Below are positions 1-64,000 of a DNA stretch of 64,000 bases, piece by piece. A program made the position numbers and the translations under genes. The stretch spans positions 1-64,000 of the forward strand of contig NTKT01000005.1 of assembly GCA_002457055.1 (NCBI GenBank), written 5' to 3'. The notes under the pieces were generated by a model. That model saw only the letters and a list, made by a program, of their open reading frames with translations. It had not been told where the DNA came from and made no database searches. This stretch comes from Rhodobacteraceae bacterium MED-G08 (lineage in GTDB: Bacteria; Pseudomonadota; Alphaproteobacteria; Rhodobacterales; Rhodobacteraceae). Every line of letters starts with the position of its first letter. Position 1 is the stretch's first letter.

Positions 1-554
1 AAACCTCAAAATCAACTTTAATCGGACCAAACTGTCCCGGTGTAATTACCCCGGGCTCATGTAAAATTGGTATAATGCCAGGTCATATTCACCGCGAAGG
101 GTCCGTTGGTGTCGTGTCACGATCTGGAACACTAACTTACGAGGCCGTTAAACAAACATCAGATGTAGGATTAGGACAATCGACATGTGTGGGAATAGGC
201 GGTGATCCCATAAAGGGAACAGAGCATATAGACGTTTTGGAATGGTTTCTATCAGATGATGAAACCGAGAGCATTATAATGATTGGTGAAATTGGAGGTT
301 CTGCTGAAGAAGAAGCCGCCGATTTCTTAAAACAAGAGGCTAAGCGTGGCCGACAAAAACCAGTTGCAGGTTTTATTGCTGGCCGCACTGCTCCACCAGG
401 TCGCCGCATGGGGCATGCCGGTGCAATTGTCGCCGGAGGCAAAGGTGGTGCTGACGACAAAATAGAAGCAATGCGATCTGCTGGGATTATTGTTGCAGAA
501 AGTCCCGCAGAATTGGGTGAAGCTGTCTTAAAGGCAATAGACAACAAAAAATAA
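1..554 (+). CDS. sucD: Succinyl-CoA ligase alpha subunit, C-terminal part (cut by window edge)
   Basis: ADP-forming succinyl-CoA ligase alpha subunit of the TCA cycle. The reading frame is open from base 3 with no start, so the gene begins outside the window; about 184 residues remain. Seen: the [12 protein letters not shown] stretch of the CoA-ligase fold, [18 protein letters not shown], and the [10 protein letters not shown] loop whose His is the phosphohistidine in this family. It ends 45 bases before sucA on the same strand. The sucCD-sucAB-lpd order is usual in alphaproteobacteria, so sucC should lie just upstream. An ATG at base 75 is internal and not the start. Confidence 0.97.
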
Positions 555-599
555 ATCAAAAGTTTATCGTATTAATAATAGCTTTGAATAGGTATAAAA

Positions 600-3563
600 A
601 TGAACGAGCAATCTTCTAACGAATTCTTTCACGGATCGTCATTTATGCAGGGTCAGAATGCAGAATACTTGGAGAATTTGCGATTAAACTTCAAGGAAAA
701 TCAAAATTCTGTTGACAGTGCATGGCAGGCATTTTTTCAGTCTCTTGAGTCCAATGCTAGTGAACCTTCGGAAAGCTCGTTTAAACCAAGCTGGACGCGA
801 CAGGATTGGCCGCGACAACCGAATGATGAATTAACTAATGCGTTAATGAACGAATGGAATACTGACCCTGAATTTGCAGTTAGAGCCGGTCAAGAAATAA
901 ATGCAAAGGCAAATGAGGCAAATATAACTTTAAGTAATGATGCAGTTGAAAGGGCAGTTCTTGATAGCATAAGAGCCATAATGATCATAAGGGCTCATCG
1001 AATTCGTGGACACCTTGTGGCAGATCTCGATCCTCTCGGGCTAAGAAATGAAAAAATCCATCCTGAATTAGACCCAAAATCCTATGGGTTTAAAGATGAA
1101 GACCTAGATAGACCTATTTTCATTGACAATGTGTTAGGCCTTCAAATTGCATCCATGCGTGAAATAATTGATTTGGTGCGTCGAACCTACTGCGGTACTT
1201 TTGCACTCCAGTATATGCACATTTCAGATCCTGAACAGTCTGCTTGGTTAAAAGAAAGAATAGAAGGATATGGGAAAGAAATAAAATTTACCAGAGAGGG
1301 CAGAAAGGCCATCTTGAACAAGTTAGTTGAAGCTGAGGGCTTCGAAAAATTCCTTCACGTCAAGTACATGGGCACAAAAAGATTTGGTCTCGACGGTGGA
1401 GAGGCGCTAATACCAGCTTTGGAGCAAATAATAAAACGCGGTGGTGCTTTGGGCATCAAAGAGATTGTAATTGGAATGCCACACAGGGGACGATTATCTG
1501 TTCTGGCAAACGTGATGGGCAAACCATACAAGGCAATTTTTAACGAATTTCAAGGAGGCTCATTTAAGCCGGAGGATGTTGATGGATCTGGTGATGTAAA
1601 ATACCATCTTGGTGCTTCTTCAGATAGAGAATTTGATGGGAACAAAGTTCATCTATCTTTAACAGCAAATCCATCTCATCTTGAAGCAGTAAACCCAGTA
1701 GTCATAGGGAAAGTTAGAGCCAAACAACAACAATTAAATGATAAAAATAGGACTGCAGTTCTCCCATTGCTACTCCATGGAGATGCTGCATTTGCTGGTC
1801 AGGGTGTTGTTGCTGAATGTTTTGGTCTGTCAGGATTGGTTGGCCATAAGACAGGTGGAACAATACATGTAGTCGTAAACAATCAAATTGGCTTTACTAC
1901 AGCGCCACACTTTAGTCGTTCTTCTCCATATCCTACAGATATAGCCCTAATGGTAGAGGCGCCAATTTTTCATGTAAATGGTGATGACCCAGAAGCCGTA
2001 GTTCATGCTGCAAAAGTTGCAACAGAATTTCGTCAGAAATTCCAGAAAGATGTTGTTATAGATATAATTTGTTATCGGAGGTTTGGTCATAACGAGGGCG
2101 ATGAGCCTATGTTCACGAACCCGATAATGTATAAAAAAATAAAGACACAAAAGACAACTTTGACGTTGTATACTGATCGGCTAGTGAAGGATGGGCTAAT
2201 ACCAGAGGGTGAAATTGAAGATCTGAAAACTGGATTTCAGTCGTTTTTAAACGAAGAATTCGAAGCTGGAAAAAATTATAAACCGAATAAAGCAGACTGG
2301 TTGGATGGAAGATGGGCACACTTAGATAGAAATAAGGAGGATTATCAGCGGGGACAAACTGCGATTTCTGACGCAACATTTGAGAAAGTTGGCAATGCTT
2401 TATCAAATCTGCCGGATAACTTTCCTGCTCATAAAACAGTTGTTAGAATATTAGAAAATAAAAAGAAAATGTTCAGTGATGGCACTGGCTTAGACTGGGC
2501 AACCGCTGAAGCTTTGGCATTTGGCTCACTTCTTAACGAGGGTTTTCCTGTTAGGCTCTCGGGTCAAGATGCAACGCGCGGCACTTTTAGTCAGCGACAC
2601 TCTGGCATTATTAATCAAAATAATGAAGACAGATTCTATCCATTAAATAACATCGCTGAGGGGCAAGCACGGTATGAAGTAATAGATTCAATGCTGTCTG
2701 AATACGCAGTATTAGGCTTTGAGTATGGTTACTCATTATCAGAACCCAATGCCCTAGTAGCGTGGGAAGCTCAATTTGGTGATTTTGCTAATGGGGCGCA
2801 AATAATGTTTGACCAATTCATAAGCTCTGGCGAAAGTAAATGGCTTAGAATGTCAGGCCTTGTAGTTTTGCTTCCCCATGGCTTTGAAGGTCAAGGCCCC
2901 GAGCACAGCTCAGCAAGACTAGAACGGTTTTTGCAAATGTGTGGCCAGGACAATTGGATTGTGGCTAATTGTTCAACCCCTGCCAACTACTTCCATATCC
3001 TACGACGTCAACTACATCGGTCATTCAGAAAACCACTTATTTTGCTGACACCGAAGTCCTTACTCCGCCATAAACTTTGTGTATCTGACAAGTCTGATTT
3101 TACAGATGGTTCTAGTTTTCACAGAGTTTTGTGGGATGATGCAGAAAGAGGATCGAGTAAAACAAAACTATTAACGGATAAGAAAATTAAACGTGTCGTT
3201 ATGTGTTCAGGAAAGGTTTATTATGATCTATTAGAAGAGCGTGATAGGAGAGGTATTAGCGATATATATATCTTGCGATTTGAGCAGTTTTATCCATTTC
3301 CCGCAATTTCAGCCGTGAAAGAATTGGAAAGGTTTAAAAACGCTGAAATGGTTTGGTGCCAAGAAGAACCCAAAAATCAAGGCGGTTGGTCATTTATGGA
3401 ACCAAACCTGGAATGGGTACTCAGTAGAATAAATGCTGCAGCCAGTCGTCCACGTTATATTGGCAGAGCTTCCAGTGCCTCACCAGCTACAGGACTGGCT
3501 TCAACTCACAAAAATCAACAAGAAGCGCTAATTAATGAAGCGCTAAGCTTTGAGGGACATTAA
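600..3563 (+). CDS. sucA: 2-oxoglutarate dehydrogenase E1 component
   Basis: Thiamine-diphosphate-dependent E1 of the 2-oxoglutarate dehydrogenase complex; decarboxylates 2-oxoglutarate and passes the succinyl group to the E2 lipoyl arm. At 987 residues it has the length usual for alphaproteobacteria (E. coli about 933). Seen: an N-terminal E2-binding segment (NAEYLENLRLNF), the IGMPHRGRLSVLANV region, the ThDP-binding stretch HGDAAFAGQG with NNQIGFTT following, and the C-terminal GPEHSSARLERFLQ region of the pyrimidine-binding half. Its stop lies 3 bases before sucB, so the two are surely co-translated. TAGG a few bases upstream of the ATG serves as ribosome-binding site. Confidence 0.98.
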   Translation: MNEQSSNEFFHGSSFMQGQNAEYLENLRLNFKENQNSVDSAWQAFFQSLESNASEPSESSFKPSWTRQDWPRQPNDELTNALMNEWNTDPEFAVRAGQEINAKANEANITLSNDAVERAVLDSIRAIMIIRAHRIRGHLVADLDPLGLRNEKIHPELDPKSYGFKDEDLDRPIFIDNVLGLQIASMREIIDLVRRTYCGTFALQYMHISDPEQSAWLKERIEGYGKEIKFTREGRKAILNKLVEAEGFEKFLHVKYMGTKRFGLDGGEALIPALEQIIKRGGALGIKEIVIGMPHRGRLSVLANVMGKPYKAIFNEFQGGSFKPEDVDGSGDVKYHLGASSDREFDGNKVHLSLTANPSHLEAVNPVVIGKVRAKQQQLNDKNRTAVLPLLLHGDAAFAGQGVVAECFGLSGLVGHKTGGTIHVVVNNQIGFTTAPHFSRSSPYPTDIALMVEAPIFHVNGDDPEAVVHAAKVATEFRQKFQKDVVIDIICYRRFGHNEGDEPMFTNPIMYKKIKTQKTTLTLYTDRLVKDGLIPEGEIEDLKTGFQSFLNEEFEAGKNYKPNKADWLDGRWAHLDRNKEDYQRGQTAISDATFEKVGNALSNLPDNFPAHKTVVRILENKKKMFSDGTGLDWATAEALAFGSLLNEGFPVRLSGQDATRGTFSQRHSGIINQNNEDRFYPLNNIAEGQARYEVIDSMLSEYAVLGFEYGYSLSEPNALVAWEAQFGDFANGAQIMFDQFISSGESKWLRMSGLVVLLPHGFEGQGPEHSSARLERFLQMCGQDNWIVANCSTPANYFHILRRQLHRSFRKPLILLTPKSLLRHKLCVSDKSDFTDGSSFHRVLWDDAERGSSKTKLLTDKKIKRVVMCSGKVYYDLLEERDRRGISDIYILRFEQFYPFPAISAVKELERFKNAEMVWCQEEPKNQGGWSFMEPNLEWVLSRINAAASRPRYIGRASSASPATGLASTHKNQQEALINEALSFEGH

Positions 3564-3566
3564 GCG

Positions 3567-4796
3567 ATGACAGAAATTAGAGTACCTACACTTGGCGAAT
3601 CTGTTACTGAAGCCACAGTAGCCACTTGGTTTAAGAAACCGGGTGAACTTGTGTCCATTGATGAAATGATATGTGAGCTGGAAACTGATAAAGTAACCGT
3701 GGAGGTGCCTGCCCCTATTTCCGGTGTTTTATCTGAAATTATTGCCGACGAAGGAGAAACTGTATCAGTGGATGCTTTGTTGGCCGTACTGACTGCTAAA
3801 AGTGACAGCAAACCAGTGTCCGAAAAACCAAAAGCAACTAACGGAGAGCCAGACGATAAAATAGAGGCGGATCAGAAGCATAAAAATGTTGAGGTACAAG
3901 TAGCACCATCTGCAAGAAAAGCTATGGTTGAGGCAGGAATATCCCAAAATGAAATTACAGGCAGCGGGCGTCAGGGCAGAATAATGAAAGAAGATGTTAA
4001 GAGCGCAATATTAGACAGGGAACAAAACCAATCACTTGAGAAAGTATCGCAAGCATCAATTCCCGTAAACGCTACATCTACTAATCAAAATTCAATTGGG
4101 CGCGAAGAACGCATAAAAATGTCGCGACTTCGTCAAACTATCGCAAAAAGGTTGAAAGACAGTCAAAATACGGCGGCAATGTTAACAACATATAATGAAG
4201 TTGATATGACTGCTGTTATAGATTTACGACAAGAATATAAAGAACTCTTTGAGAAAAAGCATGGTATACGTTTAGGCTTCATGTCTTTTTTTACAAAGGC
4301 CTGTTGCCAAGGACTTAAAGAAATTCCTGAGGTAAATGCCGAAATTGATGGCGATGAGATCGTTTATAAAAATTATGTAAATATGGGAATTGCCACTGGA
4401 ACGCCAACGGGCTTAGTAGTGCCAGTTATTCGAAATGTAGATGGAATGTCATTCTCTGAAATTGAGAAGCAGATTGCAGAAAAAGGATTAAGGGCAAGAG
4501 ACGGAAACCTCTCAATGGCAGATATGCAAGATGGCACATTTACAATATCAAATGGAGGCGTATATGGCTCTCTAATGTCATCACCCATACTTAATCCCCC
4601 ACAATCTGGAATACTAGGTATGCACAAGATTCAGGATAGACCAGTTGCCATAAATGGAGAGATAGTAATTAGGCCAATGATGTATCTGGCTTTGAGCTAT
4701 GATCACAGAATTGTAGATGGCAAAGGAGCAGTAACATTTTTAGTTAGGGTAAAAGAAGCACTAGAAGATCCAAGACGATTACTCATGGATCTTTAA
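3567..4796 (+). CDS. sucB: 2-oxoglutarate dehydrogenase E2 (dihydrolipoyl succinyltransferase)
   Basis: Core acyltransferase of the 2-oxoglutarate dehydrogenase complex. Three parts are visible in 409 residues: one lipoyl domain (residues 1-78, lipoyl Lys42 in [11 protein letters not shown]), a peripheral subunit-binding domain (about 108-145, [12 protein letters not shown] and [11 protein letters not shown]), and the catalytic domain from about 180 with the active-site DHRIVDG motif (His380, Asp384). The linkers are polar and low-complexity as expected. [10 protein letters not shown] at the N terminus favours succinyltransferase over acetyltransferase, as does the position directly after sucA. 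A 69-base gap separates it from lpdA. Confidence 0.98.
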
Positions 4797-4865
4797 ATTG
4801 GTTCAGCTGAGCGAATTTAAGCACTGGAAACTTCACATCTTGCATTCAGATTTAAGGAAATAAAA

Positions 4866-6251
4866 ATGTCATACGACGTAATAGTTATTGGTAGTGGACC
4901 CGGAGGATATGTGGCAGCGATACGTTGCGCTCAACTTGGGCTAAAGACAGCCTGCGTGGAGGGTCGAGAAACTCTCGGTGGAACCTGCTTAAACGTAGGG
5001 TGTATTCCATCTAAGGCACTATTACATGCGTCACATCAATTACATGAAGCACAACATAACTTCTCCAAAATGGGTCTCAAATCAGAAAAAATTTCAGTTG
5101 ATTGGGATCAAATGCAAACATACAAAAACGAGGTAATAACGGGAAATACCAAAGGAATTGAGTTTTTATTTAAGAAAAACAAAATTGACTGGATCAAAGG
5201 TTGGGCCAAAATCCCCTCCCAAGGTAATGTTAAAGTAAATGACAAAACTTACGAGACAAAAAATATAATAATCGCTTCTGGATCTGAACCCTCCTCGCTT
5301 CCAGGATTAGAGATTGACGAGAAGATCATTGTAAGTTCCACTGGTGCGCTCGAGCTTAAAAAAATACCGGAGAAAATGGTAATTATCGGAGCTGGTGTAA
5401 TCGGTTTAGAACTGGGATCAGTTTATTCACGATTAGGATCGGATGTAACTGTACTTGAGTACCTGGATAATATTACACCAGGCTTGGATTCAGAGGTTCA
5501 AAAATCCTTCCAGCATATATTAAAAAGGCAAGGAATTAAATTTGTAATGGGTGCGGCAGTAAAGTCTGCAATATGCAAAAAAAACAAAGCGCATGTTTTA
5601 TATCAAAAAAATTCAGATGAAAGTGAGCACTCCATAGAAGCTGATATTGTTTTAGTCGCAACAGGCAGAAAACCATTTACAAACGGACTGGGCATTAAAG
5701 AGCTAGGTATTGCAGTATCGGAAAAGGGCTACATAGAGATAGATAATGGTTGGAAAACAAGTGCAAATGGAATTTATGCGATAGGCGACGCTGTCCTGGG
5801 ACCGATGCTAGCGCATAAAGCAGAAGATGAAGGTATCGCAGCCGCAGAAATAATAGCCGGAAAACATGGACATGTTAATTATTCTATAATTCCAGGAGTA
5901 ATCTATACATCGCCCGAAGTCGCATCGGTGGGGAAAACGGAGGACGAGCTAAAATCATCAAAACAAAATTACAAGGTAGGAAAATTTATGTTCTTGGGCA
6001 ATGGACGGGCGAAAGCTAACTTTGCAGCAGACGGTTTTGTAAAAATTCTAGCTGACGCAGAGACCGACCGAATTTTAGGTGCTCACATTATTGGTCCAGC
6101 AGCTGGCGATCTAATACATGAATTATGCATGGCAATGGAGTTCGGTGCTGCTGCGCAGGACATAGCTCTAACATGTCATGCACATCCAACCTACTCTGAA
6201 GCAATTCGGGAGGCTGCCTTAGCATGCGGAGATGGTCCTATCCACGCATGA
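4866..6251 (+). CDS. lpdA: Dihydrolipoamide dehydrogenase (E3)
   Basis: FAD disulfide oxidoreductase that reoxidises the lipoyl arm of E2 with NAD. Seen in 461 residues: FAD-binding [12 protein letters not shown] (9-20), redox-active disulfide [13 protein letters not shown] (Cys41, Cys46), NAD-binding [11 protein letters not shown], second FAD motif YAIGDAV, and the dimer-interface His-Glu pair in HAHPTYSEA (His440, Glu445). AGGAAATAAAA precedes the ATG. As the third gene of the sucAB-lpd block it most likely serves 2-oxoglutarate dehydrogenase, though the same enzyme may be shared with pyruvate dehydrogenase or glycine cleavage. It converges with ftsH 51 bases downstream and no terminator is evident between them. 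Confidence 0.97.
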
Positions 6252-6302
6252 AGGCATAAATTTAAAATCAAATTCCGGAAAATGGCATATAGTTAGTTAA
6301 AT

Positions 6303-8228
6303 TTAAGTAGCCTCTGGTGTCATCTTTCCACCACTCTTGCCTTTTATCCGGGACTTTGTTTTTGGGACCGCCATTACCGACTCTTTCACTGCACTATCAG
6401 ACTTCGCGGCATCACCATCCAGGTCATCATCTCCGTGCGGCGGTTCACCTTTTATCACTCTCTTTATCTCGTCACCTGTTAAAGTTTCATATTCAAGTAA
6501 ACCCTGCGCTAGTCTTTCCCATTCAGTTTTCTTCTTACTCAGAATTTTGTAGGCACGATCGTATGCTTCTTGAACAAACCTTTTAACTTCAACTTCAATA
6601 AGCTCTTTAGTATTAGCTGACACAGAAAGACCGGCGGTGTTACCCGAATAACCTTCATGAGCTTCGGCGTAGTCAATATTTCCAACTTTTTCGGACATGC
6701 CCCAGCGAAGTACCATCGCACGAGCTAAACCAGATGCTTGTTGGATGTCTCCAGCGGGGCCGTTTGATACGTTATCTTCCCCGTATTTAATTATCTCAGC
6801 GGCCTTTCCGGCCATGGTCATCGCCATCTTCTCTTCACATTCAGCTTTATGCCAATTTAATCGGTCAATTTCTGGCAATGAAACGACCATACCTAAAGCT
6901 CCACCTCGCGGAATGATTGTTGCCTTATATACGGGGTCACACTGAGGAAGCTCCAGTCCTACAATCGCATGCCCAGCTTCGTGGTATGCTGTCTTTTCCT
7001 TTTGATCATCTGTAAGGACCATAGACCGCCGCTCGGCTCCCATCATCACTTTGTCTTTGGCGTTCTCAAAATCCACCATGCTCACAAATGTTCTGCCTAT
7101 TCTAGCAGCCATTAGTGCTGCTTCATTGACCAGATTTGCTAAATCAGCGCCAGAAAAGCCAGGCGTTCCTCTAGCTATCAAACGCAAGTCAACATCCGGC
7201 CCTAAAGGAGTCTTTCTTGCATGGACATTCAGTATTTTCTCTCTGCCCTTAATATCCGGATTTGGAACATTAACTTGGCGATCAAACCTACCGGGGCGCA
7301 GTAGTGCAGGATCAAGTACATCGCGCCTGTTTGTTGCTGCTAAGATTATGACACCTTCATTTTCTTCAAAACCATCCATTTCAACCAAAAGTTGGTTTAA
7401 GGTTTGCTCACGTTCATCGTTTCCACCACCATAACCGGCGCCCCTATTTCTACCAACAGCGTCGATCTCATCAATGAATACAATACATGGAGCATTTTTT
7501 TTAGCCTGCTCGAACATATCTCTTACTCGACTGGCGCCTACCCCAACGAACATCTCCACGAAGTCAGAACCGGATATTGTAAAGAACGGTACACCCGCTT
7601 CCCCGGCAATTGCTCTGGCGAGTAATGTTTTACCAGTGCCCGGAGGCCCTACAAGGAGAGCGCCCCTAGGAATTTTACCTCCTAGTTTACTAAATTTTTG
7701 TGGATTCCTTAAAAACTCGACTATCTCTTCAAGCTCTTCTTTGGCTTCATCAATACCAGCCACATCGTCAAAGGTAACTCTTCCCTGCTTTTCTGTAAGT
7801 AACTTAGCTCTACTTTTCCCAAACCCCATGGCTCCGCCACGGCCACCTCCTTGCATTCGGTTCATGAAGTAAATCCATACCCCAATCAGCAACAAAAACG
7901 GTAAAATTGACATTATGAAAGACTGAAATAAAGATTGCTCTTGCTTTTCGGCTCGCACTACAACCTGGTTTGCAATCAGAAGGTCGGTGACGTTTGTATC
8001 AGCGGGTCGAACTGTTACATATTCAACATTATCCCCACCTTTAAAACGAATATTTTCTCCATCAAGAATGACTGTTGCAACTTCCCCGCGCTCCACTGAT
8101 GCAACGAAATCAGAATAACTAATCTCGCGCGATTGTAATGATGAAGTGCCAGAACTAAAAACGTTGAACAAAACAACGATTAGTAAAAACAGAACTAACC
8201 AAAAGGCTATATTACGATTATTGCTCAA
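6303..8228 (-). CDS. ftsH: ATP-dependent zinc metalloprotease FtsH
   Basis: Membrane-anchored AAA+ protease for misfolded membrane proteins and short-lived regulators. Seen in 641 residues: a membrane segment at 8-25, a short periplasmic domain, a second membrane segment at about 104-121, Walker A GPPGTGKT (194-201), Walker B FIDEID (251-256 region), [23 protein letters not shown], and zinc-binding HEAGH (416-420). The start is TTG, chosen because AAAGGAG lies 7 bases upstream and the protein begins just before the first membrane segment. It is the last gene of the ruv-tol-tilS run; ftsH after tilS is a common bacterial pairing. The C-terminal tail is polar and basic. Confidence 0.97.
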
Positions 8229-8302
8229 CAGAGCTCTCCTTTATGACTTCCACAATATCGTGGATGTTTCTCAATACATACATAAACATTAGTTCGCTAT
8301 GT

Positions 8303-9580
8303 TCAATGGTCTAGTAAGAATTGATCAAATGGTTGTTTGCAAAAATTAAAAGAAAATTTTGATTGCGGGTCTAAAAACGGAAAATCTATCAAAGCGCTAT
8401 CTTTAAACAGCGCAGGTAGCGCAATTATAGTTTTATATGGGATCTCTTTCCGAACATTTGCGTCCAAAAACTTAAATCCATTTTCACCCAAGCATTTGAC
8501 AGTAAACTCCGTACAATTTGCCGACGTACTTAATTCCCATCGATTATCGAAGATTAAACCATTTGCCGCCTCTACTTCATTTACACATGAATTCAATTCT
8601 CTGGTTATTTTAATACTTTTGTCATGAAAGTAGCAAATGGTACCGGACCCTGAAAAGGTGGTCTTTTCGTTAATAGAATCAAGCAATGCATCTATTTGTG
8701 ATAACCTTGGGCGATACTTCTGACTGGAGACCCATTGTTGTGCAGCAGCTAGCAAACGTCTTTTGATATCTAAAGGGAGGTTAGAAAATTCCTCAAAATC
8801 GAAGATAATATCCCCATACATGCAAGATCCAAATTTTTCATAACAATCGACTGCAAAATGGTTCAATGCTGTTTTAGCACTTTGCATCAACGAAGCCGTT
8901 TTATTTATCTTAGTCTTATCCAGACCTAATTCTGCAAAACTAGTGAGCAATTTTCTCACTCGGACCCTTTCAAAACCGTCATCACTATTTGTTGGATCTT
9001 CAAGCCACTTTACTTCATGAAAGTTTAAAACATCTCTCAAAGTTTGACGCTCAAATTTTAAGAGTGGCCTGAATATCATAATATCGTCGCCACCAAAGGA
9101 CAAATAACTCCGCTCAGCCATGCTGGATAACCCATCCACTCCAGATCCTCTTCGCAGTCGCATTAGAAAAGTTTCAGCTTGGTCATCTAGGGTGTGCCCC
9201 GTTAGTAAAAGCGCGCTAGACGGAAGAGATTTTTGCATCAAAAAATATCGAGCTTCACGAGCGTTGGCGGATAAGTTACCTTTCAAATCCTCCCGCGCCC
9301 ACAATAAGGTTTTATGTTTAAGGCCAAGATTTTTGCATAACTTACCCACATACGATGCCTCATCAGATGATCCATCTCTCAAATTATGGTCAACGGTAAG
9401 GACTATGATTTTTAAATTTCTTTTATTGGGCCAAGAATTTATAAGATACAATAGGCCAAGGCTATCACTGCCACCAGAAACTGCGATACCAAGAGCAGAC
9501 GGATTATTAGAGAGACTGTCTAAAAAACTATCGATTTTACCGTTGAACTTATTAGAAATTGCATCGAAATCAAAGCCCAC
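8303..9580 (-). CDS. tilS: tRNA(Ile)-lysidine synthetase
   Basis: Converts C34 of the CAU-anticodon isoleucine tRNA to lysidine using ATP and lysine, which changes decoding from Met to Ile. The PP-loop motif SGGSDS sits at residues 35-40, followed by TVDHNLRDGSSDEA, the GHTLDDQAETFLMRL signature and RPLLKFERQTLRDVL. At 425 residues it is in the family range. The start is GTG with AAGG 7 bases upstream. It follows cpoB by 9 bases and precedes ftsH, the arrangement seen in many bacteria. The C-terminal half is poorly conserved, as is typical. Confidence 0.95.
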   Translation of the reverse strand: MGFDFDAISNKFNGKIDSFLDSLSNNPSALGIAVSGGSDSLGLLYLINSWPNKRNLKIIVLTVDHNLRDGSSDEASYVGKLCKNLGLKHKTLLWAREDLKGNLSANAREARYFLMQKSLPSSALLLTGHTLDDQAETFLMRLRRGSGVDGLSSMAERSYLSFGGDDIMIFRPLLKFERQTLRDVLNFHEVKWLEDPTNSDDGFERVRVRKLLTSFAELGLDKTKINKTASLMQSAKTALNHFAVDCYEKFGSCMYGDIIFDFEEFSNLPLDIKRRLLAAAQQWVSSQKYRPRLSQIDALLDSINEKTTFSGSGTICYFHDKSIKITRELNSCVNEVEAANGLIFDNRWELSTSANCTEFTVKCLGENGFKFLDANVRKEIPYKTIIALPALFKDSALIDFPFLDPQSKFSFNFCKQPFDQFLLDH

Positions 9581-9589
9581 TGGTTAACC

Positions 9590-10408
9590 TTACTGGCACT
9601 GTAAATCATTCATTGCATTTAATGCTAAAACAGTCTCTTGAGCCTCTGGAAACCTAATCTGCACTTGAGACAGGATCTGACAACCCGCGTCTATCTGACC
9701 GAGATCTACTAGTGTCTGTCCTAATCTAAACATAACTTCGGGTGCGACACCTGATTCTGGAAAGTCAGTGTAGCTATTTAAAAACGCTCTAGCTGCAGAC
9801 TTCAATTCACCCAATTCCTCAAAGGCAATTCCTCTTGAAAGTAATGCTTTCGCATTTAGTGGACTGTCCGGATAAGTATTCGAAAAACGCTGGAATAGAT
9901 CAGTAGCTAATTCATATTCGCCATTTGCAAGAGCATCAGAAGCAGCGTCAAAATCTGCTTTTTCACCAACGGCCAATTCAGGCTCTGACGTAACTTTGTC
10001 AATCGAAGATTCAATAGCACCTTCCAATTCGACCAATGTACCCAAAGTAGTCGTTTCCGATATATTTGAAACATCACCACCTTCGAGTTCAACAAGTCGA
10101 AATTCTAAGTTCTCTATTCTGCTTGTTCCATCGCGAACCACTCTGTCGACCTGGTACTGCAATTCCTCGGTTTGAGCAATTAACCTTTGCAGTTCAATCT
10201 CAATAGCTTCAAGTCTAGCTAAACTCGAGCCACTGGTAATAACTTGAGGTGAGGCAGCGCCAGTTGTGGATAGCTCTCTCTTAAGTTTGAGCATCTCTAT
10301 GTAAAGTATAGTCAAATCCTGACGCACATCTGCAAGCGTTTGCTCCTTATTCTGGGCAAAAGCAACTCCAGCGAAAAGTATGAAAAAAATTATATAAAGA
10401 AGCCGCAT
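9590..10408 (-). CDS. cpoB: Cell division coordinator CpoB (YbgF), TPR protein of the Tol-Pal locus
   Basis: Periplasmic protein encoded after pal that in E. coli couples Tol-Pal constriction to peptidoglycan synthesis. Seen in 272 residues: a signal peptide (1-18, ending AGVAFA), an N-terminal coiled-coil stretch (about 20-115, rich in Leu/Glu/Gln heptads such as LARLEAIEIELQRLIAQ), a linker, and C-terminal tetratricopeptide repeats (about 160-272: ALANGEYELATDLFQRF, AKALLSRGIAFEELGELKSAARAF). GGAAAG lies upstream of the ATG. It is 21 bases downstream of pal in the same run; family assignment rests on domain order and locus. Confidence 0.93.
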   Translation of the reverse strand: MRLLYIIFFILFAGVAFAQNKEQTLADVRQDLTILYIEMLKLKRELSTTGAASPQVITSGSSLARLEAIEIELQRLIAQTEELQYQVDRVVRDGTSRIENLEFRLVELEGGDVSNISETTTLGTLVELEGAIESSIDKVTSEPELAVGEKADFDAASDALANGEYELATDLFQRFSNTYPDSPLNAKALLSRGIAFEELGELKSAARAFLNSYTDFPESGVAPEVMFRLGQTLVDLGQIDAGCQILSQVQIRFPEAQETVLALNAMNDLQCQ

Positions 10409-10429
10409 AAAGCTTTCCTAAATTATTTA

Positions 10430-10930
10430 TCAGGACCCCAAGTTATTCAAGACCGTAACAGCTCTACGATTTACCGAATAACAGCTTTCATTACTACAGA
10501 TCTCAATTGGGCGCTCTTTGCCATAGCTTACGGTTTGTATTCTACTTGCAGCGATGCCCAGCGAATTCAAATATTCTTTTACAGAGTTAGCTCGTCTGGC
10601 ACCTAACGCGACATTATAGTCCCTCGTACCTTGTTCATCTGCATGACCCTCAACAATAATCTCATAATCACCATTGGTCATTAACCAGGTTGCTTGACTA
10701 CTTAACAGGTCCATTGCTTCTGGACTTAAGTTAGATTGATCAATTGCAAAAAACACTCGATCACCTATTGCTTGTTGAAAATAAGCCGGAGATGTAGGAT
10801 TTGAGATATCTCCCAAATCATTTCCAAAGAATGTATCATTAGAATTGCCGCCAAAGGGATTTCCTGAATTAGAGCATGCTGTTAACATCACCAGAGCAGT
10901 AAATAATATTGCATTTTTGAGCTTTTTCAT
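10430..10930 (-). CDS. pal: Peptidoglycan-associated outer-membrane lipoprotein Pal
   Basis: Outer-membrane lipoprotein that binds peptidoglycan and TolB. Seen in 166 residues: a lipoprotein signal ending MLTAC (lipidated Cys19), a short Ser/Asn/Gly linker, and an OmpA-like C-terminal domain (about 55-160) with VEGHADEQGTRDYNVALGARRA, the diaminopimelate-binding signature. AGGTGA lies just upstream of the ATG. It sits between tolB and cpoB, 69 bases after tolB; that gap could hold a separate promoter, but none is obvious to me. Confidence 0.97.
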   Translation of the reverse strand: MKKLKNAILFTALVMLTACSNSGNPFGGNSNDTFFGNDLGDISNPTSPAYFQQAIGDRVFFAIDQSNLSPEAMDLLSSQATWLMTNGDYEIIVEGHADEQGTRDYNVALGARRANSVKEYLNSLGIAASRIQTVSYGKERPIEICSNESCYSVNRRAVTVLNNLGS

Positions 10931-10999
10931 ACTTCACCTACCATGTTCGATATTACAAGTTTACATTGTAAATTAGTATCTGAAAAGTGCTATAAGTTT

Positions 11000-12310
11000 C
11001 TAACGCGCTAAAGGCGACCATGATGGATCTGATGCTCCCTCTGGAGTAATCAAAGGCTTCAAATTCCTGCCTGAGATATCTACACTATAAAGGGATGAAG
11101 TTCCATTTCTCCCTTGGGTCGATCGGCTAAATACTATTACACGTCCATTTGGAGACCAAGTTGGGCCTTCATCTAAAAATGACGCAGTTAATAATCTCTC
11201 TTCACTACCATCTAATCTCATCACACCAATGTGAAACCTACCCTTACTCTGCTTTGTAAAAGCTATCATATCACCTCTAGGTGACCAAACTGGTGTGCCA
11301 TAGCGGCCAGATCCAAAGCTTATTCGTCGAGCCTCGCCTCCATTAGCGGACATTATGTATAATTGTTGGGAGCCAGATCTATCACTCTCAAAAACAATCT
11401 GTTTTCCATCAGGAGAAAAACTAGGTGCTGTTTCAATTGCTGGCGATCTTGTTAGGCGTTTTACTGTTCCATTTGACAGTTGCATTCGATAAATATCAAC
11501 ATTACCACCATTCTCTAACGAGTAGAGTACTGAGTTACCATTTGGAGAAAATCTAGGCGCAAAAGTCATAGTACCAGCTTGATTAATTAGTGGCCTACTC
11601 CGAACATTACCAACATTAAGTATTTGAACCTGGGGAAATCCGGAGGCATAGCTCGTGTACAAAACTTTGTCTCCTTTCGGAGAAAATCTTGGAGCCATTA
11701 CTATTGAATTACTATCGGTAAGATATTTCACATTTGCGCCATCGTAATCCATCAAAGCCAACCTTTTTCTTCGTTGTGCCTTACCGCCGGTCTCAGAAAC
11801 AAAAACAATCCGACTATCAAAATATCCCGTTTCTCCAGTGATACGGCTATATACCTCGTCGGCTACTTTGTGAGCTATCCGCCTCCAGCTATTAGCATTC
11901 CCTGAGAATTTGAGGCCAGAGCCTAATTCTTGCTGCGAGAACACATCATATACACGGAACATAACTGTGACTTTACCACCGTTGTTCACAGAGACTGAGC
12001 CAGTGATTAGCGCATCTGCATTTATGACTTGCCAATCACTAAACTGAACAGGTGAGGAGAAACCAGTGATTTTACCGACGTGTGCAGAAGTTGGAATTTC
12101 TCGAAACAAACCTGTGCCAGTAAGGTCATTACGAACTACGTTGGTCAAATTGCGCGCAACTTCAACAGCATTTGGGGTCTCCGCGATAAATACGGGTACG
12201 GCAAAGGGCATAGGCTCAATGACGCCTTGCGTTATCTCAATTCGCAGTGGGGCCGCGAATAACGCGCCGCAATTTAAAATTATGAATGCTGCAAAAACAA
12301 GCCGAAACAT
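11000..12310 (-). CDS. tolB: Tol-Pal system beta-propeller protein TolB
   Basis: Periplasmic linker between TolA and Pal. Seen in 436 residues: a signal peptide (1-19, ending GALFA), an N-terminal alpha/beta domain (about 25-165), then a six-bladed WD40-like propeller built from repeats of the type APRFSPNG / [19 protein letters not shown] / [13 protein letters not shown] / [14 protein letters not shown]. The ATG overlaps the tolA stop codon by one base (TAATG), which points to translational coupling. The C terminus ends right after the last SPLAR strand, as usual. Confidence 0.97.
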
Positions 12311-13440
12311 TATCTATTCCTCATCTGATCTGGATTGAATGTGAGGACAATCTGTTGCCATTGCGCATAATCAAAATCTTGCAAATTAAATCCATCCCAT
12401 TTCTTTTGACACTTAAAAATTGTTTTCTTTGCATTTGTAAATGCACTGCGAACTGCTGATCCTGCTCCTCCTTCACTTGAAATAAGGTTTATTTCATTGC
12501 GTTCAATTTTACCATTTTTATCCAACGAAAATTGTACTGTAACCTTAACATAGGCATTTTGGTTTCCAACATCAACATTCCAACAAGGCTCAATTTGCTT
12601 AAGTAAAGCATTCCCAACTGACGCATTTATCGTTTCTATGCCTGGCGATTCACTGGAAACGACATCTGGGCTTTCTAAATTTTCCAGTTCATTTTCAATA
12701 CCGCTTAATGCGGAACTGACAGCGTCAGCAAGATCTACACTATCAGTATCTTTTACTTCGTTATCCGGCTGGATTTGAGGTCTTCCCTTCGGTCGCAGTG
12801 AACTTTTTGGTGCACCAGATGGCTTTTTCTTCGGTTCAGTAATGATTTCAGTTGTCGCTCCGCGTGTAGATTGCATTTTTTCTTCTAATTCTAAATCTGG
12901 CTTTTCTTCGTCAGTGGGAACTTGACTTAAGCTTTCAATTACATCGTCATTGAATGCGTCCTCGTTTTCCGGCATAACTGGGACCGATGCGACCCTATCC
13001 GCTATCACTGGACTTGGGGTTTCACTGGCCTCTAGATTTGACTCCACTGATAGATCATCTTTATTTAAAACTGGCTGATCTGGCTCATTGGATAATTCAG
13101 GGGACACAGACTGCATCTGTTCAGGTATTTCAAGCTTATCTTGCTCCAACTTAGGGGTATTGGGAACTTTCGGAGAAACCGCTGGAACTTCTGAATCAAT
13201 TTTTGAAATGGTTGGATTATTCGTTAGCTCGTCAGGTTCAATCTGATTTAGAATATCAATTTCATCACTTACCTGTGGGTTACTATCCTTTGCTAATTGA
13301 TTTGCGAACTGTTCCTCAGAAATAATAGAAACTGAGGTGATTGAGATTTCTTCCGGTTTTGAGATAAAAACATCCCCCATAACAAGCCATAATAGAAAAG
13401 AAAGATGCGCTGCACCTGAAATATAGTGCCCAACATGCAT
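12310..13440 (-). CDS. tolA: TolA-like inner-membrane energy-transducing protein
   Basis: Spans the periplasm between the TolQR motor and TolB/Pal. Of 376 residues, 1-23 form a membrane anchor, 30-270 a long polar linker, and 270-372 a TolA/TonB-like C-terminal domain ([32 protein letters not shown]). Assignment relies on locus (tolR upstream, tolB downstream) and this domain order, since sequence identity within TolA is always low. Odd: the linker is dominated by Glu/Asp/Ser/Pro, unlike the Lys/Ala helical repeats of enterobacterial TolA. It starts 6 bases after tolR and overlaps tolB by one base. Confidence 0.9.
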
Positions 13441-13446
13441 CTCGTA

Positions 13447-13914
13447 TTAATTCTCAACATTCATAATATCTGGAGATCCAACATCAGTAACCAGGCCAAC
13501 ATTTGAAAAACCAGCACCGTTTATTGCCCCCATAATTTTTGCTACAAACTCATAAGGTACGGACCCATCCGCCCTAAGGTAGATCAAATCACTTTCACGC
13601 TCACCTGATATTGCCGATAACTTAGGTATCAGTTGCTCATACGGAATAGCTGTTTCTTGTAGAACAATTTTCTTATCTGCCGAAATTGTAATTGAAAGAG
13701 GTACATCATTTTCACTGGGAAGGGCATTAGCCGCTGTTTTAGGTAATTCTATTGGAATTCCCACAGTCAGCATGGGTGCAGTTACCATAAATATTATCAG
13801 TAAAACCAACATTACATCGACGAAGGGAGTGACGTTAATTTCCGACATAGGACGAACTCTTTTTGTGCGTCTATTTCTTTTACTTGTCTGCAGCTGTACT
13901 GTTCCAGCACCCAT
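13447..13914 (-). CDS. tolR: TolR, ExbD/TolR-family proton-channel component
   Basis: Part of the TolQR proton-driven motor. The 155-residue protein has a basic N-terminal cytoplasmic tail (SKRNRRTKRVRP), then SEINVTPFVDVMLVLLIIFMV, the single membrane helix with the essential Asp (in FVDVML), and a periplasmic ExbD-type domain. The stop-to-start spacing is 1 base from tolQ and 6 bases to tolA, so the three are read as one unit. The N-terminal tail is somewhat longer than in E. coli TolR (142 residues). Confidence 0.96.
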   Translation of the reverse strand: MGAGTVQLQTSKRNRRTKRVRPMSEINVTPFVDVMLVLLIIFMVTAPMLTVGIPIELPKTAANALPSENDVPLSITISADKKIVLQETAIPYEQLIPKLSAISGERESDLIYLRADGSVPYEFVAKIMGAINGAGFSNVGLVTDVGSPDIMNVEN

Positions 13915-13915
13915 T

Positions 13916-14587
13916 TCAACTATCCAATTGGCGGCTTAAAATTGTTGAAAATTCATCAGCAAAACTTTCATACCCAGCAACAATTCGGTCAGAATCCGCA
14001 CTAAGTTTATTATAAAATATCACAGCTGGAATGGCAGCCAAAAGTCCAAGTCCTGTTGCTAGTAAGGCTTCAGCAATTCCTGGAGCAACTACTGCCAAAT
14101 TAGTGTTCTGCTGCTCAGCAATCTCTATAAAAGCATTCATTATTCCCCATACGGTTCCAAATAAACCGATAAAGGGAGCTGTAGACCCAATTGTTGCCAG
14201 GATTGTTAATCCTGACTGCAGATCTTCAGCCTCACGCACTACGGCTACATCCATTGAACGATCTATTCGCGCTTGCGCGCCGGCTATCATGACTCCATCC
14301 GATCGGTGACTTCGTTCCCACTCCACCATACCGGCAGCAAAAACGCGTTCCGTATGTCCAGTTGGATCTGGCCCCAATTTTTCGAACAGCTCATCCAAAG
14401 GCTCTCCAGACCAGAAAGATTGGTCGAAGTTAGATGCTTCAGTCCGTGCTGTCCTAAATGATATTAATTTTTTGAATATAATTGACCATGACCAGAATGA
14501 TGACCCAATTAACATAATCATAACAATTTTAACTGTGATAGTTGCACGCCCAAAAAGCGCCCAAAAAGTAAAAGCTTCATTTTCCAT
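13916..14587 (-). CDS. tolQ: TolQ, MotA/TolQ/ExbB proton-channel protein
   Basis: Inner-membrane stator of the Tol system, three membrane helices: about 12-38, 130-150 and 165-190 in 223 residues. The family signature LTILATIGSTAPFIGLFGTVWGIMNAF and AEALLATGLGLLAAIPAVIFYN lies in the last two helices. It is encoded first of the tol genes, 102 bases after ybgC; that gap has no visible gene. The pairing with tolR and the length favour TolQ over ExbB. Confidence 0.96.
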   Translation of the reverse strand: MENEAFTFWALFGRATITVKIVMIMLIGSSFWSWSIIFKKLISFRTARTEASNFDQSFWSGEPLDELFEKLGPDPTGHTERVFAAGMVEWERSHRSDGVMIAGAQARIDRSMDVAVVREAEDLQSGLTILATIGSTAPFIGLFGTVWGIMNAFIEIAEQQNTNLAVVAPGIAEALLATGLGLLAAIPAVIFYNKLSADSDRIVAGYESFADEFSTILSRQLDS

Positions 14588-14689
14588 TTTATCTGCTCAT
14601 TTAATTGCCATCTTTGGCTTGGCGTGAGCATAAACGTTTTACTAGATAAATCCAAATAATATCGTTTAGAAAACCGAGAAATAAATATT

Positions 14690-15082
14690 TTAAGTGAATT
14701 TATCAAAAATTACATTTGGTAATTTTACCAAAACGCCACTCCTATCGATGGAGACTATATCCAAAACGGCTTTAAATATGAGATAATTATCTCGATAAAT
14801 ATCCTGATTTAATTTAAGTCGGACCCGTGTTTTACTTATTAATTCTGTCGATATTGTAAGTAGATCGTCAAATTTTGCCGCTTTTATATAATCCGCTTCT
14901 ACTTTCCGAACCGCAAAAACAATTCCAAAATCGTTGCGCAGAACATTTTGGTCGAAACCAATGTTACGCACCCACTCACTTCTCGCCCGTTCAATAAACT
15001 TTAAATAGTTTGCGTAATAAACAATCCCGGCTAAATCGGTATCTTCATAATATACGCGGCATTGGAAAGTATCTCTTTTCAT
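14690..15082 (-). CDS. ybgC: Tol-Pal-associated acyl-CoA thioesterase (hotdog fold)
   Basis: YbgC/4-hydroxybenzoyl-CoA thioesterase family, the usual first member of tol-pal clusters. The catalytic signature is YYEDTDLAGIVYYANYLKF with the active Asp in DTD, followed by IERARSEW. The ATG at 15082 overlaps the upstream gene's stop (TGATG); a TTG three bases earlier is also in frame but the ATG is preferred. The protein is 130 residues, as in the family. The substrate in this organism cannot be read from sequence; E. coli YbgC acts on short to long acyl-CoA and binds ACP. Confidence 0.94.
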   Translation of the reverse strand: MKRDTFQCRVYYEDTDLAGIVYYANYLKFIERARSEWVRNIGFDQNVLRNDFGIVFAVRKVEADYIKAAKFDDLLTISTELISKTRVRLKLNQDIYRDNYLIFKAVLDIVSIDRSGVLVKLPNVIFDKFT

Positions 15083-15714
15083 CAATTAACCACCATTTTG
15101 GTTACTCTTGCAGACAATCGTAATGCCATAGATTTATCATTAGAGGCATCTGGCAAAGTAGGATCATAGGCAACCCTGATAAGTGTTGAGACATTAGGTT
15201 TCAACAAAGTATGATGATCATCGGAAACTAACAAGGGAGAGCCGCTTTTAAAAGCATCATCTGACCACAGTAAAACCGACTGTACTACCTGTGATAACAT
15301 CAGTGTTTGCGCTGGCACTTGCATTATATTTTCATCGATTTTAATAAATACAAAACAAGCGCGAATAGCTCCTGCATTATCAAATCGAAAAATCCTATAC
15401 TGATTTGCTTCCGCTTCTATAAGCTGTTCCACAAGTGTGGACATGTTTGGCACCAATTTGTCGAGATTTGGCACTTCAATAAGCTCGAGCCAATTACTAA
15501 AAAAGAAGAACATAAAATTCGAACCAAGCTCTGGGTCTGTCTCACTCATTTGTTGATTTGTAAGTGACATAACTGCTTCAATGGCACCTTTTAGTATAGC
15601 TAAAGAATTATCGTCTAAGCCAAATACCACGGGAGCGACCGGTCGTCCCCACCTAGCGAATAAAAAAGTGCCATCTTTTCTAGTAAAATAACTTTCAACT
15701 TCTTCAGGGGTCAA
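15082..15714 (-). CDS. Conserved unknown protein between ruvB and ybgC
   Basis: I do not recognise a named family. The frame is open up to 15912, inside ruvB, but no ATG lies near the ruvB end; a TTG at 15714 with AGGA nine bases upstream gives a 210-residue protein starting TPEEVESYFTRKDG, after the ruvB stop, and is my choice. Visible: FARWGRPVAPVVFGLDD, an acidic and hydrophobic mid-part (FMFFFFSNWLELIEVPNLD), and NQYRIFRFDNAGAIRACFVFIK. No signal peptide or clear membrane helix, so probably cytoplasmic. Its stop overlaps the ybgC start. Sitting inside the ruv-tol run, it may be translated with ybgC; function unknown. Confidence 0.85.
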   Translation of the reverse strand: MTPEEVESYFTRKDGTFLFARWGRPVAPVVFGLDDNSLAILKGAIEAVMSLTNQQMSETDPELGSNFMFFFFSNWLELIEVPNLDKLVPNMSTLVEQLIEAEANQYRIFRFDNAGAIRACFVFIKIDENIMQVPAQTLMLSQVVQSVLLWSDDAFKSGSPLLVSDDHHTLLKPNVSTLIRVAYDPTLPDASNDKSMALRLSARVTKMVVN

Positions 15715-15736
15715 TTCACTAATTCCTGAAATGTTA

Positions 15737-16765
15737 CTAGTTAATGGAGTGAAATAGATCGTCAGATTGGCTTGGCGGCTTAAGTCCAAGATGCTTCCAA
15801 CCACCGCTAGCCAATGCTCTTCCACGAGGAGTTCGTTGTATAAGGCCCTGTTGCAAAAGATATGGCTCAATAACCTCTTCCAGTGAATCTCTACTTTCTG
15901 ACAGAGCAGCACTGATGGTTTCTATGCCAACCGGGCCCCCGGCATACTGTTCAGCAATAAGTTTCAAATATCTCCGGTCAGCGCCATCTAAACCTAGCGA
16001 GTCAACACCTAGTCTAGTTAAGGCGTGATCTGCAAGTTTCTTCGATATTGTACCATCCCCATCAACCAATGCAAAATCAGCTACTCTCCTTAACAACCGA
16101 CCAGCAATTCGAGGCGTACCACGAGCGCGCTTAGCGATTTCCATTGCGCCCAATACATCTGCAGGGGCCCCTAATTTCTTCGCATTTCGAGATACAATCT
16201 CGAAAAGCTCTTCATTTGTATAAAACTGCAATCTAGTTGGAATTCCAAATCGATCTCTGAGAGGCGTTGTTAACAAACCAAGTCTCGTCGTGGCACCAAT
16301 TAAAGTGAACGGTTGCAATTCAATTCTAACCGTTCTGGCAGCAGGCCCCTCGCCGATAACCAGATCTAACTCAAAATCTTCCAATGCAGGATACAATACC
16401 TCTTCCACTGCAGGGTTTAGTCGATGCACTTCGTCAATAAATAAAACGTCTCTGGCTTCCAGATTTGTCAATATTGCTGCTAAATCTCCCGCTTTTGCCA
16501 ACACAGGACCCGATGTCATACGAAAATTGACACCCAACTCTCGGCTCATAATCTGTGCCAAGGTTGTTTTCCCAAGCCCTGGCGGACCATAAAAGAGAGT
16601 ATGGTCCATTGCTTCACCACGCCTTTTGGCTGATTCAACAAAAACCTTCAAATTCGATCTTACTTCTGCCTGCCCAATGAACTCTGCTAAACTTTCAGGT
16701 CGTAGTGCTCGATCATTATCATCCGAGTTTTTTTCAGGACTTAAAATTGGTTCTTGTTCAATCAT
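15737..16765 (-). CDS. ruvB: Holliday junction branch-migration helicase RuvB
   Basis: AAA+ motor that drives branch migration with RuvA. Seen in 342 residues: Walker [10 protein letters not shown] (60-68), Walker B FIDEVHR (109-115), sensor 1 region [20 protein letters not shown] with the arginine finger, and a C-terminal winged helix ([15 protein letters not shown] ... [11 protein letters not shown]). It follows ruvA by 4 bases. Length matches the family (about 336-350). The C-terminal tail (residues 320-342) is variable. Confidence 0.98.
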
Positions 16766-16769
16766 AAAA

Positions 16770-17480
16770 TCAATTTTCGTTTGGTGAAAGAAGCTTAAGC
16801 GCTTTCTTAATTATGTCTGGCGTAGATAACGTTTCTTCTAGATCGCTTGCAAGAGATATAGCATTAGCAGCCTCGGAGGGACTATAGCCCAAGTTTTTTA
16901 AAGCTGATAAAGCTTCGGCTTGATTTTTTTGTCTTTCTTCTGAAGACGAAGTACTTCTTTCCAGTGTACCGGCCACCTCGCCCTCAGAATATATATCTGC
17001 ATTGTCTTTACTATATTTAGAGATAGGCTCTTTCTTTTCTACAGCTGATTGACCAAAAACAGCAGCCATTGCCATTATTTGAGGTGCCTTTTCTTTAAGT
17101 TCATTTACAACTCTTTGCGCCGTCTTTGGTCCTATACCTTTTGCTTGCTTAACAGCAGCCCAATCACCAATGGAAATCGACCTATTTAATCCATCAGCAC
17201 CCAAAGCCCCCATGATTGCTAATGCAGCTTTAGCACCAACGCCTTGCACCGTCATTAAGAGCCTGTGCCACTCTTTTTCTACAATACTAGTAAAACCAAA
17301 AAGCTGAAGTATATCTTCGCGCACTAAAAGATCTGTATATAAAAATGTATATTCGCCAACTGCTGGTAAAGATCGTAGTGTTCTCTCTGAACAGTATACT
17401 ACATAGCCTACCCCTTGAACATCAATGAGTAGGTGATCCTCCGAAAAATACTCAATTTTACCGTACAGCCGCCCTATCAT
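16770..17480 (-). CDS. ruvA: Holliday junction DNA-binding protein RuvA
   Basis: Tetrameric junction-binding partner of RuvB. Domain I (1-63, [27 protein letters not shown]), two helix-hairpin-helix motifs in domain II ([31 protein letters not shown]), and a C-terminal RuvB-binding domain III ([21 protein letters not shown]). At 236 residues it is longer than E. coli RuvA (203), because the flexible linker between domains II and III (about 150-190) is extended and Ser/Glu-rich. Its ATG overlaps the ruvC stop as ATGA. Confidence 0.97.
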
Positions 17481-17983
17481 GAGACTGCCTTTTCAATTGC
17501 GACCATATATCTATTTTGAGAGTAACCATAATGAGCATGACACAAGGCAATCGCCAAAGCGTCCGTTGCGTCCACACCATTCAGAGCAACGCCAGGTAGT
17601 TGTAATTTCACCATATGCGCAACCTGATTTTTATCTGCATGTCCTACACCTACAACGGCTTTTTTTACTTTATTTGGAGCGTACTCAGAAACTGCCAAAC
17701 CAGCTTTTGCTGGTACTAGCAAAGCTATTGCTCGCGCTTGGCCAAGCTTTAATGTCGCAGCTCCATCCTTATTGACAAACGTTGTTTCTACTGCAGCAAC
17801 ATCGGGTTTAAAATTCTCAAAAATATTTTCCAGCTGGATGAATAAGGAATGCAGTCTTTCTGATAAATCTATGCCTTTTGATCTGCAAATACCATTTGCA
17901 ACATGAGTAATGCGGCTTTGCTTTACATCTATTAACCCCCAGCCCATATTTCTAAGGCCGGGGTCAATACCTATAACCCTCAT
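17477..17983 (-). CDS. ruvC: Holliday junction resolvase RuvC
   Basis: Endonuclease that resolves Holliday junctions. I start it at the ATG giving MRVIGIDPG, since GAGG and AGGA lie immediately upstream; a start eight codons earlier is possible but gives an atypical N terminus. The 168-residue product shows the catalytic acidic residues: Asp7 in GIDPG, the Glu of AAVETTF, and the Asp pair in [17 protein letters not shown]. It is the first gene of a run of thirteen minus-strand genes ending with ftsH; the 129 bases between it and prmA should hold the promoter. Confidence 0.97.
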
Positions 17984-18112
17984 TATCCTGCACCTCAATT
18001 TTTGCAAATATTAGCACGAAACGTGAACAAATGCCAAATAGAATTATTTTATTCTCAAATACGCTTACATTTAAAACCAAAACATTTAATATTTATAAAG
18101 GACATAATAGAG

Positions 18113-18982
18113 TCAAATCTTGCGGAAAATTATTGTCACCCATTCCCCAATCTCTATCTGATTGGATAGAGAGAAGCCTACGCCAGTATATTTATTGACA
18201 ACCAATTCCGCTTGCTCACTTAAAATACCAGATAACACAACGTATCCTCCAGACAAAGAATACTTTGATATATCAGTTGCTATCGCAAGAAGAGGGGCAA
18301 GTAATATATTTGCAAAAATCAAATCAAACGGATTTTTGGTTTTTATTTGCTCATGGGCAAATCCACTTGCTTCAAAACATTGAATGTTTCGATCTAATCC
18401 ATTTGCAAGAATGTTCATTTTAGCGACGCTATGGGCTACCGAATCAATATCACTAGCGATAACATTGGCGGAGAAAATACGCGCAGCAGCCATTGCCAAA
18501 ACTGCAGTACCACAACCGACATCAATAACATTTTTTGCCTTAAACCCACCTGTGATGAGTTGCTCCAGAGCAAGCAGGCAACCTTTAGTTGTCCCATGAT
18601 GTCCGGTCCCAAAAGCCATTGATGCCTCTATAAGCAATGGTTCACAATCAGGCGGGACTTTATCACTATCGTGTGATCCATAAACGAAAAACCTTCCAGC
18701 AACTACTGGCTTTAGTGAACGCTGAACTTTTGAAACCCAATCAATCTGAGGCAATTCTGATATTTTAAATTCTTCAGCTTGAAAAACAGCAGCAAGCAAA
18801 GCCAAACTTATATCATCTGGCTTTTCCGAGAAATATGCTCCAACCTCCCAAAGCCCCGAACCATCTTCCAATTCGAAAACTCCAACTCCAATTGGTTCGG
18901 GTGTAAGCCGTTCTAAAGCATCGCCGAGATCAGAAGCGTTTATTTTCCCGGGAAGTGTCGTTAAAGCAGTAAAAGTAGTCAT
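18113..18982 (-). CDS. prmA: Ribosomal protein L11 methyltransferase
   Basis: SAM-dependent trimethylation of ribosomal protein L11. Seen in 289 residues: the family signature MAFGTGHHGTTKGCL (around 128-142), SAM-binding motif I DVGCGTAVLAMAA, acidic loop ASDID, and motif IV ANILLAPL. The N-terminal third is the L11-recognition domain. It lies alone on the minus strand, 49 bases after the MFS gene, and may be co-transcribed with it. Confidence is high because GTGHHxTT is specific to PrmA. Confidence 0.95.
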   Translation of the reverse strand: MTTFTALTTLPGKINASDLGDALERLTPEPIGVGVFELEDGSGLWEVGAYFSEKPDDISLALLAAVFQAEEFKISELPQIDWVSKVQRSLKPVVAGRFFVYGSHDSDKVPPDCEPLLIEASMAFGTGHHGTTKGCLLALEQLITGGFKAKNVIDVGCGTAVLAMAAARIFSANVIASDIDSVAHSVAKMNILANGLDRNIQCFEASGFAHEQIKTKNPFDLIFANILLAPLLAIATDISKYSLSGGYVVLSGILSEQAELVVNKYTGVGFSLSNQIEIGEWVTIIFRKI

Positions 18983-19031
18983 TAATAAATATACGCCAAT
19001 CTAATACAAATTGATAAAATTAAATAAGATA

Positions 19032-20246
19032 TCATGAAACACAAAATATAGTTTCTTTACCTATTCTAGGCTCTCCAGGGATTAAAAGAGCTAATACAAA
19101 AGAAAAAACTGCTAAAATACCAGCTGCGCAAAAAACTAAAAAAGGAGACGCAAGCCACAAGAAGCCAAGAACAACGGGCAAGAAAATAGCAGCTATGTGA
19201 TTTATTGTAAAAGCAACAGCGGCAGTTGCTGCTATATCTCTCGGGTCCGCAATTTTTTGAAAATAGGTTTTAATCGCTAAAGCCAGAGCAAAGAAAAGAT
19301 GATCCAAAAGATAAAGGATGGCAGCAATTAAAACACCCCAACCGAAGAGGTATATCCCACCGTAAGCAAAAAAGACTAATGCAAGACCAAGGTATTCGAC
19401 CGCAAGAGCATTACGCTCTCCATATCGAGCAACTGCGCGCCCAATTAATGGTGCTAGACAAATATTAAGAATTAAATTTATTAGGTAAAGTGTTGTCAAT
19501 TGCTGCACGTCCATGCCAAACTTTTCCACCATCATAAATCCGGCAAAAACTACAAATATCTGCCTTCTTGCCCCCGACATGAATTGTAGCAGATAATAAA
19601 GCCAATAACGCTTACGTAGGACCATTTTCTTCGTCTGAGAAATTGATGCCTTAAAGTTGGGGAAAAGGATATAGCCCAGCACAGCCAATAAAAAACAGGC
19701 AAGTCCAGCTAACATATATGCAGAATTAAAAGATATATTTAGCTTATCCCAACCAAAAATTATACATATGTAAGCGATCAAGGTCGCTGCCGACCCGATT
19801 GCCATGAGTTTACCAAGCTTACCTGGAGCCTCTTCTTTTGAAAACCATTGAAGTTGCAACGACTGATTAACTGTTTCAAAAAAATGAAATCCGATGGAAC
19901 TCAGAAGAGTTATCGTCAATATGCCACTTAAATGAGGGAACCATGCAGTAGCGGCGGTAGCAATGCCGAGCAGCCCTAGCATTAGAAGCGCTAATGTCTG
20001 CTCTCTAAAAAAAAGTAAGATGCTGATTACACCCACGGCAAAAAAACCAGGTATTTCTCGGACAGTATGCAAAATGCCGATGTCTAAACCATCAAAACGA
20101 ATTATTTCGACGACAAAGTTGTTCAAAAGGGCAGACCAAACGGCAAATGCTAAGGGCATAGCAATTGCCATTAATATTAATAAGGCTTCAGGACGTCTCC
20201 ATTTTGGCAACTTAGATAAATGTCTAATATGATAGTTTTCCTTCAT
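19032..20246 (-). CDS. MFS transporter, substrate unknown
   Basis: Major facilitator superfamily permease of about 404 residues with twelve likely membrane helices (for example LLILMAIAMPLAFAVW, IPGFFAVGVISILLFF, AILYLLDHLFFALALAI). The ATG at 20246 gives a short basic cytoplasmic N terminus; an in-frame GTG at 20294 overlapping the priA stop (GTGA) would add 16 residues and cannot be excluded. No substrate motif is readable. It sits between priA and prmA, both housekeeping genes, which gives no clue to its substrate. Confidence 0.88.
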   Translation of the reverse strand: MKENYHIRHLSKLPKWRRPEALLILMAIAMPLAFAVWSALLNNFVVEIIRFDGLDIGILHTVREIPGFFAVGVISILLFFREQTLALLMLGLLGIATAATAWFPHLSGILTITLLSSIGFHFFETVNQSLQLQWFSKEEAPGKLGKLMAIGSAATLIAYICIIFGWDKLNISFNSAYMLAGLACFLLAVLGYILFPNFKASISQTKKMVLRKRYWLYYLLQFMSGARRQIFVVFAGFMMVEKFGMDVQQLTTLYLINLILNICLAPLIGRAVARYGERNALAVEYLGLALVFFAYGGIYLFGWGVLIAAILYLLDHLFFALALAIKTYFQKIADPRDIAATAAVAFTINHIAAIFLPVVLGFLWLASPFLVFCAAGILAVFSFVLALLIPGEPRIGKETIFCVS

Positions 20247-20290
20247 AGCCCGCGTATAATCAGGATTTGTATTTAAGACCAGTTGGTAAA

Positions 20291-22492
20291 TCACAAAAAA
20301 CTTTGAGGATCCACATCAATTACTAAACGGATATCTTTTCTTAAATTTAAACCCGAAAGCCATAACTTGATTACGCTTTGCATGGATACGGCTTTACTCG
20401 CCTTAAGTAACATCCGAATTCTATATCGACCTCTCACTCTTGTAATAGGCGCAGGTGCTGGCCCATAAAGGGTAATTCCGGCAGAAGATAGAATAGTAGC
20501 CTTTTTTGACAATTTATATCCAATCTCAAAGGCATCTTCAGAATTCTGAGCAGAGATTAGGATCCCAACCAATCGACCGAAAGGAGGCATTTCTGCCAGT
20601 TCCCTACCTTTTGCTTCTGCAATCCAGAATTGTTCATCTTGCCCGTTAGTAATAGCTTCTATAACTGGATGCTGAGGTTGGTATGTCTGTAAATATGCCG
20701 TTCCTCTTTTATCATTTCTTCCCGCTCTACCAGAGACCTGTCGTAAAAGTTGAAAAGTACGCTCAGCAGCGCGGAGATCTGACCCCTGCAAACCTAGATC
20801 GGGATCAACAACACCAACAACCGTAAGATTAGGAAAATTATGTCCTTTGGCAATCAATTGGGTGCCGATGATTATATCCGTATTACCGCGCGAAATACTT
20901 TCCAATTCATCTTTTAATGACCTCGCTGAACTATACAAGTCTGATGATAATACTGTGATTGATGCCTCTGGAAATGATTTGGTTGCTTCCTCTGCCAGTC
21001 TTTCGACGCCGGGTCCAATCGGAGCAAAGTTGTCGATTGCCTGGCAACTTGGACAAGTTCTGGGCATAGGCTTAGTTTCACCACATTGATGGCACATTAA
21101 CCGTTTCTGGAATCGATGCTCGATCATTGCAGTATCACAAAAATCACAACCAATTCTCTGACCACATGAGCGGCACAAAGTGACTGGAGCATAGCCTCTA
21201 CGGTTCAAAAATAATAATGCTTGTTCATTATTATCAATCGCTTCTTCGATTTTATATTTTAGGATTGGTGAAATCCACTGATCCGATCGTAACTTTTCGT
21301 TCCGCATATCAATTACTTGAATATCTGGCAAAACTGACGAACCATATCTTTTTGTCAAATTGAAGCGCTTATACTTACCTAATTTGGCATTATTCCATGT
21401 CTCCAAGCTTGGGGTCGCTGATGCCAATATTACTTTTGCACCTGCTAAAGATGCTCTAAGCACGGCCATATCTCGCGCATGATATAATACACCATCTTGC
21501 TGTTTGTAAGATGAATCATGCTCTTCATCGACAACGATAAGCCCCAGTTCCTCAAAGGGTAAAAAAAGTGCTGACCGAGCTCCAATTACGATTTGAGCCT
21601 GACCTCGACCAACCATTTTCCAAACCCTGCGGCGCTCAGATTGAGAAATACCAGAATGCCATTCCGCCGGTGAGACTCCAAAACGGGCTTTAATTCGTTT
21701 TGTGAAATCTCCAGTTAATGCTATCTCTGGCAGCAGAACTAAAGCCTGTTTTCCATTATCAATTACCTTTGAAATTGCCTCTAAATACACAGCAGTTTTC
21801 CCAGAACCAGTCACACCACAAAGTAAGATTGAGGAATGGCCTTGTTGATCCAAAAGGTTATTTATATCAAAAACTACCTGTGCTTGATCTTCGCTTAGCT
21901 CATTTAATGAATATGCAGTATTTACCTTTGCGTATGGTAAGTCCTTGGGCTCCATTTTAGTAAATAAGTACCCAGATGAAATCATCCCGCTAATTACAGA
22001 GGGCGAAACTTTTGCTAATTTAGCTAATTCTGAGATGGGCACGCCGATACCATTCAAATTATCTAAGGCCCCTAAAACACGGCTTCTTGCAGGGGTCATT
22101 TTAAATTGATTTGGCACTTTCCCCTTATAAATTAATTTTTTGTAAACCTCTTGGGCCGCAAGATCTCGTACGCGTGTAGCTAATCTCAATACAGCATATA
22201 ACGGTGAAACTGTATAATCTGCTACTTTCCAAATAAAATCTTGAAATTCTGGCTGTAAAGGCTGAAAATCTAAAACCCTATCAATCGTTTTAATTTTCTC
22301 AAGCTCAATTTTTTCAGTACTTGAGCCCCATACCAAACCCACGACTATACGCTGACCAAAAGGAACAAGAACGATAGCACCTTTAAAGCAACCCTCACGC
22401 GGAGCCCTGTATGTGAATAAACGATCGATAGGCTGTGTCGTCAACACTTCTACCAACGATCCATCAACAAAAAATTCTTGATCTTGTCTCAA
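20291..22492 (-). CDS. priA: Primosomal replication restart helicase PriA
   Basis: 3'-5' DNA helicase that reloads the replisome at collapsed forks. Seen in about 733 residues: N-terminal DNA-binding domain ([11 protein letters not shown]), Walker [13 protein letters not shown] box [22 protein letters not shown], the zinc-binding Cys cluster ([13 protein letters not shown] ... CHQCG ... CPSC), [15 protein letters not shown] and [13 protein letters not shown]. The start is uncertain: a TTG at 22492 has AAGGA five bases upstream; another TTG at 22516 is in frame. The gene diverges from the transaldolase gene, with about 83 bases between starts. Confidence 0.96.
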
Positions 22493-22575
22493 AGTTTTCC
22501 TTAAGGGCTTTTCCAAAGCTTAAAACTGAAGTAAATGATCTTCAACGCTTCGCCAAGCGCAAGGGAGATAAAACA

Positions 22576-23229
22576 ATGAAATTTTTTGTTGATACGGCAG
22601 AAATTGATCAAATTAAAGAGCTCAACGACCTAGGAATGGTGGACGGTGTAACAACGAACCCATCACTTATTAAGAAATCAGGAAGAGATATCATTGAAGT
22701 TACAAAGGAAATTTGTTCGATTGTAGACGGCCCTGTGAGTGCTGAAGTTACTTCGACTGAAGCTGATACTATGATTGCGGAAGGTCGCAAACTTGTAACA
22801 ATTGCAAAAAATATAGCTGTGAAAGTCCCATTAACCTGGGATGGGTTGAGAGCATGCAAAACCCTAAGTTCTGAAGGGCACATGGTAAACGTGACGCTTT
22901 GTTTTTCGGCAAATCAAGCCTTACTAGCAGCAAAGGCGGGCGCCACATTTATTTCACCATTTATCGGAAGGTTGGATGACATCAATCTCGACGGCATGCA
23001 GTTGATTGAGGATATTCGTGAAATTTATGACAACTACGATTTTGAAACTCAAATTTTGGCTGCCTCGATCCGTACCGTTAACCACGCATTAGAAAGTGCT
23101 CGTATAGGCGCCGATGTGATGACCGCACCACCAGCTGTCATAAAATCCATGATAAACCATCCACTTACCGACAAAGGTTTAGCCGCTTTCTTAGAAGACA
23201 TAAAATTTACAAAACAAAAAATCCTGTAA
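22576..23229 (+). CDS. fsa: Fructose-6-phosphate aldolase / transaldolase-like protein
   Basis: Small TalC/Fsa-type transaldolase of 217 residues. Start [10 protein letters not shown] is chosen because GGGAG lies upstream and because homologues begin exactly so; the frame extends further 5' but inside the divergent promoter region. Seen: [12 protein letters not shown], the Schiff-base lysine in [40 protein letters not shown], and [11 protein letters not shown]. Such proteins are annotated either as transaldolase (pentose phosphate pathway) or fructose-6-phosphate aldolase; the sequence alone does not decide. DUF484 and xerC follow. Confidence 0.93.
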
Positions 23230-23279
23230 ATTATTTAAATACCATGCCATTGTATTGATAAAATTATACGGGCAAAAAT

Positions 23280-23972
23280 ATGGAAGAAACTACTCGCGCA
23301 GAACTGCTCGCTGATCCATCAATTATTCTTGATGACAAGGAATTGATGGAGAGCCTTCTAACGGCAACAGACATCAAATTAGGTAATAACGTTGTTGATT
23401 TACGTCACGTAGCTATGAGCCGATTAACTCATAAGTTGGGAGAGCTTGAAGGGACACATAAATCGGTCGTTGCTGCAGCATATCAAAATCTTTTAGGAAC
23501 AAAACAGATCCATCAAGCAGTTATTGAGCTTATGAGCAAGAACAACCTAGATCAGTTTGTTCTCAGTTTAAAATCTGACTTATTAAAAATTTTAAATGTT
23601 GATTGCATATTTATCTTGGTTGAGAGCCCAGTTGGTTTGGATAGCGACTTACTACCAACCCACGACAATCCTCACGTACAATCCGTAATTCCAGGCTTTG
23701 TAAACACTTATATAAATCAGGGAAATGAAACTAAGGCATCAAAAATAAAACTACGACAAGCAACTAGTGCCACGGATCAGTTATTTGAAAATGTATCCGT
23801 TAAGATTGCATCAGAAGCATGTATTGAGTTAAATCTTAATGATAACGAAACCATAGGAATGATTGCATTTGGATCAATTGATGCAAATTTCTTTGAACCA
23901 GGACAAGGTACCGATTTATTGAAATTTTTTGCCTGTGCCTGTGAGAAAATGTTGGAGCGATGGATAACTTAA
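23280..23972 (+). CDS. DUF484 family protein
   Basis: Cytoplasmic 230-residue protein of the DUF484 family (GAF-like fold), recognised by the N-terminal LLADPSIILDDKELMESLL, the DLRHVAMSRLTHKLGELE stretch, and its position directly before xerC. In many proteobacteria DUF484 precedes xerC, and the two open reading frames overlap here by 13 bases, so they are co-translated. The C-terminal part (IGMIAFGSIDANFF ... CEKMLERW) resembles a GAF-like sensor core. Biochemical function is not established. Confidence 0.92.
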   Translation: MEETTRAELLADPSIILDDKELMESLLTATDIKLGNNVVDLRHVAMSRLTHKLGELEGTHKSVVAAAYQNLLGTKQIHQAVIELMSKNNLDQFVLSLKSDLLKILNVDCIFILVESPVGLDSDLLPTHDNPHVQSVIPGFVNTYINQGNETKASKIKLRQATSATDQLFENVSVKIASEACIELNLNDNETIGMIAFGSIDANFFEPGQGTDLLKFFACACEKMLERWIT

Positions 23973-24889
23973 AAATTATCGCACCTGCCATAATCGAAAG
24001 CATTGAAAACTGGCTTGAAATAAAAGCTGCGACAAGCACTCTCGCTAGTAATACTAGGGTAGCATATCATAACGATGTGACAGATTTTTTTATTTTTTTA
24101 TCTGAACACCACAATGAGACCACTCAGCTTTCAACTGTTGAAAAGCTAAAAATTTCAGACATAAGAGCATGGCAGGCAAAGTTAAGAAATATGAATTCAG
24201 GCGCCAGATCAAATGCCAGAAAGTTATCAAGTTTAAAGTCATATATACGGTGGCTTGCCAAGCATCGAGGGTTTGATGCTACCCATATATTGTCAATAAA
24301 GTCTCCAAAATTTTCTAATAAATTACCACGTCCCCTTGCACCAATGCAGGCAAAAGCTGTTTTATCAGAATGCGAAAGTACATCAACTGAGCCTTGGGTG
24401 ATTGCGCGAGATAGCGCCGTTTTAATATTGCTTTACGGTTGCGGCTTACGCATATCAGAGGCACTAGACATACGGACAAAAGATATACCGCTAGGCAACT
24501 CAATGAGAGTCGCTGGAAAAGGCGGCAAAGTGCGGGTGGTTCCGGTGTTAAAAATTGCACAAAATGCTGTTCGTGATTATGTCGAATTATGTCCATTTCA
24601 ACTATCGGCAAATGATGAAATTTTTCGGGGCGTAAGAGGTAAGCCGCTATCGCCCAAAATAATTCAAAACAAAATGAAGTTAGTTCGAAATCTTCTTGGC
24701 CTTCCGGCATCTGCTACACCGCATGCTCTGCGACATAGCTTTGCCACGCATCTATTATCAAACGGCGGTGACTTAAGGACCATTCAAGAACTACTTGGAC
24801 ATGCAAGTCTCTCGACTACACAAATTTATACAGCGGTAGATAGTGTGAGGCTAATGGAAGTTTATTCTAAAACTCATCCTCAGGCTTAG
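23960..24889 (+). CDS. xerC: Tyrosine recombinase XerC
   Basis: Site-specific recombinase that with XerD resolves chromosome dimers at dif. All catalytic residues are visible in 309 residues: Arg164 (GCGLRISEAL), the beta-hairpin Lys of GKGGKVRVVPV, His255 and Arg258 (HALRH), His281 (LGHASL) and nucleophile Tyr290 (TQIYTAVD). The N-terminal SAM-like DNA-binding domain spans about 10-105. The frame overlaps DUF484 by 13 bases. XerC rather than XerD is inferred from the DUF484 neighbour. No dif site was recognised in the window. Confidence 0.94.
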   Translation: MDNLKIIAPAIIESIENWLEIKAATSTLASNTRVAYHNDVTDFFIFLSEHHNETTQLSTVEKLKISDIRAWQAKLRNMNSGARSNARKLSSLKSYIRWLAKHRGFDATHILSIKSPKFSNKLPRPLAPMQAKAVLSECESTSTEPWVIARDSAVLILLYGCGLRISEALDIRTKDIPLGNSMRVAGKGGKVRVVPVLKIAQNAVRDYVELCPFQLSANDEIFRGVRGKPLSPKIIQNKMKLVRNLLGLPASATPHALRHSFATHLLSNGGDLRTIQELLGHASLSTTQIYTAVDSVRLMEVYSKTHPQA

Positions 24890-24922
24890 CAGTTGCGCTC
24901 AGACTTAATATAATCGTATAGA

Positions 24923-25618
24923 ATGAAAATGGATCCAAGAATTGCCGCTTTATCTGTCCACTTATTTACTGCTTCAGGAGCAGTATTTGCAATGCTTTCA
25001 ATGCTTGCGGCAGCAAATCATCAATGGAGTTTAATGTTCTTATGGCTCGTAGTTGCATTTGCAGTAGATGGTATAGATGGTCCACTAGCAAGAAGATTTG
25101 ATGTCAAAAATTATGCCCCAAGGTTCGATGGAGTGCTGCTTGACCTAATTATAGATTATTTAACTTATGTGTTTATACCAGCATTTGCACTGTTTCAATC
25201 TGGCCTATTACCGGGTTGGACCGGATGGGTTACAATAATTATAATAACATTTGCATCAGCGATGTACTTTTGTGATGGAAATATGAAGACTAAAGACAAT
25301 AGCTTCCACGGATTTCCCGGGTGTTGGAACATGGTAGCTCTTGTGATGTTCGCGATTCAACCAAACTTTTGGATCATTCTGTCGCTGGTTACTACATTAG
25401 CTATAGCTATGTTTCTTCCATTGAAGTTTATCCACCCGGTTCGGACTGAGCGCTGGCGTCATGCTTCCTTACCTATAACACTTCTATGGATTTCATTTGC
25501 TGGGTGGTCTGCTTGGGTTGATTTTTCATCAGACCCAATAATTTTGTGGGGACTAACAATCACATCACTATATTTAATTAGTGCTGGTCTGTTTCAACAG
25601 CTCCTATCAAAAAGATAA
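24923..25618 (+). CDS. pcs: Phosphatidylcholine synthase
   Basis: Integral membrane CDP-alcohol phosphatidyltransferase that condenses choline with CDP-diacylglycerol. The CDP-alcohol motif is complete: Asp52-Gly53-x2-Ala56-Arg57 ... Gly70-x3-Asp74-x3-Asp78. About eight membrane helices are likely in 231 residues. The SVHLFTASGAVFAM opening and the FHGFPGCWNMVAL stretch are typical of bacterial Pcs rather than Pgs or Pss. The pathway is typical of alphaproteobacteria that take up choline. It lies 33 bases after xerC, and gcrA follows after 86 bases. Confidence 0.94.
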   Translation: MKMDPRIAALSVHLFTASGAVFAMLSMLAAANHQWSLMFLWLVVAFAVDGIDGPLARRFDVKNYAPRFDGVLLDLIIDYLTYVFIPAFALFQSGLLPGWTGWVTIIIITFASAMYFCDGNMKTKDNSFHGFPGCWNMVALVMFAIQPNFWIILSLVTTLAIAMFLPLKFIHPVRTERWRHASLPITLLWISFAGWSAWVDFSSDPIILWGLTITSLYLISAGLFQQLLSKR

Positions 25619-25704
25619 TTCAATATTAAACCTTGGTGCTATATGCCCTTGTAAGTCTGTTACTAAAGTTTATGATTATGGGATCAAACTTATGGGAAAT
25701 TTAA

Positions 25705-26280
25705 ATGTCTTGGACTGATGAAAGAGTAGAAATTCTTAAAAAATTATGGGGCGAAGGCCAGTCGGCTAGTCAAATAGCTAAAGAACTCGGTGGCGTGACT
25801 AGGAACGCAGTAATTGGGAAAGTGCATCGTTTGGGATTATCAAATCGAGCCACAAGTTCATCATCAAAATCTGATGCTAAATCAAAAGCTTCCGTTAAGT
25901 CTCTCTCTGAAACAAAAAGAAATTCAAATAAGGCTAGCACATCAAAAGTAACCACTGCAAATTCTCCGTCAGAACCAAGATCAAATGTAACAAGTTTAAG
26001 ACGGCAGATTATACCTGCAGGCCAACCTCTTCCTCCTCAACCATCAGCAAATGAAATTAGCCCAGAAGCTTTGGCTCGCGTGAATGAGATTGAAAAGAAG
26101 GCGAAAAAAATCTCTCTTCTTGAATTGACCGAACGAACATGTAAGTGGCCGGTTGGAGACCCGGCTACTGAAGATTTTTGGTTTTGTGGTCTACCATCTC
26201 AGGCGGGCAAACCATACTGTGAGGCTCATGTCGGCGTTGCATTTCAACCGATGAGCCAGAGGCGTGATCGTCGTAGATAG
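25705..26280 (+). CDS. gcrA: GcrA cell cycle regulator
   Basis: Alphaproteobacterial sigma70 cofactor that acts at promoters carrying GANTC methylated by CcrM. Seen in 191 residues: an N-terminal helix-turn-helix (1-45, MSWTDERVEILKKLWGEG, SQIAKELGGVTRNAVIGKVHRLGL), a long Ser/Lys/Thr-rich disordered linker (47-115), and the C-terminal conserved domain (about 130-180: TCKWPVGDPATEDFWFCGLP, GKPYCEAHVGVAF), which binds sigma. The end is basic (RRDRRR). The gene is a strong marker for Alphaproteobacteria. Confidence 0.97.
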   Translation: MSWTDERVEILKKLWGEGQSASQIAKELGGVTRNAVIGKVHRLGLSNRATSSSSKSDAKSKASVKSLSETKRNSNKASTSKVTTANSPSEPRSNVTSLRRQIIPAGQPLPPQPSANEISPEALARVNEIEKKAKKISLLELTERTCKWPVGDPATEDFWFCGLPSQAGKPYCEAHVGVAFQPMSQRRDRRR

Positions 26281-26347
26281 CTTTGGATAGAAGTTTGAGT
26301 TTGGATCCAGAAAAAAGGCTATTGTTAAAAGATTACTTGCTTAAACA

Positions 26348-27718
26348 ATGGTGAAAATGAACATAATGCGCCGTCCAGATCTAGCAAACCCAAGAATTCC
26401 CAACGATTTACAAAAAAATCAGCCTACTGTTGGTATGGTCTCATTGGGTTGTCCAAAAGCCTTGGTAGATAGTGAACGCATACTAACAAAACTTCGTGCG
26501 GAAGGTTATCAAATATCTAGCGATTATGCTGGTTCTGATGCAGTAATAGTAAACACCTGTGGTTTTCTAGATAGCGCAAAAGCCGAAAGCTTAGATGCAA
26601 TCGGAGAGGCATTGGCAGAAAATGGCAAAGTAATTGTTACCGGCTGTTTAGGGGCCCAGCCAGATTACATTACCAAAAAGCATCCCAAAGTATTAGCCGT
26701 AACCGGACCACAACAGTATGAAAATGTACTACATGCAGTTCATCAAATTGTGGCACCGAAACCCAACCCTTTTGTTGATCTCCTTCCACCTGCAGGTATT
26801 AAATTAACTCCAAGACACTATAGCTATCTTAAAATTTCAGAAGGTTGTAATCACAAATGTAAGTTTTGCATCATTCCGACAATGCGTGGTCGTTTATCAA
26901 GCAGACCAGCCAACCACGTAATCAAGGAGGCTGAAAAACTAGTAGACAATGGCGTAAAAGAATTATTAGTTATCTCTCAAGACACATCAGCCTACGGTCT
27001 AGATTTAAAACATTCTACTGTTAATGGTCACAGAGCACATATTTTCGACTTAGCCAGAGATTTAGGATCTTTGGGAGCATGGATAAGACTGCACTATGTC
27101 TATCCATATCCTCACGTAAAAGATTTAATTCCATTAATGGCAGAAGGGAAAATTCTACCATATCTCGACATACCATTTCAGCATGCTCACCCTGAAACAT
27201 TGAAAAGAATGGCCCGCCCCGCAGCTGCATCACGTACTTTACACGAAATCGAAAATTGGCGAAAAATTTGCCCAGACATCACTTTAAGGTCAACATTCAT
27301 AGTAGGTTACCCAGGCGAAACAGAAGAAGAGTTTAGCTTTCTGCTTAATTGGTTAGAAGAAGCCCAACTAGATCGCGTTGGTTGCTTTCAATATGAAAAT
27401 GTGGAAGGTGCAAAATCAAACCGATTATCAAATCAAGTACCGAATGACATAAAGCAGGATAGGTGGGAACGTTTCATGTCAAAGGCTAATGAGATATCGT
27501 GTAGTAAATTAGAGCGCAAAGTAGGTACAAAGGTCGAGGTAATAGTTGACCAAATAGATGAAGACGCTGCAATATGCAGAACCAAAGCAGATGCACCAGA
27601 AATTGACGGTAATTTATTTATTGATAAAAATTTTTCTCATTTAAACCCAGGCGATTTACTTACAGTAAAAGTAGATGAGGCAGGTGATTATGACTTATGG
27701 GGTGCAGAAGTTGGGTAA
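26348..27718 (+). CDS. rimO: Ribosomal protein S12 methylthiotransferase RimO
   Basis: Radical-SAM enzyme that methylthiolates the conserved Asp of ribosomal protein S12. In the 456-residue frame: N-terminal UPF0004 domain with three cluster cysteines (Cys35, Cys71, Cys100), radical-SAM motif CNHKCKFC (Cys167, Cys171, Cys174), and a C-terminal TRAM domain (about 390-456). [17 protein letters not shown] and [10 protein letters not shown] separate it from MiaB. The start is uncertain: ATGs at 26348, 26357 and 26366 are all in frame and none has a strong ribosome-binding site. Confidence 0.95.
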
Positions 27719-27820
27719 AGGTTTTGCAAATTTAATAATCATTATATGAGTAATCTATATCTTGAATGGAAAATTGTCGCGCTTCATTGTCTAAAGTAGG
27801 ATAACTACTATCTGTAGATC

Positions 27821-28213
27821 ATGAGTGATCACAATATACCTTACACAACAGTTCTTTTTAATGGCGACTGTAAGATTTGCAATAAAGAAATTTGTGTCTA
27901 TCAAACTTACGGCGCCGGTAGGGGTCTGCCTATCGATTTTAAGGATATCAATGCTATTGATCTGGCTGCATTTGGGTTAACAAGAAATGAAACCGCTCGT
28001 CAACTTCATGTGATCAAGAATTATGAATTATTCAAGGGCGTTAAAGCTTTCGTTGTCTTATGGAACGAAATGCCAAGATATCGCTTTCTCGCAAAAATTT
28101 TTAGTTTACCCGGGGTCACGAACGTAGCACAATTTTTTTATTACCATATAATCGCTCGTTATCTTTATGCACGTGACATAAAAAGATTAAAAAAACAGCG
28201 CTCTATTTTATAA
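27821..28213 (+). CDS. DCC-family thiol-disulfide oxidoreductase-like protein
   Basis: A 130-residue protein of the DCC (DUF393) family, named for its N-terminal D-C-x-x-C motif, here FNGDCKICNKEI. The family is predicted thioredoxin-like, with no settled role. HVIKNYELFKGVKAFVVLWNEMPRYRFLAKIFSLPG is the typical mid-part, and the C terminus is basic. It follows rimO by 102 bases. Its 3' end overlaps that of the convergent FAD-linked oxidase gene by 11 bases, so no terminator can lie between them. Confidence 0.9.
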   Translation: MSDHNIPYTTVLFNGDCKICNKEICVYQTYGAGRGLPIDFKDINAIDLAAFGLTRNETARQLHVIKNYELFKGVKAFVVLWNEMPRYRFLAKIFSLPGVTNVAQFFYYHIIARYLYARDIKRLKKQRSIL

Positions 28214-29615
28214 TTACCCCAGGGTTCATAATACCATTCGGGTCAAATATATTTTTTAGTTTTTTCATTAGATCTAATTTTACAGGGCTACTATACTTGA
28301 TTAAATCGTTTACCTTAAATCGGCCTATACCGTGTTCTGCACTTATAGATCCTTCAAGCTCCACGGTTAAATCATGAACTACACTTTCAATAATTTCTCG
28401 CTGCGATGAATATTGATCTTTTGTTTTTCCAGCTTCAGGAAATACATTGAAGTGTAAATTACCGTCACCCAAATGTCCAAAGCAGTTTATACGAAATTTT
28501 CCAACCGACGATAACTGAAAGTGAGCCCTATCTATAAATGTTGGAATTGCTGAAAGCGGTAATGAAATATCATGACTGGCGATAGCACCAACTTTTCGGT
28601 TGGCTTCAGGTATTGTTTCTCTAAGACCCCACAACGCATCACTTTCCTTCTGAGATTTTGCAAGTACGCCATCATAGGCTAACTTCATACCGCAGATTTT
28701 CTCATACAGTTCTATCATAGAGTTTTCTGCGTTTCTATTCGATCCAAAACCTAAATGAATAAGTATTGCCCAATCAGGTATTTTAATAAATGGAAAACTT
28801 ACATCAGGCATTTTTTCTTGAATGAAAGAAAAACCCTGCCCTGATAACAATTCAAATGCACTTATTCCTTCAGCAAAAAAATCTTGAGCAATATTAAGAA
28901 CAGCTAGCGCATCCTTTGGGCAATCTACGAATAGTAGAGCAGTACTTTCCGATTTCGGCAATGGAGCCAATTTAAGTGAAGCAGCAGTCACAAAACCTAA
29001 AGTACCTTCGGAGCCAATCAATAAGCTTTTTAGATCATAGCCAGAGTTATCTTTCCTAAGGCGGCGAAGATCAGACCAGATTTCCCCACTGGGAAAAGTT
29101 GCTTCTATCCCTAAACATAAATCTCTGGCATTACCGTATCTTATCACACCAATGCCGCCTGCATTAGTAGCTAAATTACCTCCAATTCTCGCAGTACCTT
29201 TTGATGCTAAAGATAATGGAAATAAACGGTCAGCGGCCCTCGCCTCCTTTTGAATATCTTCCAATTTGCAACCTGCTTGACACACAATAGCATGTTCTTT
29301 TGGGAATATATCGATAATCGATGTTAATCGTTCAGCGGACAAAATAAGGGGTGCCAATAAGTTTTCACCGACTTGGCCACCAACGAGCCCTGTACCACCA
29401 CCGTAAGGTATCACGGGCACACGAGCATCTGAGCAAATCTTCAGAACTTTTGATGCCTCAGTGACATTTCGTGGTGCCACAACTGAACCAATATTGCCAA
29501 TCCATCTACCTCGTGGTTCTTCAGCATAGGCCTGCAAAGCTGGGCGAAAAACCTCATACCCGCAGGCATTTTCTATTTTGGCTAAAAGCTCTTTATCAAC
29601 AGGATTGAAAGTCAA
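28203..29615 (-). CDS. FAD-linked oxidase (GlcD/D-lactate or D-2-hydroxyglutarate dehydrogenase family)
   Basis: Flavoprotein of 470 residues in the vanillyl-alcohol-oxidase/PCMH fold. FAD-binding stretches: VPVIPYGGGTGLVGGQ, SLASKGTARIGGNLATNAGGIGVIRYGNARD, and DLKSLLIGSEGTLGFVT. The C-terminal cap has CFGHLGDGNLHFNVF and SISAEHGIGR, metal-binding His motifs of D-2-hydroxyacid dehydrogenases. The exact substrate (D-lactate, D-2-hydroxyglutarate or glycolate) is not decidable by eye. The start appears to be TTG, giving an N terminus at the expected distance from the PCMH domain. Confidence 0.9.
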   Translation of the reverse strand: MTFNPVDKELLAKIENACGYEVFRPALQAYAEEPRGRWIGNIGSVVAPRNVTEASKVLKICSDARVPVIPYGGGTGLVGGQVGENLLAPLILSAERLTSIIDIFPKEHAIVCQAGCKLEDIQKEARAADRLFPLSLASKGTARIGGNLATNAGGIGVIRYGNARDLCLGIEATFPSGEIWSDLRRLRKDNSGYDLKSLLIGSEGTLGFVTAASLKLAPLPKSESTALLFVDCPKDALAVLNIAQDFFAEGISAFELLSGQGFSFIQEKMPDVSFPFIKIPDWAILIHLGFGSNRNAENSMIELYEKICGMKLAYDGVLAKSQKESDALWGLRETIPEANRKVGAIASHDISLPLSAIPTFIDRAHFQLSSVGKFRINCFGHLGDGNLHFNVFPEAGKTKDQYSSQREIIESVVHDLTVELEGSISAEHGIGRFKVNDLIKYSSPVKLDLMKKLKNIFDPNGIMNPGVIIK

Positions 29616-29663
29616 AATAAATATACCGAACTAAATTAGCAACATCTTTCATCTGCATTAATA

Positions 29664-30254
29664 TCATACAACCCCAGTATCAGTCTTTCCTCTTCTATCG
29701 TGTCTTAAAGAGGCATATAAAACATGGGTACGCCACCTACCATCAATTTGAATATAGGCCTGGGCTACTCCTTCATATTTAAATCCACATTTTTCCAATA
29801 CCTTTCGCGAAGGGGTATTCTCCGGCAAGCACGCCGACTCAATTCGACTTATATCTAACGTATTAAATGCGTAATGGACCAAAGCAGCTATTGCCTCAGA
29901 CATAAATCCCTTACGCACGTATGGAAGACCAATCCAATAGCCCATTGTAGCAGTTTGATTTGGCCCCCTGCGAATATTATCTAATGTTATTGCTCCCAAA
30001 AGCGCACGATCGACCCTGTTAACTATAAACAAAGGTATAGCAGTTCCATTTTGCATTGAACGCTTTGCCCAATTAACTCTATTTATAAAAGGTCTTTTTA
30101 GTAGATGGTCATGGGACCAAACTGGCTCCCAAGGTGTTAAAAACTCTTTGGACTCTAGACGCAATTGTGACCAATTTTTGTGATCTGAGAGCTGAGGTAA
30201 CCGTAAGTCTAGTCTATCTGTTCTAATCAGCAACTGGCGCTTACTAAATAGCAT
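29664..30254 (-). CDS. GNAT acetyltransferase, RimJ/RimL type
   Basis: N-acetyltransferase of 196 residues resembling RimJ, the ribosomal S5 N-terminal acetyltransferase. Seen: IRTDRLDLRLPQLSDHKNW at the N terminus, MGYWIGLPYVRKGFMSEA (acetyl-CoA pyrophosphate loop), and RIESACLPENTPSRKVLEKCGFKYEG, the classical RimJ/RimL tail. It starts 2 bases after the M16 peptidase stop. The placement next to M16 and thrC is typical for Rhodobacterales as I know it (inference). The acceptor protein is unknown. Confidence 0.88.
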   Translation of the reverse strand: MLFSKRQLLIRTDRLDLRLPQLSDHKNWSQLRLESKEFLTPWEPVWSHDHLLKRPFINRVNWAKRSMQNGTAIPLFIVNRVDRALLGAITLDNIRRGPNQTATMGYWIGLPYVRKGFMSEAIAALVHYAFNTLDISRIESACLPENTPSRKVLEKCGFKYEGVAQAYIQIDGRWRTHVLYASLRHDRRGKTDTGVV

Positions 30255-30256
30255 TG

Positions 30257-31522
30257 TTAGGCTGCTCGTCTTATTTCTAACTCACTAAGATCTGGCGCTA
30301 AACCTACTGGGCCATATAATGCCATTGCAGTTTTAGATGAAACTGCAATTTTTTCTGCATAACTTCGCATATCATTTAAATTTATTGCATCAATTTCCTT
30401 TACAGTTTCTTCCAAAGTTGGAACCCGATCCCATATTGAGATCATTCGAGCAAGTCGCTCAGCACGTGAAGACACGCTTTCAAGCCCCATTAGCAAGCCA
30501 GCTTTCATTTGAGCGCGTGCGCGATTCAACTCAGACTGGCTGAAATTATCCGCAGCTCTTTTAAGCTCATCGAAAGTTAGTTCACTTAATTCCTTCAACC
30601 TTTCCTCACTGGTGCCGGCATATATTAAAGTGCTACCACCGTCGCGATACGCTACTGACTGCGCAAAGATAGAATAACACAAGCCGCGCTTTTCGCGTAT
30701 TTCTTGGAAGAGACGGGAGGACATTCCTCCCCCTAGTGCCACACTATAAATCTGGGCTGCATAAATTTCGTCATCCACGTAACTAGGTCCGTCGAAGGCT
30801 AAGGCCATATGAGCTTGTTCTAATTTCTTCTCTCTTCTAAACTCTCCACCCTTAAAATTAATTGGATCCGTAGAATATTTTATTTTACTTGATTTTAAAC
30901 TGCCGAATTGTTCTTTAGCCAAAGAGACGATTTCCTCATGCTTAACTCCACCGGCAGCAGCTAAAATTAACCTGTCCGGGGAGTAATTTTCTGACACAAA
31001 GTCCGAAAGATCTCTCTTATCAAACTTTCTGACTTTTTCTGCTGGTCCTAAAATTGTTCGTCCCATTGGTTGATCTGGATATGCTGTTTCCTGCAACCAA
31101 TCGAAAATTATATCATCAGGAGTATCTAGTGACTGACCAATTTCCTGCAAAATTACATTACGTTCAACTTCGATTTCTTTTTTATCAAAAATTGAATTCT
31201 TCAAAATATCTGCCAAAATATCAATTGCTAATGGTATATTTTCTTTTAACAACCTAACATAATAAGCGGTCACTTCCCTTGATGTGTAAGCATTTATGTA
31301 TCCACCTACGTCTTCAATTGCTTCAGCAATATCTAGAGCAGATCTCTTGGAAGTCCCCTTGAATGCCATATGTTCTAAAAAGTGAGCAATGCCATTTTGT
31401 TCTAAGCGTTCATGTCGGCCACCAGCATCAACCCAAACCCCAACCGAAGCTGACTGCAGACCTGGCATATGCTCTGTGACAATACGAAATCCATTTTCTA
31501 ATTTTTCTGTTTGGACTGTCAA
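30257..31522 (-). CDS. M16 family zinc peptidase (processing-peptidase-like)
   Basis: Insulinase-family metallopeptidase of 421 residues. The inverted zinc motif HFLEH is at His47-x2-Glu50-His51, with the third ligand glutamate in EVERNVILQEI about 76 residues later. GGYINAYTSREVTAYYVRLL and the glycine-rich loop SVALGGGMSSRLFQEIREKRGL are typical. It resembles the bacterial relatives of mitochondrial processing peptidase beta. The start is TTG, with AGGA six bases upstream, right after the thrC stop. Substrates in bacteria are unclear. Confidence 0.92.
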   Translation of the reverse strand: MTVQTEKLENGFRIVTEHMPGLQSASVGVWVDAGGRHERLEQNGIAHFLEHMAFKGTSKRSALDIAEAIEDVGGYINAYTSREVTAYYVRLLKENIPLAIDILADILKNSIFDKKEIEVERNVILQEIGQSLDTPDDIIFDWLQETAYPDQPMGRTILGPAEKVRKFDKRDLSDFVSENYSPDRLILAAAGGVKHEEIVSLAKEQFGSLKSSKIKYSTDPINFKGGEFRREKKLEQAHMALAFDGPSYVDDEIYAAQIYSVALGGGMSSRLFQEIREKRGLCYSIFAQSVAYRDGGSTLIYAGTSEERLKELSELTFDELKRAADNFSQSELNRARAQMKAGLLMGLESVSSRAERLARMISIWDRVPTLEETVKEIDAINLNDMRSYAEKIAVSSKTAMALYGPVGLAPDLSELEIRRAA

Positions 31523-31523
31523 A

Positions 31524-32909
31524 TTATATCCTGTCTTTAATAAATCTTTTTAATTCATCCGGATCATTTGCAACTTTTGAAATCCTTTCAGATCTATCAA
31601 AAAGATCACTCATCCTATCTGGAAGACTTGGATTTACCTCAGAAGCATTCTTAACTGCTGCCGGGAATTTTGCAGGGTGTGCTGTTGCCAGTGTAATCAT
31701 AGGCACAGCATGATCACGAAAGTCGTCTGCAACCTTAACACCAATTGCTGTATGTGGGCACAGCAGTTGGGCAGATCTACTCAAACTGCGCCCAATCGTA
31801 CTAGATGTTTCAACTTCAGTAGCCATACCAGATGAATAATGTTGCGATAAAGCGCTTAAAGCTGCATTTGTAATATCGAAACCACCATTCTGCTTCAATT
31901 GGTCCATAAGCTTTGCAATTTCATTTGCATCCAAAGCATACGCATAAAATAGAGCACGTTCGAAGTTTGAACTGATTTGTATGTCCATTGATGGGCTAAT
32001 TGAGGCTGCAACTTCAGTTGTATGATATCCATTACCACTCAGGCATCTGTGCAAAATATCATTTTGATTAGTAGCCACAACCAATCTATCAATTGGCAAA
32101 CCCATTTCTTTAGCAATATAACCAGCAAAAATATCACCAAAATTACCAGTTGGAACCGTAAAACTCACCTTTCGTGACGGGGCCCCTAAAGAAACGGCAG
32201 ATGAAAAGTAATATACAATCTGTGCTAAAACACGAGCCCAGTTAATGGAGTTAACACCAGCAAGCTGTACTTTGTTTCTGAATTCGTGGTCATTGAACAT
32301 GTCTTTTACACGAGATTGACAATCATCGAAGGTCCCATCTACTGCAATCGCATGAACATTGCTTTCTTTAGCAGTTGTCATCTGTCTACGTTGCACATCG
32401 GAAACCCGGCCATCCGGAAAAAGAATAAACACATTTACTGCATCTAAACCTTTAAACGCCTCGATAGCAGCACTACCAGTATCACCACTAGTTGCACCGA
32501 TTATTGTAACTCTTTTTCCACTGCGTTTTAACGCAACTTGGAATAACTGGCCTATCAGCTGCATCGCAAAGTCTTTAAATGCAAGAGTGGGACCATGAAA
32601 AAGCTCTAATAAAAAGTGATTAGCTTCCAATTCAACAAGCGGAGCGCACGAGATATGACTGAAATCCGCATAGGCTTTTTCAATAATTTCATGTAACTCA
32701 TCATCTTCGAATGCGTTACCCATGAAAGGTTTAGTTATTTTGAAAGCAATCTCTTGATAACGTAAGCCCTGCATAGACAAGATCTGATTCTTTGTTACTT
32801 TGGGAATATTCTCTGGAACATATAACCCACCATCCAGAGCCAAGCCCGTAAGCATCGCCTCTTCAAAAGTGAGCGCGGGAGCCAATCCACGGGTCGAGAT
32901 ATACTTCAT
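31524..32909 (-). CDS. thrC: Threonine synthase
   Basis: PLP enzyme converting O-phosphohomoserine to threonine. The start MKYISTRG is chosen because this is the family N terminus and AAAAGG lies upstream; an ATG 11 codons earlier would overlap surf1. Seen in 461 residues: FHGPTLAFKDFAMQLIGQLF with the PLP lysine, IGATSGDTGSAAIEAFKG, FPDGRVSDVQRRQMTT, and NFGDIFAGYIAKEMGLP. This is the longer, yeast-type (class II) threonine synthase. The stop abuts the M16 start. Confidence 0.97.
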   Translation of the reverse strand: MKYISTRGLAPALTFEEAMLTGLALDGGLYVPENIPKVTKNQILSMQGLRYQEIAFKITKPFMGNAFEDDELHEIIEKAYADFSHISCAPLVELEANHFLLELFHGPTLAFKDFAMQLIGQLFQVALKRSGKRVTIIGATSGDTGSAAIEAFKGLDAVNVFILFPDGRVSDVQRRQMTTAKESNVHAIAVDGTFDDCQSRVKDMFNDHEFRNKVQLAGVNSINWARVLAQIVYYFSSAVSLGAPSRKVSFTVPTGNFGDIFAGYIAKEMGLPIDRLVVATNQNDILHRCLSGNGYHTTEVAASISPSMDIQISSNFERALFYAYALDANEIAKLMDQLKQNGGFDITNAALSALSQHYSSGMATEVETSSTIGRSLSRSAQLLCPHTAIGVKVADDFRDHAVPMITLATAHPAKFPAAVKNASEVNPSLPDRMSDLFDRSERISKVANDPDELKRFIKDRI

Positions 32910-32910
32910 T

Positions 32911-33582
32911 TTATAGCCTTTTTCGTCTTGTAGTCCAAACAAATAGACAGCTCATCAGAGCCCAGATTATGGCTAAAGAAAACCATGTAAATGCGTACTG
33001 CAAGTGATCATTTGGAATGTGCGAAGTGTCAATAGGCATTGGAGTTATATTTTTATCTTTATGTGATGAGTCTTTAAGAATTAATAGAACAGGTTCTGTC
33101 CGTAAGAAAGATGCCATACGCTCGACGTCGCGTGCAAACCAAATATTATTTTTGAGATCAGGTATGGGAGTAAATGTGTCTACCTCATCGGGCCAATGTA
33201 AATTCCCAACCAAAGAAATACCACCGGCCAAACTTACATCATAAGTATTCTCAAGCCTAACAAAGCCTTGATCTACGAGCAGCCTACGCTGGTTTGTTTG
33301 AAAAACACTGATTATACGATAGCCGGCTCCATAGTGCTTTCTGCTAGCCAACACTCGAATGCTTTCTCCCGTATATTGACCAAGAATTTCTACGGATAAA
33401 TATTTATGATCATCTTCATTAGGTCTAGCCGGCAAAATAACAGGAACTTCAGTAATTTTTTGATCTATCTTTCCTAAAAGATCCGTTTTCCAATGAAGCC
33501 TATCTATCTGCCACTTTCCAAGAGAGAGCAAACAAGCTGTGCCAGCAAAACCAATAAAAACTATAAACCAAACGCGTGTCAT
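32911..33582 (-). CDS. surf1: SURF1-family cytochrome oxidase assembly protein
   Basis: Membrane protein assisting heme a insertion into cytochrome c oxidase subunit I. The 223-residue protein has one helix at each end (4-20 and about 197-217) flanking a periplasmic domain, as in the family. Visible: LGKWQIDRLHWKTDLL, VLASRKHYGAGYRIISVFQT, LLVDQGFVRL, NHLQYAFTW-type ending (NDHLQYAFTWFSLA). It follows coxC by 89 gene-free bases; the small DUF983 gene often seen here in relatives is not present. Confidence 0.92.
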   Translation of the reverse strand: MTRVWFIVFIGFAGTACLLSLGKWQIDRLHWKTDLLGKIDQKITEVPVILPARPNEDDHKYLSVEILGQYTGESIRVLASRKHYGAGYRIISVFQTNQRRLLVDQGFVRLENTYDVSLAGGISLVGNLHWPDEVDTFTPIPDLKNNIWFARDVERMASFLRTEPVLLILKDSSHKDKNITPMPIDTSHIPNDHLQYAFTWFSLAIIWALMSCLFVWTTRRKRL

Positions 33583-33671
33583 TGGACCAGCGCTTTAAAC
33601 ATCAAATACATTAGTAACAAATATTGAATATGTTAACTATTAGGGCTCTTCTTGGTACATGGGCGTGAATA

Positions 33672-34472
33672 TCATCCACCCCATACATAGACAGCTGCAA
33701 ACAAGAATAGCCAAACTACGTCCACAAAATGCCAATACCAAGCCGCAGCCTCAAAACCAAGGTGGCTTTCAGGTGAAAAATGACCACGCATAGTCCTCAA
33801 TAAACAAATAAATAAAAATATCGTACCTACGATCACATGAAATCCATGGAAACCAGTTGCCATGAAAAAATTAGCGCCATAAATATTTCCACTGAAACCA
33901 AAGGCTGCGTGACTATATTCGTAGGCTTGGAAAACAGTAAAAATAGCTCCTAGCAAGATTGCAATAATCAAACCATTTTTAATGTCTTTGCGATTATTTT
34001 CATGGACTAAAGCGTGATGTGCCCAAGTTGCAGCAGCTCCAGAACATAATAAAATAAGTGTATTTATCAGAGGTAGATGCCATGGGTCAAAAGTCTCAAT
34101 TCCGACGGGCGGCCAAACTCCATCAACCATCGGGGACTGCTCTGACATTGGATACATGGCGTGCTTAAAGAAGCTCCAGAACCATGCCGCAAAAAACATG
34201 ACTTCAGACATAATAAAAAGAATAAAACCATAACGAAGTCCAATTAAAACTACAGGGGTGTGATCACCCTCTTTATTTTCGGTGACGGTATCTGCCCACC
34301 ATCCAAACATTACATAAATAACGCCGACGAAGCCTATTAGAAGAAGCCAAGGACCGTTATCATGGAAAAACAAAACAGCCCCAAACAGCATGACGAAGGC
34401 TGCGACTGCCCCAATAAATGGCCACAATGATGGATTTAAAATATGATAATCGTGATTTTTTACATGTGCCAT
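33672..34472 (-). CDS. coxC: Cytochrome c oxidase subunit III
   Basis: Core subunit of the aa3-type haem-copper oxidase. 266 residues with seven likely membrane helices. Seen: [12 protein letters not shown] at the N terminus, [26 protein letters not shown], and [18 protein letters not shown], the signature of subunit III, then [22 protein letters not shown] at the end. Its ATG lies inside the 3' end of ctaG (13-base overlap), so it is coupled to it. Subunit I (ctaD) is not in this window. Confidence 0.97.
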
Positions 34473-35071
34473 AATTGTCCCTCTTTGGCTTGGCTAGTCA
34501 CTTCTGTACTCAAGTTTCTACCGCTAATTTTTGCTTCATCGACCGGCAGGTCAATTTCATAAAATGTATAAGACAATGTAATCGTTTTAGCAAACTTGGC
34601 GTCCCTATCGTTAACCAACTCTGGATCTACGTAGAATGTCACAGGCATTTGCACCCGCTCACCCGGTTGCAGGACTTGCTCTTGAAAGCAAAAACAATCA
34701 ATTTTATTAAAAAACGAGCCAGCATCGTAGGGGGTTACGTTATAACTGGCTGAACCTGCAACAGGCCTATTTGTAGGATTGTAAGCTTCATAAAATGCGA
34801 GAGCCGTTTCACCAATTTTAACTTTAACCTGTCGTTCCACAGGGCTGAACTCCCATGGCATATCTCGTTCCAGGGATGCATCAAACCTTACAGTTATTAA
34901 CTTGTCTAAGATTATATCGGATTCAGAGTCTGAAACGTTAGTATAACCGCCGTAACCAGTCACTCGACAAAAGAGATCATATAGAGGCACTGATGCCCAT
35001 GCCATCGCCCCCATGAATAAAACGGTACCAAAAGCGAAGAGAGCAGTCTTCTGATTTGCTTTTTTACTCAT
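34460..35071 (-). CDS. ctaG: Cytochrome c oxidase assembly protein CtaG (Cox11)
   Basis: Copper chaperone delivering Cu to the CuB centre of oxidase subunit I. The start MSKKANQK (203 residues) is chosen because the longer frame would run through the small gene upstream. One N-terminal membrane helix (about 11-29), then the periplasmic Cox11 domain with [12 protein letters not shown] and the copper-binding [12 protein letters not shown] (Cys-x-Cys). Ends [12 protein letters not shown] ... ITLSYTFYE as in the family. The ATG overlaps the end of the 55-aa gene upstream and its 3' end overlaps coxC by 13 bases. Confidence 0.96.
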
Positions 35072-35231
35072 TACTTGCTGCTCCCACGATGGCGCCCGAA
35101 ACATCGCCTTCGGTAACTTTAACAACTGTTAACCCAAAAATCAGCGCAACGAAGGTTACAAGAATTATGCCTAGGCCAATATTTCTGCTCATGCGACGTT
35201 TATGTAGTTCATGCTCAGCTCCAAAGTTCAT
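35064..35231 (-). CDS. Small single-helix membrane protein of the cox cluster (CoxF-like)
   Basis: A 55-residue gene: N terminus [20 protein letters not shown], one hydrophobic helix (about 19-37, [19 protein letters not shown]), then KVTEGD and a short tail. Its ATG overlaps the ctaB stop as ATGA, and its stop overlaps the ctaG start by several bases, so it is tightly coupled on both sides. Small proteins with basic RR-SRN, a single helix and a TVVKVTEG-like exit occur between ctaB and ctaG in many alphaproteobacteria and are called CoxF-like; that match is from memory. A role in oxidase assembly is inferred from context only. Confidence 0.88.
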
Positions 35232-36169
35232 AAGAACCCCCATGAAAAATTTGTACCAAGCCCCAAGTCGACGAGAATTGATCCAAATTGTAAGAAAAGG
35301 TACATTAATGAATACCTGAAAAAATTGCGTTCTACTTTAAAATTATCTGCTTCTGCTTCAGGCTCATCTCTGACCCAAATCTTGAAGGCCATCGTGACGA
35401 AAACCGCATTTAAGACTATTGCGGTTACGAGATATGCCCAACCGCCTATAGACGTAATTGACGTAAACAATGCAAACATTGCTAGTACGATAGTATAAAA
35501 AAATATGTGATTTCTGGTAGAACGCCGACCGTGCGTAACCGTAAGCATGGGAACGCGTGCAATTTCGTAGTCAGCACGCATAAAAAGCGCTAGAGCCCAA
35601 AAATGTGGTGGGGTCCATAGAAATATTAAAGAAAACATTAAAACGCTTTCCATCGATATTCCGGAAGTAGCAACGGCCCAACCAATCATAGGTGGAAAGG
35701 CACCAGCGGCGCCTCCAATGACAATATTCTGTGGCGTTAATCTTTTCAGCCACATTGTATAAATGACCACGTAAAAGAAAATCGTAAACAATAAAAATAA
35801 TGCAGCAAACCAGTTTGCTGCTAATCCCAACATTACAACAGATATACCAGCCAATCCAAAACCAAATGCTTTTGCTTCATCGCGTGTAATTTTTCCAGAG
35901 GGAATTGGGCGATTTTTCGTACGGCGCATCAAACTGTCTAGATCGGACTCATACCACATATTTAACGCACCAGAGGCTCCGCCACCAAGCGCAATAAAGA
36001 TAATGGAAACGAATATTGTAAACGGATGCAAATCAACCGGCGCCGCAATAATCCCCACTAAAGCCGTAAAGACAACTAGTATCATCACTCTTGGTTTAAG
36101 GAGAGCAAAGTAATCGCCAATACTTGGTTCGTAATTTATTTCAGCTTTTACGAGAGTCGTATCACTCAT
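35228..36169 (-). CDS. ctaB: Protoheme IX farnesyltransferase (heme O synthase)
   Basis: UbiA-family prenyltransferase that farnesylates heme b to heme O, precursor of heme A. The prenyl-diphosphate-binding motif is [23 protein letters not shown] (from residue about 72), and [14 protein letters not shown] follows. About eight membrane helices in 313 residues. [15 protein letters not shown] is the typical first helix. It starts 63 bases after coxB. Together with ctaG, surf1 and coxBC this is an aa3 oxidase biogenesis set. Confidence 0.96.
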
Positions 36170-36232
36170 GATATTTTTAAAACCCAGTAAAGTTACAAAT
36201 CAGACCTTCAAGATTGGTTGAGCTGCGAAAAT

Positions 36233-37111
36233 TCAATTGGCCAATGCTAACTCAATATTACTATCAATCTCTTCCAAACCAGCAAATTCTTCAATTGCAC
36301 CGGATAACCAAGCTTCATAATTTTCTTGGCTTACTACTTTCACAGTAATTGGCATGTATGCGTGATCCTTCCCACAAAGCTCAGAACACTGACCAAAGTA
36401 AACGCCCTCTTTTTCAGCCTTGAACCATAACTGCCCTAATCGGCCAGGAACCGCATCTTGCTTGACACCAAAAGCTGGAATGGTCCAACTGTGAATAACG
36501 TCAGCGCCGGTAACTTGCATTACAACCACTTTGTCAACAGGAACTACGACAGCAGTATCTGTGGCCAATAAAAACTCATCTTTTGAATAGCCAGCTTCTA
36601 TTAGCTCCGCCTCTACCTCGGGTGTTAGAACTTTGCCGTCACCAATCAGCATACTATCAAACCCAAAACCATGATCTGTATACTCGTATCCCCAGTACCA
36701 CTGGTAGCCTGTAACCTTTATGTTAATATCACCATCCGGTATTACCTGTTGCTTAAAAAGCACCGGGATAGAGAATGCACCAATAAAAGCAAGAATAACT
36801 ATAGGCACCACCGTCCAAGCTACTTCAACTGGCGTATTGTGCGTGAATGAGGAAGGTTCAGGATTGGCTTTACGATTAAACTTTAAAATTACGTAGCCTA
36901 ACAGAAAAACTACAAAAAGACTTATGGCAGTGATAATGATTAAAAGCATACCATCTAGCCATTGAAGGTCTCGTGCTAACTCTGTAACTGCTGGCTGAAA
37001 GCCGGTACCTGATGGAGTTGGCACCCCAATTAACTCCAAGTTTTCTTGCGCGTTGGCAGAAGCTCCAAGCAGAGTGGCTGCTGCACTATATTTGATAATA
37101 TTCTGTCCCAT
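36233..37111 (-). CDS. coxB: Cytochrome c oxidase subunit II
   Basis: Subunit II carries the CuA centre accepting electrons from cytochrome c. The start is the ATG at 37111 with AGG seven bases upstream; it gives a signal peptide ending GASANA before QENLELIG (292 residues). Two membrane helices follow (about 53-75 and 96-115), then the cupredoxin domain. CuA ligands are visible in VIHSW and [12 protein letters not shown] (His, two Cys, Glu, His, Met). [14 protein letters not shown] is the aromatic electron-entry region. First gene of the minus-strand cox cluster; diverges from tldD. Confidence 0.97.
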
Positions 37112-37198
37112 AATATAACCTAAGTAAGTAATGTAGTTGGCTGTTGTCTTATTACAGTGTAAAACCATATTCTAACGGATAGTTAAAGAAGAAAACTT

Positions 37199-37213
37199 GC
37201 GTCAAAGAGACGC
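37199..37213. promoter_or_regulatory. Candidate RegA/PrrA-type operator in the coxB-tldD divergent region
   Basis: A perfect inverted repeat GCGTC-AAAGA-GACGC lies 88 to 102 bases upstream of the coxB start and 46 to 60 upstream of the tldD start. The two half-sites match the GCGNC / GNCGC pair with variable spacing known for the RegA/PrrA/RoxR redox response regulators of Rhodobacterales and relatives, which control cytochrome oxidases. The match is seen; binding is inferred. A chance 5-bp hairpin is the alternative. Confidence 0.5.
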
Positions 37214-37258
37214 TTTCTATCATTTTGGCCAGATTTGAAAAAAAATTGGATAAAAAAA

Positions 37259-38680
37259 ATGCGAAACGAAATATTTCAGCCCTTCGAAGAGACCTTGGAC
37301 GAGTCCAAAACCAAGAAATTTTTGGCTGACACACTAAAGTCCGCTGACGATGGTGAATTGTTTTTCGAAGAGAAGCGCTCCGAGTCGCTTGTGTTAGATG
37401 ATCAAAGGTTGAAGTCTGCTAATCTAGATGCTGCAAAAGGTTTTGGGCTCCGCGCGGTTAAAGGTGAGACAACTGCTTATGCTCACTCAACAGATATAAG
37501 TGAAAAAGCATTAATAAGGGCTGCAGAGACTGTTAAGCTACTAAATTCAAATGGGACCCCACAGGTTAATCAACCTCCTTCAAACTTAATAACCAAACTC
37601 TACCACGATATAGACCCAATTATTGAAGCACCATTTTCATCAAAAGTGGATTTACTAAAGGAAATTGATGAGTATGCCCGAAACTTAGATCGACGAGTTG
37701 TTCAAGTTTCAGCATCAATTTCAGCTTCGGTTCAAAACATATTAATTATGCGGCACGATTGTGATCTCAAACGAGATACAAGACCTTTAACAAGATTAAA
37801 CATTTCTATCAGTGTTGAAGAACAAGGACGCCGCGAAACCGGTAGTGCCGGTGGCGGAGGTAGATACGCGCTTTCCCTAATCACTGCCCCAGAAATTTGG
37901 CAAGGTTTTGTTAAAGAAGCCTTGAGAGTTGCAATTTTAAATTTAAACGCAGAACCAGCTCCAGCAGGGGTTATGGATGTAGTTTTAGGACCAGGGTGGC
38001 CTGGAATTTTACTGCATGAAGCAGTTGGTCATGGTTTAGAAGGCGACTTTAACAGGAAAAACACCAGTGCTTTTTCAAACTTAATGGGGAAACGAGTTGC
38101 AGCAAAAGGTGTTACAGTTTTGGATGATGGTACAATCCCTGATCGAAGAGGATCTATCTCTTTTGATGATGAAGGAACTCCAAGCGCAAAAAATACCCTT
38201 ATCGATGATGGGATCCTAGTGGGTTATATGCAAGACAGACAAAACGCTCGCCTAATGGGCACATCATCTACCGGAAACGGGAGAAGACAGAGTTATGCTC
38301 ACCCTCCAATGCCCCGAATGACAAACACATACATGCTCAATGGCACAGAAAATGTAAACAATATGCTATCTTCATTAAAAAATGGGATATATGCCGTTGG
38401 GTTTGGCGGAGGACAGGTTGATATAACTAATGGTAAATTTGTTTTCTCATGCACTGAAGCATACAAAGTTAAAGATGGTAAAGTTGGTCCTCCGGTAAAG
38501 GGTGCAACTCTTATAGGAGATGGTGCTTCAGCTCTTAAAGAAATTCGCGCGATCGGCGATGACATGTCGTTAGATCCAGGTATGGGTTCGTGCGGAAAAG
38601 CGGGGCAATGGGTCCCTGTAGGGGTTGGTCAACCATCACTGTTGATTGGGGGCTTAACTGTCGGTGGATCGCAAACCTAG
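37259..38680 (+). CDS. tldD: Metalloprotease TldD
   Basis: Zinc-dependent peptidase of the TldD/TldE pair (PmbA partner), involved in peptide maturation and degradation. The start MRNEIF is preferred to an in-frame TTG eight codons upstream. In the 473-residue product the zinc site is HEAVGHGLEGD, inside GWPGILLHEAVGHGLEGDF, and VGFGGGQVDITNGKFVFS with PVKGATLIGDG is the conserved C-terminal region. It diverges from coxB. A partner tldE/pmbA is not in the window. Confidence 0.95.
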   Translation: MRNEIFQPFEETLDESKTKKFLADTLKSADDGELFFEEKRSESLVLDDQRLKSANLDAAKGFGLRAVKGETTAYAHSTDISEKALIRAAETVKLLNSNGTPQVNQPPSNLITKLYHDIDPIIEAPFSSKVDLLKEIDEYARNLDRRVVQVSASISASVQNILIMRHDCDLKRDTRPLTRLNISISVEEQGRRETGSAGGGGRYALSLITAPEIWQGFVKEALRVAILNLNAEPAPAGVMDVVLGPGWPGILLHEAVGHGLEGDFNRKNTSAFSNLMGKRVAAKGVTVLDDGTIPDRRGSISFDDEGTPSAKNTLIDDGILVGYMQDRQNARLMGTSSTGNGRRQSYAHPPMPRMTNTYMLNGTENVNNMLSSLKNGIYAVGFGGGQVDITNGKFVFSCTEAYKVKDGKVGPPVKGATLIGDGASALKEIRAIGDDMSLDPGMGSCGKAGQWVPVGVGQPSLLIGGLTVGGSQT

Positions 38681-38682
38681 AT

Positions 38683-38726
38683 AAAAAAATAATTTAAACG
38701 TGACCAACTTGGTGGATTATTTTTTT
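38683..38726. terminator. Symmetric AT-rich terminator after tldD
   Basis: Two bases after the tldD stop, an 11-base perfect inverted repeat (seven A, TAAT / ATTA, seven T; arms 38683-38693 and 38716-38726) encloses a smaller ACCA-ACT-TGGT hairpin at 38703-38713. The run of T at the end makes it look like a Rho-independent terminator of tldD, although the outer stem is only A-T pairs. It reads the same on both strands. Confidence 0.55.
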
Positions 38727-38806
38727 AATTAAGGATCTATCGCTTATGGGTTTGTAGTTTTTGCAATAGGAAACCAAATATTTTTGATTAAAGTTCAGAC
38801 AACGGA

Positions 38807-38835
38807 TTGACAACACCCAGTTAGTCAATTCATTA
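38807..38835 (+). promoter_or_regulatory. Possible topA promoter
   Basis: TTGACA at 38807-38812 is a consensus -35 box; about 17 bases on, TCATTA (38830-38835) is a poor -10. It lies 70 to 42 bases before the topA start. ATTGAC and GTCAAT form a 6-bp inverted repeat with a 12-base spacer over the same place. Weak support because of the -10. Confidence 0.3.
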
Positions 38836-38876
38836 AACGCCGCAATTAACTGTTCGTCGAGTCGGAAGGAAACATA

Positions 38877-41375
38877 ATGCCTGTAGTTGTTGTGGAGTCC
38901 CCAGCGAAAGCGAAGACGATCAATAAATATTTGGGAACAGATTATAGCGTATTTGCATCATATGGTCATGTAAGAGACCTACCCCCAAAAGATGGATCAG
39001 TTGACCCGAAAAACAACTTTGAGATGTTATGGGAGGTATCTACTGATAGTAAAAAACACATCAAAGCAATATCAGATGCCTTGAAGAAAGATAACACTCT
39101 TATCCTGGCAACCGACCCAGATCGCGAAGGCGAGGCGATAAGTTGGCATTTAGAGGAGGCACTTCGTAAAAGACGTGCAATCAATGGAAACACGCAAATT
39201 CAACGCGTCGTATTCAATGCAATCACAAAATCAGCTGTTTCAGAAGCTATGAAAGCTCCAAGAGAAATAGACTCGCCGCTTGTAGAAGCCTATCTCGCGA
39301 GGCGAGCTTTGGACTATTTAGTAGGTTTTAATTTGAGCCCAGTGCTGTGGCGGAAATTACCTGGAGCCCGATCTGCGGGACGCGTCCAATCAGTATGCTT
39401 AAGATTAATTGTAGAAAGAGAGATGGATATTGAGGCATTTAACGCTCAAGAATACTGGAGTGTTCATGCATCTTTAAAATCCCCAAGAGGACAGGTTTTT
39501 GATGCCCGCCTCGTTAACTTAGCCGGTGATAAGTTAGAAAAATTTGATTTACATAATGAAACGCAGGCCGAATTGGCTGTTGCAGCAGTTGAAAGCCGTA
39601 ACCTTCAAGTTAAGAGTGTAGAAGCAAATGCAGCAAATAGAAATCCTTATGCACCATTTATGACGTCGACCCTTCAGCAGGAGGCAAGTCGTAAATTTGG
39701 CATGGGGGCTAGGCAAGCAATGAGTGTAGCGCAACGTCTATATGAGGCAGGCCACATTACTTATATGCGAACTGATGGTATCGATATGGCACCAGAAGCC
39801 GTTATGGCAACTCGAGAAGAAATTCAAAAGCGTTACGGAAATAATTACGTCCCTAAAAGCCCACGTATGTATAAAAATAAAGCAAAAAACGCTCAAGAGG
39901 CTCATGAATGTATACGGCCCACTGATATTTCTAAAGACGCCTCAAACGCAAAAATAAATGATGTAGATCAAAAGAAATTGTACGATCTTATTTGGAAAAG
40001 AACGATTTCCTGTCAAATGGAAGCCGCAAAACTTGAAAGAACTACAATTGATATCACCAGCGAGGACCAGCAGATTCTTCTTAGAGCTAACGGCCAAGTG
40101 GTAATTTTTGATGGGTTCTTAAAAGTATACGAGGAAGGTCGAGACGATAATGATAGCAAAGAGGATGGTAAGAGTTTGCCAAAACTCTTTCAAAATGAGC
40201 AATTGGAAAAACTAGGCGTAAACAAGGATCAACACTTCACACAGCCTCCACCTCGTTACACCGAAGCAACTCTTGTAAAAAAAATGGAAGATTTGGGCAT
40301 AGGTCGACCATCCACATACGCCTCTATTGTAACAACAATTCAAGAACGCGAGTATGTACGTAAAGAAAAAAACCGTCTTTCGCCAGAGGATAAAGGCCGG
40401 ATTGTAACAATCTTTTTATTAAACTTTTTCAAAAAATATATAGAATACGATTTTACTGCAGGTCTTGAAGAAAAACTTGACATAATCAGTGCTGGTAAAC
40501 TTGAATACACAAATGTTTTAAAAGACTTTTGGCAGGACTTTTCTTCGGCGATATCAGAAACTTCAGAACTTCGTATTACTCAAGTTTTGGATGTTTTGGA
40601 TGAGGCTCTATCACCGCAGCTCTATCCGTCACGAAGCGACGGATCAGACCCCCGATTATGTCCAAAATGCCAGAGCGGCAAGCTGCATCTCAAATCTTCA
40701 AAAACAGGAGGGTTTGTCGGTTGTGGCAACTATCCAGAATGTAATTTCACTAGGCCAATTTCTGGGGATAACGGCGATAATGCAGATCGTACTTTGGGCG
40801 AAGACCAAGGGGATATTATTCAATTAAAATCTGGACGCTTTGGTCGCTACATTCAACGCGGCGAGGTCACCAGTGAAAATCCCAAACCTCAGCGAGCCAG
40901 CTTACCTAAGGGCTGGGAGGCATCAGAGATGGATCTTCATAAAGCCCTTAAATTATTAGGGTTGCCAAGGGAAATCGGGAAGCACCCCGACGATGCTGAA
41001 ATTGTGGAAGCCGGTATTGGACGGTATGGTCCATTTGTTAAGCATGGACGGCTGTATGCCAATCTCAAAGAGGTCGATGAAGTGTTTACAATCGGCATGA
41101 ATCGAGCCGTCGAAGTTTTGGCACTTAAAGCAAGTAGCGGTGGGCGTAGATCAGAAGTCTCAAAACCTATTAAAGAATTAGGAGAACATCCTGATGAAGG
41201 TGGTCCAGTAAATGTTATGGATGGAAAATATGGTCCATATGTGAAGTGGGAAAAAATAAATGCAACACTTCCAAAAGACATAGAGCCAACAAGCGTGGAC
41301 CTTGAAACTGCTGTGAGGTTAATTTCCGAGAAAAGTAAAAAAGGACCTACGAAAAAGAAAAAGCGAAAAAAGTAA
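38877..41375 (+). CDS. topA: DNA topoisomerase I
   Basis: Type IA topoisomerase relaxing negative supercoils. The 832-residue protein starts with a TOPRIM domain (VVVESPAKAKTINKYLG; ATDPDREGEAISWH), has the gate domains with active-site Tyr296 in ITYMRTDG, and LGIGRPSTYASIVTTI further on. One C-terminal zinc ribbon is visible (CPKCQSGKLHLKSS ... CGNYPEC) followed by alphaproteobacterial GRYGPFV/KYGPYVKW repeats. The end is a very basic tail (lysine-rich). GGAAGGAAAC precedes the ATG. Confidence 0.98.
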   Translation: MPVVVVESPAKAKTINKYLGTDYSVFASYGHVRDLPPKDGSVDPKNNFEMLWEVSTDSKKHIKAISDALKKDNTLILATDPDREGEAISWHLEEALRKRRAINGNTQIQRVVFNAITKSAVSEAMKAPREIDSPLVEAYLARRALDYLVGFNLSPVLWRKLPGARSAGRVQSVCLRLIVEREMDIEAFNAQEYWSVHASLKSPRGQVFDARLVNLAGDKLEKFDLHNETQAELAVAAVESRNLQVKSVEANAANRNPYAPFMTSTLQQEASRKFGMGARQAMSVAQRLYEAGHITYMRTDGIDMAPEAVMATREEIQKRYGNNYVPKSPRMYKNKAKNAQEAHECIRPTDISKDASNAKINDVDQKKLYDLIWKRTISCQMEAAKLERTTIDITSEDQQILLRANGQVVIFDGFLKVYEEGRDDNDSKEDGKSLPKLFQNEQLEKLGVNKDQHFTQPPPRYTEATLVKKMEDLGIGRPSTYASIVTTIQEREYVRKEKNRLSPEDKGRIVTIFLLNFFKKYIEYDFTAGLEEKLDIISAGKLEYTNVLKDFWQDFSSAISETSELRITQVLDVLDEALSPQLYPSRSDGSDPRLCPKCQSGKLHLKSSKTGGFVGCGNYPECNFTRPISGDNGDNADRTLGEDQGDIIQLKSGRFGRYIQRGEVTSENPKPQRASLPKGWEASEMDLHKALKLLGLPREIGKHPDDAEIVEAGIGRYGPFVKHGRLYANLKEVDEVFTIGMNRAVEVLALKASSGGRRSEVSKPIKELGEHPDEGGPVNVMDGKYGPYVKWEKINATLPKDIEPTSVDLETAVRLISEKSKKGPTKKKKRKK

Positions 41376-41453
41376 GTAATATCTCACTTACTCAAAAGTA
41401 TGTCTGCTACTCAATAACTCACACAGTAAAACGATTACTTATATTAGCATCTT

Positions 41454-41481
41454 TTGACAAAGCTGGTTTGAACTCTAGTTC
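41454..41481 (+). promoter_or_regulatory. Promoter candidate with overlapping GAAC-N4-GTTC palindrome
   Basis: TTGACA at 41454-41459 is a consensus -35. At 41470-41481 lies GAACTCTAGTTC, an almost perfect palindrome that would cover the -10 (TAGTTC, 16-base spacer). GAAC-N4-GTTC is the SOS-box pattern of LexA in Gram-positives; alphaproteobacterial LexA usually prefers GTTC-N7-GTTC. It lies 50 bases before the helicase gene. Seen: the sequence; LexA-type control is only a guess. Confidence 0.3.
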
Positions 41482-41531
41482 GCAACAAAAGTGGATGATG
41501 ACATCCTTTAGTCTAAAATAGCTAGGCCAAA

Positions 41532-43943
41532 GTGCATATACCTGATAAAATTTCAAAATGGATACGAGCCAAAAATTGGACGTTACATGAACATCAAATA
41601 AGGATGTTCAAAAGTTCTGAATGCTCATCTCAATTATTAATAGCTCCGACGGGTTCAGGTAAAACGCTCGCAGGTTTTCTACCAACAATAGCTGATCTTT
41701 ATCTAAACCCATCTCAAAAATTACATACTCTCTATATTTCTCCACTTAAAGCATTGGCTTCAGATATAAAAAGGAATTTAGAAACACCAATAAAGGAGTT
41801 AGAGCTTAAGATCAGCGTGGAAGATAGAACGGGAGACACAAAACAGTCTATTAAAAAAAAACAAAGGGTAATCCCTCCTAACATACTTCTCACTACGCCA
41901 GAAAGTTTGGCTCTTTTGATGTCATATCCGGAAGCGCCATCTATATTTTCAAGTTTGAAACGAATTATAGTAGATGAGATTCACGCCATTACTGAAAGTA
42001 AAAGGGGAGATCAGTTATTTCTAGCAATCTCCAACATACGTAAATACTGCCTTGACGCTAAGATAATTGGCTTATCGGCCACTGTTAATGATCCCTCTAT
42101 AATTGCAGGTTGGCTTGCTCCAGCAAATGATTGCGACATTATTCTTTCTGACCCAGGACTGATCCCAGAAATTTCAATACTTAAGACCTCAGAACCTCCT
42201 CCGTGGGCTGGAGCCGGAGGATTATATTCTATCCCAGAGATTATAACTGAAATTGAGACACACAAAACAACCTTAATTTTTCACAATACCAGAGCTCAAG
42301 CGGAAATATTTTTTCATAATCTTTGGCTGGCTAATAGTAAAAATTTGCCAATTGCCATACACCACGGGAGTTTAGACAAAGAACAAAGAAACCAAGTTGA
42401 AACTGCGATGGTTCGAGGGGAACTACGGGCTGTGGTTTGTACGGGAAGTCTAGATCTTGGTATTGATTGGGGATCAGTAGATTTGGTAATACAAATAGGC
42501 GCTCCAAGGCAAGTAAAACGATTGATACAACGCATCGGTAGAGCAAATCATAGCCATAGTGGGGCTAGTAAGGCTCTTATTGTCCCGGCAAATCGCTTAG
42601 AGGTACTTGAGTGTTTCATGGCCCTGGATGCAATTTATGAAAACAAACTGGATAGCGAAGTACAAACCCAAATTCCATTAGATGTAATTTGCCAACATTT
42701 ATTGTTAGTAGCGTGCGCAGGGCCATTTCTGCCGGTAGATGTATTTAATGAAATAATAACGCTCGCTAAATATAAAAATTTGAGCCGTGAGGATTTCGAT
42801 CAATGCCTAGATTTTTGTATAAGTGGCGGATACGCCCTCAAAAAGTACAACCAGTGGCACAGGCTTATTCAGACCAGCGACGGCTCTGTAAAACTTAGAG
42901 ATCCACGTATAGCCAACCGTTTAAGAATGAATGCGGGAACCATTCAGGACAGCGATACATTGAAAGTTAGATATAAGTCTAAGCGTGGCAAATCAAATGG
43001 CTCAACTATCGGAGAAGTAGAGGAGGCATTTGCTGTTTCTCTCACCCCAGGCGATACCTTCTTGATTGGAGGTAAGATTGTAAAATTTGAATCACTTCGA
43101 GAGATGGTCGTTGAGGTCTCGCCGAGGCCTGAAAAGAAACCCAAGATTGCCGTATTTAGCGGAACTAAATTTTCCACGTCAACGTTATTATGTGATAGAA
43201 TTCTTAGAACTTTGGAAGAGAAACGCTGGGATAATTTACCCGAGTATCTCTGCCGATGGCTTGAACACCAGGCATCGTTTTCAAAGTTACCAGAATCCAA
43301 TAGCGTACTAATTGAAACTTTTCCAAGAAATGAACTTAACTATACCTGCGTCTACGGATTTTCTGGTAGAAATGCTCAGCAAACCCTTGGCTTGTTACTA
43401 ACAAAGCGTATGGAAGAACTAGCGTTAAACCCAGTAGGTTTTGTAGCGAATGACTACACCACTTTGGTGTGGGGTTTAACGAAAGTAGTTGAACCAAAGA
43501 AACTACTCCAAGGAGAAAATATTTTAAGAGGTTTAGACCTTTGGCTTTCTAATAATGCGGTTATGAAGAGAACATTTCGATCTGTTGCAACAGTAGCTGG
43601 GTTAATAGAGCGTAATTTGCCCGGCATCAAAAAGTCAGGCCGCCAAGCCACTTTTTCATCGGATATTTTGTATGATACTCTGTTAAAATATGACCCAAAC
43701 CATTTGCTCCTCAAAGCAACTAAGATAGAGGCAATGCAAGGATTGGTTGATTTTGGAAGAATCGAAAATATGCTTGAAAAAACCAAAAACCATATAACTC
43801 ACGTTGATTTGAAGAGACCATCTCCATTTTCAGCACCACTCCTTTTGGAAGCTGGTAGAATACCAATCCATGGCAGCGCAATTGAGCTGATGCTAGACTC
43901 TGAAATTAATTCGCTTATTTCTGATGCTAGATTAGAGTATTAG
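41532..43943 (+). CDS. Lhr-type DEXH-box helicase (ligase-associated)
   Basis: Superfamily 2 helicase of 803 residues of the ligase-associated DEXH helicase type (Lhr core). Seen: Walker A APTGSGKTLAGFLP, Walker B DEIHAITESKRGDQL, LSATVNDPSIIAGWL, TLIFHNTRAQAE, HHGSLDKEQRN, CTGSLDLGIDWGSVDLVIQIG and RLIQRIGRANH. The C-terminal half is the Lhr winged-helix and DUF domain. Start is GTG, with AGGCC upstream. The pdeM gene follows 31 bases on, as expected, but the usual ATP-dependent ligase and exonuclease partners are not nearby. Confidence 0.92.
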   Translation: MHIPDKISKWIRAKNWTLHEHQIRMFKSSECSSQLLIAPTGSGKTLAGFLPTIADLYLNPSQKLHTLYISPLKALASDIKRNLETPIKELELKISVEDRTGDTKQSIKKKQRVIPPNILLTTPESLALLMSYPEAPSIFSSLKRIIVDEIHAITESKRGDQLFLAISNIRKYCLDAKIIGLSATVNDPSIIAGWLAPANDCDIILSDPGLIPEISILKTSEPPPWAGAGGLYSIPEIITEIETHKTTLIFHNTRAQAEIFFHNLWLANSKNLPIAIHHGSLDKEQRNQVETAMVRGELRAVVCTGSLDLGIDWGSVDLVIQIGAPRQVKRLIQRIGRANHSHSGASKALIVPANRLEVLECFMALDAIYENKLDSEVQTQIPLDVICQHLLLVACAGPFLPVDVFNEIITLAKYKNLSREDFDQCLDFCISGGYALKKYNQWHRLIQTSDGSVKLRDPRIANRLRMNAGTIQDSDTLKVRYKSKRGKSNGSTIGEVEEAFAVSLTPGDTFLIGGKIVKFESLREMVVEVSPRPEKKPKIAVFSGTKFSTSTLLCDRILRTLEEKRWDNLPEYLCRWLEHQASFSKLPESNSVLIETFPRNELNYTCVYGFSGRNAQQTLGLLLTKRMEELALNPVGFVANDYTTLVWGLTKVVEPKKLLQGENILRGLDLWLSNNAVMKRTFRSVATVAGLIERNLPGIKKSGRQATFSSDILYDTLLKYDPNHLLLKATKIEAMQGLVDFGRIENMLEKTKNHITHVDLKRPSPFSAPLLLEAGRIPIHGSAIELMLDSEINSLISDARLEY

Positions 43944-43974
43944 AAGCATTAAATTAGATCACGTTTTATAAGAA

Positions 43975-44643
43975 ATGAACTCATACGATTTTTATCTGTC
44001 AGGTGAAAAGCTATCAGCACTTAGCTCTGGTGGTCTTTATTGGAGTGACAAGAAAATACTCTGCGTATCTGATTTACATTTTGGTAAAACACACCGACTC
44101 AACCGCACCGGTGCTGGAGCATTGCCCCCTTATGAAAACATTGATACTCTTAAAAGATTACAGGCAGACATTTGTGCGACAAATCCAAGTTGTGTAATTT
44201 GTCTTGGTGATAGTTTTGATGATCGGATAGCCGAGCAAAGCTTTAATAACGCCGAAACGCATTTACTAAAGATCCTGCAGAAGGATAGAGATTGGATATG
44301 GATATCTGGTAATCATGATCCTTATCCGTCCCTTCAATTTGGAGAAAGTATAAGTTCTTTCTCCAAATCATCTATTACTTTTCGTCATATAGCATTAAAG
44401 GGTGAAATTGGTGAGATTTCAGGCCACTATCATCCAAAAATCTCTATAAATTTATCGAATGCTCAAATAACTCGGGCCTGCTTCATAGCAGACCAAAAAC
44501 GACTGATAATGCCTGCTTATGGAACCTATACAGGAGGGCTAAGTGTACGATCTGACGAAATAAAAGTTCTTTTTGAAAATGACGCAACAGTAATGCTTAC
44601 GGGAAATAAAATAAGGACAATTCCTTATTCTTCATGTTTTTAA
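43975..44643 (+). CDS. pdeM: Ligase-associated metallophosphoesterase PdeM
   Basis: Calcineurin-like metallophosphatase/endonuclease of 222 residues in the ligase-associated DNA damage response module. Metal ligands are visible: VSDLHFGKTHRL (D-x-H), CLGDSFDD (GD), ISGNHDP (GNHD), and GHYHPK (GHxH). LPPYENIDTLKRL and PAYGTYTGGL are typical of the family. It is 31 bases after the helicase and converges with plsC with only six bases between stop codons. Confidence 0.9.
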   Translation: MNSYDFYLSGEKLSALSSGGLYWSDKKILCVSDLHFGKTHRLNRTGAGALPPYENIDTLKRLQADICATNPSCVICLGDSFDDRIAEQSFNNAETHLLKILQKDRDWIWISGNHDPYPSLQFGESISSFSKSSITFRHIALKGEIGEISGHYHPKISINLSNAQITRACFIADQKRLIMPAYGTYTGGLSVRSDEIKVLFENDATVMLTGNKIRTIPYSSCF

Positions 44644-44649
44644 TTGAAT

Positions 44650-45387
44650 TTACAGCTGGGCGTTAGAAACCAGCACTTCAGCCATTAAATCATTTGAACC
44701 TTTCTCAATGGTTTCTTCAAGTTTGGATAAGAAGGTTTCTCGATCTAACCCTGGCATTATTGGTGGTAAAAATTCTATTGTCGCTGTACCGGGTTTTTTA
44801 AAAATACCCAGCCGTCCCCAAAATAGGCCAACGTTGCAGGCAACTGGCATGCATGGCTGTCCTAGTTCTTCATAAAGAGCAGCTGCTCCTACTTTGTAAG
44901 GAACTTTATCTCCAGGCGCCACACGCGTCCCTTGCGGGTAAATAATTAATTGACCGGGCGTAGCATTGCCATCTTGGACTGCTGATAGCATTGTTTTTAT
45001 TGCTTCACTGCGCTTACCACGCTTAACCGGAATACAGCCAATTCGCCGAGCATAAAAACCGATTATGGGCATGAAGGTTAACGATGACTTCATAATAAAT
45101 TTTGGTTTGGGCGTTTTTGATACTATCATTATAACATCTAAAAAACTCTGATGTTTTGCAGCAATCAGCATTTCACCCGATGGCGGTTCTCCTCTAATCT
45201 CAGTCTTCAACCCGATTATCCAAGAAGCCGACCAAGTTACATAATTACAAAAAAAACGTACCACCAAATAAGCATAGTCAGTTCTAAGTAACGAAATTGG
45301 GGCACCAAAAAAAGCAATTACTGTCATTGCAAGATACATCTGCAAGGCAAATATTAGAGAACGAATCCATTGAATTATGAACAGCAT
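44650..45387 (-). CDS. plsC: 1-acyl-sn-glycerol-3-phosphate acyltransferase
   Basis: Acylates lysophosphatidic acid to phosphatidic acid in phospholipid synthesis. Two N-terminal membrane segments (about 5-30, 37-60), then the acyltransferase motifs AAKHQSFLDVIMI (H-x4-D), GFYARRIGCIPVKRG, and IIYPQGTRVAPG (glycerol-phosphate site), PCMPVACNVGLFWG. 245 residues. Its ATG overlaps the ftsX stop by one base (TAATG), so it is coupled to ftsEX. Specificity could also be for other lysolipids such as ornithine lipid (OlsA); not decidable here. Confidence 0.92.
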   Translation of the reverse strand: MLFIIQWIRSLIFALQMYLAMTVIAFFGAPISLLRTDYAYLVVRFFCNYVTWSASWIIGLKTEIRGEPPSGEMLIAAKHQSFLDVIMIVSKTPKPKFIMKSSLTFMPIIGFYARRIGCIPVKRGKRSEAIKTMLSAVQDGNATPGQLIIYPQGTRVAPGDKVPYKVGAAALYEELGQPCMPVACNVGLFWGRLGIFKKPGTATIEFLPPIMPGLDRETFLSKLEETIEKGSNDLMAEVLVSNAQL

Positions 45388-46289
45388 TACATAAGCCTTT
45401 TAAGAGAAGTTTTCACTGCCATTCTTGTTGCGAAAATAGATATAATTACGAATATAAGCGGAACCGTCCCAAGCCATATCTTATCAATTAAATCAAGATT
45501 AACTTCGTCTAATATTCCTAAATTTTCACTAAAGTCCGGCATTAGGACCAATACAATGCCGGCACAAAATGTTCCTAAAATTGATCCAACAAAAACTCGA
45601 GAGGTAAATTTTCGAACAAAGGCTGTTACGATAAATGCATCAAAAGCACCAACAAGCCGAAGGACCCTGAGCACTTTTATATTTGCAGATAATGCCGCGT
45701 TTGCCGCCATGCTAACCATTGCTAATGACGATAAAACGAGTAATGCAACTGTGAACATCCCAAGTTGACTAATTAACGCCGCAAAAACTTCAATGGGCTG
45801 CCTCCATTGCGAGTGGTTATCTAGAGTCGCCGACGGAAGTTCTGCGCTAAGACGTAATCTAAGACCCTCATAATCAACACCTACGTCAGTTTCTTGTATT
45901 TCAATTAACGCCGGCATTTCAATTGCTTCCAACGGAAAATCAAAACCAAGCCACGGTTCTAGTAATTTTTTCTTATCTTGAAGTCCAACAAGACGTGCCG
46001 ACCCAACACCCTTTGTTTGATCCAGGATAGCTAGCGCTATACTAGTTTGTTTTTCTAATAGATCGGTCGGCGCTGACAATCGTATAGAAGAGGCACTTTT
46101 TAGTGAGTCTCCCCACCTATTGGATAGTTCGGCGCATAGTAGCGAGAAGGCTAATCCTATAACGGCTACAAAGCTCATTGCCCCAGCCGTAAAAGTTGTT
46201 AGCCAAACCGTAAAACCCGTATTTGGAACGACTTGTATGTGATCAGGACTAGCCAAGAGTGATTTCCAAAAATTCAACATAAAAGACAC
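45387..46289 (-). CDS. ftsX: Cell division protein FtsX
   Basis: Membrane partner of FtsE, coupling division to peptidoglycan hydrolysis. 300 residues with four predicted helices: one N-terminal (about 27-50) and three near the C terminus (about 170-195, 215-240, 262-288), with a large periplasmic loop between. ALLVLSSLAMVSMAANAAL and LRVLRLVGAFDAFI are FtsX-like. The start is GTG overlapping the ftsE stop, with GGAG ten bases upstream; an ATG three codons later is an alternative. Assignment leans on the ftsE neighbour. Confidence 0.92.
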   Translation of the reverse strand: MSFMLNFWKSLLASPDHIQVVPNTGFTVWLTTFTAGAMSFVAVIGLAFSLLCAELSNRWGDSLKSASSIRLSAPTDLLEKQTSIALAILDQTKGVGSARLVGLQDKKKLLEPWLGFDFPLEAIEMPALIEIQETDVGVDYEGLRLRLSAELPSATLDNHSQWRQPIEVFAALISQLGMFTVALLVLSSLAMVSMAANAALSANIKVLRVLRLVGAFDAFIVTAFVRKFTSRVFVGSILGTFCAGIVLVLMPDFSENLGILDEVNLDLIDKIWLGTVPLIFVIISIFATRMAVKTSLKRLM

Positions 46290-46966
46290 TACAGATCAGC
46301 TCCTGCCTGGCTTAATTTTAAATCTGAAATCCTTAAAGTCCTAGCCGTCACATTAGCCTTAGCCAGCCTAATTAAAGAAAGGTCGTGTGTAGAAATGAAA
46401 ATTGTTTTACCCATTTTATTTAATTCGATCATAAGTGTTAAAAGCCTCTGCGACATTTCCCAATCCACATTTCCAGTTGGCTCATCAGCCAATATTATCT
46501 CCGGTGACATAATTACGGCTCTCGCGAGTGCTAATCTTTGTCGTTCGCCTCCAGATAATTCCTGCGGTTTCACATTAGACTTTGAGTCCAGACCAACCCA
46601 CTTCATTAATTCCAAAACATTTGCACGTTCTTTGGTATTATCCATACCAGCAACCGTTAAAGGCAGCGCAATATTTTCTTCAATACTCAAATGATCTAAG
46701 AATTCACAATTCTGATGTACTATTCCCAAGCGTCTTCTCATCTGCGAAAGTTCATAATTACTCATATTTCTAGTCTCTTCGCCAAAGACTCTGATATTAC
46801 CTACCTCAGGAATAAGGGCGCCAGCGCAAAGATTAATGAACGTAGTTTTCCCAGACCCAGATGGACCAGTTAAGAAGTAGAAGGAACCGGGAGCTACACT
46901 TAATGACACGTCAGAGAAAACTGAATTACCGCCGTAAGAATAGCTAACTTTCGATATTTCTAGCAA
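46289..46966 (-). CDS. ftsE: Cell division ATP-binding protein FtsE
   Basis: ABC ATPase of the FtsEX division complex. Walker A GPSGSGKTTF (35-44), Q-loop IVHQNCEFLDHLSIEENI, signature LSGGERQRLALARAV, Walker B IILADEPTGNVDWEMS, and the H-loop STHDLSLIR. 225 residues, start apparently TTG. NICAGALIPEVGNIRVFG-type spacing is normal. It diverges from the zinc-ribbon gene, with 125 bases for both promoters; the candidate boxes there are not distinct enough to call. Confidence 0.95.
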   Translation of the reverse strand: MLEISKVSYSYGGNSVFSDVSLSVAPGSFYFLTGPSGSGKTTFINLCAGALIPEVGNIRVFGEETRNMSNYELSQMRRRLGIVHQNCEFLDHLSIEENIALPLTVAGMDNTKERANVLELMKWVGLDSKSNVKPQELSGGERQRLALARAVIMSPEIILADEPTGNVDWEMSQRLLTLMIELNKMGKTIFISTHDLSLIRLAKANVTARTLRISDLKLSQAGADL

Positions 46967-47091
46967 AACCGTTCCAAAAATCTAAAAGTTGAAAATATTA
47001 TAACTCAAACCTAGCACTTTTCCCTATGCTATGGAAAACAATATATGCAATAAGTAATTTATTATTTCTATAAAACCGAGCAACAAAGCTT

Positions 47092-47769
47092 ATGTTAATC
47101 AAGTGCCCAAATTGCAACGCCAAGTACGAAGTTCCAAATGATATAATACCTGCGACAGGAAGAGATGTTCAATGCTCAAACTGCTCTAAAACTTGGTTTG
47201 TAACCGGTCTTTCTGGCAAAAAAACTTTCAAAGATAAAATCTCTAAGTATGAAGGCCCTGAGAGTGGCAGCTTACCCACATTTGAAACAACTGAAAGTTT
47301 TCTAAAAGATAAATCTACTAAGGATATCGATGCAGATGTCTTGGAAATTCTAAAAGAAGAGGCTGATCTTGAGATACGAACACGAGAGGCAGATCGCAAA
47401 GCAAGCAGTGCTGCGCAAAAGCCATTAAGCAAAAGAGCCGTTAAAAATAGTACTAAAGACAATCGCAAATCACACGATAAGGTATTGCCAAATAATATTG
47501 AAATAGGAACTACCTTAGAGGAAACCTTAACCCCAAACTCTCCAGATGAAGTCCCGGAAAAATCTAAAACCAAATCTGGTAAAGTTGGGTTTTTTATCGG
47601 CTTGGCAATAATTGTTGTTTGCTGGGCAGCGTTTGCCTATGGAGACTTAATAACTCAATCCATGCCACAAGCAGCAGCGTATATAGAAATTTACAAAAAC
47701 TATGTAGATTACCTACTAGCAATGAGAGACGGTGTACTGAAAAATTTACTAGAACAAATCAAAAATTAA
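47092..47769 (+). CDS. Zinc-ribbon (MJ0042-type) single-pass membrane protein
   Basis: Predicted inner-membrane protein of 225 residues. An N-terminal MJ0042 zinc finger (Cys5-x2-Cys8 and Cys28-x2-Cys31; CPNCNAKYEVPND) is followed by a long charged, low-complexity cytoplasmic region (38-160) and one membrane helix (about 163-182, VGFFIGLAIIVVCWAAFAYG), then a short periplasmic tail. Proteins of this layout usually lie near ftsEX in alphaproteobacteria (from memory). Function is unknown; the finger suggests a protein- or nucleic-acid-binding role. Confidence 0.88.
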   Translation: MLIKCPNCNAKYEVPNDIIPATGRDVQCSNCSKTWFVTGLSGKKTFKDKISKYEGPESGSLPTFETTESFLKDKSTKDIDADVLEILKEEADLEIRTREADRKASSAAQKPLSKRAVKNSTKDNRKSHDKVLPNNIEIGTTLEETLTPNSPDEVPEKSKTKSGKVGFFIGLAIIVVCWAAFAYGDLITQSMPQAAAYIEIYKNYVDYLLAMRDGVLKNLLEQIKN

Positions 47770-47790
47770 AAATGCGTGCATTAGAGCTGC

Positions 47791-49059
47791 TCATTTCAAC
47801 CATAAAGGTATTTTGTCTCGAGCTATAATTTCCTCCAAGGCTGGCCTCTCTCGTATAACTGAATATTCATGATTATTTGTTAAAACTTCTGGTACCAAAG
47901 GTCTTGTATTATACTCACTAGCCATTGCAGCTCCGTATGCTCCAGCAGAACGAAAAGCCACAAGATCACCCGAGCTACATTTTTTCATGGCGCGGGATTT
48001 AGCAAAAGTGTCCCCAGTCTCGCAAACTGGACCAACTACGTCATAAATCGCGTTCTCTTGGTTTGAAGAATATTTTTTGACTGGAACTATATCATGATAT
48101 GCTTCGTAGAGAGCTGGACGCAATAAATCATTCATTGCTGCATCCAAAATTAAAAATTCCCTGTCGTGACCTTTTTTAATGTAAATTACCTCTGAAACTA
48201 GCAAACCAGCATTACCGACCAATAGTCTTCCAGGCTCGATTTCTATTTCACAATTTAGGTGGCCTAATACTCTTTTAACCATTTCACCATATTCTTTTGG
48301 TGTTGGAGGGCTGCCATCTTCCAATCCATATGGAATACCCAAACCACCACCCAAATCAAGTCGTTTGATTTCATGCCCATCAGACCTCAAGACGTCAGTA
48401 AGATCAGCGATTTTCTTATATGCTTTCTCAAAAGGTAAAAGTTGAGTAAGTTGACTACCTATGTGGAGATCTATTCCCACAACCTGTATACCGGGTAGTG
48501 AAGCAGCTCTTGCATAAACTTCTCTTGCCCTTGATATTGGTATTCCAAATTTGTTCTCAGCCTTACCTGTGGCAATTTTTTCATGAGTTTTGGCGTCGAC
48601 GTCTGGATTTACTCTTATACTTATTGGCGCTACTCGGTTCATATCATGAGCTATGCCTGATAATACTAATAGTTCCTCCTCAGACTCAACATTGAACTGT
48701 CGCACCCCCTCATGCAGGGCGAGTTTCATCTCAGTACCAGTTTTTCCAACTCCCGAAAAAACGATACGGCTACCATCTACACCAGCTTCTCTGGCTCGTT
48801 TATATTCACCACCAGAAACAACGTCCATTCCAGCACCAAATTTTGCCAATGTTTTTAAAATAGCCTGATTTGAGGCAGCCTTAACAGCATAACATATCAA
48901 GTGATCAACACCACTGAGAGCGCCTTCAAATAGATCAAAATGTCTACGCAGGGTTGCAGTAGAGTAAATATAAAATGGTGTCCCTACTTCTTTCGCAATC
49001 TCTTGTATTGAGACTTCTTCGGCGTGAAGAATGCCCTCCTTATAAGAAAAATGATCCAT
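47791..49059 (-). CDS. lysA: Diaminopimelate decarboxylase
   Basis: PLP-dependent last step of lysine synthesis. The PLP lysine lies in CYAVKA (Lys60), with HIGSQL, DLGGGLGIPYG, EPGRLLVGNAG, GPVCETGDTFA and GAYGAAMASEYNTRP all visible. 422 residues. It follows the tiny lipoprotein gene and argH, the argH-lptM-lysA order common in proteobacteria. It converges with the zinc-ribbon gene across 21 bases. Confidence 0.97.
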   Translation of the reverse strand: MDHFSYKEGILHAEEVSIQEIAKEVGTPFYIYSTATLRRHFDLFEGALSGVDHLICYAVKAASNQAILKTLAKFGAGMDVVSGGEYKRAREAGVDGSRIVFSGVGKTGTEMKLALHEGVRQFNVESEEELLVLSGIAHDMNRVAPISIRVNPDVDAKTHEKIATGKAENKFGIPISRAREVYARAASLPGIQVVGIDLHIGSQLTQLLPFEKAYKKIADLTDVLRSDGHEIKRLDLGGGLGIPYGLEDGSPPTPKEYGEMVKRVLGHLNCEIEIEPGRLLVGNAGLLVSEVIYIKKGHDREFLILDAAMNDLLRPALYEAYHDIVPVKKYSSNQENAIYDVVGPVCETGDTFAKSRAMKKCSSGDLVAFRSAGAYGAAMASEYNTRPLVPEVLTNNHEYSVIRERPALEEIIARDKIPLWLK

Positions 49060-49175
49060 TTAAAAACACCTAATTAAAAGCTTGGGAAATAATTCCGATA
49101 CATATTGTAGACAATCCTGGAAAATGTAAATGAGGTCAGAGTATATAATAATAACCACTAATCTTTTACTAGGCC

Positions 49176-49271
49176 TCAGTTAGTCAAATCTAAGGATTTA
49201 GGTGTCGGGGCTCCATCGATACCACACCCGTTTAAGGCAACTGAGAAAACTATAATCAATATAAATTTCAT
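49176..49271 (-). CDS. 31-residue lipoprotein between argH and lysA (LptM/YifL-like)
   Basis: A 31-residue frame whose ATG overlaps the argH stop as ATGA. The product is a short lysine-started hydrophobic signal ([16 protein letters not shown]) with a lipobox ALNGC, so Cys16 is the predicted lipidated residue, then [16 protein letters not shown]. The CG-x-x-G-x-x-x-P pattern and the position between argH and lysA match LptM (YifL), which in E. coli assists LptD assembly. The assignment is from motif and locus; the mature part is only 16 residues. Coupling to argH is inferred from the overlap. Confidence 0.8.
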
Positions 49272-50662
49272 AACTCTAAGGTCTTTCTCCAACGGGCAAT
49301 CTGACTTCTTACTTGAGACGGGGCCGTCCCTCCATATGAGGACCTTGAGGCAACCGAGTTTTGTACTGAAAGAACAGAGTAGATATCTTCAGTAATTCTA
49401 TCATCTACCTCTCGCATTACAGCTAGATCCAGATCACATAGCTCACATTTTTTTACTTCCGCCCTTTGCACTATTTGGCCGGTGATATGATGTGCTTCTC
49501 TAAACGGCAAATTCAATTTTTGAACCAGCCAGTCTGCCAAATCTGTTGCAGTAGAAAATCCAAAATGTGCTGCTGCCTCCATATTTTCCTTATTTGCTTT
49601 GAGATCTTTAATCATCCCACTCATAGCTGCTAGAGCAACCATCAAATTATCGGCGGCATCAAATACCTGCTCCTTATCCTCTTGCATGTCTTTTGAGTAA
49701 GCCAAAGGAAGTCCTTTCATCACAATCATAAGTGCTACATTTGCACCAAAAATTCTACCGATTTTGGCTCTTATCAATTCAGCAGCATCAGGATTTTTCT
49801 TTTGAGGCATTATTGATGACCCAGTTGAAAAACGATCGGAAAGTGAAATTAAATTAAATTGCGCTGAAGACCAAATTACCAATTCCTCTGCTAATCGACT
49901 TAAATGCATAGCACAAATCGATGAAACTGACAAAAATTCTAGTGCAAAATCTCTGTCACTAACAGCATCCAAAGAATTTGCTGAGGGAGCTTTAAAATGT
50001 AGGGACGACGATGTTTTTTCTCGATTTATTGGAAATGACGTTCCAGCCAGGGCAGCTGAGCCCAACGGACATTCGTTCATCCGCTCTCTAGCATCGGTAA
50101 ATCTCGACAGATCTCTGCTGAACATTTCTACATAAGCCATCATATGATGGCCCCAAGTCACCGGTTGTGCCATTTGTAAATGAGTAAATCCAGGCATTAC
50201 CCAATCAACTCCCAATTCAGCCTGATCCAAGAGAGCTTCTATTAACGACTTGATTAACTTTTGTGAAAAATCAATTTGATCACGAACCCATAATCGAAAA
50301 TCAGTAGCAACTTGATCATTTCGAGACCGAGCGGTGTGGAGCCTTCCCGCAGGGTCTCCAATTATTTCTTTAAGGCGCGCCTCAACATTCATGTGAATGT
50401 CCTCGAGAGCTCTATCAAAAACAAATTCATTTTTTTTGATCTGCAACCCAATTTGATCAAGCCCGCCAACGATAGATTTATAGTCTTCTTCACTAATTAT
50501 GCCTTGATCTGAAAGCATTTTAGCATGAACTTTTGAAGCTAATATATCGTGCTCTGCTAATCGCTTGTCAAAGTCGATGGAAGCATTAATTTCATCCATA
50601 AGGGAATCTTGTCCGCCGGCAAACCTGCCGCCCCACATTAGGTTAGCTTTTTCTTGCGTCAT
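49268..50662 (-). CDS. argH: Argininosuccinate lyase
   Basis: Cleaves argininosuccinate to arginine and fumarate. Seen in 464 residues: [11 protein letters not shown] at the N terminus, [17 protein letters not shown], the signature [20 protein letters not shown] with the catalytic serine loop, and [13 protein letters not shown]. The ATG has AAAGG seven bases upstream. It diverges from tlpA with only 22 bases between the start codons. The last four bases overlap the start of the small lipoprotein gene. Confidence 0.98.
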
Positions 50663-50684
50663 TAATGAACCTTTCGGAGTCTAT

Positions 50685-51260
50685 ATGAACAAAATTCAAT
50701 ATGCTGTTCTTTACACCTCATTTTTATTGATCGCAAATGTCCTTTCTGCAAATGAAACAAAATTTGGTGAACTCAATAATCTCAAATTTGGTGATATGAA
50801 AAAAATGATACTATCAAATAACTTTTTTAGTGCACCAAATAACGTTTTTTTTGACCAAGATGGAAACGAAATAACACTACAACAATTTCAAGGGCGCGTA
50901 ACCCTAGTAAACTTTTGGGCAACATGGTGCGCACCTTGTCGCGAAGAAATGCCTAGCCTTGAAACTCTGTCAAACCAGCTTGGAAGTGATAGTTTTCAAA
51001 TTCTCACAATCGCAACAATGCGCAGTAGTAGCGAAGCGATAGATAATTTCTTTAATGAGAATAACATTGTTAATCTTCCAAAATTCCGGGATCCGAAAGG
51101 CCAGCTTGCTCGCGCGTCGGGTGTTGCGGCTCTTCCATTGACAATATTATTAGACAAAAACGGTTATGAGATAGGTCGTTTAATTGGCGATGCGGATTGG
51201 TCTAAGTCTGCAACAATTGATTTTATTAAAAAAGCAGTGGAAATCGACGCAGCCAAGTGA
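50685..51260 (+). CDS. tlpA: TlpA-family thioredoxin-like thiol-disulfide protein
   Basis: Periplasmic TlpA/ResA-like thioredoxin. The ATG at 50685 with GGAG five bases upstream gives a signal-like N terminus (MNKIQYAVLYTSFLLIANVLSA, 1-22) and 191 residues. The redox site is NFWATWCAPCREEMPSLE (Cys82-x2-Cys85), and GVAALPLTILLDKNG carries the cis-proline. Such proteins reduce apocytochrome or Cu-site cysteines, which fits an organism with aa3 oxidase. The frame extends 40 codons further upstream inside argH, which I reject. Confidence 0.92.
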   Translation: MNKIQYAVLYTSFLLIANVLSANETKFGELNNLKFGDMKKMILSNNFFSAPNNVFFDQDGNEITLQQFQGRVTLVNFWATWCAPCREEMPSLETLSNQLGSDSFQILTIATMRSSSEAIDNFFNENNIVNLPKFRDPKGQLARASGVAALPLTILLDKNGYEIGRLIGDADWSKSATIDFIKKAVEIDAAK

Positions 51261-51284
51261 ATTCATCAGGTATCCTTATTTTTA

Positions 51285-53036
51285 TTATTGAAGTACCCCG
51301 AACAATTCACGGAATTCAGTTGATGTTTTGTATATCTTACTAGGCCTATCAAAACCAACTATTCTACCCTTTTCAAGCATCAAGACTTTGTCCACGTACT
51401 CAAATAGTGCGGGTCTGTGAGTGACAAATATAACCGTTTCATTTTTTAGAGTTTTCAACAGAGCTGTCATAATTTCACGCTCATTTTCTACGTCTAAAGC
51501 ACTTGTCGCTTCATCAAATATGTATATCGATGCTTTTTTTAATAGACCCCGTGCTATTGCAACCCTTTGTTTCTGACCACCAGACAAATTTGAACCATTA
51601 GCACCTACCCTTGTTTGCAATCCTAATGGAAAGTCTTCTGCAAAACCGTCAACTTGGGCACTCTTTACTGCAGCTATGATTTCCTCTTGGGAAGCACCGG
51701 CAAAACCATCCTTTATATTTTCCTCAATTGTATCATCAAATAAGAAAACATCCTGGCTTATAAAAGCAATATGATTTTTTAGATCCATAGGTGAGATTGA
51801 TGATATATCCATCGTGCCGATTTCGATCATGCCATCAGTAGGGCTATAGAAACCGAGAATTAAGTCGACGAGCGTTGATTTGCCAGCTCCAGACTTTCCA
51901 ACAATTGCGACTTTATCTCCGGGTTGTAAATTAAAACTCACCTTGTTGATTGATACCTCATCATTTTCATAACCAAACGAGACATCAGAGAAAGTTACGC
52001 TTCCATTGCCACTTTGTAACGATTTATTTCCGTAGCTGACACTTTGTGGCTTAGTATCAATTAATCTGAACATAAAAAATGATTGCGTCAGCGATTTCTG
52101 TAATTCGACCCAAAGTTTCGAAATTTTAGATGCTGGTTGATAAGCTAGAAGAAACGCTGTTATAAAAGCTGTAAATTCCCCTGGAGTTTTCCCATAGGTA
52201 ATTGTCTGCCAGGCTGCATAAATCACAAATACACCTAGCACTAAACCACCCAGAAACTCCATTATTGGATGGGTCGCGGCGGTTACCTTGCTAATTCCAA
52301 AGATCCGATCTTCTAATGCATCTACAGAAGAATTAAATTTTTCTATAGATTTACGTTCCAAATTATAACTTTTTACAGTACGAACACCCGCTAGAGCTTC
52401 TGAACCTGCTGCAAAATAATGTCCAGATAGATCCGTTTCCTCCTTGGCAACCTTTCTAATTTTCCGAGAAAGGAACGAAACCAAACCAAAGATGATGGGA
52501 ATTATAACTATCGAATAAAGCGTCATCAGAGCATCTTGAAGGAACATAACAACAAAGAGCGCCACGAGCGTTAGTACTTCAGTCAAAAACCTGGAGCAGA
52601 CAGCTGTCACTGCTTGGCCTGCGGCCATACCGTACAATCGGATCTGCGCCATATGATCAGAGGCATGTTTTCCATTGAAAAAACTTATTTCTCTTCTGAG
52701 CGTTTTTTGAAAAGCTTCTTTTTGGTAAAAACTGGAAATGGATCGATTAAGAACCGTCTGAAGAACAGCATTACCGTAGTGAAATAGGCTTTTCGAGAAT
52801 GACACAAAAATAACTATGATTGCTACTTCAATCGCTGCTCCTGCATCTTTCGCAACGAAAACATCGTTTACAATTAACTTGGTTGTATAGGCAAGCGCCG
52901 CTGTAAAAACGGAAACACCAACCATACACAGAATAGATGCAGTAATAATCTTTTTTCTGTTTGGAATAGTTTCTTTAATTAAACGCTTAGCAGTTTTTAA
53001 TGCGTCATCGCCAGTTGGTGTATTAACCGATTCCAT
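51285..53036 (-). CDS. ABC transporter, fused membrane and ATPase domains (MsbA/lipid-exporter-like)
   Basis: Half-transporter of 583 residues: six N-terminal membrane helices (about 30-330) and a nucleotide-binding domain with Walker A GKSGAGKST (about 378-386), signature LSGGQKQRVAIARGLL, Walker B IYIFDEATSALD and H-loop VTHRP. MsbA-like lipid A flippases and multidrug exporters share this build; AYQPASKISKLWVELQKSLTQ fits MsbA. The exact substrate cannot be decided. It converges with tlpA (24 bases) and its promoter must lie in the gap after 53036. Confidence 0.88.
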   Translation of the reverse strand: MESVNTPTGDDALKTAKRLIKETIPNRKKIITASILCMVGVSVFTAALAYTTKLIVNDVFVAKDAGAAIEVAIIVIFVSFSKSLFHYGNAVLQTVLNRSISSFYQKEAFQKTLRREISFFNGKHASDHMAQIRLYGMAAGQAVTAVCSRFLTEVLTLVALFVVMFLQDALMTLYSIVIIPIIFGLVSFLSRKIRKVAKEETDLSGHYFAAGSEALAGVRTVKSYNLERKSIEKFNSSVDALEDRIFGISKVTAATHPIMEFLGGLVLGVFVIYAAWQTITYGKTPGEFTAFITAFLLAYQPASKISKLWVELQKSLTQSFFMFRLIDTKPQSVSYGNKSLQSGNGSVTFSDVSFGYENDEVSINKVSFNLQPGDKVAIVGKSGAGKSTLVDLILGFYSPTDGMIEIGTMDISSISPMDLKNHIAFISQDVFLFDDTIEENIKDGFAGASQEEIIAAVKSAQVDGFAEDFPLGLQTRVGANGSNLSGGQKQRVAIARGLLKKASIYIFDEATSALDVENEREIMTALLKTLKNETVIFVTHRPALFEYVDKVLMLEKGRIVGFDRPSKIYKTSTEFRELFGVLQ

Positions 53037-53382
53037 GATCTTGCCTTTAAAACTTTTAATTTAAGCGCTTGAATTCATACTCTTAAATTCAAGTAAACTA
53101 AAAGTCATTCTAAATCGACTTAATGATATTAAAACTACCGAGCTAACTATTAGCCTACAAAAAATCTCTTTGGAGTATTCTCTGCTGAGTCGATAAGAAG
53201 ATCTTATTTTAAATAGTGATGAATCTAAAAATATTAGGACCCTATTCCCAAGTTTTTATCAGTTGACGACAGTATTTCATACCGTTATTCCAATCTAAGG
53301 CACACTAACCTCCTAGGTATTTTTACTAAAAAGGTTCACTTTAATCCATTTTAATTGGTATAGTTGATGGAGTTTACATATT
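53037..53382. other. Gene-free region between the ABC transporter and the flavin reductase gene
   Basis: 346 bases of AT-rich sequence with no supported gene on either strand. It must carry the promoters of both divergent neighbours. A weak TTGACG...TATTCC pair (53263 and 53286) could be the plus-strand promoter, but I would not insist. The only clear structure is the 8-bp inverted repeat listed separately. Confidence 0.6.
53068..53093. repeat. Inverted repeat CTTGAATT-N10-AATTCAAG
   Basis: Perfect 8-base arms (53068-53075 and 53086-53093) with a 10-base spacer, 32 bases upstream of the ABC transporter start. It could be an operator of the transporter or a small hairpin. No protein family that binds this sequence comes to mind. 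Confidence 0.45.
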
Positions 53383-53850
53383 TTGGCTGATGTAACCGAT
53401 ATCAGTATTTACAAAGAAGCCTTAAGTCAATTTGCAACAGGGGTAACCATAGTGACCTGTGGCTCAGAGCAAGGGCCGGTGGGAATTACTGTAAATAGTT
53501 TTACGAGTGTTTCCTTAAACCCACCTTTGGTGCTTTGGTCTGCAGCCAAAGATTCAAAACGTCACGACTATTTTGCCAATTCAAATCATTTTGCTATACA
53601 TGTCTTAAAAAAACAGCAAATCGATTTGTGTTCTGCGTTTGTCAAGCCGACCCAGGGGTTTGAAGAGATAGATTGGGAATATAATTCAGATGGAGTTCCT
53701 ATTATTAATGATTGTTTGGCATTGTTTGAGTGTTCATTTTACTCCAAACACGAAGGTGGCGATCACACAATATTTGTGGGGCATGTGAATAGTTTCAACG
53801 TCAGTAAAGGCGATCCTCTCATTTTCCTTCAAGGCCAGTATTCAACATAA
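53383..53850 (+). CDS. Flavin reductase-like domain protein
   Basis: A 155-residue FMN-binding protein of the flavin reductase (HpaC/NTAB-like) fold. Visible: ALSQFATGVTIVTCGS at the N terminus, ITVNSFTSVSLNPPLVLWSA (flavin-binding), FAIHVLKKQQIDLCSAF, and DHTIFVGHVNSF. It starts with TTG, with GGAG upstream. Such proteins supply reduced flavin to monooxygenases or act alone; no oxygenase is encoded in the window. It precedes the agl operon by 228 bases but is probably separate from it. Confidence 0.88.
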   Translation: MADVTDISIYKEALSQFATGVTIVTCGSEQGPVGITVNSFTSVSLNPPLVLWSAAKDSKRHDYFANSNHFAIHVLKKQQIDLCSAFVKPTQGFEEIDWEYNSDGVPIINDCLALFECSFYSKHEGGDHTIFVGHVNSFNVSKGDPLIFLQGQYST

Positions 53851-53983
53851 ACTATTGATCTCAAGGATTGTTTCTAATCTTAAGTAGACTACTCTCTTTT
53901 AAGTTTCTCTAAAATTTTATTCTGACGTTAGACGTTATTCGTTACATTCAATAAAATTGATACTTGCAGGACTAAAATTCAAA

Positions 53984-54016
53984 TGTTAGCGTTCACATTA
54001 GCACTCAGATGCTAAC
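53984..54016. promoter_or_regulatory. Cluster of TTAGC half-sites upstream of aglE (LacI-type operator candidate)
   Basis: TGTTAGCGTTCACA (53984-53997) is a partly symmetric 14-base element (5 of 7 pairs) of the LacI-family type. It is followed by TTAGCA-N6-TGCTAA (53998-54015), a perfect inverted repeat. Three TTAGC or GCTAA half-sites thus occur within 33 bases, 63 bases before the aglE start. Alpha-glucoside operons are usually controlled by a LacI-family AglR, but no such gene is in the window, so the regulator is unknown. Confidence 0.45.
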
Positions 54017-54078
54017 CAATAGCCAAATTATTTGTAATTCAATATTGCAAAGACAAAAATATTCTTGGGAGGGAATTT

Positions 54079-55419
54079 ATGGCCTTAAAAAATAAATTAA
54101 CCACAACAGCAGCACTCCTTGCTGCTTCCTACGCTTTCGGAAGTGTGGCATATGCCGACGTCTGCGATACGCCGTCGAAGCTAGGCGATATGGGAAGTTT
54201 TCCAGGTGAAGTCATTACCATTCAAGGCTCACTGCTAGGAACAGACCAGGAGATGCTTCTAAATACCGTTAGTTGCTTTGAAAAAGCCACTGGGGCAAAA
54301 ATCCAATATTCTGGCTCACGAGACTTTGCAGCCCTAGTTGTCGCTGACATGCGCTCAAATAATCCACCAAATATAGCAATCTTTCCCCAACCGGGTCTTG
54401 CAGCAGATATGGCGGCAGAAGGTCACTTAGTTCCCATTGGCGATGAAGCCGCCGCGTGGATGAAAGATAACTATGGTGCAGGTTCATCATGGGTTGATCT
54501 CGGGACCTATGCAGATGCTAACGGTAACGATCATTTTTATGGGTTTGCCTATAAAATGGATCTTAAATCTTTGGTTTGGTATTCACCTGAGCAATTCGAA
54601 GATAATGGCTATGAAATACCAGCCACGATGGAAGAACTAATCGAGCTCTCAGACCAAATGGTGGCGGATGGCAATACCCCTTGGTGTATTGGTGTGGAAT
54701 CCGGCAATGCTACTGGATGGACCGCAACTGATTGGATGGAAGACATAATGTTGCGTACGACATCTGCAGAAAATTATGACCGTTGGGTTTCAAATGACCT
54801 AGCATTCAACAGCCCAGAAGTAATCAACGCAATGGAGCTGTATGGAAAATTCTCTCGAAACGACGATTACGTTGCAGGTGGGGCATCATCAGTTGCCACC
54901 ACATCTTTTGGGGATGCTCCAAAGGGTTTATTCACATCACCGCCAAGCTGTATGATGCACCGTCAAGCATCCTTCATTACCGGTTTTTTCCCTGATAAAG
55001 GTGCAGAAGTCGCGCGCGGTGAGGCTGATGCTTTCTACTTCCCACCTTTTGCGTCCGGAAATTTGGGTAACCCAGTACTTGGTGCGGGAACGCTTTACAC
55101 AATGGCTAAAGACTCCCCTGCTACGCGTGCGTTTTTCAAATATTTGCAAGAAGCCTCTGCTCATGAAGCTTGGATGCAGCAGGGTGTCTTCCTAACTGCG
55201 CACAAGGGGGCAGACTTATCTGCTTACGCGACACCTCTGCTACGAAAGCAGGGAGAAATATTGGCTAATGCTACAACATTTCGTTTTGATGCTTCTGATT
55301 TAATGCCTGGCGCTATCGGAGCTGGAGCTTTCTGGAGTGAAATGACAGCTTTTGCAAACGGTCAAGATGCAAATACAACGGCTGATAATATTCAGTCAGC
55401 ATGGGACGCTATTAAATAA
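54079..55419 (+). CDS. aglE: Alpha-glucoside ABC transporter, periplasmic binding protein
   Basis: Solute-binding protein (extracellular family 1) for alpha-glucosides. 446 residues: signal peptide 1-26 (ASYAFGSVAYA), then a two-lobe binding domain. FPGEVITIQGSLLGTDQEML, SRDFAALVVADMRSNNPPNIAIFPQPG, PWCIGVESGNATGWTATDWMED and FPPFASGNLGNPVLGAG are typical AglE. A very strong ribosome-binding site (GGGAGGG) precedes the ATG. It is the first gene of the operon, followed by an intra-operon hairpin. Substrate class (maltose, trehalose, sucrose, maltosylglycerate or similar) is inferred from the neighbours. Confidence 0.93.
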   Translation: MALKNKLTTTAALLAASYAFGSVAYADVCDTPSKLGDMGSFPGEVITIQGSLLGTDQEMLLNTVSCFEKATGAKIQYSGSRDFAALVVADMRSNNPPNIAIFPQPGLAADMAAEGHLVPIGDEAAAWMKDNYGAGSSWVDLGTYADANGNDHFYGFAYKMDLKSLVWYSPEQFEDNGYEIPATMEELIELSDQMVADGNTPWCIGVESGNATGWTATDWMEDIMLRTTSAENYDRWVSNDLAFNSPEVINAMELYGKFSRNDDYVAGGASSVATTSFGDAPKGLFTSPPSCMMHRQASFITGFFPDKGAEVARGEADAFYFPPFASGNLGNPVLGAGTLYTMAKDSPATRAFFKYLQEASAHEAWMQQGVFLTAHKGADLSAYATPLLRKQGEILANATTFRFDASDLMPGAIGAGAFWSEMTAFANGQDANTTADNIQSAWDAIK

Positions 55420-55440
55420 TAGTATCCGCAACATGACTTT

Positions 55441-55469
55441 TAAGAGCACAGGGTAAACCTGTGCTCTTA
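55441..55469 (+). terminator. Intra-operon hairpin between aglE and aglF
   Basis: A perfect 12-base stem (TAAGAGCACAGG / CCTGTGCTCTTA) with a 5-base loop, 22 to 50 bases after the aglE stop and followed by a short T-containing stretch. Such a structure can act as a partial terminator or protect the 3' end of the aglE message, giving more binding protein than permease. It looks the same on both strands. Confidence 0.7.
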
Positions 55470-55496
55470 TTCTATTGATCATAGGTAAATACGTAT

Positions 55497-56750
55497 ATGC
55501 GTTCGATCCAATCCATAATATTCAGCAATAGCCTTGCTATCGTATTAACCATTGTTTGTGTGTTACCCCTAACTGCCGTTTTTATTTTTTCATTAACTTC
55601 ACCAATAGATGATGCTTTTGCGAGTTTTGGTCTCTGGCTTCATAATAAATATGGATGGTCTGTTTCCACTTTTGTAACTGAACTCAGATTTGCAAAGGTT
55701 GGTTTTGCTTTACGCTCTGTAGTTATCGCATTGTTCATATCGTTTTTATACTATTGGATTTCTAATTGGCTAAACTTTGGATTGGCTAAAGTTAGATCCA
55801 ATAAGTCAATTGCCAAAAGATCTGTTGTTATTGAAACGATACAACCTTGGATATTCGTTGGACCAGCACTCGTACTGCTTTTGCTATTTTTACTTATACC
55901 AGCGCTGACAACCTTAAAAATTTCATTCACTGAACCTGGTGGCGGCGCCTCGTTAAATAACTATGCATTCCTTTGGGATTCTGACGCTTTGGGATACCTT
56001 CAATTTAGGTTGGCGATGAGAAATAGTTTAATGTGGCTTATTCTTGTACCGTCGCTTTGCATAATTTTTGGCTTATTGATTGCTGTTCTGGCAGACTCCG
56101 TAAGTTGGGGTGTTGTGGCAAAGACATTTATCTTTGTGCCTTTGGCTATCTCGTTCGTAGGAGCAGCTGTTATATGGAGAAATATTTTTGCTGGCGGCGG
56201 AATTGAACCTCAGCAAGCAATCAATGGAGCCACACCATCTTATCAAATCGGTCTTCTAAAAGCACTTCTAGGACATACTCCTGAATATAATGAGCCTTTA
56301 TATAATCTAAAGTTTTGGGGAAACTTCTATCTGATGTGGATTATGGTGTGGATTAAGACTGGTTTTGCAATGGTAATTTTTTCTGCTGCTCTAAGAGGAG
56401 TGCCTCAGGAAACTGTTGAAGCTGCAATTATTGATGGAGCGAATCCAAGGCAACTATTTTTCCGAGTAAAATTACCACAAATTTTTTCAACAGTAGTCGT
56501 CGTTTGGACCTACCTTGTGACCGATGTATTAAAGGTTTTTGATATTCCATATGCATTATCGGCCAATGATGATGACAAACTATTGCTGGCCACTATGATG
56601 GAGGCAGCGATGAATACATGGTCAATTGGAGGCAACAATGTTGATAATTTGTTTGCCGCCATTGCAATTATGCTCATGCTTACCGTTATACCGCATATGA
56701 TTTTTCTTGGGTGGCGAATAAGACGCGAACAAAAACAACTCGGACACTAA
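55497..56750 (+). CDS. aglF: Alpha-glucoside ABC transporter permease
   Basis: Inner-membrane permease of the MalF/UgpA type, 417 residues. The EAA loop EAAIIDGANPRQLFFRVKLPQ is in the C-terminal part. LRGVPQETVEAA, WTYLVTDVLKVFDIPYAL and NVDNLFAAIAIMLML are typical AglF. The N-terminal 110 residues carry two extra hydrophobic segments (about 10-35, 70-95) not in the common AglF of about 330 residues. It begins 77 bases after aglE and ends just before aglG. Confidence 0.93.
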   Translation: MRSIQSIIFSNSLAIVLTIVCVLPLTAVFIFSLTSPIDDAFASFGLWLHNKYGWSVSTFVTELRFAKVGFALRSVVIALFISFLYYWISNWLNFGLAKVRSNKSIAKRSVVIETIQPWIFVGPALVLLLLFLLIPALTTLKISFTEPGGGASLNNYAFLWDSDALGYLQFRLAMRNSLMWLILVPSLCIIFGLLIAVLADSVSWGVVAKTFIFVPLAISFVGAAVIWRNIFAGGGIEPQQAINGATPSYQIGLLKALLGHTPEYNEPLYNLKFWGNFYLMWIMVWIKTGFAMVIFSAALRGVPQETVEAAIIDGANPRQLFFRVKLPQIFSTVVVVWTYLVTDVLKVFDIPYALSANDDDKLLLATMMEAAMNTWSIGGNNVDNLFAAIAIMLMLTVIPHMIFLGWRIRREQKQLGH

Positions 56751-56764
56751 GGATTTACTCTGTC

Positions 56765-57991
56765 ATGTATAGTCGCTCATTTGCCCATATTATACTTGCA
56801 ATAATCTTAGTAATTTGGGTCGTACCATTTATCGCGCTTATAACCACTTCATTTAGATCTGAGGTTGCTTCTAAGACATCTGGGTTTTGGACTGCATTTA
56901 CCCCTACTGAGCTTGGACACCGCTTCAGTACCCATGAGAAGGGACAAAAAGTAAAAATCACGGAAATGCGTGGTAATATTTTTGACCGAATTAATAAAGA
57001 TGAAGAGTGGTTCAAAATATCTGGTGAGATCAACTCTATTATGTTCAAAGGTCGCGTTCCAGATCCAGAAAAGCCTGGCAAGACCAAGTTAATTAGAAAG
57101 CTTGTTCCTGTGGGAGAAGTTATGAATGTTCGGGATGGCGAGTTCGTTTTCCAAGCAAACGGTGACTTCACATGGTCATTCCCTGAGGAAGTTGCTCCCA
57201 AACCCAAAAATCTTGACGTATTTATAAATCAAGATCCTGTTTTTGGTGCAGAAGCGTATTTCGAGGTCCTTTTAGATAACAAAGACGTACCAAATGCACT
57301 CATATCGTCATTTATTGTAGTGGTTCCTGCAACGATAATTCCTATAACAGTAGCTGCATTTGCAGCATATGCTTTTTCATGGATGCAATTCCCTGGACGT
57401 GACTGGTTATTTATACTCGTAGTCTCTTTGATGGTTGTCCCAACCCAGTTAGCATTTCTACCCATTCTTCAGGGATTCAACGGCCTAGCATCTTGGGCAA
57501 CTTCCTTAAAACAATGGATGACCGACTGTGAGGTAACAAATACCTGCCAATTCCCAACAAAATCGTTCGCTGGTTTGTGGCTTACCCATACAGGCTTTGG
57601 TCTTCCTTTGGCGATATTTCTTTTACGCAACTACATCGTGGGATTGCCTCGTGAATTGCTTGAGAGCGCAAAAATCGATGGTGCCAACCATATGCAAATT
57701 TTTGTAAAAGTAGTTGTTCCTCTATCTGTGCCTGCTTTAGCATCATTCAGTATCTTCCAATTTCTATGGATCTGGAACGATTTACTGGTTGCAATGTTTG
57801 TAGGGCCAAGTGCGACAGATGATATAGTTTTTCCTATTCTGCTAGAACGGCAGTTAGGGACTTTTGGAGATCAGCTCCATCTTCTAAACGCTTCAGCGGT
57901 AATTTCTATGATTGTTCCGGTGATTGTTTTCCTAGCTATGCAAAAATATTTCATTCGCGGTTTGTTAGCCGGATCCGTTAAAGGAGGCTAG
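56765..57991 (+). CDS. aglG: Alpha-glucoside ABC transporter permease with periplasmic insert
   Basis: Second permease (MalG-type). I start at the ATG 56765 (408 residues) after TAAGGA; an in-frame GTG at 56711 would overlap aglF by 40 bases. The first helix (about 7-28) is followed by a large soluble insert (about 40-165) before the transporter core, as known for AglG. The EAA loop is ELLESAKIDGANHMQIFVKVVVP, with FPIL-LERQLGTFGDQLHLLNASAVI following. Ends four bases before aglA, whose ribosome-binding site AAGGAGG lies in the aglG 3' end. Confidence 0.92.
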   Translation: MYSRSFAHIILAIILVIWVVPFIALITTSFRSEVASKTSGFWTAFTPTELGHRFSTHEKGQKVKITEMRGNIFDRINKDEEWFKISGEINSIMFKGRVPDPEKPGKTKLIRKLVPVGEVMNVRDGEFVFQANGDFTWSFPEEVAPKPKNLDVFINQDPVFGAEAYFEVLLDNKDVPNALISSFIVVVPATIIPITVAAFAAYAFSWMQFPGRDWLFILVVSLMVVPTQLAFLPILQGFNGLASWATSLKQWMTDCEVTNTCQFPTKSFAGLWLTHTGFGLPLAIFLLRNYIVGLPRELLESAKIDGANHMQIFVKVVVPLSVPALASFSIFQFLWIWNDLLVAMFVGPSATDDIVFPILLERQLGTFGDQLHLLNASAVISMIVPVIVFLAMQKYFIRGLLAGSVKGG

Positions 57992-57994
57992 TGA

Positions 57995-59548
57995 ATGTCT
58001 TCTTTGAAATGGTGGGAAAATGCTGTGATATACCAAATATATCCAAGATCTTTTCAAGACTCGAATGACGACGGGATAGGAGATTTAAAAGGAATTACTA
58101 CTCGACTCAACTACTTGTCTGAGCTCGGAATAGACGCTATCTGGATCAGTCCATTTTTTAAGTCCCCACAAAAAGACTTTGGTTATGATGTTTCAGATTA
58201 TTACGAGATCAGTCCAGAATATGGGACTTTAAGAGACTTCGACTTACTCATTAGCAAGGCGCATGAATTAAAGTTACGGGTTATGTTAGATATCGTTCCA
58301 GCACATTGCTCCAGTGAGCATCCATGGTTTGTTGAAAGCAGATCTTCAACCACAAACTCCAAAGCAGACTGGTTCCATTGGGTTCAACCCCAAAATGATG
58401 GAAGCGCCCCCACAAACTGGCTATCATTTTTCGGTGGTCAAGCTTGGACCTGGGAACCGAGAAGGCAACAGTACTACTTACATAATTTTTTACCTGACCA
58501 ACCTAACTTAAATTATGCAAACCCCGAAGTTATTGAAGAATTTAACCAAATAGCCAAATTTTGGTTTGATAAAGGTGTAGATGGCTTCCGTTTAGACGCA
58601 GTGCACACAATAAATGCCGACTCTTTTCCTTATAAAAATAATCCTGCGAATCCGACATTCAAACTGGGGCCTCTTCCACAGGATCAACAACCATTTTTTC
58701 GCCAACTACATGATACAGCACAATTAAACCAACCAGGCATTCAGGAATTTTGTGAGTCATATCGTAGGATCGCAGACTCGTATGACAATGACCGGTTTTT
58801 AATGGGAGAAGTAGATGGTGATAATGACAACGCAATGAGTGTGAGTGAGACGTTTACCGAAGCAGGAAGATTGCATGCAACTTACAATTTTGATTTGCTG
58901 GAATGGGATGGCCTTAGTGTAAATGAAATAAAAGAAGCCATTTTAAAAGCGTCAAAAGTATTTAATAATACGGGAAGACTTTCGTTTGCATTTTCTAATC
59001 ATGATGTCCCTCGCGTAGCTACAAGACAACTTAAAGCATTGCATTTAAGTTCCAAAGATAGTGATAAAATGCAAATTTTATTAATGAAACTACAAATCAG
59101 CCTAATCGGTTCTAGCTGTATTTATCAGGGAGAGGAGCTGGGTTTGGAGGATGTAAAAGATATACCTAGGGAAAAGATGCAAGATCCATGGGGGATAGAG
59201 TTTGCACCTACTTTTCTTGGCAGAGACACATGTCGAACCCCTATGGTGTGGAATAAACTACTACCAAACGGTGGATTTTCTAAGGCAAATACCACTTGGC
59301 TACCAATTTCGGATAAGCATTTAGATCGAGCAGCAATCGATAGTGCACTAAATCCAAACTCAATTTACAGTGAATTGTCGAAATTTTTGAAATGGCGCAA
59401 GAAGCAGTCTGCAATGATGAATGCAAATTGCATTCTAAATATAGATGGCGACGACACGCAAATAAGTTTTGATCGTCAAAGCGATGATCAAACCCTTCAC
59501 TGTAACTTCAATTTTAAAACGTTAACGGCGTCCTTTAAGGAGATTTAA
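57995..59548 (+). CDS. aglA: Alpha-glucosidase, glycoside hydrolase family 13
   Basis: Cytoplasmic hydrolase of 517 residues (no signal peptide) that cleaves imported alpha-glucosides to glucose. TIM-barrel motifs: WWENAVIYQIYPRSFQDSN, region I DIVPAHCSSEHPWF, catalytic nucleophile Asp201 in GFRLDAV, acid/base Glu272 in LMGEVD, and Asp337 in FSNHD. Region I reads A-H-C-S, where most relatives have N-H-T-S. A short C-terminal beta domain follows. Perfect AAGGAGG seven bases upstream. Subfamily (GH13_23 or GH13_30-like) is not settled by eye. Confidence 0.93.
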   Translation: MSSLKWWENAVIYQIYPRSFQDSNDDGIGDLKGITTRLNYLSELGIDAIWISPFFKSPQKDFGYDVSDYYEISPEYGTLRDFDLLISKAHELKLRVMLDIVPAHCSSEHPWFVESRSSTTNSKADWFHWVQPQNDGSAPTNWLSFFGGQAWTWEPRRQQYYLHNFLPDQPNLNYANPEVIEEFNQIAKFWFDKGVDGFRLDAVHTINADSFPYKNNPANPTFKLGPLPQDQQPFFRQLHDTAQLNQPGIQEFCESYRRIADSYDNDRFLMGEVDGDNDNAMSVSETFTEAGRLHATYNFDLLEWDGLSVNEIKEAILKASKVFNNTGRLSFAFSNHDVPRVATRQLKALHLSSKDSDKMQILLMKLQISLIGSSCIYQGEELGLEDVKDIPREKMQDPWGIEFAPTFLGRDTCRTPMVWNKLLPNGGFSKANTTWLPISDKHLDRAAIDSALNPNSIYSELSKFLKWRKKQSAMMNANCILNIDGDDTQISFDRQSDDQTLHCNFNFKTLTASFKEI

Positions 59549-60607
59549 ATGGCACATGTAGAGTTAAAAGGTGTGACAAAGACTTTTGGGAATACAGAAG
59601 TTATTCGTGATGTTGAATTGGAAATAAACAAAGGAGAATTCGTAGTTTTCGTTGGGCCCTCCGGGTGTGGCAAGTCAACACTATTGAGATTAATATCTGG
59701 ACTTGAAAAACTAAGTAGTGGTGAAATCATTATTGCAAATAAAGAAGTAATGGATCTTCCCCCGTCAGAAAGAGGCATTGCGATGGTTTTTCAGTCATAC
59801 GCGCTCTATCCTCATATGAGCGTTTACCAGAATATGGCTTTTTCTCTCGATTTACAAAAGATGCCGAAGCTCGAAATTAAACAGCGAGTAGAAGAGGCTG
59901 CAAAAATTTTACAGATGGAAGATCTCCTAGAAAGGCGCCCCGCCGCACTTTCTGGTGGTCAGCGTCAACGCGTTGCAATTGGACGTGCGATCGTAAGAAA
60001 CCCCGAAGTTTTCTTGTTCGATGAACCTCTTTCGAATTTAGACGCTGCTCTACGTCATGACACCCGGGTGGAAATAGCAAAATTGCATCGTCAATTGGGG
60101 GCCACAACTGTATATGTTACTCACGATCAGGTAGAAGCAATGACACTTGCAGACAAAATCGTTGTCTTAAAGGATGGAGAAGTTATGCAGGTGGGCGCAC
60201 CAATGGATTTATTTAATTATCCGGAAAACAAGTTTGTGGCGGGCTTTCTCGGCTCTCCAAAGATGAATTTTTTCGAATGCAAACTAGTTTCAAAAAATGG
60301 TGCAAAAACGCTTGGCAAGGTGGAATTTGATGGCCATAACACTAACTACATTAGATTGGTCTCACAAGAGAAAAGCGCTGGTGACGCTGTACATTTAGGA
60401 ATTCGCCCTCAGGATCTAAAAATCAAAACTAATGGTGCAATAACGGGTAACGTTACATTAGTCGAACGCCTTGGCACGGAAACTGTTGTAGAACTTCTCT
60501 CAAAAAACGGTTTCCCTTTTAGATTTGCTTCACCAGAAACTCTAGATTTAGAAATAGGTAGCCAAGTTTGTTTCAGTTTTGATCGCCAAAAGGCACACAT
60601 ATTTTAG
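59549..60607 (+). CDS. aglK: Alpha-glucoside ABC transporter ATPase
   Basis: MalK/UgpC-type ATPase of 352 residues. Walker A GPSGCGKST (36-44), signature LSGGQRQRVAIGRAI (about 133), Walker B VFLFDEPLSNLDA, H-loop YVTHDQ, and a C-terminal TOBE/MalK regulatory domain (about 240-352). Its ATG directly follows the aglA stop and GGAG lies just upstream, so it is tightly coupled. This completes the aglEFGAK import and hydrolysis set. Confidence 0.95.
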   Translation: MAHVELKGVTKTFGNTEVIRDVELEINKGEFVVFVGPSGCGKSTLLRLISGLEKLSSGEIIIANKEVMDLPPSERGIAMVFQSYALYPHMSVYQNMAFSLDLQKMPKLEIKQRVEEAAKILQMEDLLERRPAALSGGQRQRVAIGRAIVRNPEVFLFDEPLSNLDAALRHDTRVEIAKLHRQLGATTVYVTHDQVEAMTLADKIVVLKDGEVMQVGAPMDLFNYPENKFVAGFLGSPKMNFFECKLVSKNGAKTLGKVEFDGHNTNYIRLVSQEKSAGDAVHLGIRPQDLKIKTNGAITGNVTLVERLGTETVVELLSKNGFPFRFASPETLDLEIGSQVCFSFDRQKAHIF

Positions 60608-60696
60608 TTTTAAGTTCGTAACTACTTTCACTTATTAATTTTTGCTAAGCTGATATTATCCGTTTCTAACTATTTTTGTATATCCCGCAGCTTTTA

Positions 60697-60714
60697 AAAA
60701 TAATTAATTATTTT
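60697..60714. repeat. 18-bp perfect AT palindrome
   Basis: AAAATAATTAATTATTTT, a perfect palindrome in the 185-base gap between aglK and the next gene. The 12-mer TTTTAAGTTCGT occurs directly repeated at 60608-60619 and 60711-60722, flanking most of this gap. The palindrome may be a regulator site or a weak hairpin. Confidence 0.5.
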
Positions 60715-60792
60715 AAGTTCGTTTGATACATTTTTTGTACTTGATCCATCTAATAATGATGCAATCATTCTATAGAGTTAGGAGAAGAACCA

Positions 60793-61416
60793 ATGTCATA
60801 TGTAGCTGTCAGAGAATTCACACCTATGATTGGAAAAGATGCGGTATTAGAGGATCGCATTCTTAGGACATCGGATGTAATAGAAAAGTACGGTGCAGTT
60901 TCCAGAGTAGGTAAAGTTATTGGAGGTCACAGGGCTGGTGATTACGAGCTCTATAATTGGTATGAAACCGTGGCAGCCGGAGCCAGTGCAATGGACGGTT
61001 ACTCAAATGATCCTGACCTAAAAAAGATATTCGAGGAACGAGCCCTGACTCCCGTTGCAGAAATGCGAGGTCCCTGGCTGGGAAGAATGCTGCATAATTC
61101 GAAAAGTACTGATCCGAGAAAAATAGTGCTTGCTCGAGATTATCATATGCCACGAAAAAATGTTGCTAAGGCAATGGAATTAGTACCAAACTTGCAAGCA
61201 ATTTGTGATGAAAATGATGTAGAAATGGGCGTAGGAGTGCCTGTAATTGCTTCAGATCATGAAATGATGCGAATTATATACAGGTTTAAAGATTTAAAAC
61301 ACTGGGGCAGCGCTACTGATGCAGTTATCGCTAATCCTAGTTTTTCTGAATTAGTAGACGCGGCCAATGAACTTGGAACATTAAAACACTCCAGACTAAT
61401 AATGATGGTTAAATAA
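60793..61416 (+). CDS. Unknown protein with two ferredoxin-like (dimeric alpha/beta barrel-like) halves
   Basis: 207 residues in two similar-sized halves (about 1-100 and 107-207). Each starts with a strand of the type YVAVREFTPMIGKDAVLEDRI / KIVLARDYHMPRKNVAKAMEL, with conserved Tyr-Glu-Leu-Tyr-Asn-Trp-Tyr in the first. The pattern is like NIPSNAP or antibiotic biosynthesis monooxygenase (ABM) proteins, but I cannot name the family. No signal peptide. TAGGAGAAG upstream gives a strong ribosome-binding site. A cupin follows 51 bases on; the two are likely co-expressed. Confidence 0.78.
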   Translation: MSYVAVREFTPMIGKDAVLEDRILRTSDVIEKYGAVSRVGKVIGGHRAGDYELYNWYETVAAGASAMDGYSNDPDLKKIFEERALTPVAEMRGPWLGRMLHNSKSTDPRKIVLARDYHMPRKNVAKAMELVPNLQAICDENDVEMGVGVPVIASDHEMMRIIYRFKDLKHWGSATDAVIANPSFSELVDAANELGTLKHSRLIMMVK

Positions 61417-61466
61417 TTTGAAAATTAATTTTGCTAGAGTTTTATTACTTATAAGGAAGAAAAAAT

Positions 61467-61811
61467 ATGCCAATCGAAGTAAAGAATTTTTCATCTGCTG
61501 ATGAGGCCAAAGATATGCCTAATGCACGTATGGAAGCAGTAAATGTGCTCAACCAACGTGTTATGAAGTTGACATTAAGTCCAGATTGGAAATGGTCAAA
61601 AGATATAAAGCCAATAATAGGAACTGATACTTGCCAAGCGACCCACACCGGAATAATAGTAGAGGGTGCTGTACATTGCGTTTGTGATGATGGTAGCGAG
61701 GCGACCTACACAGCTGGCGATGCATATGCGATTTCACCAGGTCACGATGCATGGGTTGTTGGAGGCAAACCGGCCGTAGTTTATGAGTTTGCGGGTATGT
61801 GGGGCGAATAA
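61467..61811 (+). CDS. Cupin domain protein
   Basis: Single small cupin of 114 residues. Metal-binding motif 1 is poor (THTGIIVEGAVHCVCDDG), motif 2 is GDAYAISPGHDAWVVGG. Such proteins often bind small molecules or metal. AAGGAAG lies seven bases before the ATG. It follows the tandem alpha/beta-barrel-like protein and may act on the same compound; no pathway can be named. Confidence 0.85.
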   Translation: MPIEVKNFSSADEAKDMPNARMEAVNVLNQRVMKLTLSPDWKWSKDIKPIIGTDTCQATHTGIIVEGAVHCVCDDGSEATYTAGDAYAISPGHDAWVVGGKPAVVYEFAGMWGE

Positions 61812-61903
61812 ATTACCTTAAAACTCTTTGACTTTATCAAAAGGAAAATTAATTTACAATCCGTAGCCAACAGAAGCTTTAATGACTTACAACGAGGTTT
61901 CTG

Positions 61904-62101
61904 ATGAATGTTAGTGATTATAATACAATAAAGACCGTTCTTAAAAAAACAGAGAGAAAAAATAAAAGAGCAAAAATAGGGATTATCGATATTGCCAAGG
62001 AAAGAGGATATCTCGATAGTAGTGGGAAAGTAACTCCAGAAGGCAGAAGATTTCTCCAAAAACGAATAGAAAATTCGTCGCTTACAGTGCGTGGTACTTA
62101 G
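61904..62101 (+). CDS. Small basic unknown protein
   Basis: 65 residues, strongly basic, with KKTERKNKRAKIGIIDIAKERGYLDSSG and KVTPEGRRFLQKR. The ACGAGG six bases upstream of the ATG supports translation. IDIAKERGYLD is reminiscent of a small helix-turn-helix, but no family is recognised. It may bind nucleic acid. Confidence 0.6.
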   Translation: MNVSDYNTIKTVLKKTERKNKRAKIGIIDIAKERGYLDSSGKVTPEGRRFLQKRIENSSLTVRGT

Positions 62102-62154
62102 TACTTGCGGCAAATATACGAGTCACTTTCTTTTTCTAAACGAGACTTTTTACT

Positions 62155-63072
62155 TTGCTGAGTAGCCCAAGACCCTCTGCTATTTTAAGTGCAAAGCTCT
62201 TAGGTTATTTAGCTGCCATAATTACAGTGTCCATTTGGGCAGCCTTCTTAGTTGGAACTCGTTTTGCGATAACCAAAAATTTTTCTGTTGAAGAAATATT
62301 AGTACTCAGGCTCCTGCCAGCTGCTATAATAATGGCACCACTTATGTTGCATCTTGGCATCCTGCCCCCTGGAAATAATCTAATTACTAGGCTCATTTTT
62401 GCGCTAGGTGCCAGCGCCTTGTTCCCATGGGTGCTATCAGTAGGGCTTTATTACTCACCTGCGTCCAACGCAGGTGCATTGGCTCCTGGAACTCTTCCTT
62501 TTTGGACAGCATTAATTGCTTATTTGATTGTCCACGAAAAACCAGAATTCTCTAGACAAATTGGCCTGTTTATAATTTTGTTTGGGGCCTTTTTGATTGG
62601 AATTTTAAAACTTGATGCAGATCTTGCCAATCTAACCTGGGTTGGAAATATACTTTTCTTGCTCGGAGCTGCTCTTTGGGCAATTTATTCAGTTTTATTT
62701 CGTCAAAGTGGGATCGCTCCGATACACGGACTTGTAATTGGATTGTTTTGGGGAAGTATTGTCTTTGTCCCAATTCTTCTCATTTTTGGAGATGTAAGCT
62801 TTCAGCACGCCAACCTTTCAAATATTTTCCTTATGATAGTTTTGCATAGCTTCATTGTAGGAATTCTAGCGATGCTATTATTTACCTATGCAGTAAAAAT
62901 TTTAGGGGCAGCCCAAACGGCTGCTTTCGGTGCACTTACACCAATTTTATCCATGTTGGGCGGCATATTTTTGCTGGATGAAATAATTACGCCCGTAAAA
63001 TTACTTGGAATCTGTCTTGTAACTATAGGAGTTCTTTTTGCGTCAGGTGCGCTCAGGTTTACGAAAAAGTAA
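62155..63072 (+). CDS. EamA-family drug/metabolite permease
   Basis: DMT-superfamily permease of about 305 residues, ten membrane helices in two EamA halves (IWAAFLVGTRFAI ... APGTLPFWTALIAYLIVHEKP; NILFLLGAALWAIYSVLFRQ ... AAFGALTPILSMLGGIFLLDE). The proposed TTG start has no clear ribosome-binding site, so the N terminus is uncertain. It ends before the hairpin at 63103. Substrate unknown; it may export or import a metabolite linked to the neighbouring cupin pair. Confidence 0.85.
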   Translation: MLSSPRPSAILSAKLLGYLAAIITVSIWAAFLVGTRFAITKNFSVEEILVLRLLPAAIIMAPLMLHLGILPPGNNLITRLIFALGASALFPWVLSVGLYYSPASNAGALAPGTLPFWTALIAYLIVHEKPEFSRQIGLFIILFGAFLIGILKLDADLANLTWVGNILFLLGAALWAIYSVLFRQSGIAPIHGLVIGLFWGSIVFVPILLIFGDVSFQHANLSNIFLMIVLHSFIVGILAMLLFTYAVKILGAAQTAAFGALTPILSMLGGIFLLDEIITPVKLLGICLVTIGVLFASGALRFTKK

Positions 63073-63102
63073 CATAGACATTATGATTTATCACTTTGAA
63101 GT

Positions 63103-63152
63103 AAAAAGCGGATCGACAGTAGCTCCTCCCAAACCTACTGGATCCGCTTTTT
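63103..63152 (+). terminator. Bidirectional terminator-like hairpin after the EamA gene, loop CTCCTCCC
   Basis: Perfect 12-base outer stem (AAAAAGCGGATC / GATCCGCTTTTT), a two-base bulge, then a 6-base inner stem (CAGTAG / CTACTG) with loop CTCCTCCCAAAC at 63123-63134. A T-run closes it, so on the plus strand it reads as a Rho-independent terminator of the EamA gene; the A-run makes it work on the other strand too. The C-rich loop is a strong anti-Shine-Dalgarno sequence, unusual for a mere terminator. Confidence 0.75.
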
Positions 63153-63241
63153 CAATCTCTCCCCAGAAAGATTAAACCAATTGTGCTAAAGATAGCACAA
63201 GAGTCAACAACTAATTGATTTTATATAGTAAAATGAACGTA

Positions 63242-63324
63242 TAAGTTTAGTTTCCGAAAAAATGTAGGCCCAATAAAAGGGACCAGCCATATGGGAGAGT
63301 ATAGCTGGCCCTGTCCCAAACTTA
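63242..63324 (+). ncRNA. Candidate structured RNA with TGGGAGAG loop
   Basis: An outer 7-base stem (TAAGTTT 63242-63248 / AAACTTA 63318-63324) encloses a hairpin at 63278-63312: AGGG/CCCT, a bulged A, CCAGC/GCTGG, ATA/TAT, and loop TGGGAGAG. GGGAGAG (63293-63299) is exactly complementary to CTCTCCC at 63157-63163, just after the upstream terminator. No promoter is certain. Could instead be a chance fold in AT-rich DNA. Confidence 0.4.
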
Positions 63325-63541
63325 CAATCAAGACAGAAAATCTGACTGCTCATTATTTATATCTTTAGCGAATAAAAAGATTTGGGAGGATATCTCTATC
63401 CGCTTGTGCATTTTAATAACGCTCCGATAATATAGCATATTTTTTTGAATATTGCTAACTATATATTAAAAATTGACAAATAATAAGCAGATACACTTTC
63501 TATACTATAAAAGGAAATAATAGATACTTATCCTCAGTAAA

Positions 63542-63603
63542 TGTAACTTGGTAGATCGTGTGAATAATCATTCTTCTCTTCCTACAACGACAACCAAGTT
63601 ACA
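63542..63603. repeat. 11-bp perfect inverted repeat with 40-base pyrimidine-rich loop
   Basis: TGTAACTTGGT (63542-63552) and ACCAAGTTACA (63593-63603) are perfect reverse complements; TCGT and ACGA inside extend the stem by four pairs after a small internal loop. The apical loop holds TTCTTCTCTTCCT. Consistent with a second small RNA or an mRNA leader of the DUF1737 gene, 190 bases downstream. Confidence 0.5.
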
Positions 63604-63793
63604 CAGCTTTCCAGATCCTTTTATAAAGCCCAACTTCTGAATTGATAAAAAAAGCTAATCCAAAATTTCTGAATGAAAAATCTGCTATAAGATTATAAAA
63701 ATATTGAAAGCTCGTATTTCTTAAATCTGATAATCTTAAATTAATTGTTTAAAAAAATTCATCTGGCTGTTCAAACAATAGGAAAGATAAATA

Positions 63794-63964
63794 ATGGATA
63801 ATAAGTATGTCATCGCAACAGGATATAGTCGTGCAAACCTATGTGAACACGTTTCAAAATACATAGAAAACGGATGGCACCCCGTAGGCGGCATGGTAAT
63901 CGATTTTAATGATGAGGAAGATGATAAAGTTTATTGTCAGCCAATGACTGTATTATCTCCATGA
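63794..63964 (+). CDS. DUF1737 domain protein
   Basis: A 56-residue protein matching DUF1737: YVIATGYSRANLCEHVSKYIENGWHPVGGMVI and a C-terminal YCQPMTVL. The L-x-x-x-V-x-x-x-I-x-x-GW-x-P-x-GG pattern is characteristic. AGGAAAG lies upstream of the ATG. Function unknown; such domains are often found as small standalone proteins in proteobacteria. The window ends 36 bases later. Confidence 0.85.
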   Translation: MDNKYVIATGYSRANLCEHVSKYIENGWHPVGGMVIDFNDEEDDKVYCQPMTVLSP

Positions 63965-64000
63965 CTAAAGTATTTCAAATTTCCAAATAGTTCTAGGATT

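Follow-up and report, generated by a model that had tools for sequence, protein, structure and literature searches.

We identified two predicted small RNAs, RNA1 and RNA2, that form a strongly conserved pair in a marine Rhodobacteraceae lineage. They would represent two families that Rfam lacks, and in the window (the whole stretch of 64,000 nucleotides that was analysed) they are predicted in tandem on the minus strand. RNA2 may be an anti-Shine-Dalgarno (anti-SD) riboregulator and RNA1 its antagonist, a sponge acting through 12-13 bp of loop-loop pairing; we prefer this reading tentatively, at slightly less than an even chance of being right. The elements of the locus are the following:

63103-63174, minus strand: RNA1, a predicted small RNA of 72 nt with two hairpins and an approximate 5' end, from conservation and pairing.
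63103-63152, minus strand: terminator hairpin of RNA1, identical with the hairpin first reported, from fold energy and a T-run that is kept.
63124-63133, minus strand: G-rich, Shine-Dalgarno-like (SD-like) loop of RNA1, UUUGGGAGGA (TCCTCCCAAA on the plus strand), invariant in five genomes and complementary to the RNA2 loop.
63153-63174, minus strand: 5' hairpin of RNA1 with a UGGG loop (UGGGGAGAG), invariant, nine pairs.
63180-63207, minus strand: promoter-like site of RNA1 (TTGACT, 16 nt, CACAAT), from a consensus match only.
63273-63409, minus strand: RNA2, a predicted small RNA of at least 137 nt with three hairpins, from conservation and pairing.
63381-63390, minus strand: anti-SD-like segment UCCUCCCAAA of RNA2, the loop of hairpin 1 in the consensus fold, invariant.
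63280-63311, minus strand: terminator hairpin of RNA2 with loop CUCUCCCA, followed by CUUUUAUU, from a terminator scan of the minus strand.
63429-63458, minus strand: promoter-like site of RNA2 (TTAGCA, 18 nt, TATATT), from a consensus match only.
63538-63608, plus strand: third conserved hairpin, RNA3 or a leader upstream of DUF1737, with the pyrimidine-rich loop UUCUUCUCUUCC, from conservation.

Whole-genome searches with the DNA of the locus found it in four other genomes of the genus, one of them the Rhodobacteraceae MAG REDSEA-S34_B6, in the same position, flanked by genes for an EamA transporter and a DUF1737 protein, with 74-94% identity over the stretch. The alignment of the five genomes shows islands of extreme conservation amid a diverging spacer. 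Mean pairwise difference is 5.6% in the RNA1 region (63103-63174) and 7.8% in the RNA2 region (63273-63409), both free of indels. Outside them it is 45% for the adjacent 30 bp, which separate the hairpin from the EamA gene, 27% for the spacer at 63208-63272, 34% for 81 bp upstream of RNA2, 21% for 63538-63608 and 51% farther out. The outer spacers therefore differ by 45-51% against 5.6% for the 72 bp around the loop, and nowhere at the locus is the DNA more conserved than in and around the hairpin loop.

The initial annotation had reported a stable hairpin at 63103-63152 whose loop at 63124-63133 has a 10-base complement at 63381-63390, and all of these coordinates are exact. The hairpin folds on both strands, with -21.2 kcal/mol on the plus strand (z -6.5) and -25.7 kcal/mol on the minus strand (z -4.9), and not one of the shuffles used for comparison folded as well on either. 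The loop reads TCCTCCCAAA on the plus strand, its complement is TTTGGGAGGA, and both 10-mers are kept in 5/5 genomes. On both strands a G+C-containing hairpin is followed by a T-run, as in intrinsic (Rho-independent) terminators. The plus-strand hairpin, which starts 31 bp past the EamA stop codon, is probably also usable as a terminator of that gene and may end the EamA transcript. Its position, stem and two T-runs would equally suit a plain bidirectional terminator between EamA and an opposing transcript, with a loop that is C-rich by accident, as the initial annotation had offered for an alternative. We regard this as very improbable: the 16 columns of the loop and its closing pairs (63120-63135) are invariant while the stem varies by compensation, two pairs alternating between A-U and G-C from genome to genome, and a further conserved hairpin of 22 bp lies beyond 63103-63152. 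In a terminator one would not expect conservation to peak in the loop. The comparison of loop and stem proposed earlier as a check has thus given a fixed loop on a compensating stem, the opposite of the free loop on a fixed stem that would have spoken against a small RNA.

In the minus-strand reading, RNA1 consists of the 5' hairpin with its UGGG loop and, behind it, the terminator hairpin, whose loop is GUUUGGGAGGAGC; the G-rich, SD-like segments of RNA1 are UGGGGAGAG and GGUUUGGGAGGAGC. All 30 consensus pairs of RNA1 are kept in every sequence (150/150 cells), two of them changed on both sides, and RNA2 keeps 189/190 pair cells, but these structures were derived on the minus strand, so the informative part of the counts is the variable pairs. 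Every variable RNA1 pair is standard on the minus strand, and in both RNAs variable pairs form G-U there where the plus strand gives A.C, as with a substitution of G013 in the 63103-63152 stem. Two U-G pairs of the RNA1 5' hairpin are likewise C.A mismatches on the plus strand, and the RNA2 terminator shows compensatory C-G/U-A and wobble changes on the minus strand and A.C on the plus strand. The minus-strand T-run after the RNA1 hairpin has at least 5 T in 5/5 genomes, whereas the plus-strand run falls to 4 in G009 and G003. Upstream of RNA1 the TTGACT is invariant in all five genomes and the -10 less conserved; the -35-like TTAGCA of RNA2 is present in 4/5, with TTGGCA in the fifth. On account of the wobble pairs, the T-runs, the RNA2 terminator and the promoter-like sites we take the functional RNAs to be those of the minus strand, and from this we infer the transcription of two tandem small RNAs.

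The same loop has been read on the plus strand, as CUCCUCCC, an anti-SD loop acting on GGGAGG leaders from a short RNA of the EamA 3' end or from a separate small RNA. The hairpin's distance from the EamA stop codon, the plus-strand T-run and the invariant loop agree with this. We nevertheless consider it improbable, given the A.C mismatches at variable and invariant pairs alike and a plus-strand T-run that is shorter in two genomes while the minus-strand one is kept. A transcript of the plus strand would have stopped at its T-run, yet conservation runs on for another 22 bp, and a plus-strand small RNA would need neither the conserved hairpin nor the TTGACT found there. What stands of the earlier proposal of a small RNA acting on GGGAGG leaders is a conserved small-RNA locus; the anti-SD role of this loop does not, as the better-supported transcript is the minus one, in which the loop is the G-rich GGUUUGGGAGGAGC. 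Both the strand and the target logic of the first reading are thereby corrected.

The segment at 63381-63390, taken earlier for a target of the loop, is instead part of the neighbouring anti-SD RNA, RNA2 (63409-63273, minus strand). RNA2 has a first hairpin with loop AUCCUCCCAA, a second whose loop is without an anti-SD motif, and the terminator hairpin with loop CUCUCCCA, and its C-rich, anti-SD-like segments are AUCCUCCCAAA and CUCUCCCA. Columns 14/33 of hairpin 1 show four pair types across the five genomes (UG, GU, AU, UA), in support of a fold that places the seed in the loop. In 4/5 genomes, however, the seed is hidden in the fold of minimum energy, where UCCCAAA pairs with the RNA's own UUUGGGA; G013 has lost this option. 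RNA2 may switch between an open and a closed seed. Opposite RNA2 there is also a plus-strand frame of 25 aa, MGEYSWPCPKLTIKTENLTAHYLYL (63291-63368), whose start and stop are fixed in 5/5 genomes; we rejected it as a small protein, as codon changes over the genome pairs (N 34 : S 16) carry no coding signal.

It could be asked whether the locus gives one long minus-strand RNA, running from about 63425 down to 63103, with UCCUCCCAAA and UUUGGGAGGA paired internally as part of a structured non-coding RNA or a switch. The fixed complementary segments do lie on one strand and the DNA in between is moderately conserved (54% invariant). But a terminator-like hairpin with a T-run separates the segments, the spacer is variable and has indels, and the invariant TTGACT precedes RNA1, and we find this reading quite improbable.

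Covariance models of RNA1 and RNA2 gave strong matches in the same 5/16 genus genomes and no other credible score. RNA2 was absent, the window's own genome aside, from a family sample of 296 genomes from 295 genera and from an order sample of 391 genomes, the large samples having been scored with stricter filters that are able to lose weak matches. In the genus and family samples the RNA1 model had only two chance-like matches outside the carriers. Several non-carriers are incomplete assemblies, which makes absence in single genomes uncertain. We rejected the weak model matches (G146, G065, G008, G005, G010 and others), which resembled ordinary terminators or coding sequence, and viral contigs, phages and plasmids held no match to the locus.

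The two RNAs are complementary to each other, as is expected of a sponge and the seed of its partner. RNA1 AGGUUUGGGAGGA and RNA2 UCCUCCCAAAUCU match over 13 positions with G-U and 10 without wobble, invariantly in five genomes, and 12 bp of this loop pairing were computed at -19.8 kcal/mol. A perfect 10-base complement arose in 15/2000 double dinucleotide shuffles, and the energy of the whole duplex was reached by 3/500 and 7/500 shuffles. Cofolding lowers the energy by only about 3 kcal/mol relative to the two RNAs folded apart, in a model that does not represent loop-loop kissing. A second pairing, GGGAGAG with CUCUCCC, has 7 bp, a length expected by chance, and we do not count it as evidence.

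We propose that the two RNAs would be independently terminated, and that RNA2 (63409-63273) would display its C-rich anti-SD segments in hairpin loops and repress mRNAs by pairing to GGGAGG-type ribosome-binding sites. RNA1 (63174-63103) would display complementary SD-like segments in its own loops and act in the cell as a sponge or decoy, its loop GGUUUGGGAGGA pairing with UCCUCCCAAAUC of RNA2, possibly with help from the GGGAGAG-CUCUCCC contact, which might free the targets of RNA2 or mark RNA2 for decay. The conservation, structure, strand bias, complementarity and joint occurrence from which this proposal starts are direct observations, made in five genomes in which few pairs covary (2 per RNA). 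Some complementarity is expected by default between an SD-like and an anti-SD-like loop, and the pairing could be a by-product of this. The two minus-strand RNAs might then act separately, RNA2 on ribosome-binding sites of mRNAs and RNA1 on other C-rich targets such as mRNAs, other anti-SD small RNAs or the 16S 3' end. Separate action fits the evidence from conservation, structure and strand equally well, and 10-mers of the SD-like type are no rarity (the genome has 12 copies of TTTGGGAGGA and 4 of its reversed control). We think it possible but rather unlikely, as the match of 12-13 bp exceeds the GGAGG core and is invariant, 10 perfect pairs occur in fewer than 1% of shuffles, and RNA1 and RNA2 are adjacent and always co-occur.

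A more specific form of the sponge reading, which we regard as unlikely though worth stating, is a self-contained tandem module on one strand, with a two-seed anti-SD small RNA beside a dedicated two-loop SD-mimic sponge, the sponge possibly derived by inverted duplication and the RNA2 seed switching between open and self-sequestered states. As a separate observation, the RNA1 terminator (plus strand, 63103-63152) and RNA2 hairpin 1 (minus strand, 63367-63404) have AAGCGGAT...TCCTCCCAAA in common and in matching order, which looks as though an inverted duplication had produced one from the other. In the outer arms around this core the exact match is gone in G003 and G013.

The targets of RNA2 would be expected among genes with GGGAGG-type ribosome-binding sites. 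The initial annotation had pointed to aglE, and TTGGGAGG is indeed present at 54065-54072, directly upstream of an ATG, but the specificity of this match is not borne out. TTGGGAGG lies at ribosome-binding distance from an ATG 9-14 times per carrier genome and 10-18 times per non-carrier, so the 8-base aglE match is not more than chance. As a target signature, GGGAGG-type sites showed no difference between carriers and non-carriers, and therefore no particular gene can be singled out as a target; aglE is one among roughly a dozen, and its form TTGGGAGGGAATTTATG also occurs in the non-carrier G012.

Pairing of C-rich loops with ribosome-binding sites is established for ar14/cuckoo, sX13 and CJnc190/RepG-type RNAs, as is the sponging of such RNAs by a G-rich partner for CrfA, RosA and CjNC110. 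RNA2 as regulator and RNA1 as antagonist would be the simplest reading. The closest parallel is CrfA of Caulobacter crescentus, a G/A-rich stem-loop that sponges the UUUCCUCCCU of the aR8 small RNAs SisA-D; these have their genes at separate loci, with sisA next to an N-formylglutamate amidohydrolase (FGase) gene, and keep their C-rich 10-mer single-stranded (PMC12559287). Both systems are alphaproteobacterial, set a G-rich stem-loop against a C-rich anti-SD RNA and have the UCCUCCC core in common, but RNA1 and RNA2 have adjacent genes and hold UCCUCCCAAA in a hairpin. RNA2 carries UAUCCUCCCAAA in place of a single-stranded 10-nt UUUCCUCCCU, and the FGase gene, which adjoins aR8 genes in most species, lies on contig C34, not C35; no aR8-like CCTCCC site was found beside it. 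The pair would work like CrfA and SisA, a predicted functional likeness that need not imply homology to either. The initial annotation had suggested the CcsR/cuckoo type. The ar14/cuckoo RNAs (NfeR1, SmelA075) and the CcsR/RS0680a RNAs of Rhodobacter carry an identical CCUCCUCCC in each hairpin loop (PMC10746234, PMC3927594). RNA2 resembles them in its several hairpins, conserved anti-SD loops and more variable stems, but neither RNA has CCUCCUCCC loops, those of RNA2 being AUCCUCCCAA, a middle one with none, and CUCUCCCA. CcsR RNAs arise by processing of a precursor that they share with ccaF1 (PMC8307010), and the neighbours here are an EamA transporter and DUF1737 proteins. The Rfam search, advised with cuckoo/CcsR in view, returned no family at the gathering score and nothing credible for RNA1 or RNA2 at permissive thresholds, the best sub-threshold matches being unrelated; we discarded an atoC match (23.3 bits, E 0.13) that lies on the other strand and far below the cut-off of 50. 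Membership of either RNA in CcsR/cuckoo (ar14) or aR8 is not supported.

In Bacillus subtilis the G-rich RosA, a processed RNA of about 229 nt, sponges C-rich RoxS-type small RNAs; like RNA1 it is a stand-alone RNA, but it belongs to an unrelated lineage, is longer and processed, and in the part of the source consulted is not described in a tandem arrangement (PMC8216469). CU-rich and GA-rich hairpins also bind each other in the Campylobacter jejuni pairs CJnc180/CJnc190 and CjNC110/CjNC140 (PMC8687705, PMC10470494), although CJnc180/190 are antisense on opposite strands whereas RNA1 and RNA2 lie in tandem on one. In Caulobacter, an alphaproteobacterium, a sponge of anti-SD small RNAs, CrfA, was reported only in 2025. 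A tandem pair in a marine Rhodobacteraceae lineage of small genomes would, if true, suggest that the arrangement arises repeatedly, and that such pairs can be found from sequence alone by their invariant complementary loops.

Further conserved elements lie next to the pair. At 63538-63608, 58% of columns are invariant in the five genomes, compared with 15-20% in the flanks, and the plus-strand hairpin GTAACTTGG...CCAAGTTAC has one compensatory pair and, in G013, paired 3-nt deletions on both arms. Its loop TTCTTCTCTTCC is pyrimidine-rich and mostly invariant, and its pairing with RNA1 or RNA2 showed no excess over shuffles. This hairpin may belong to a third small RNA, or else to the leader of DUF1737. 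A conserved box, GATACACTTTCTATACTAT, lies at 63490-63508 between the divergent starts of RNA2 and RNA3 and might be a promoter or a regulator site. Another C-rich hairpin-like leader (for example GCACCTCCAAAAAATCCTCCTAGAAAAGATT) is seen upstream of a DUF1737 paralogue at L077, L078 (reverse strand, about 1330-1400) and L076, and at L076 and L077 it comes after a tRNA-like sequence.
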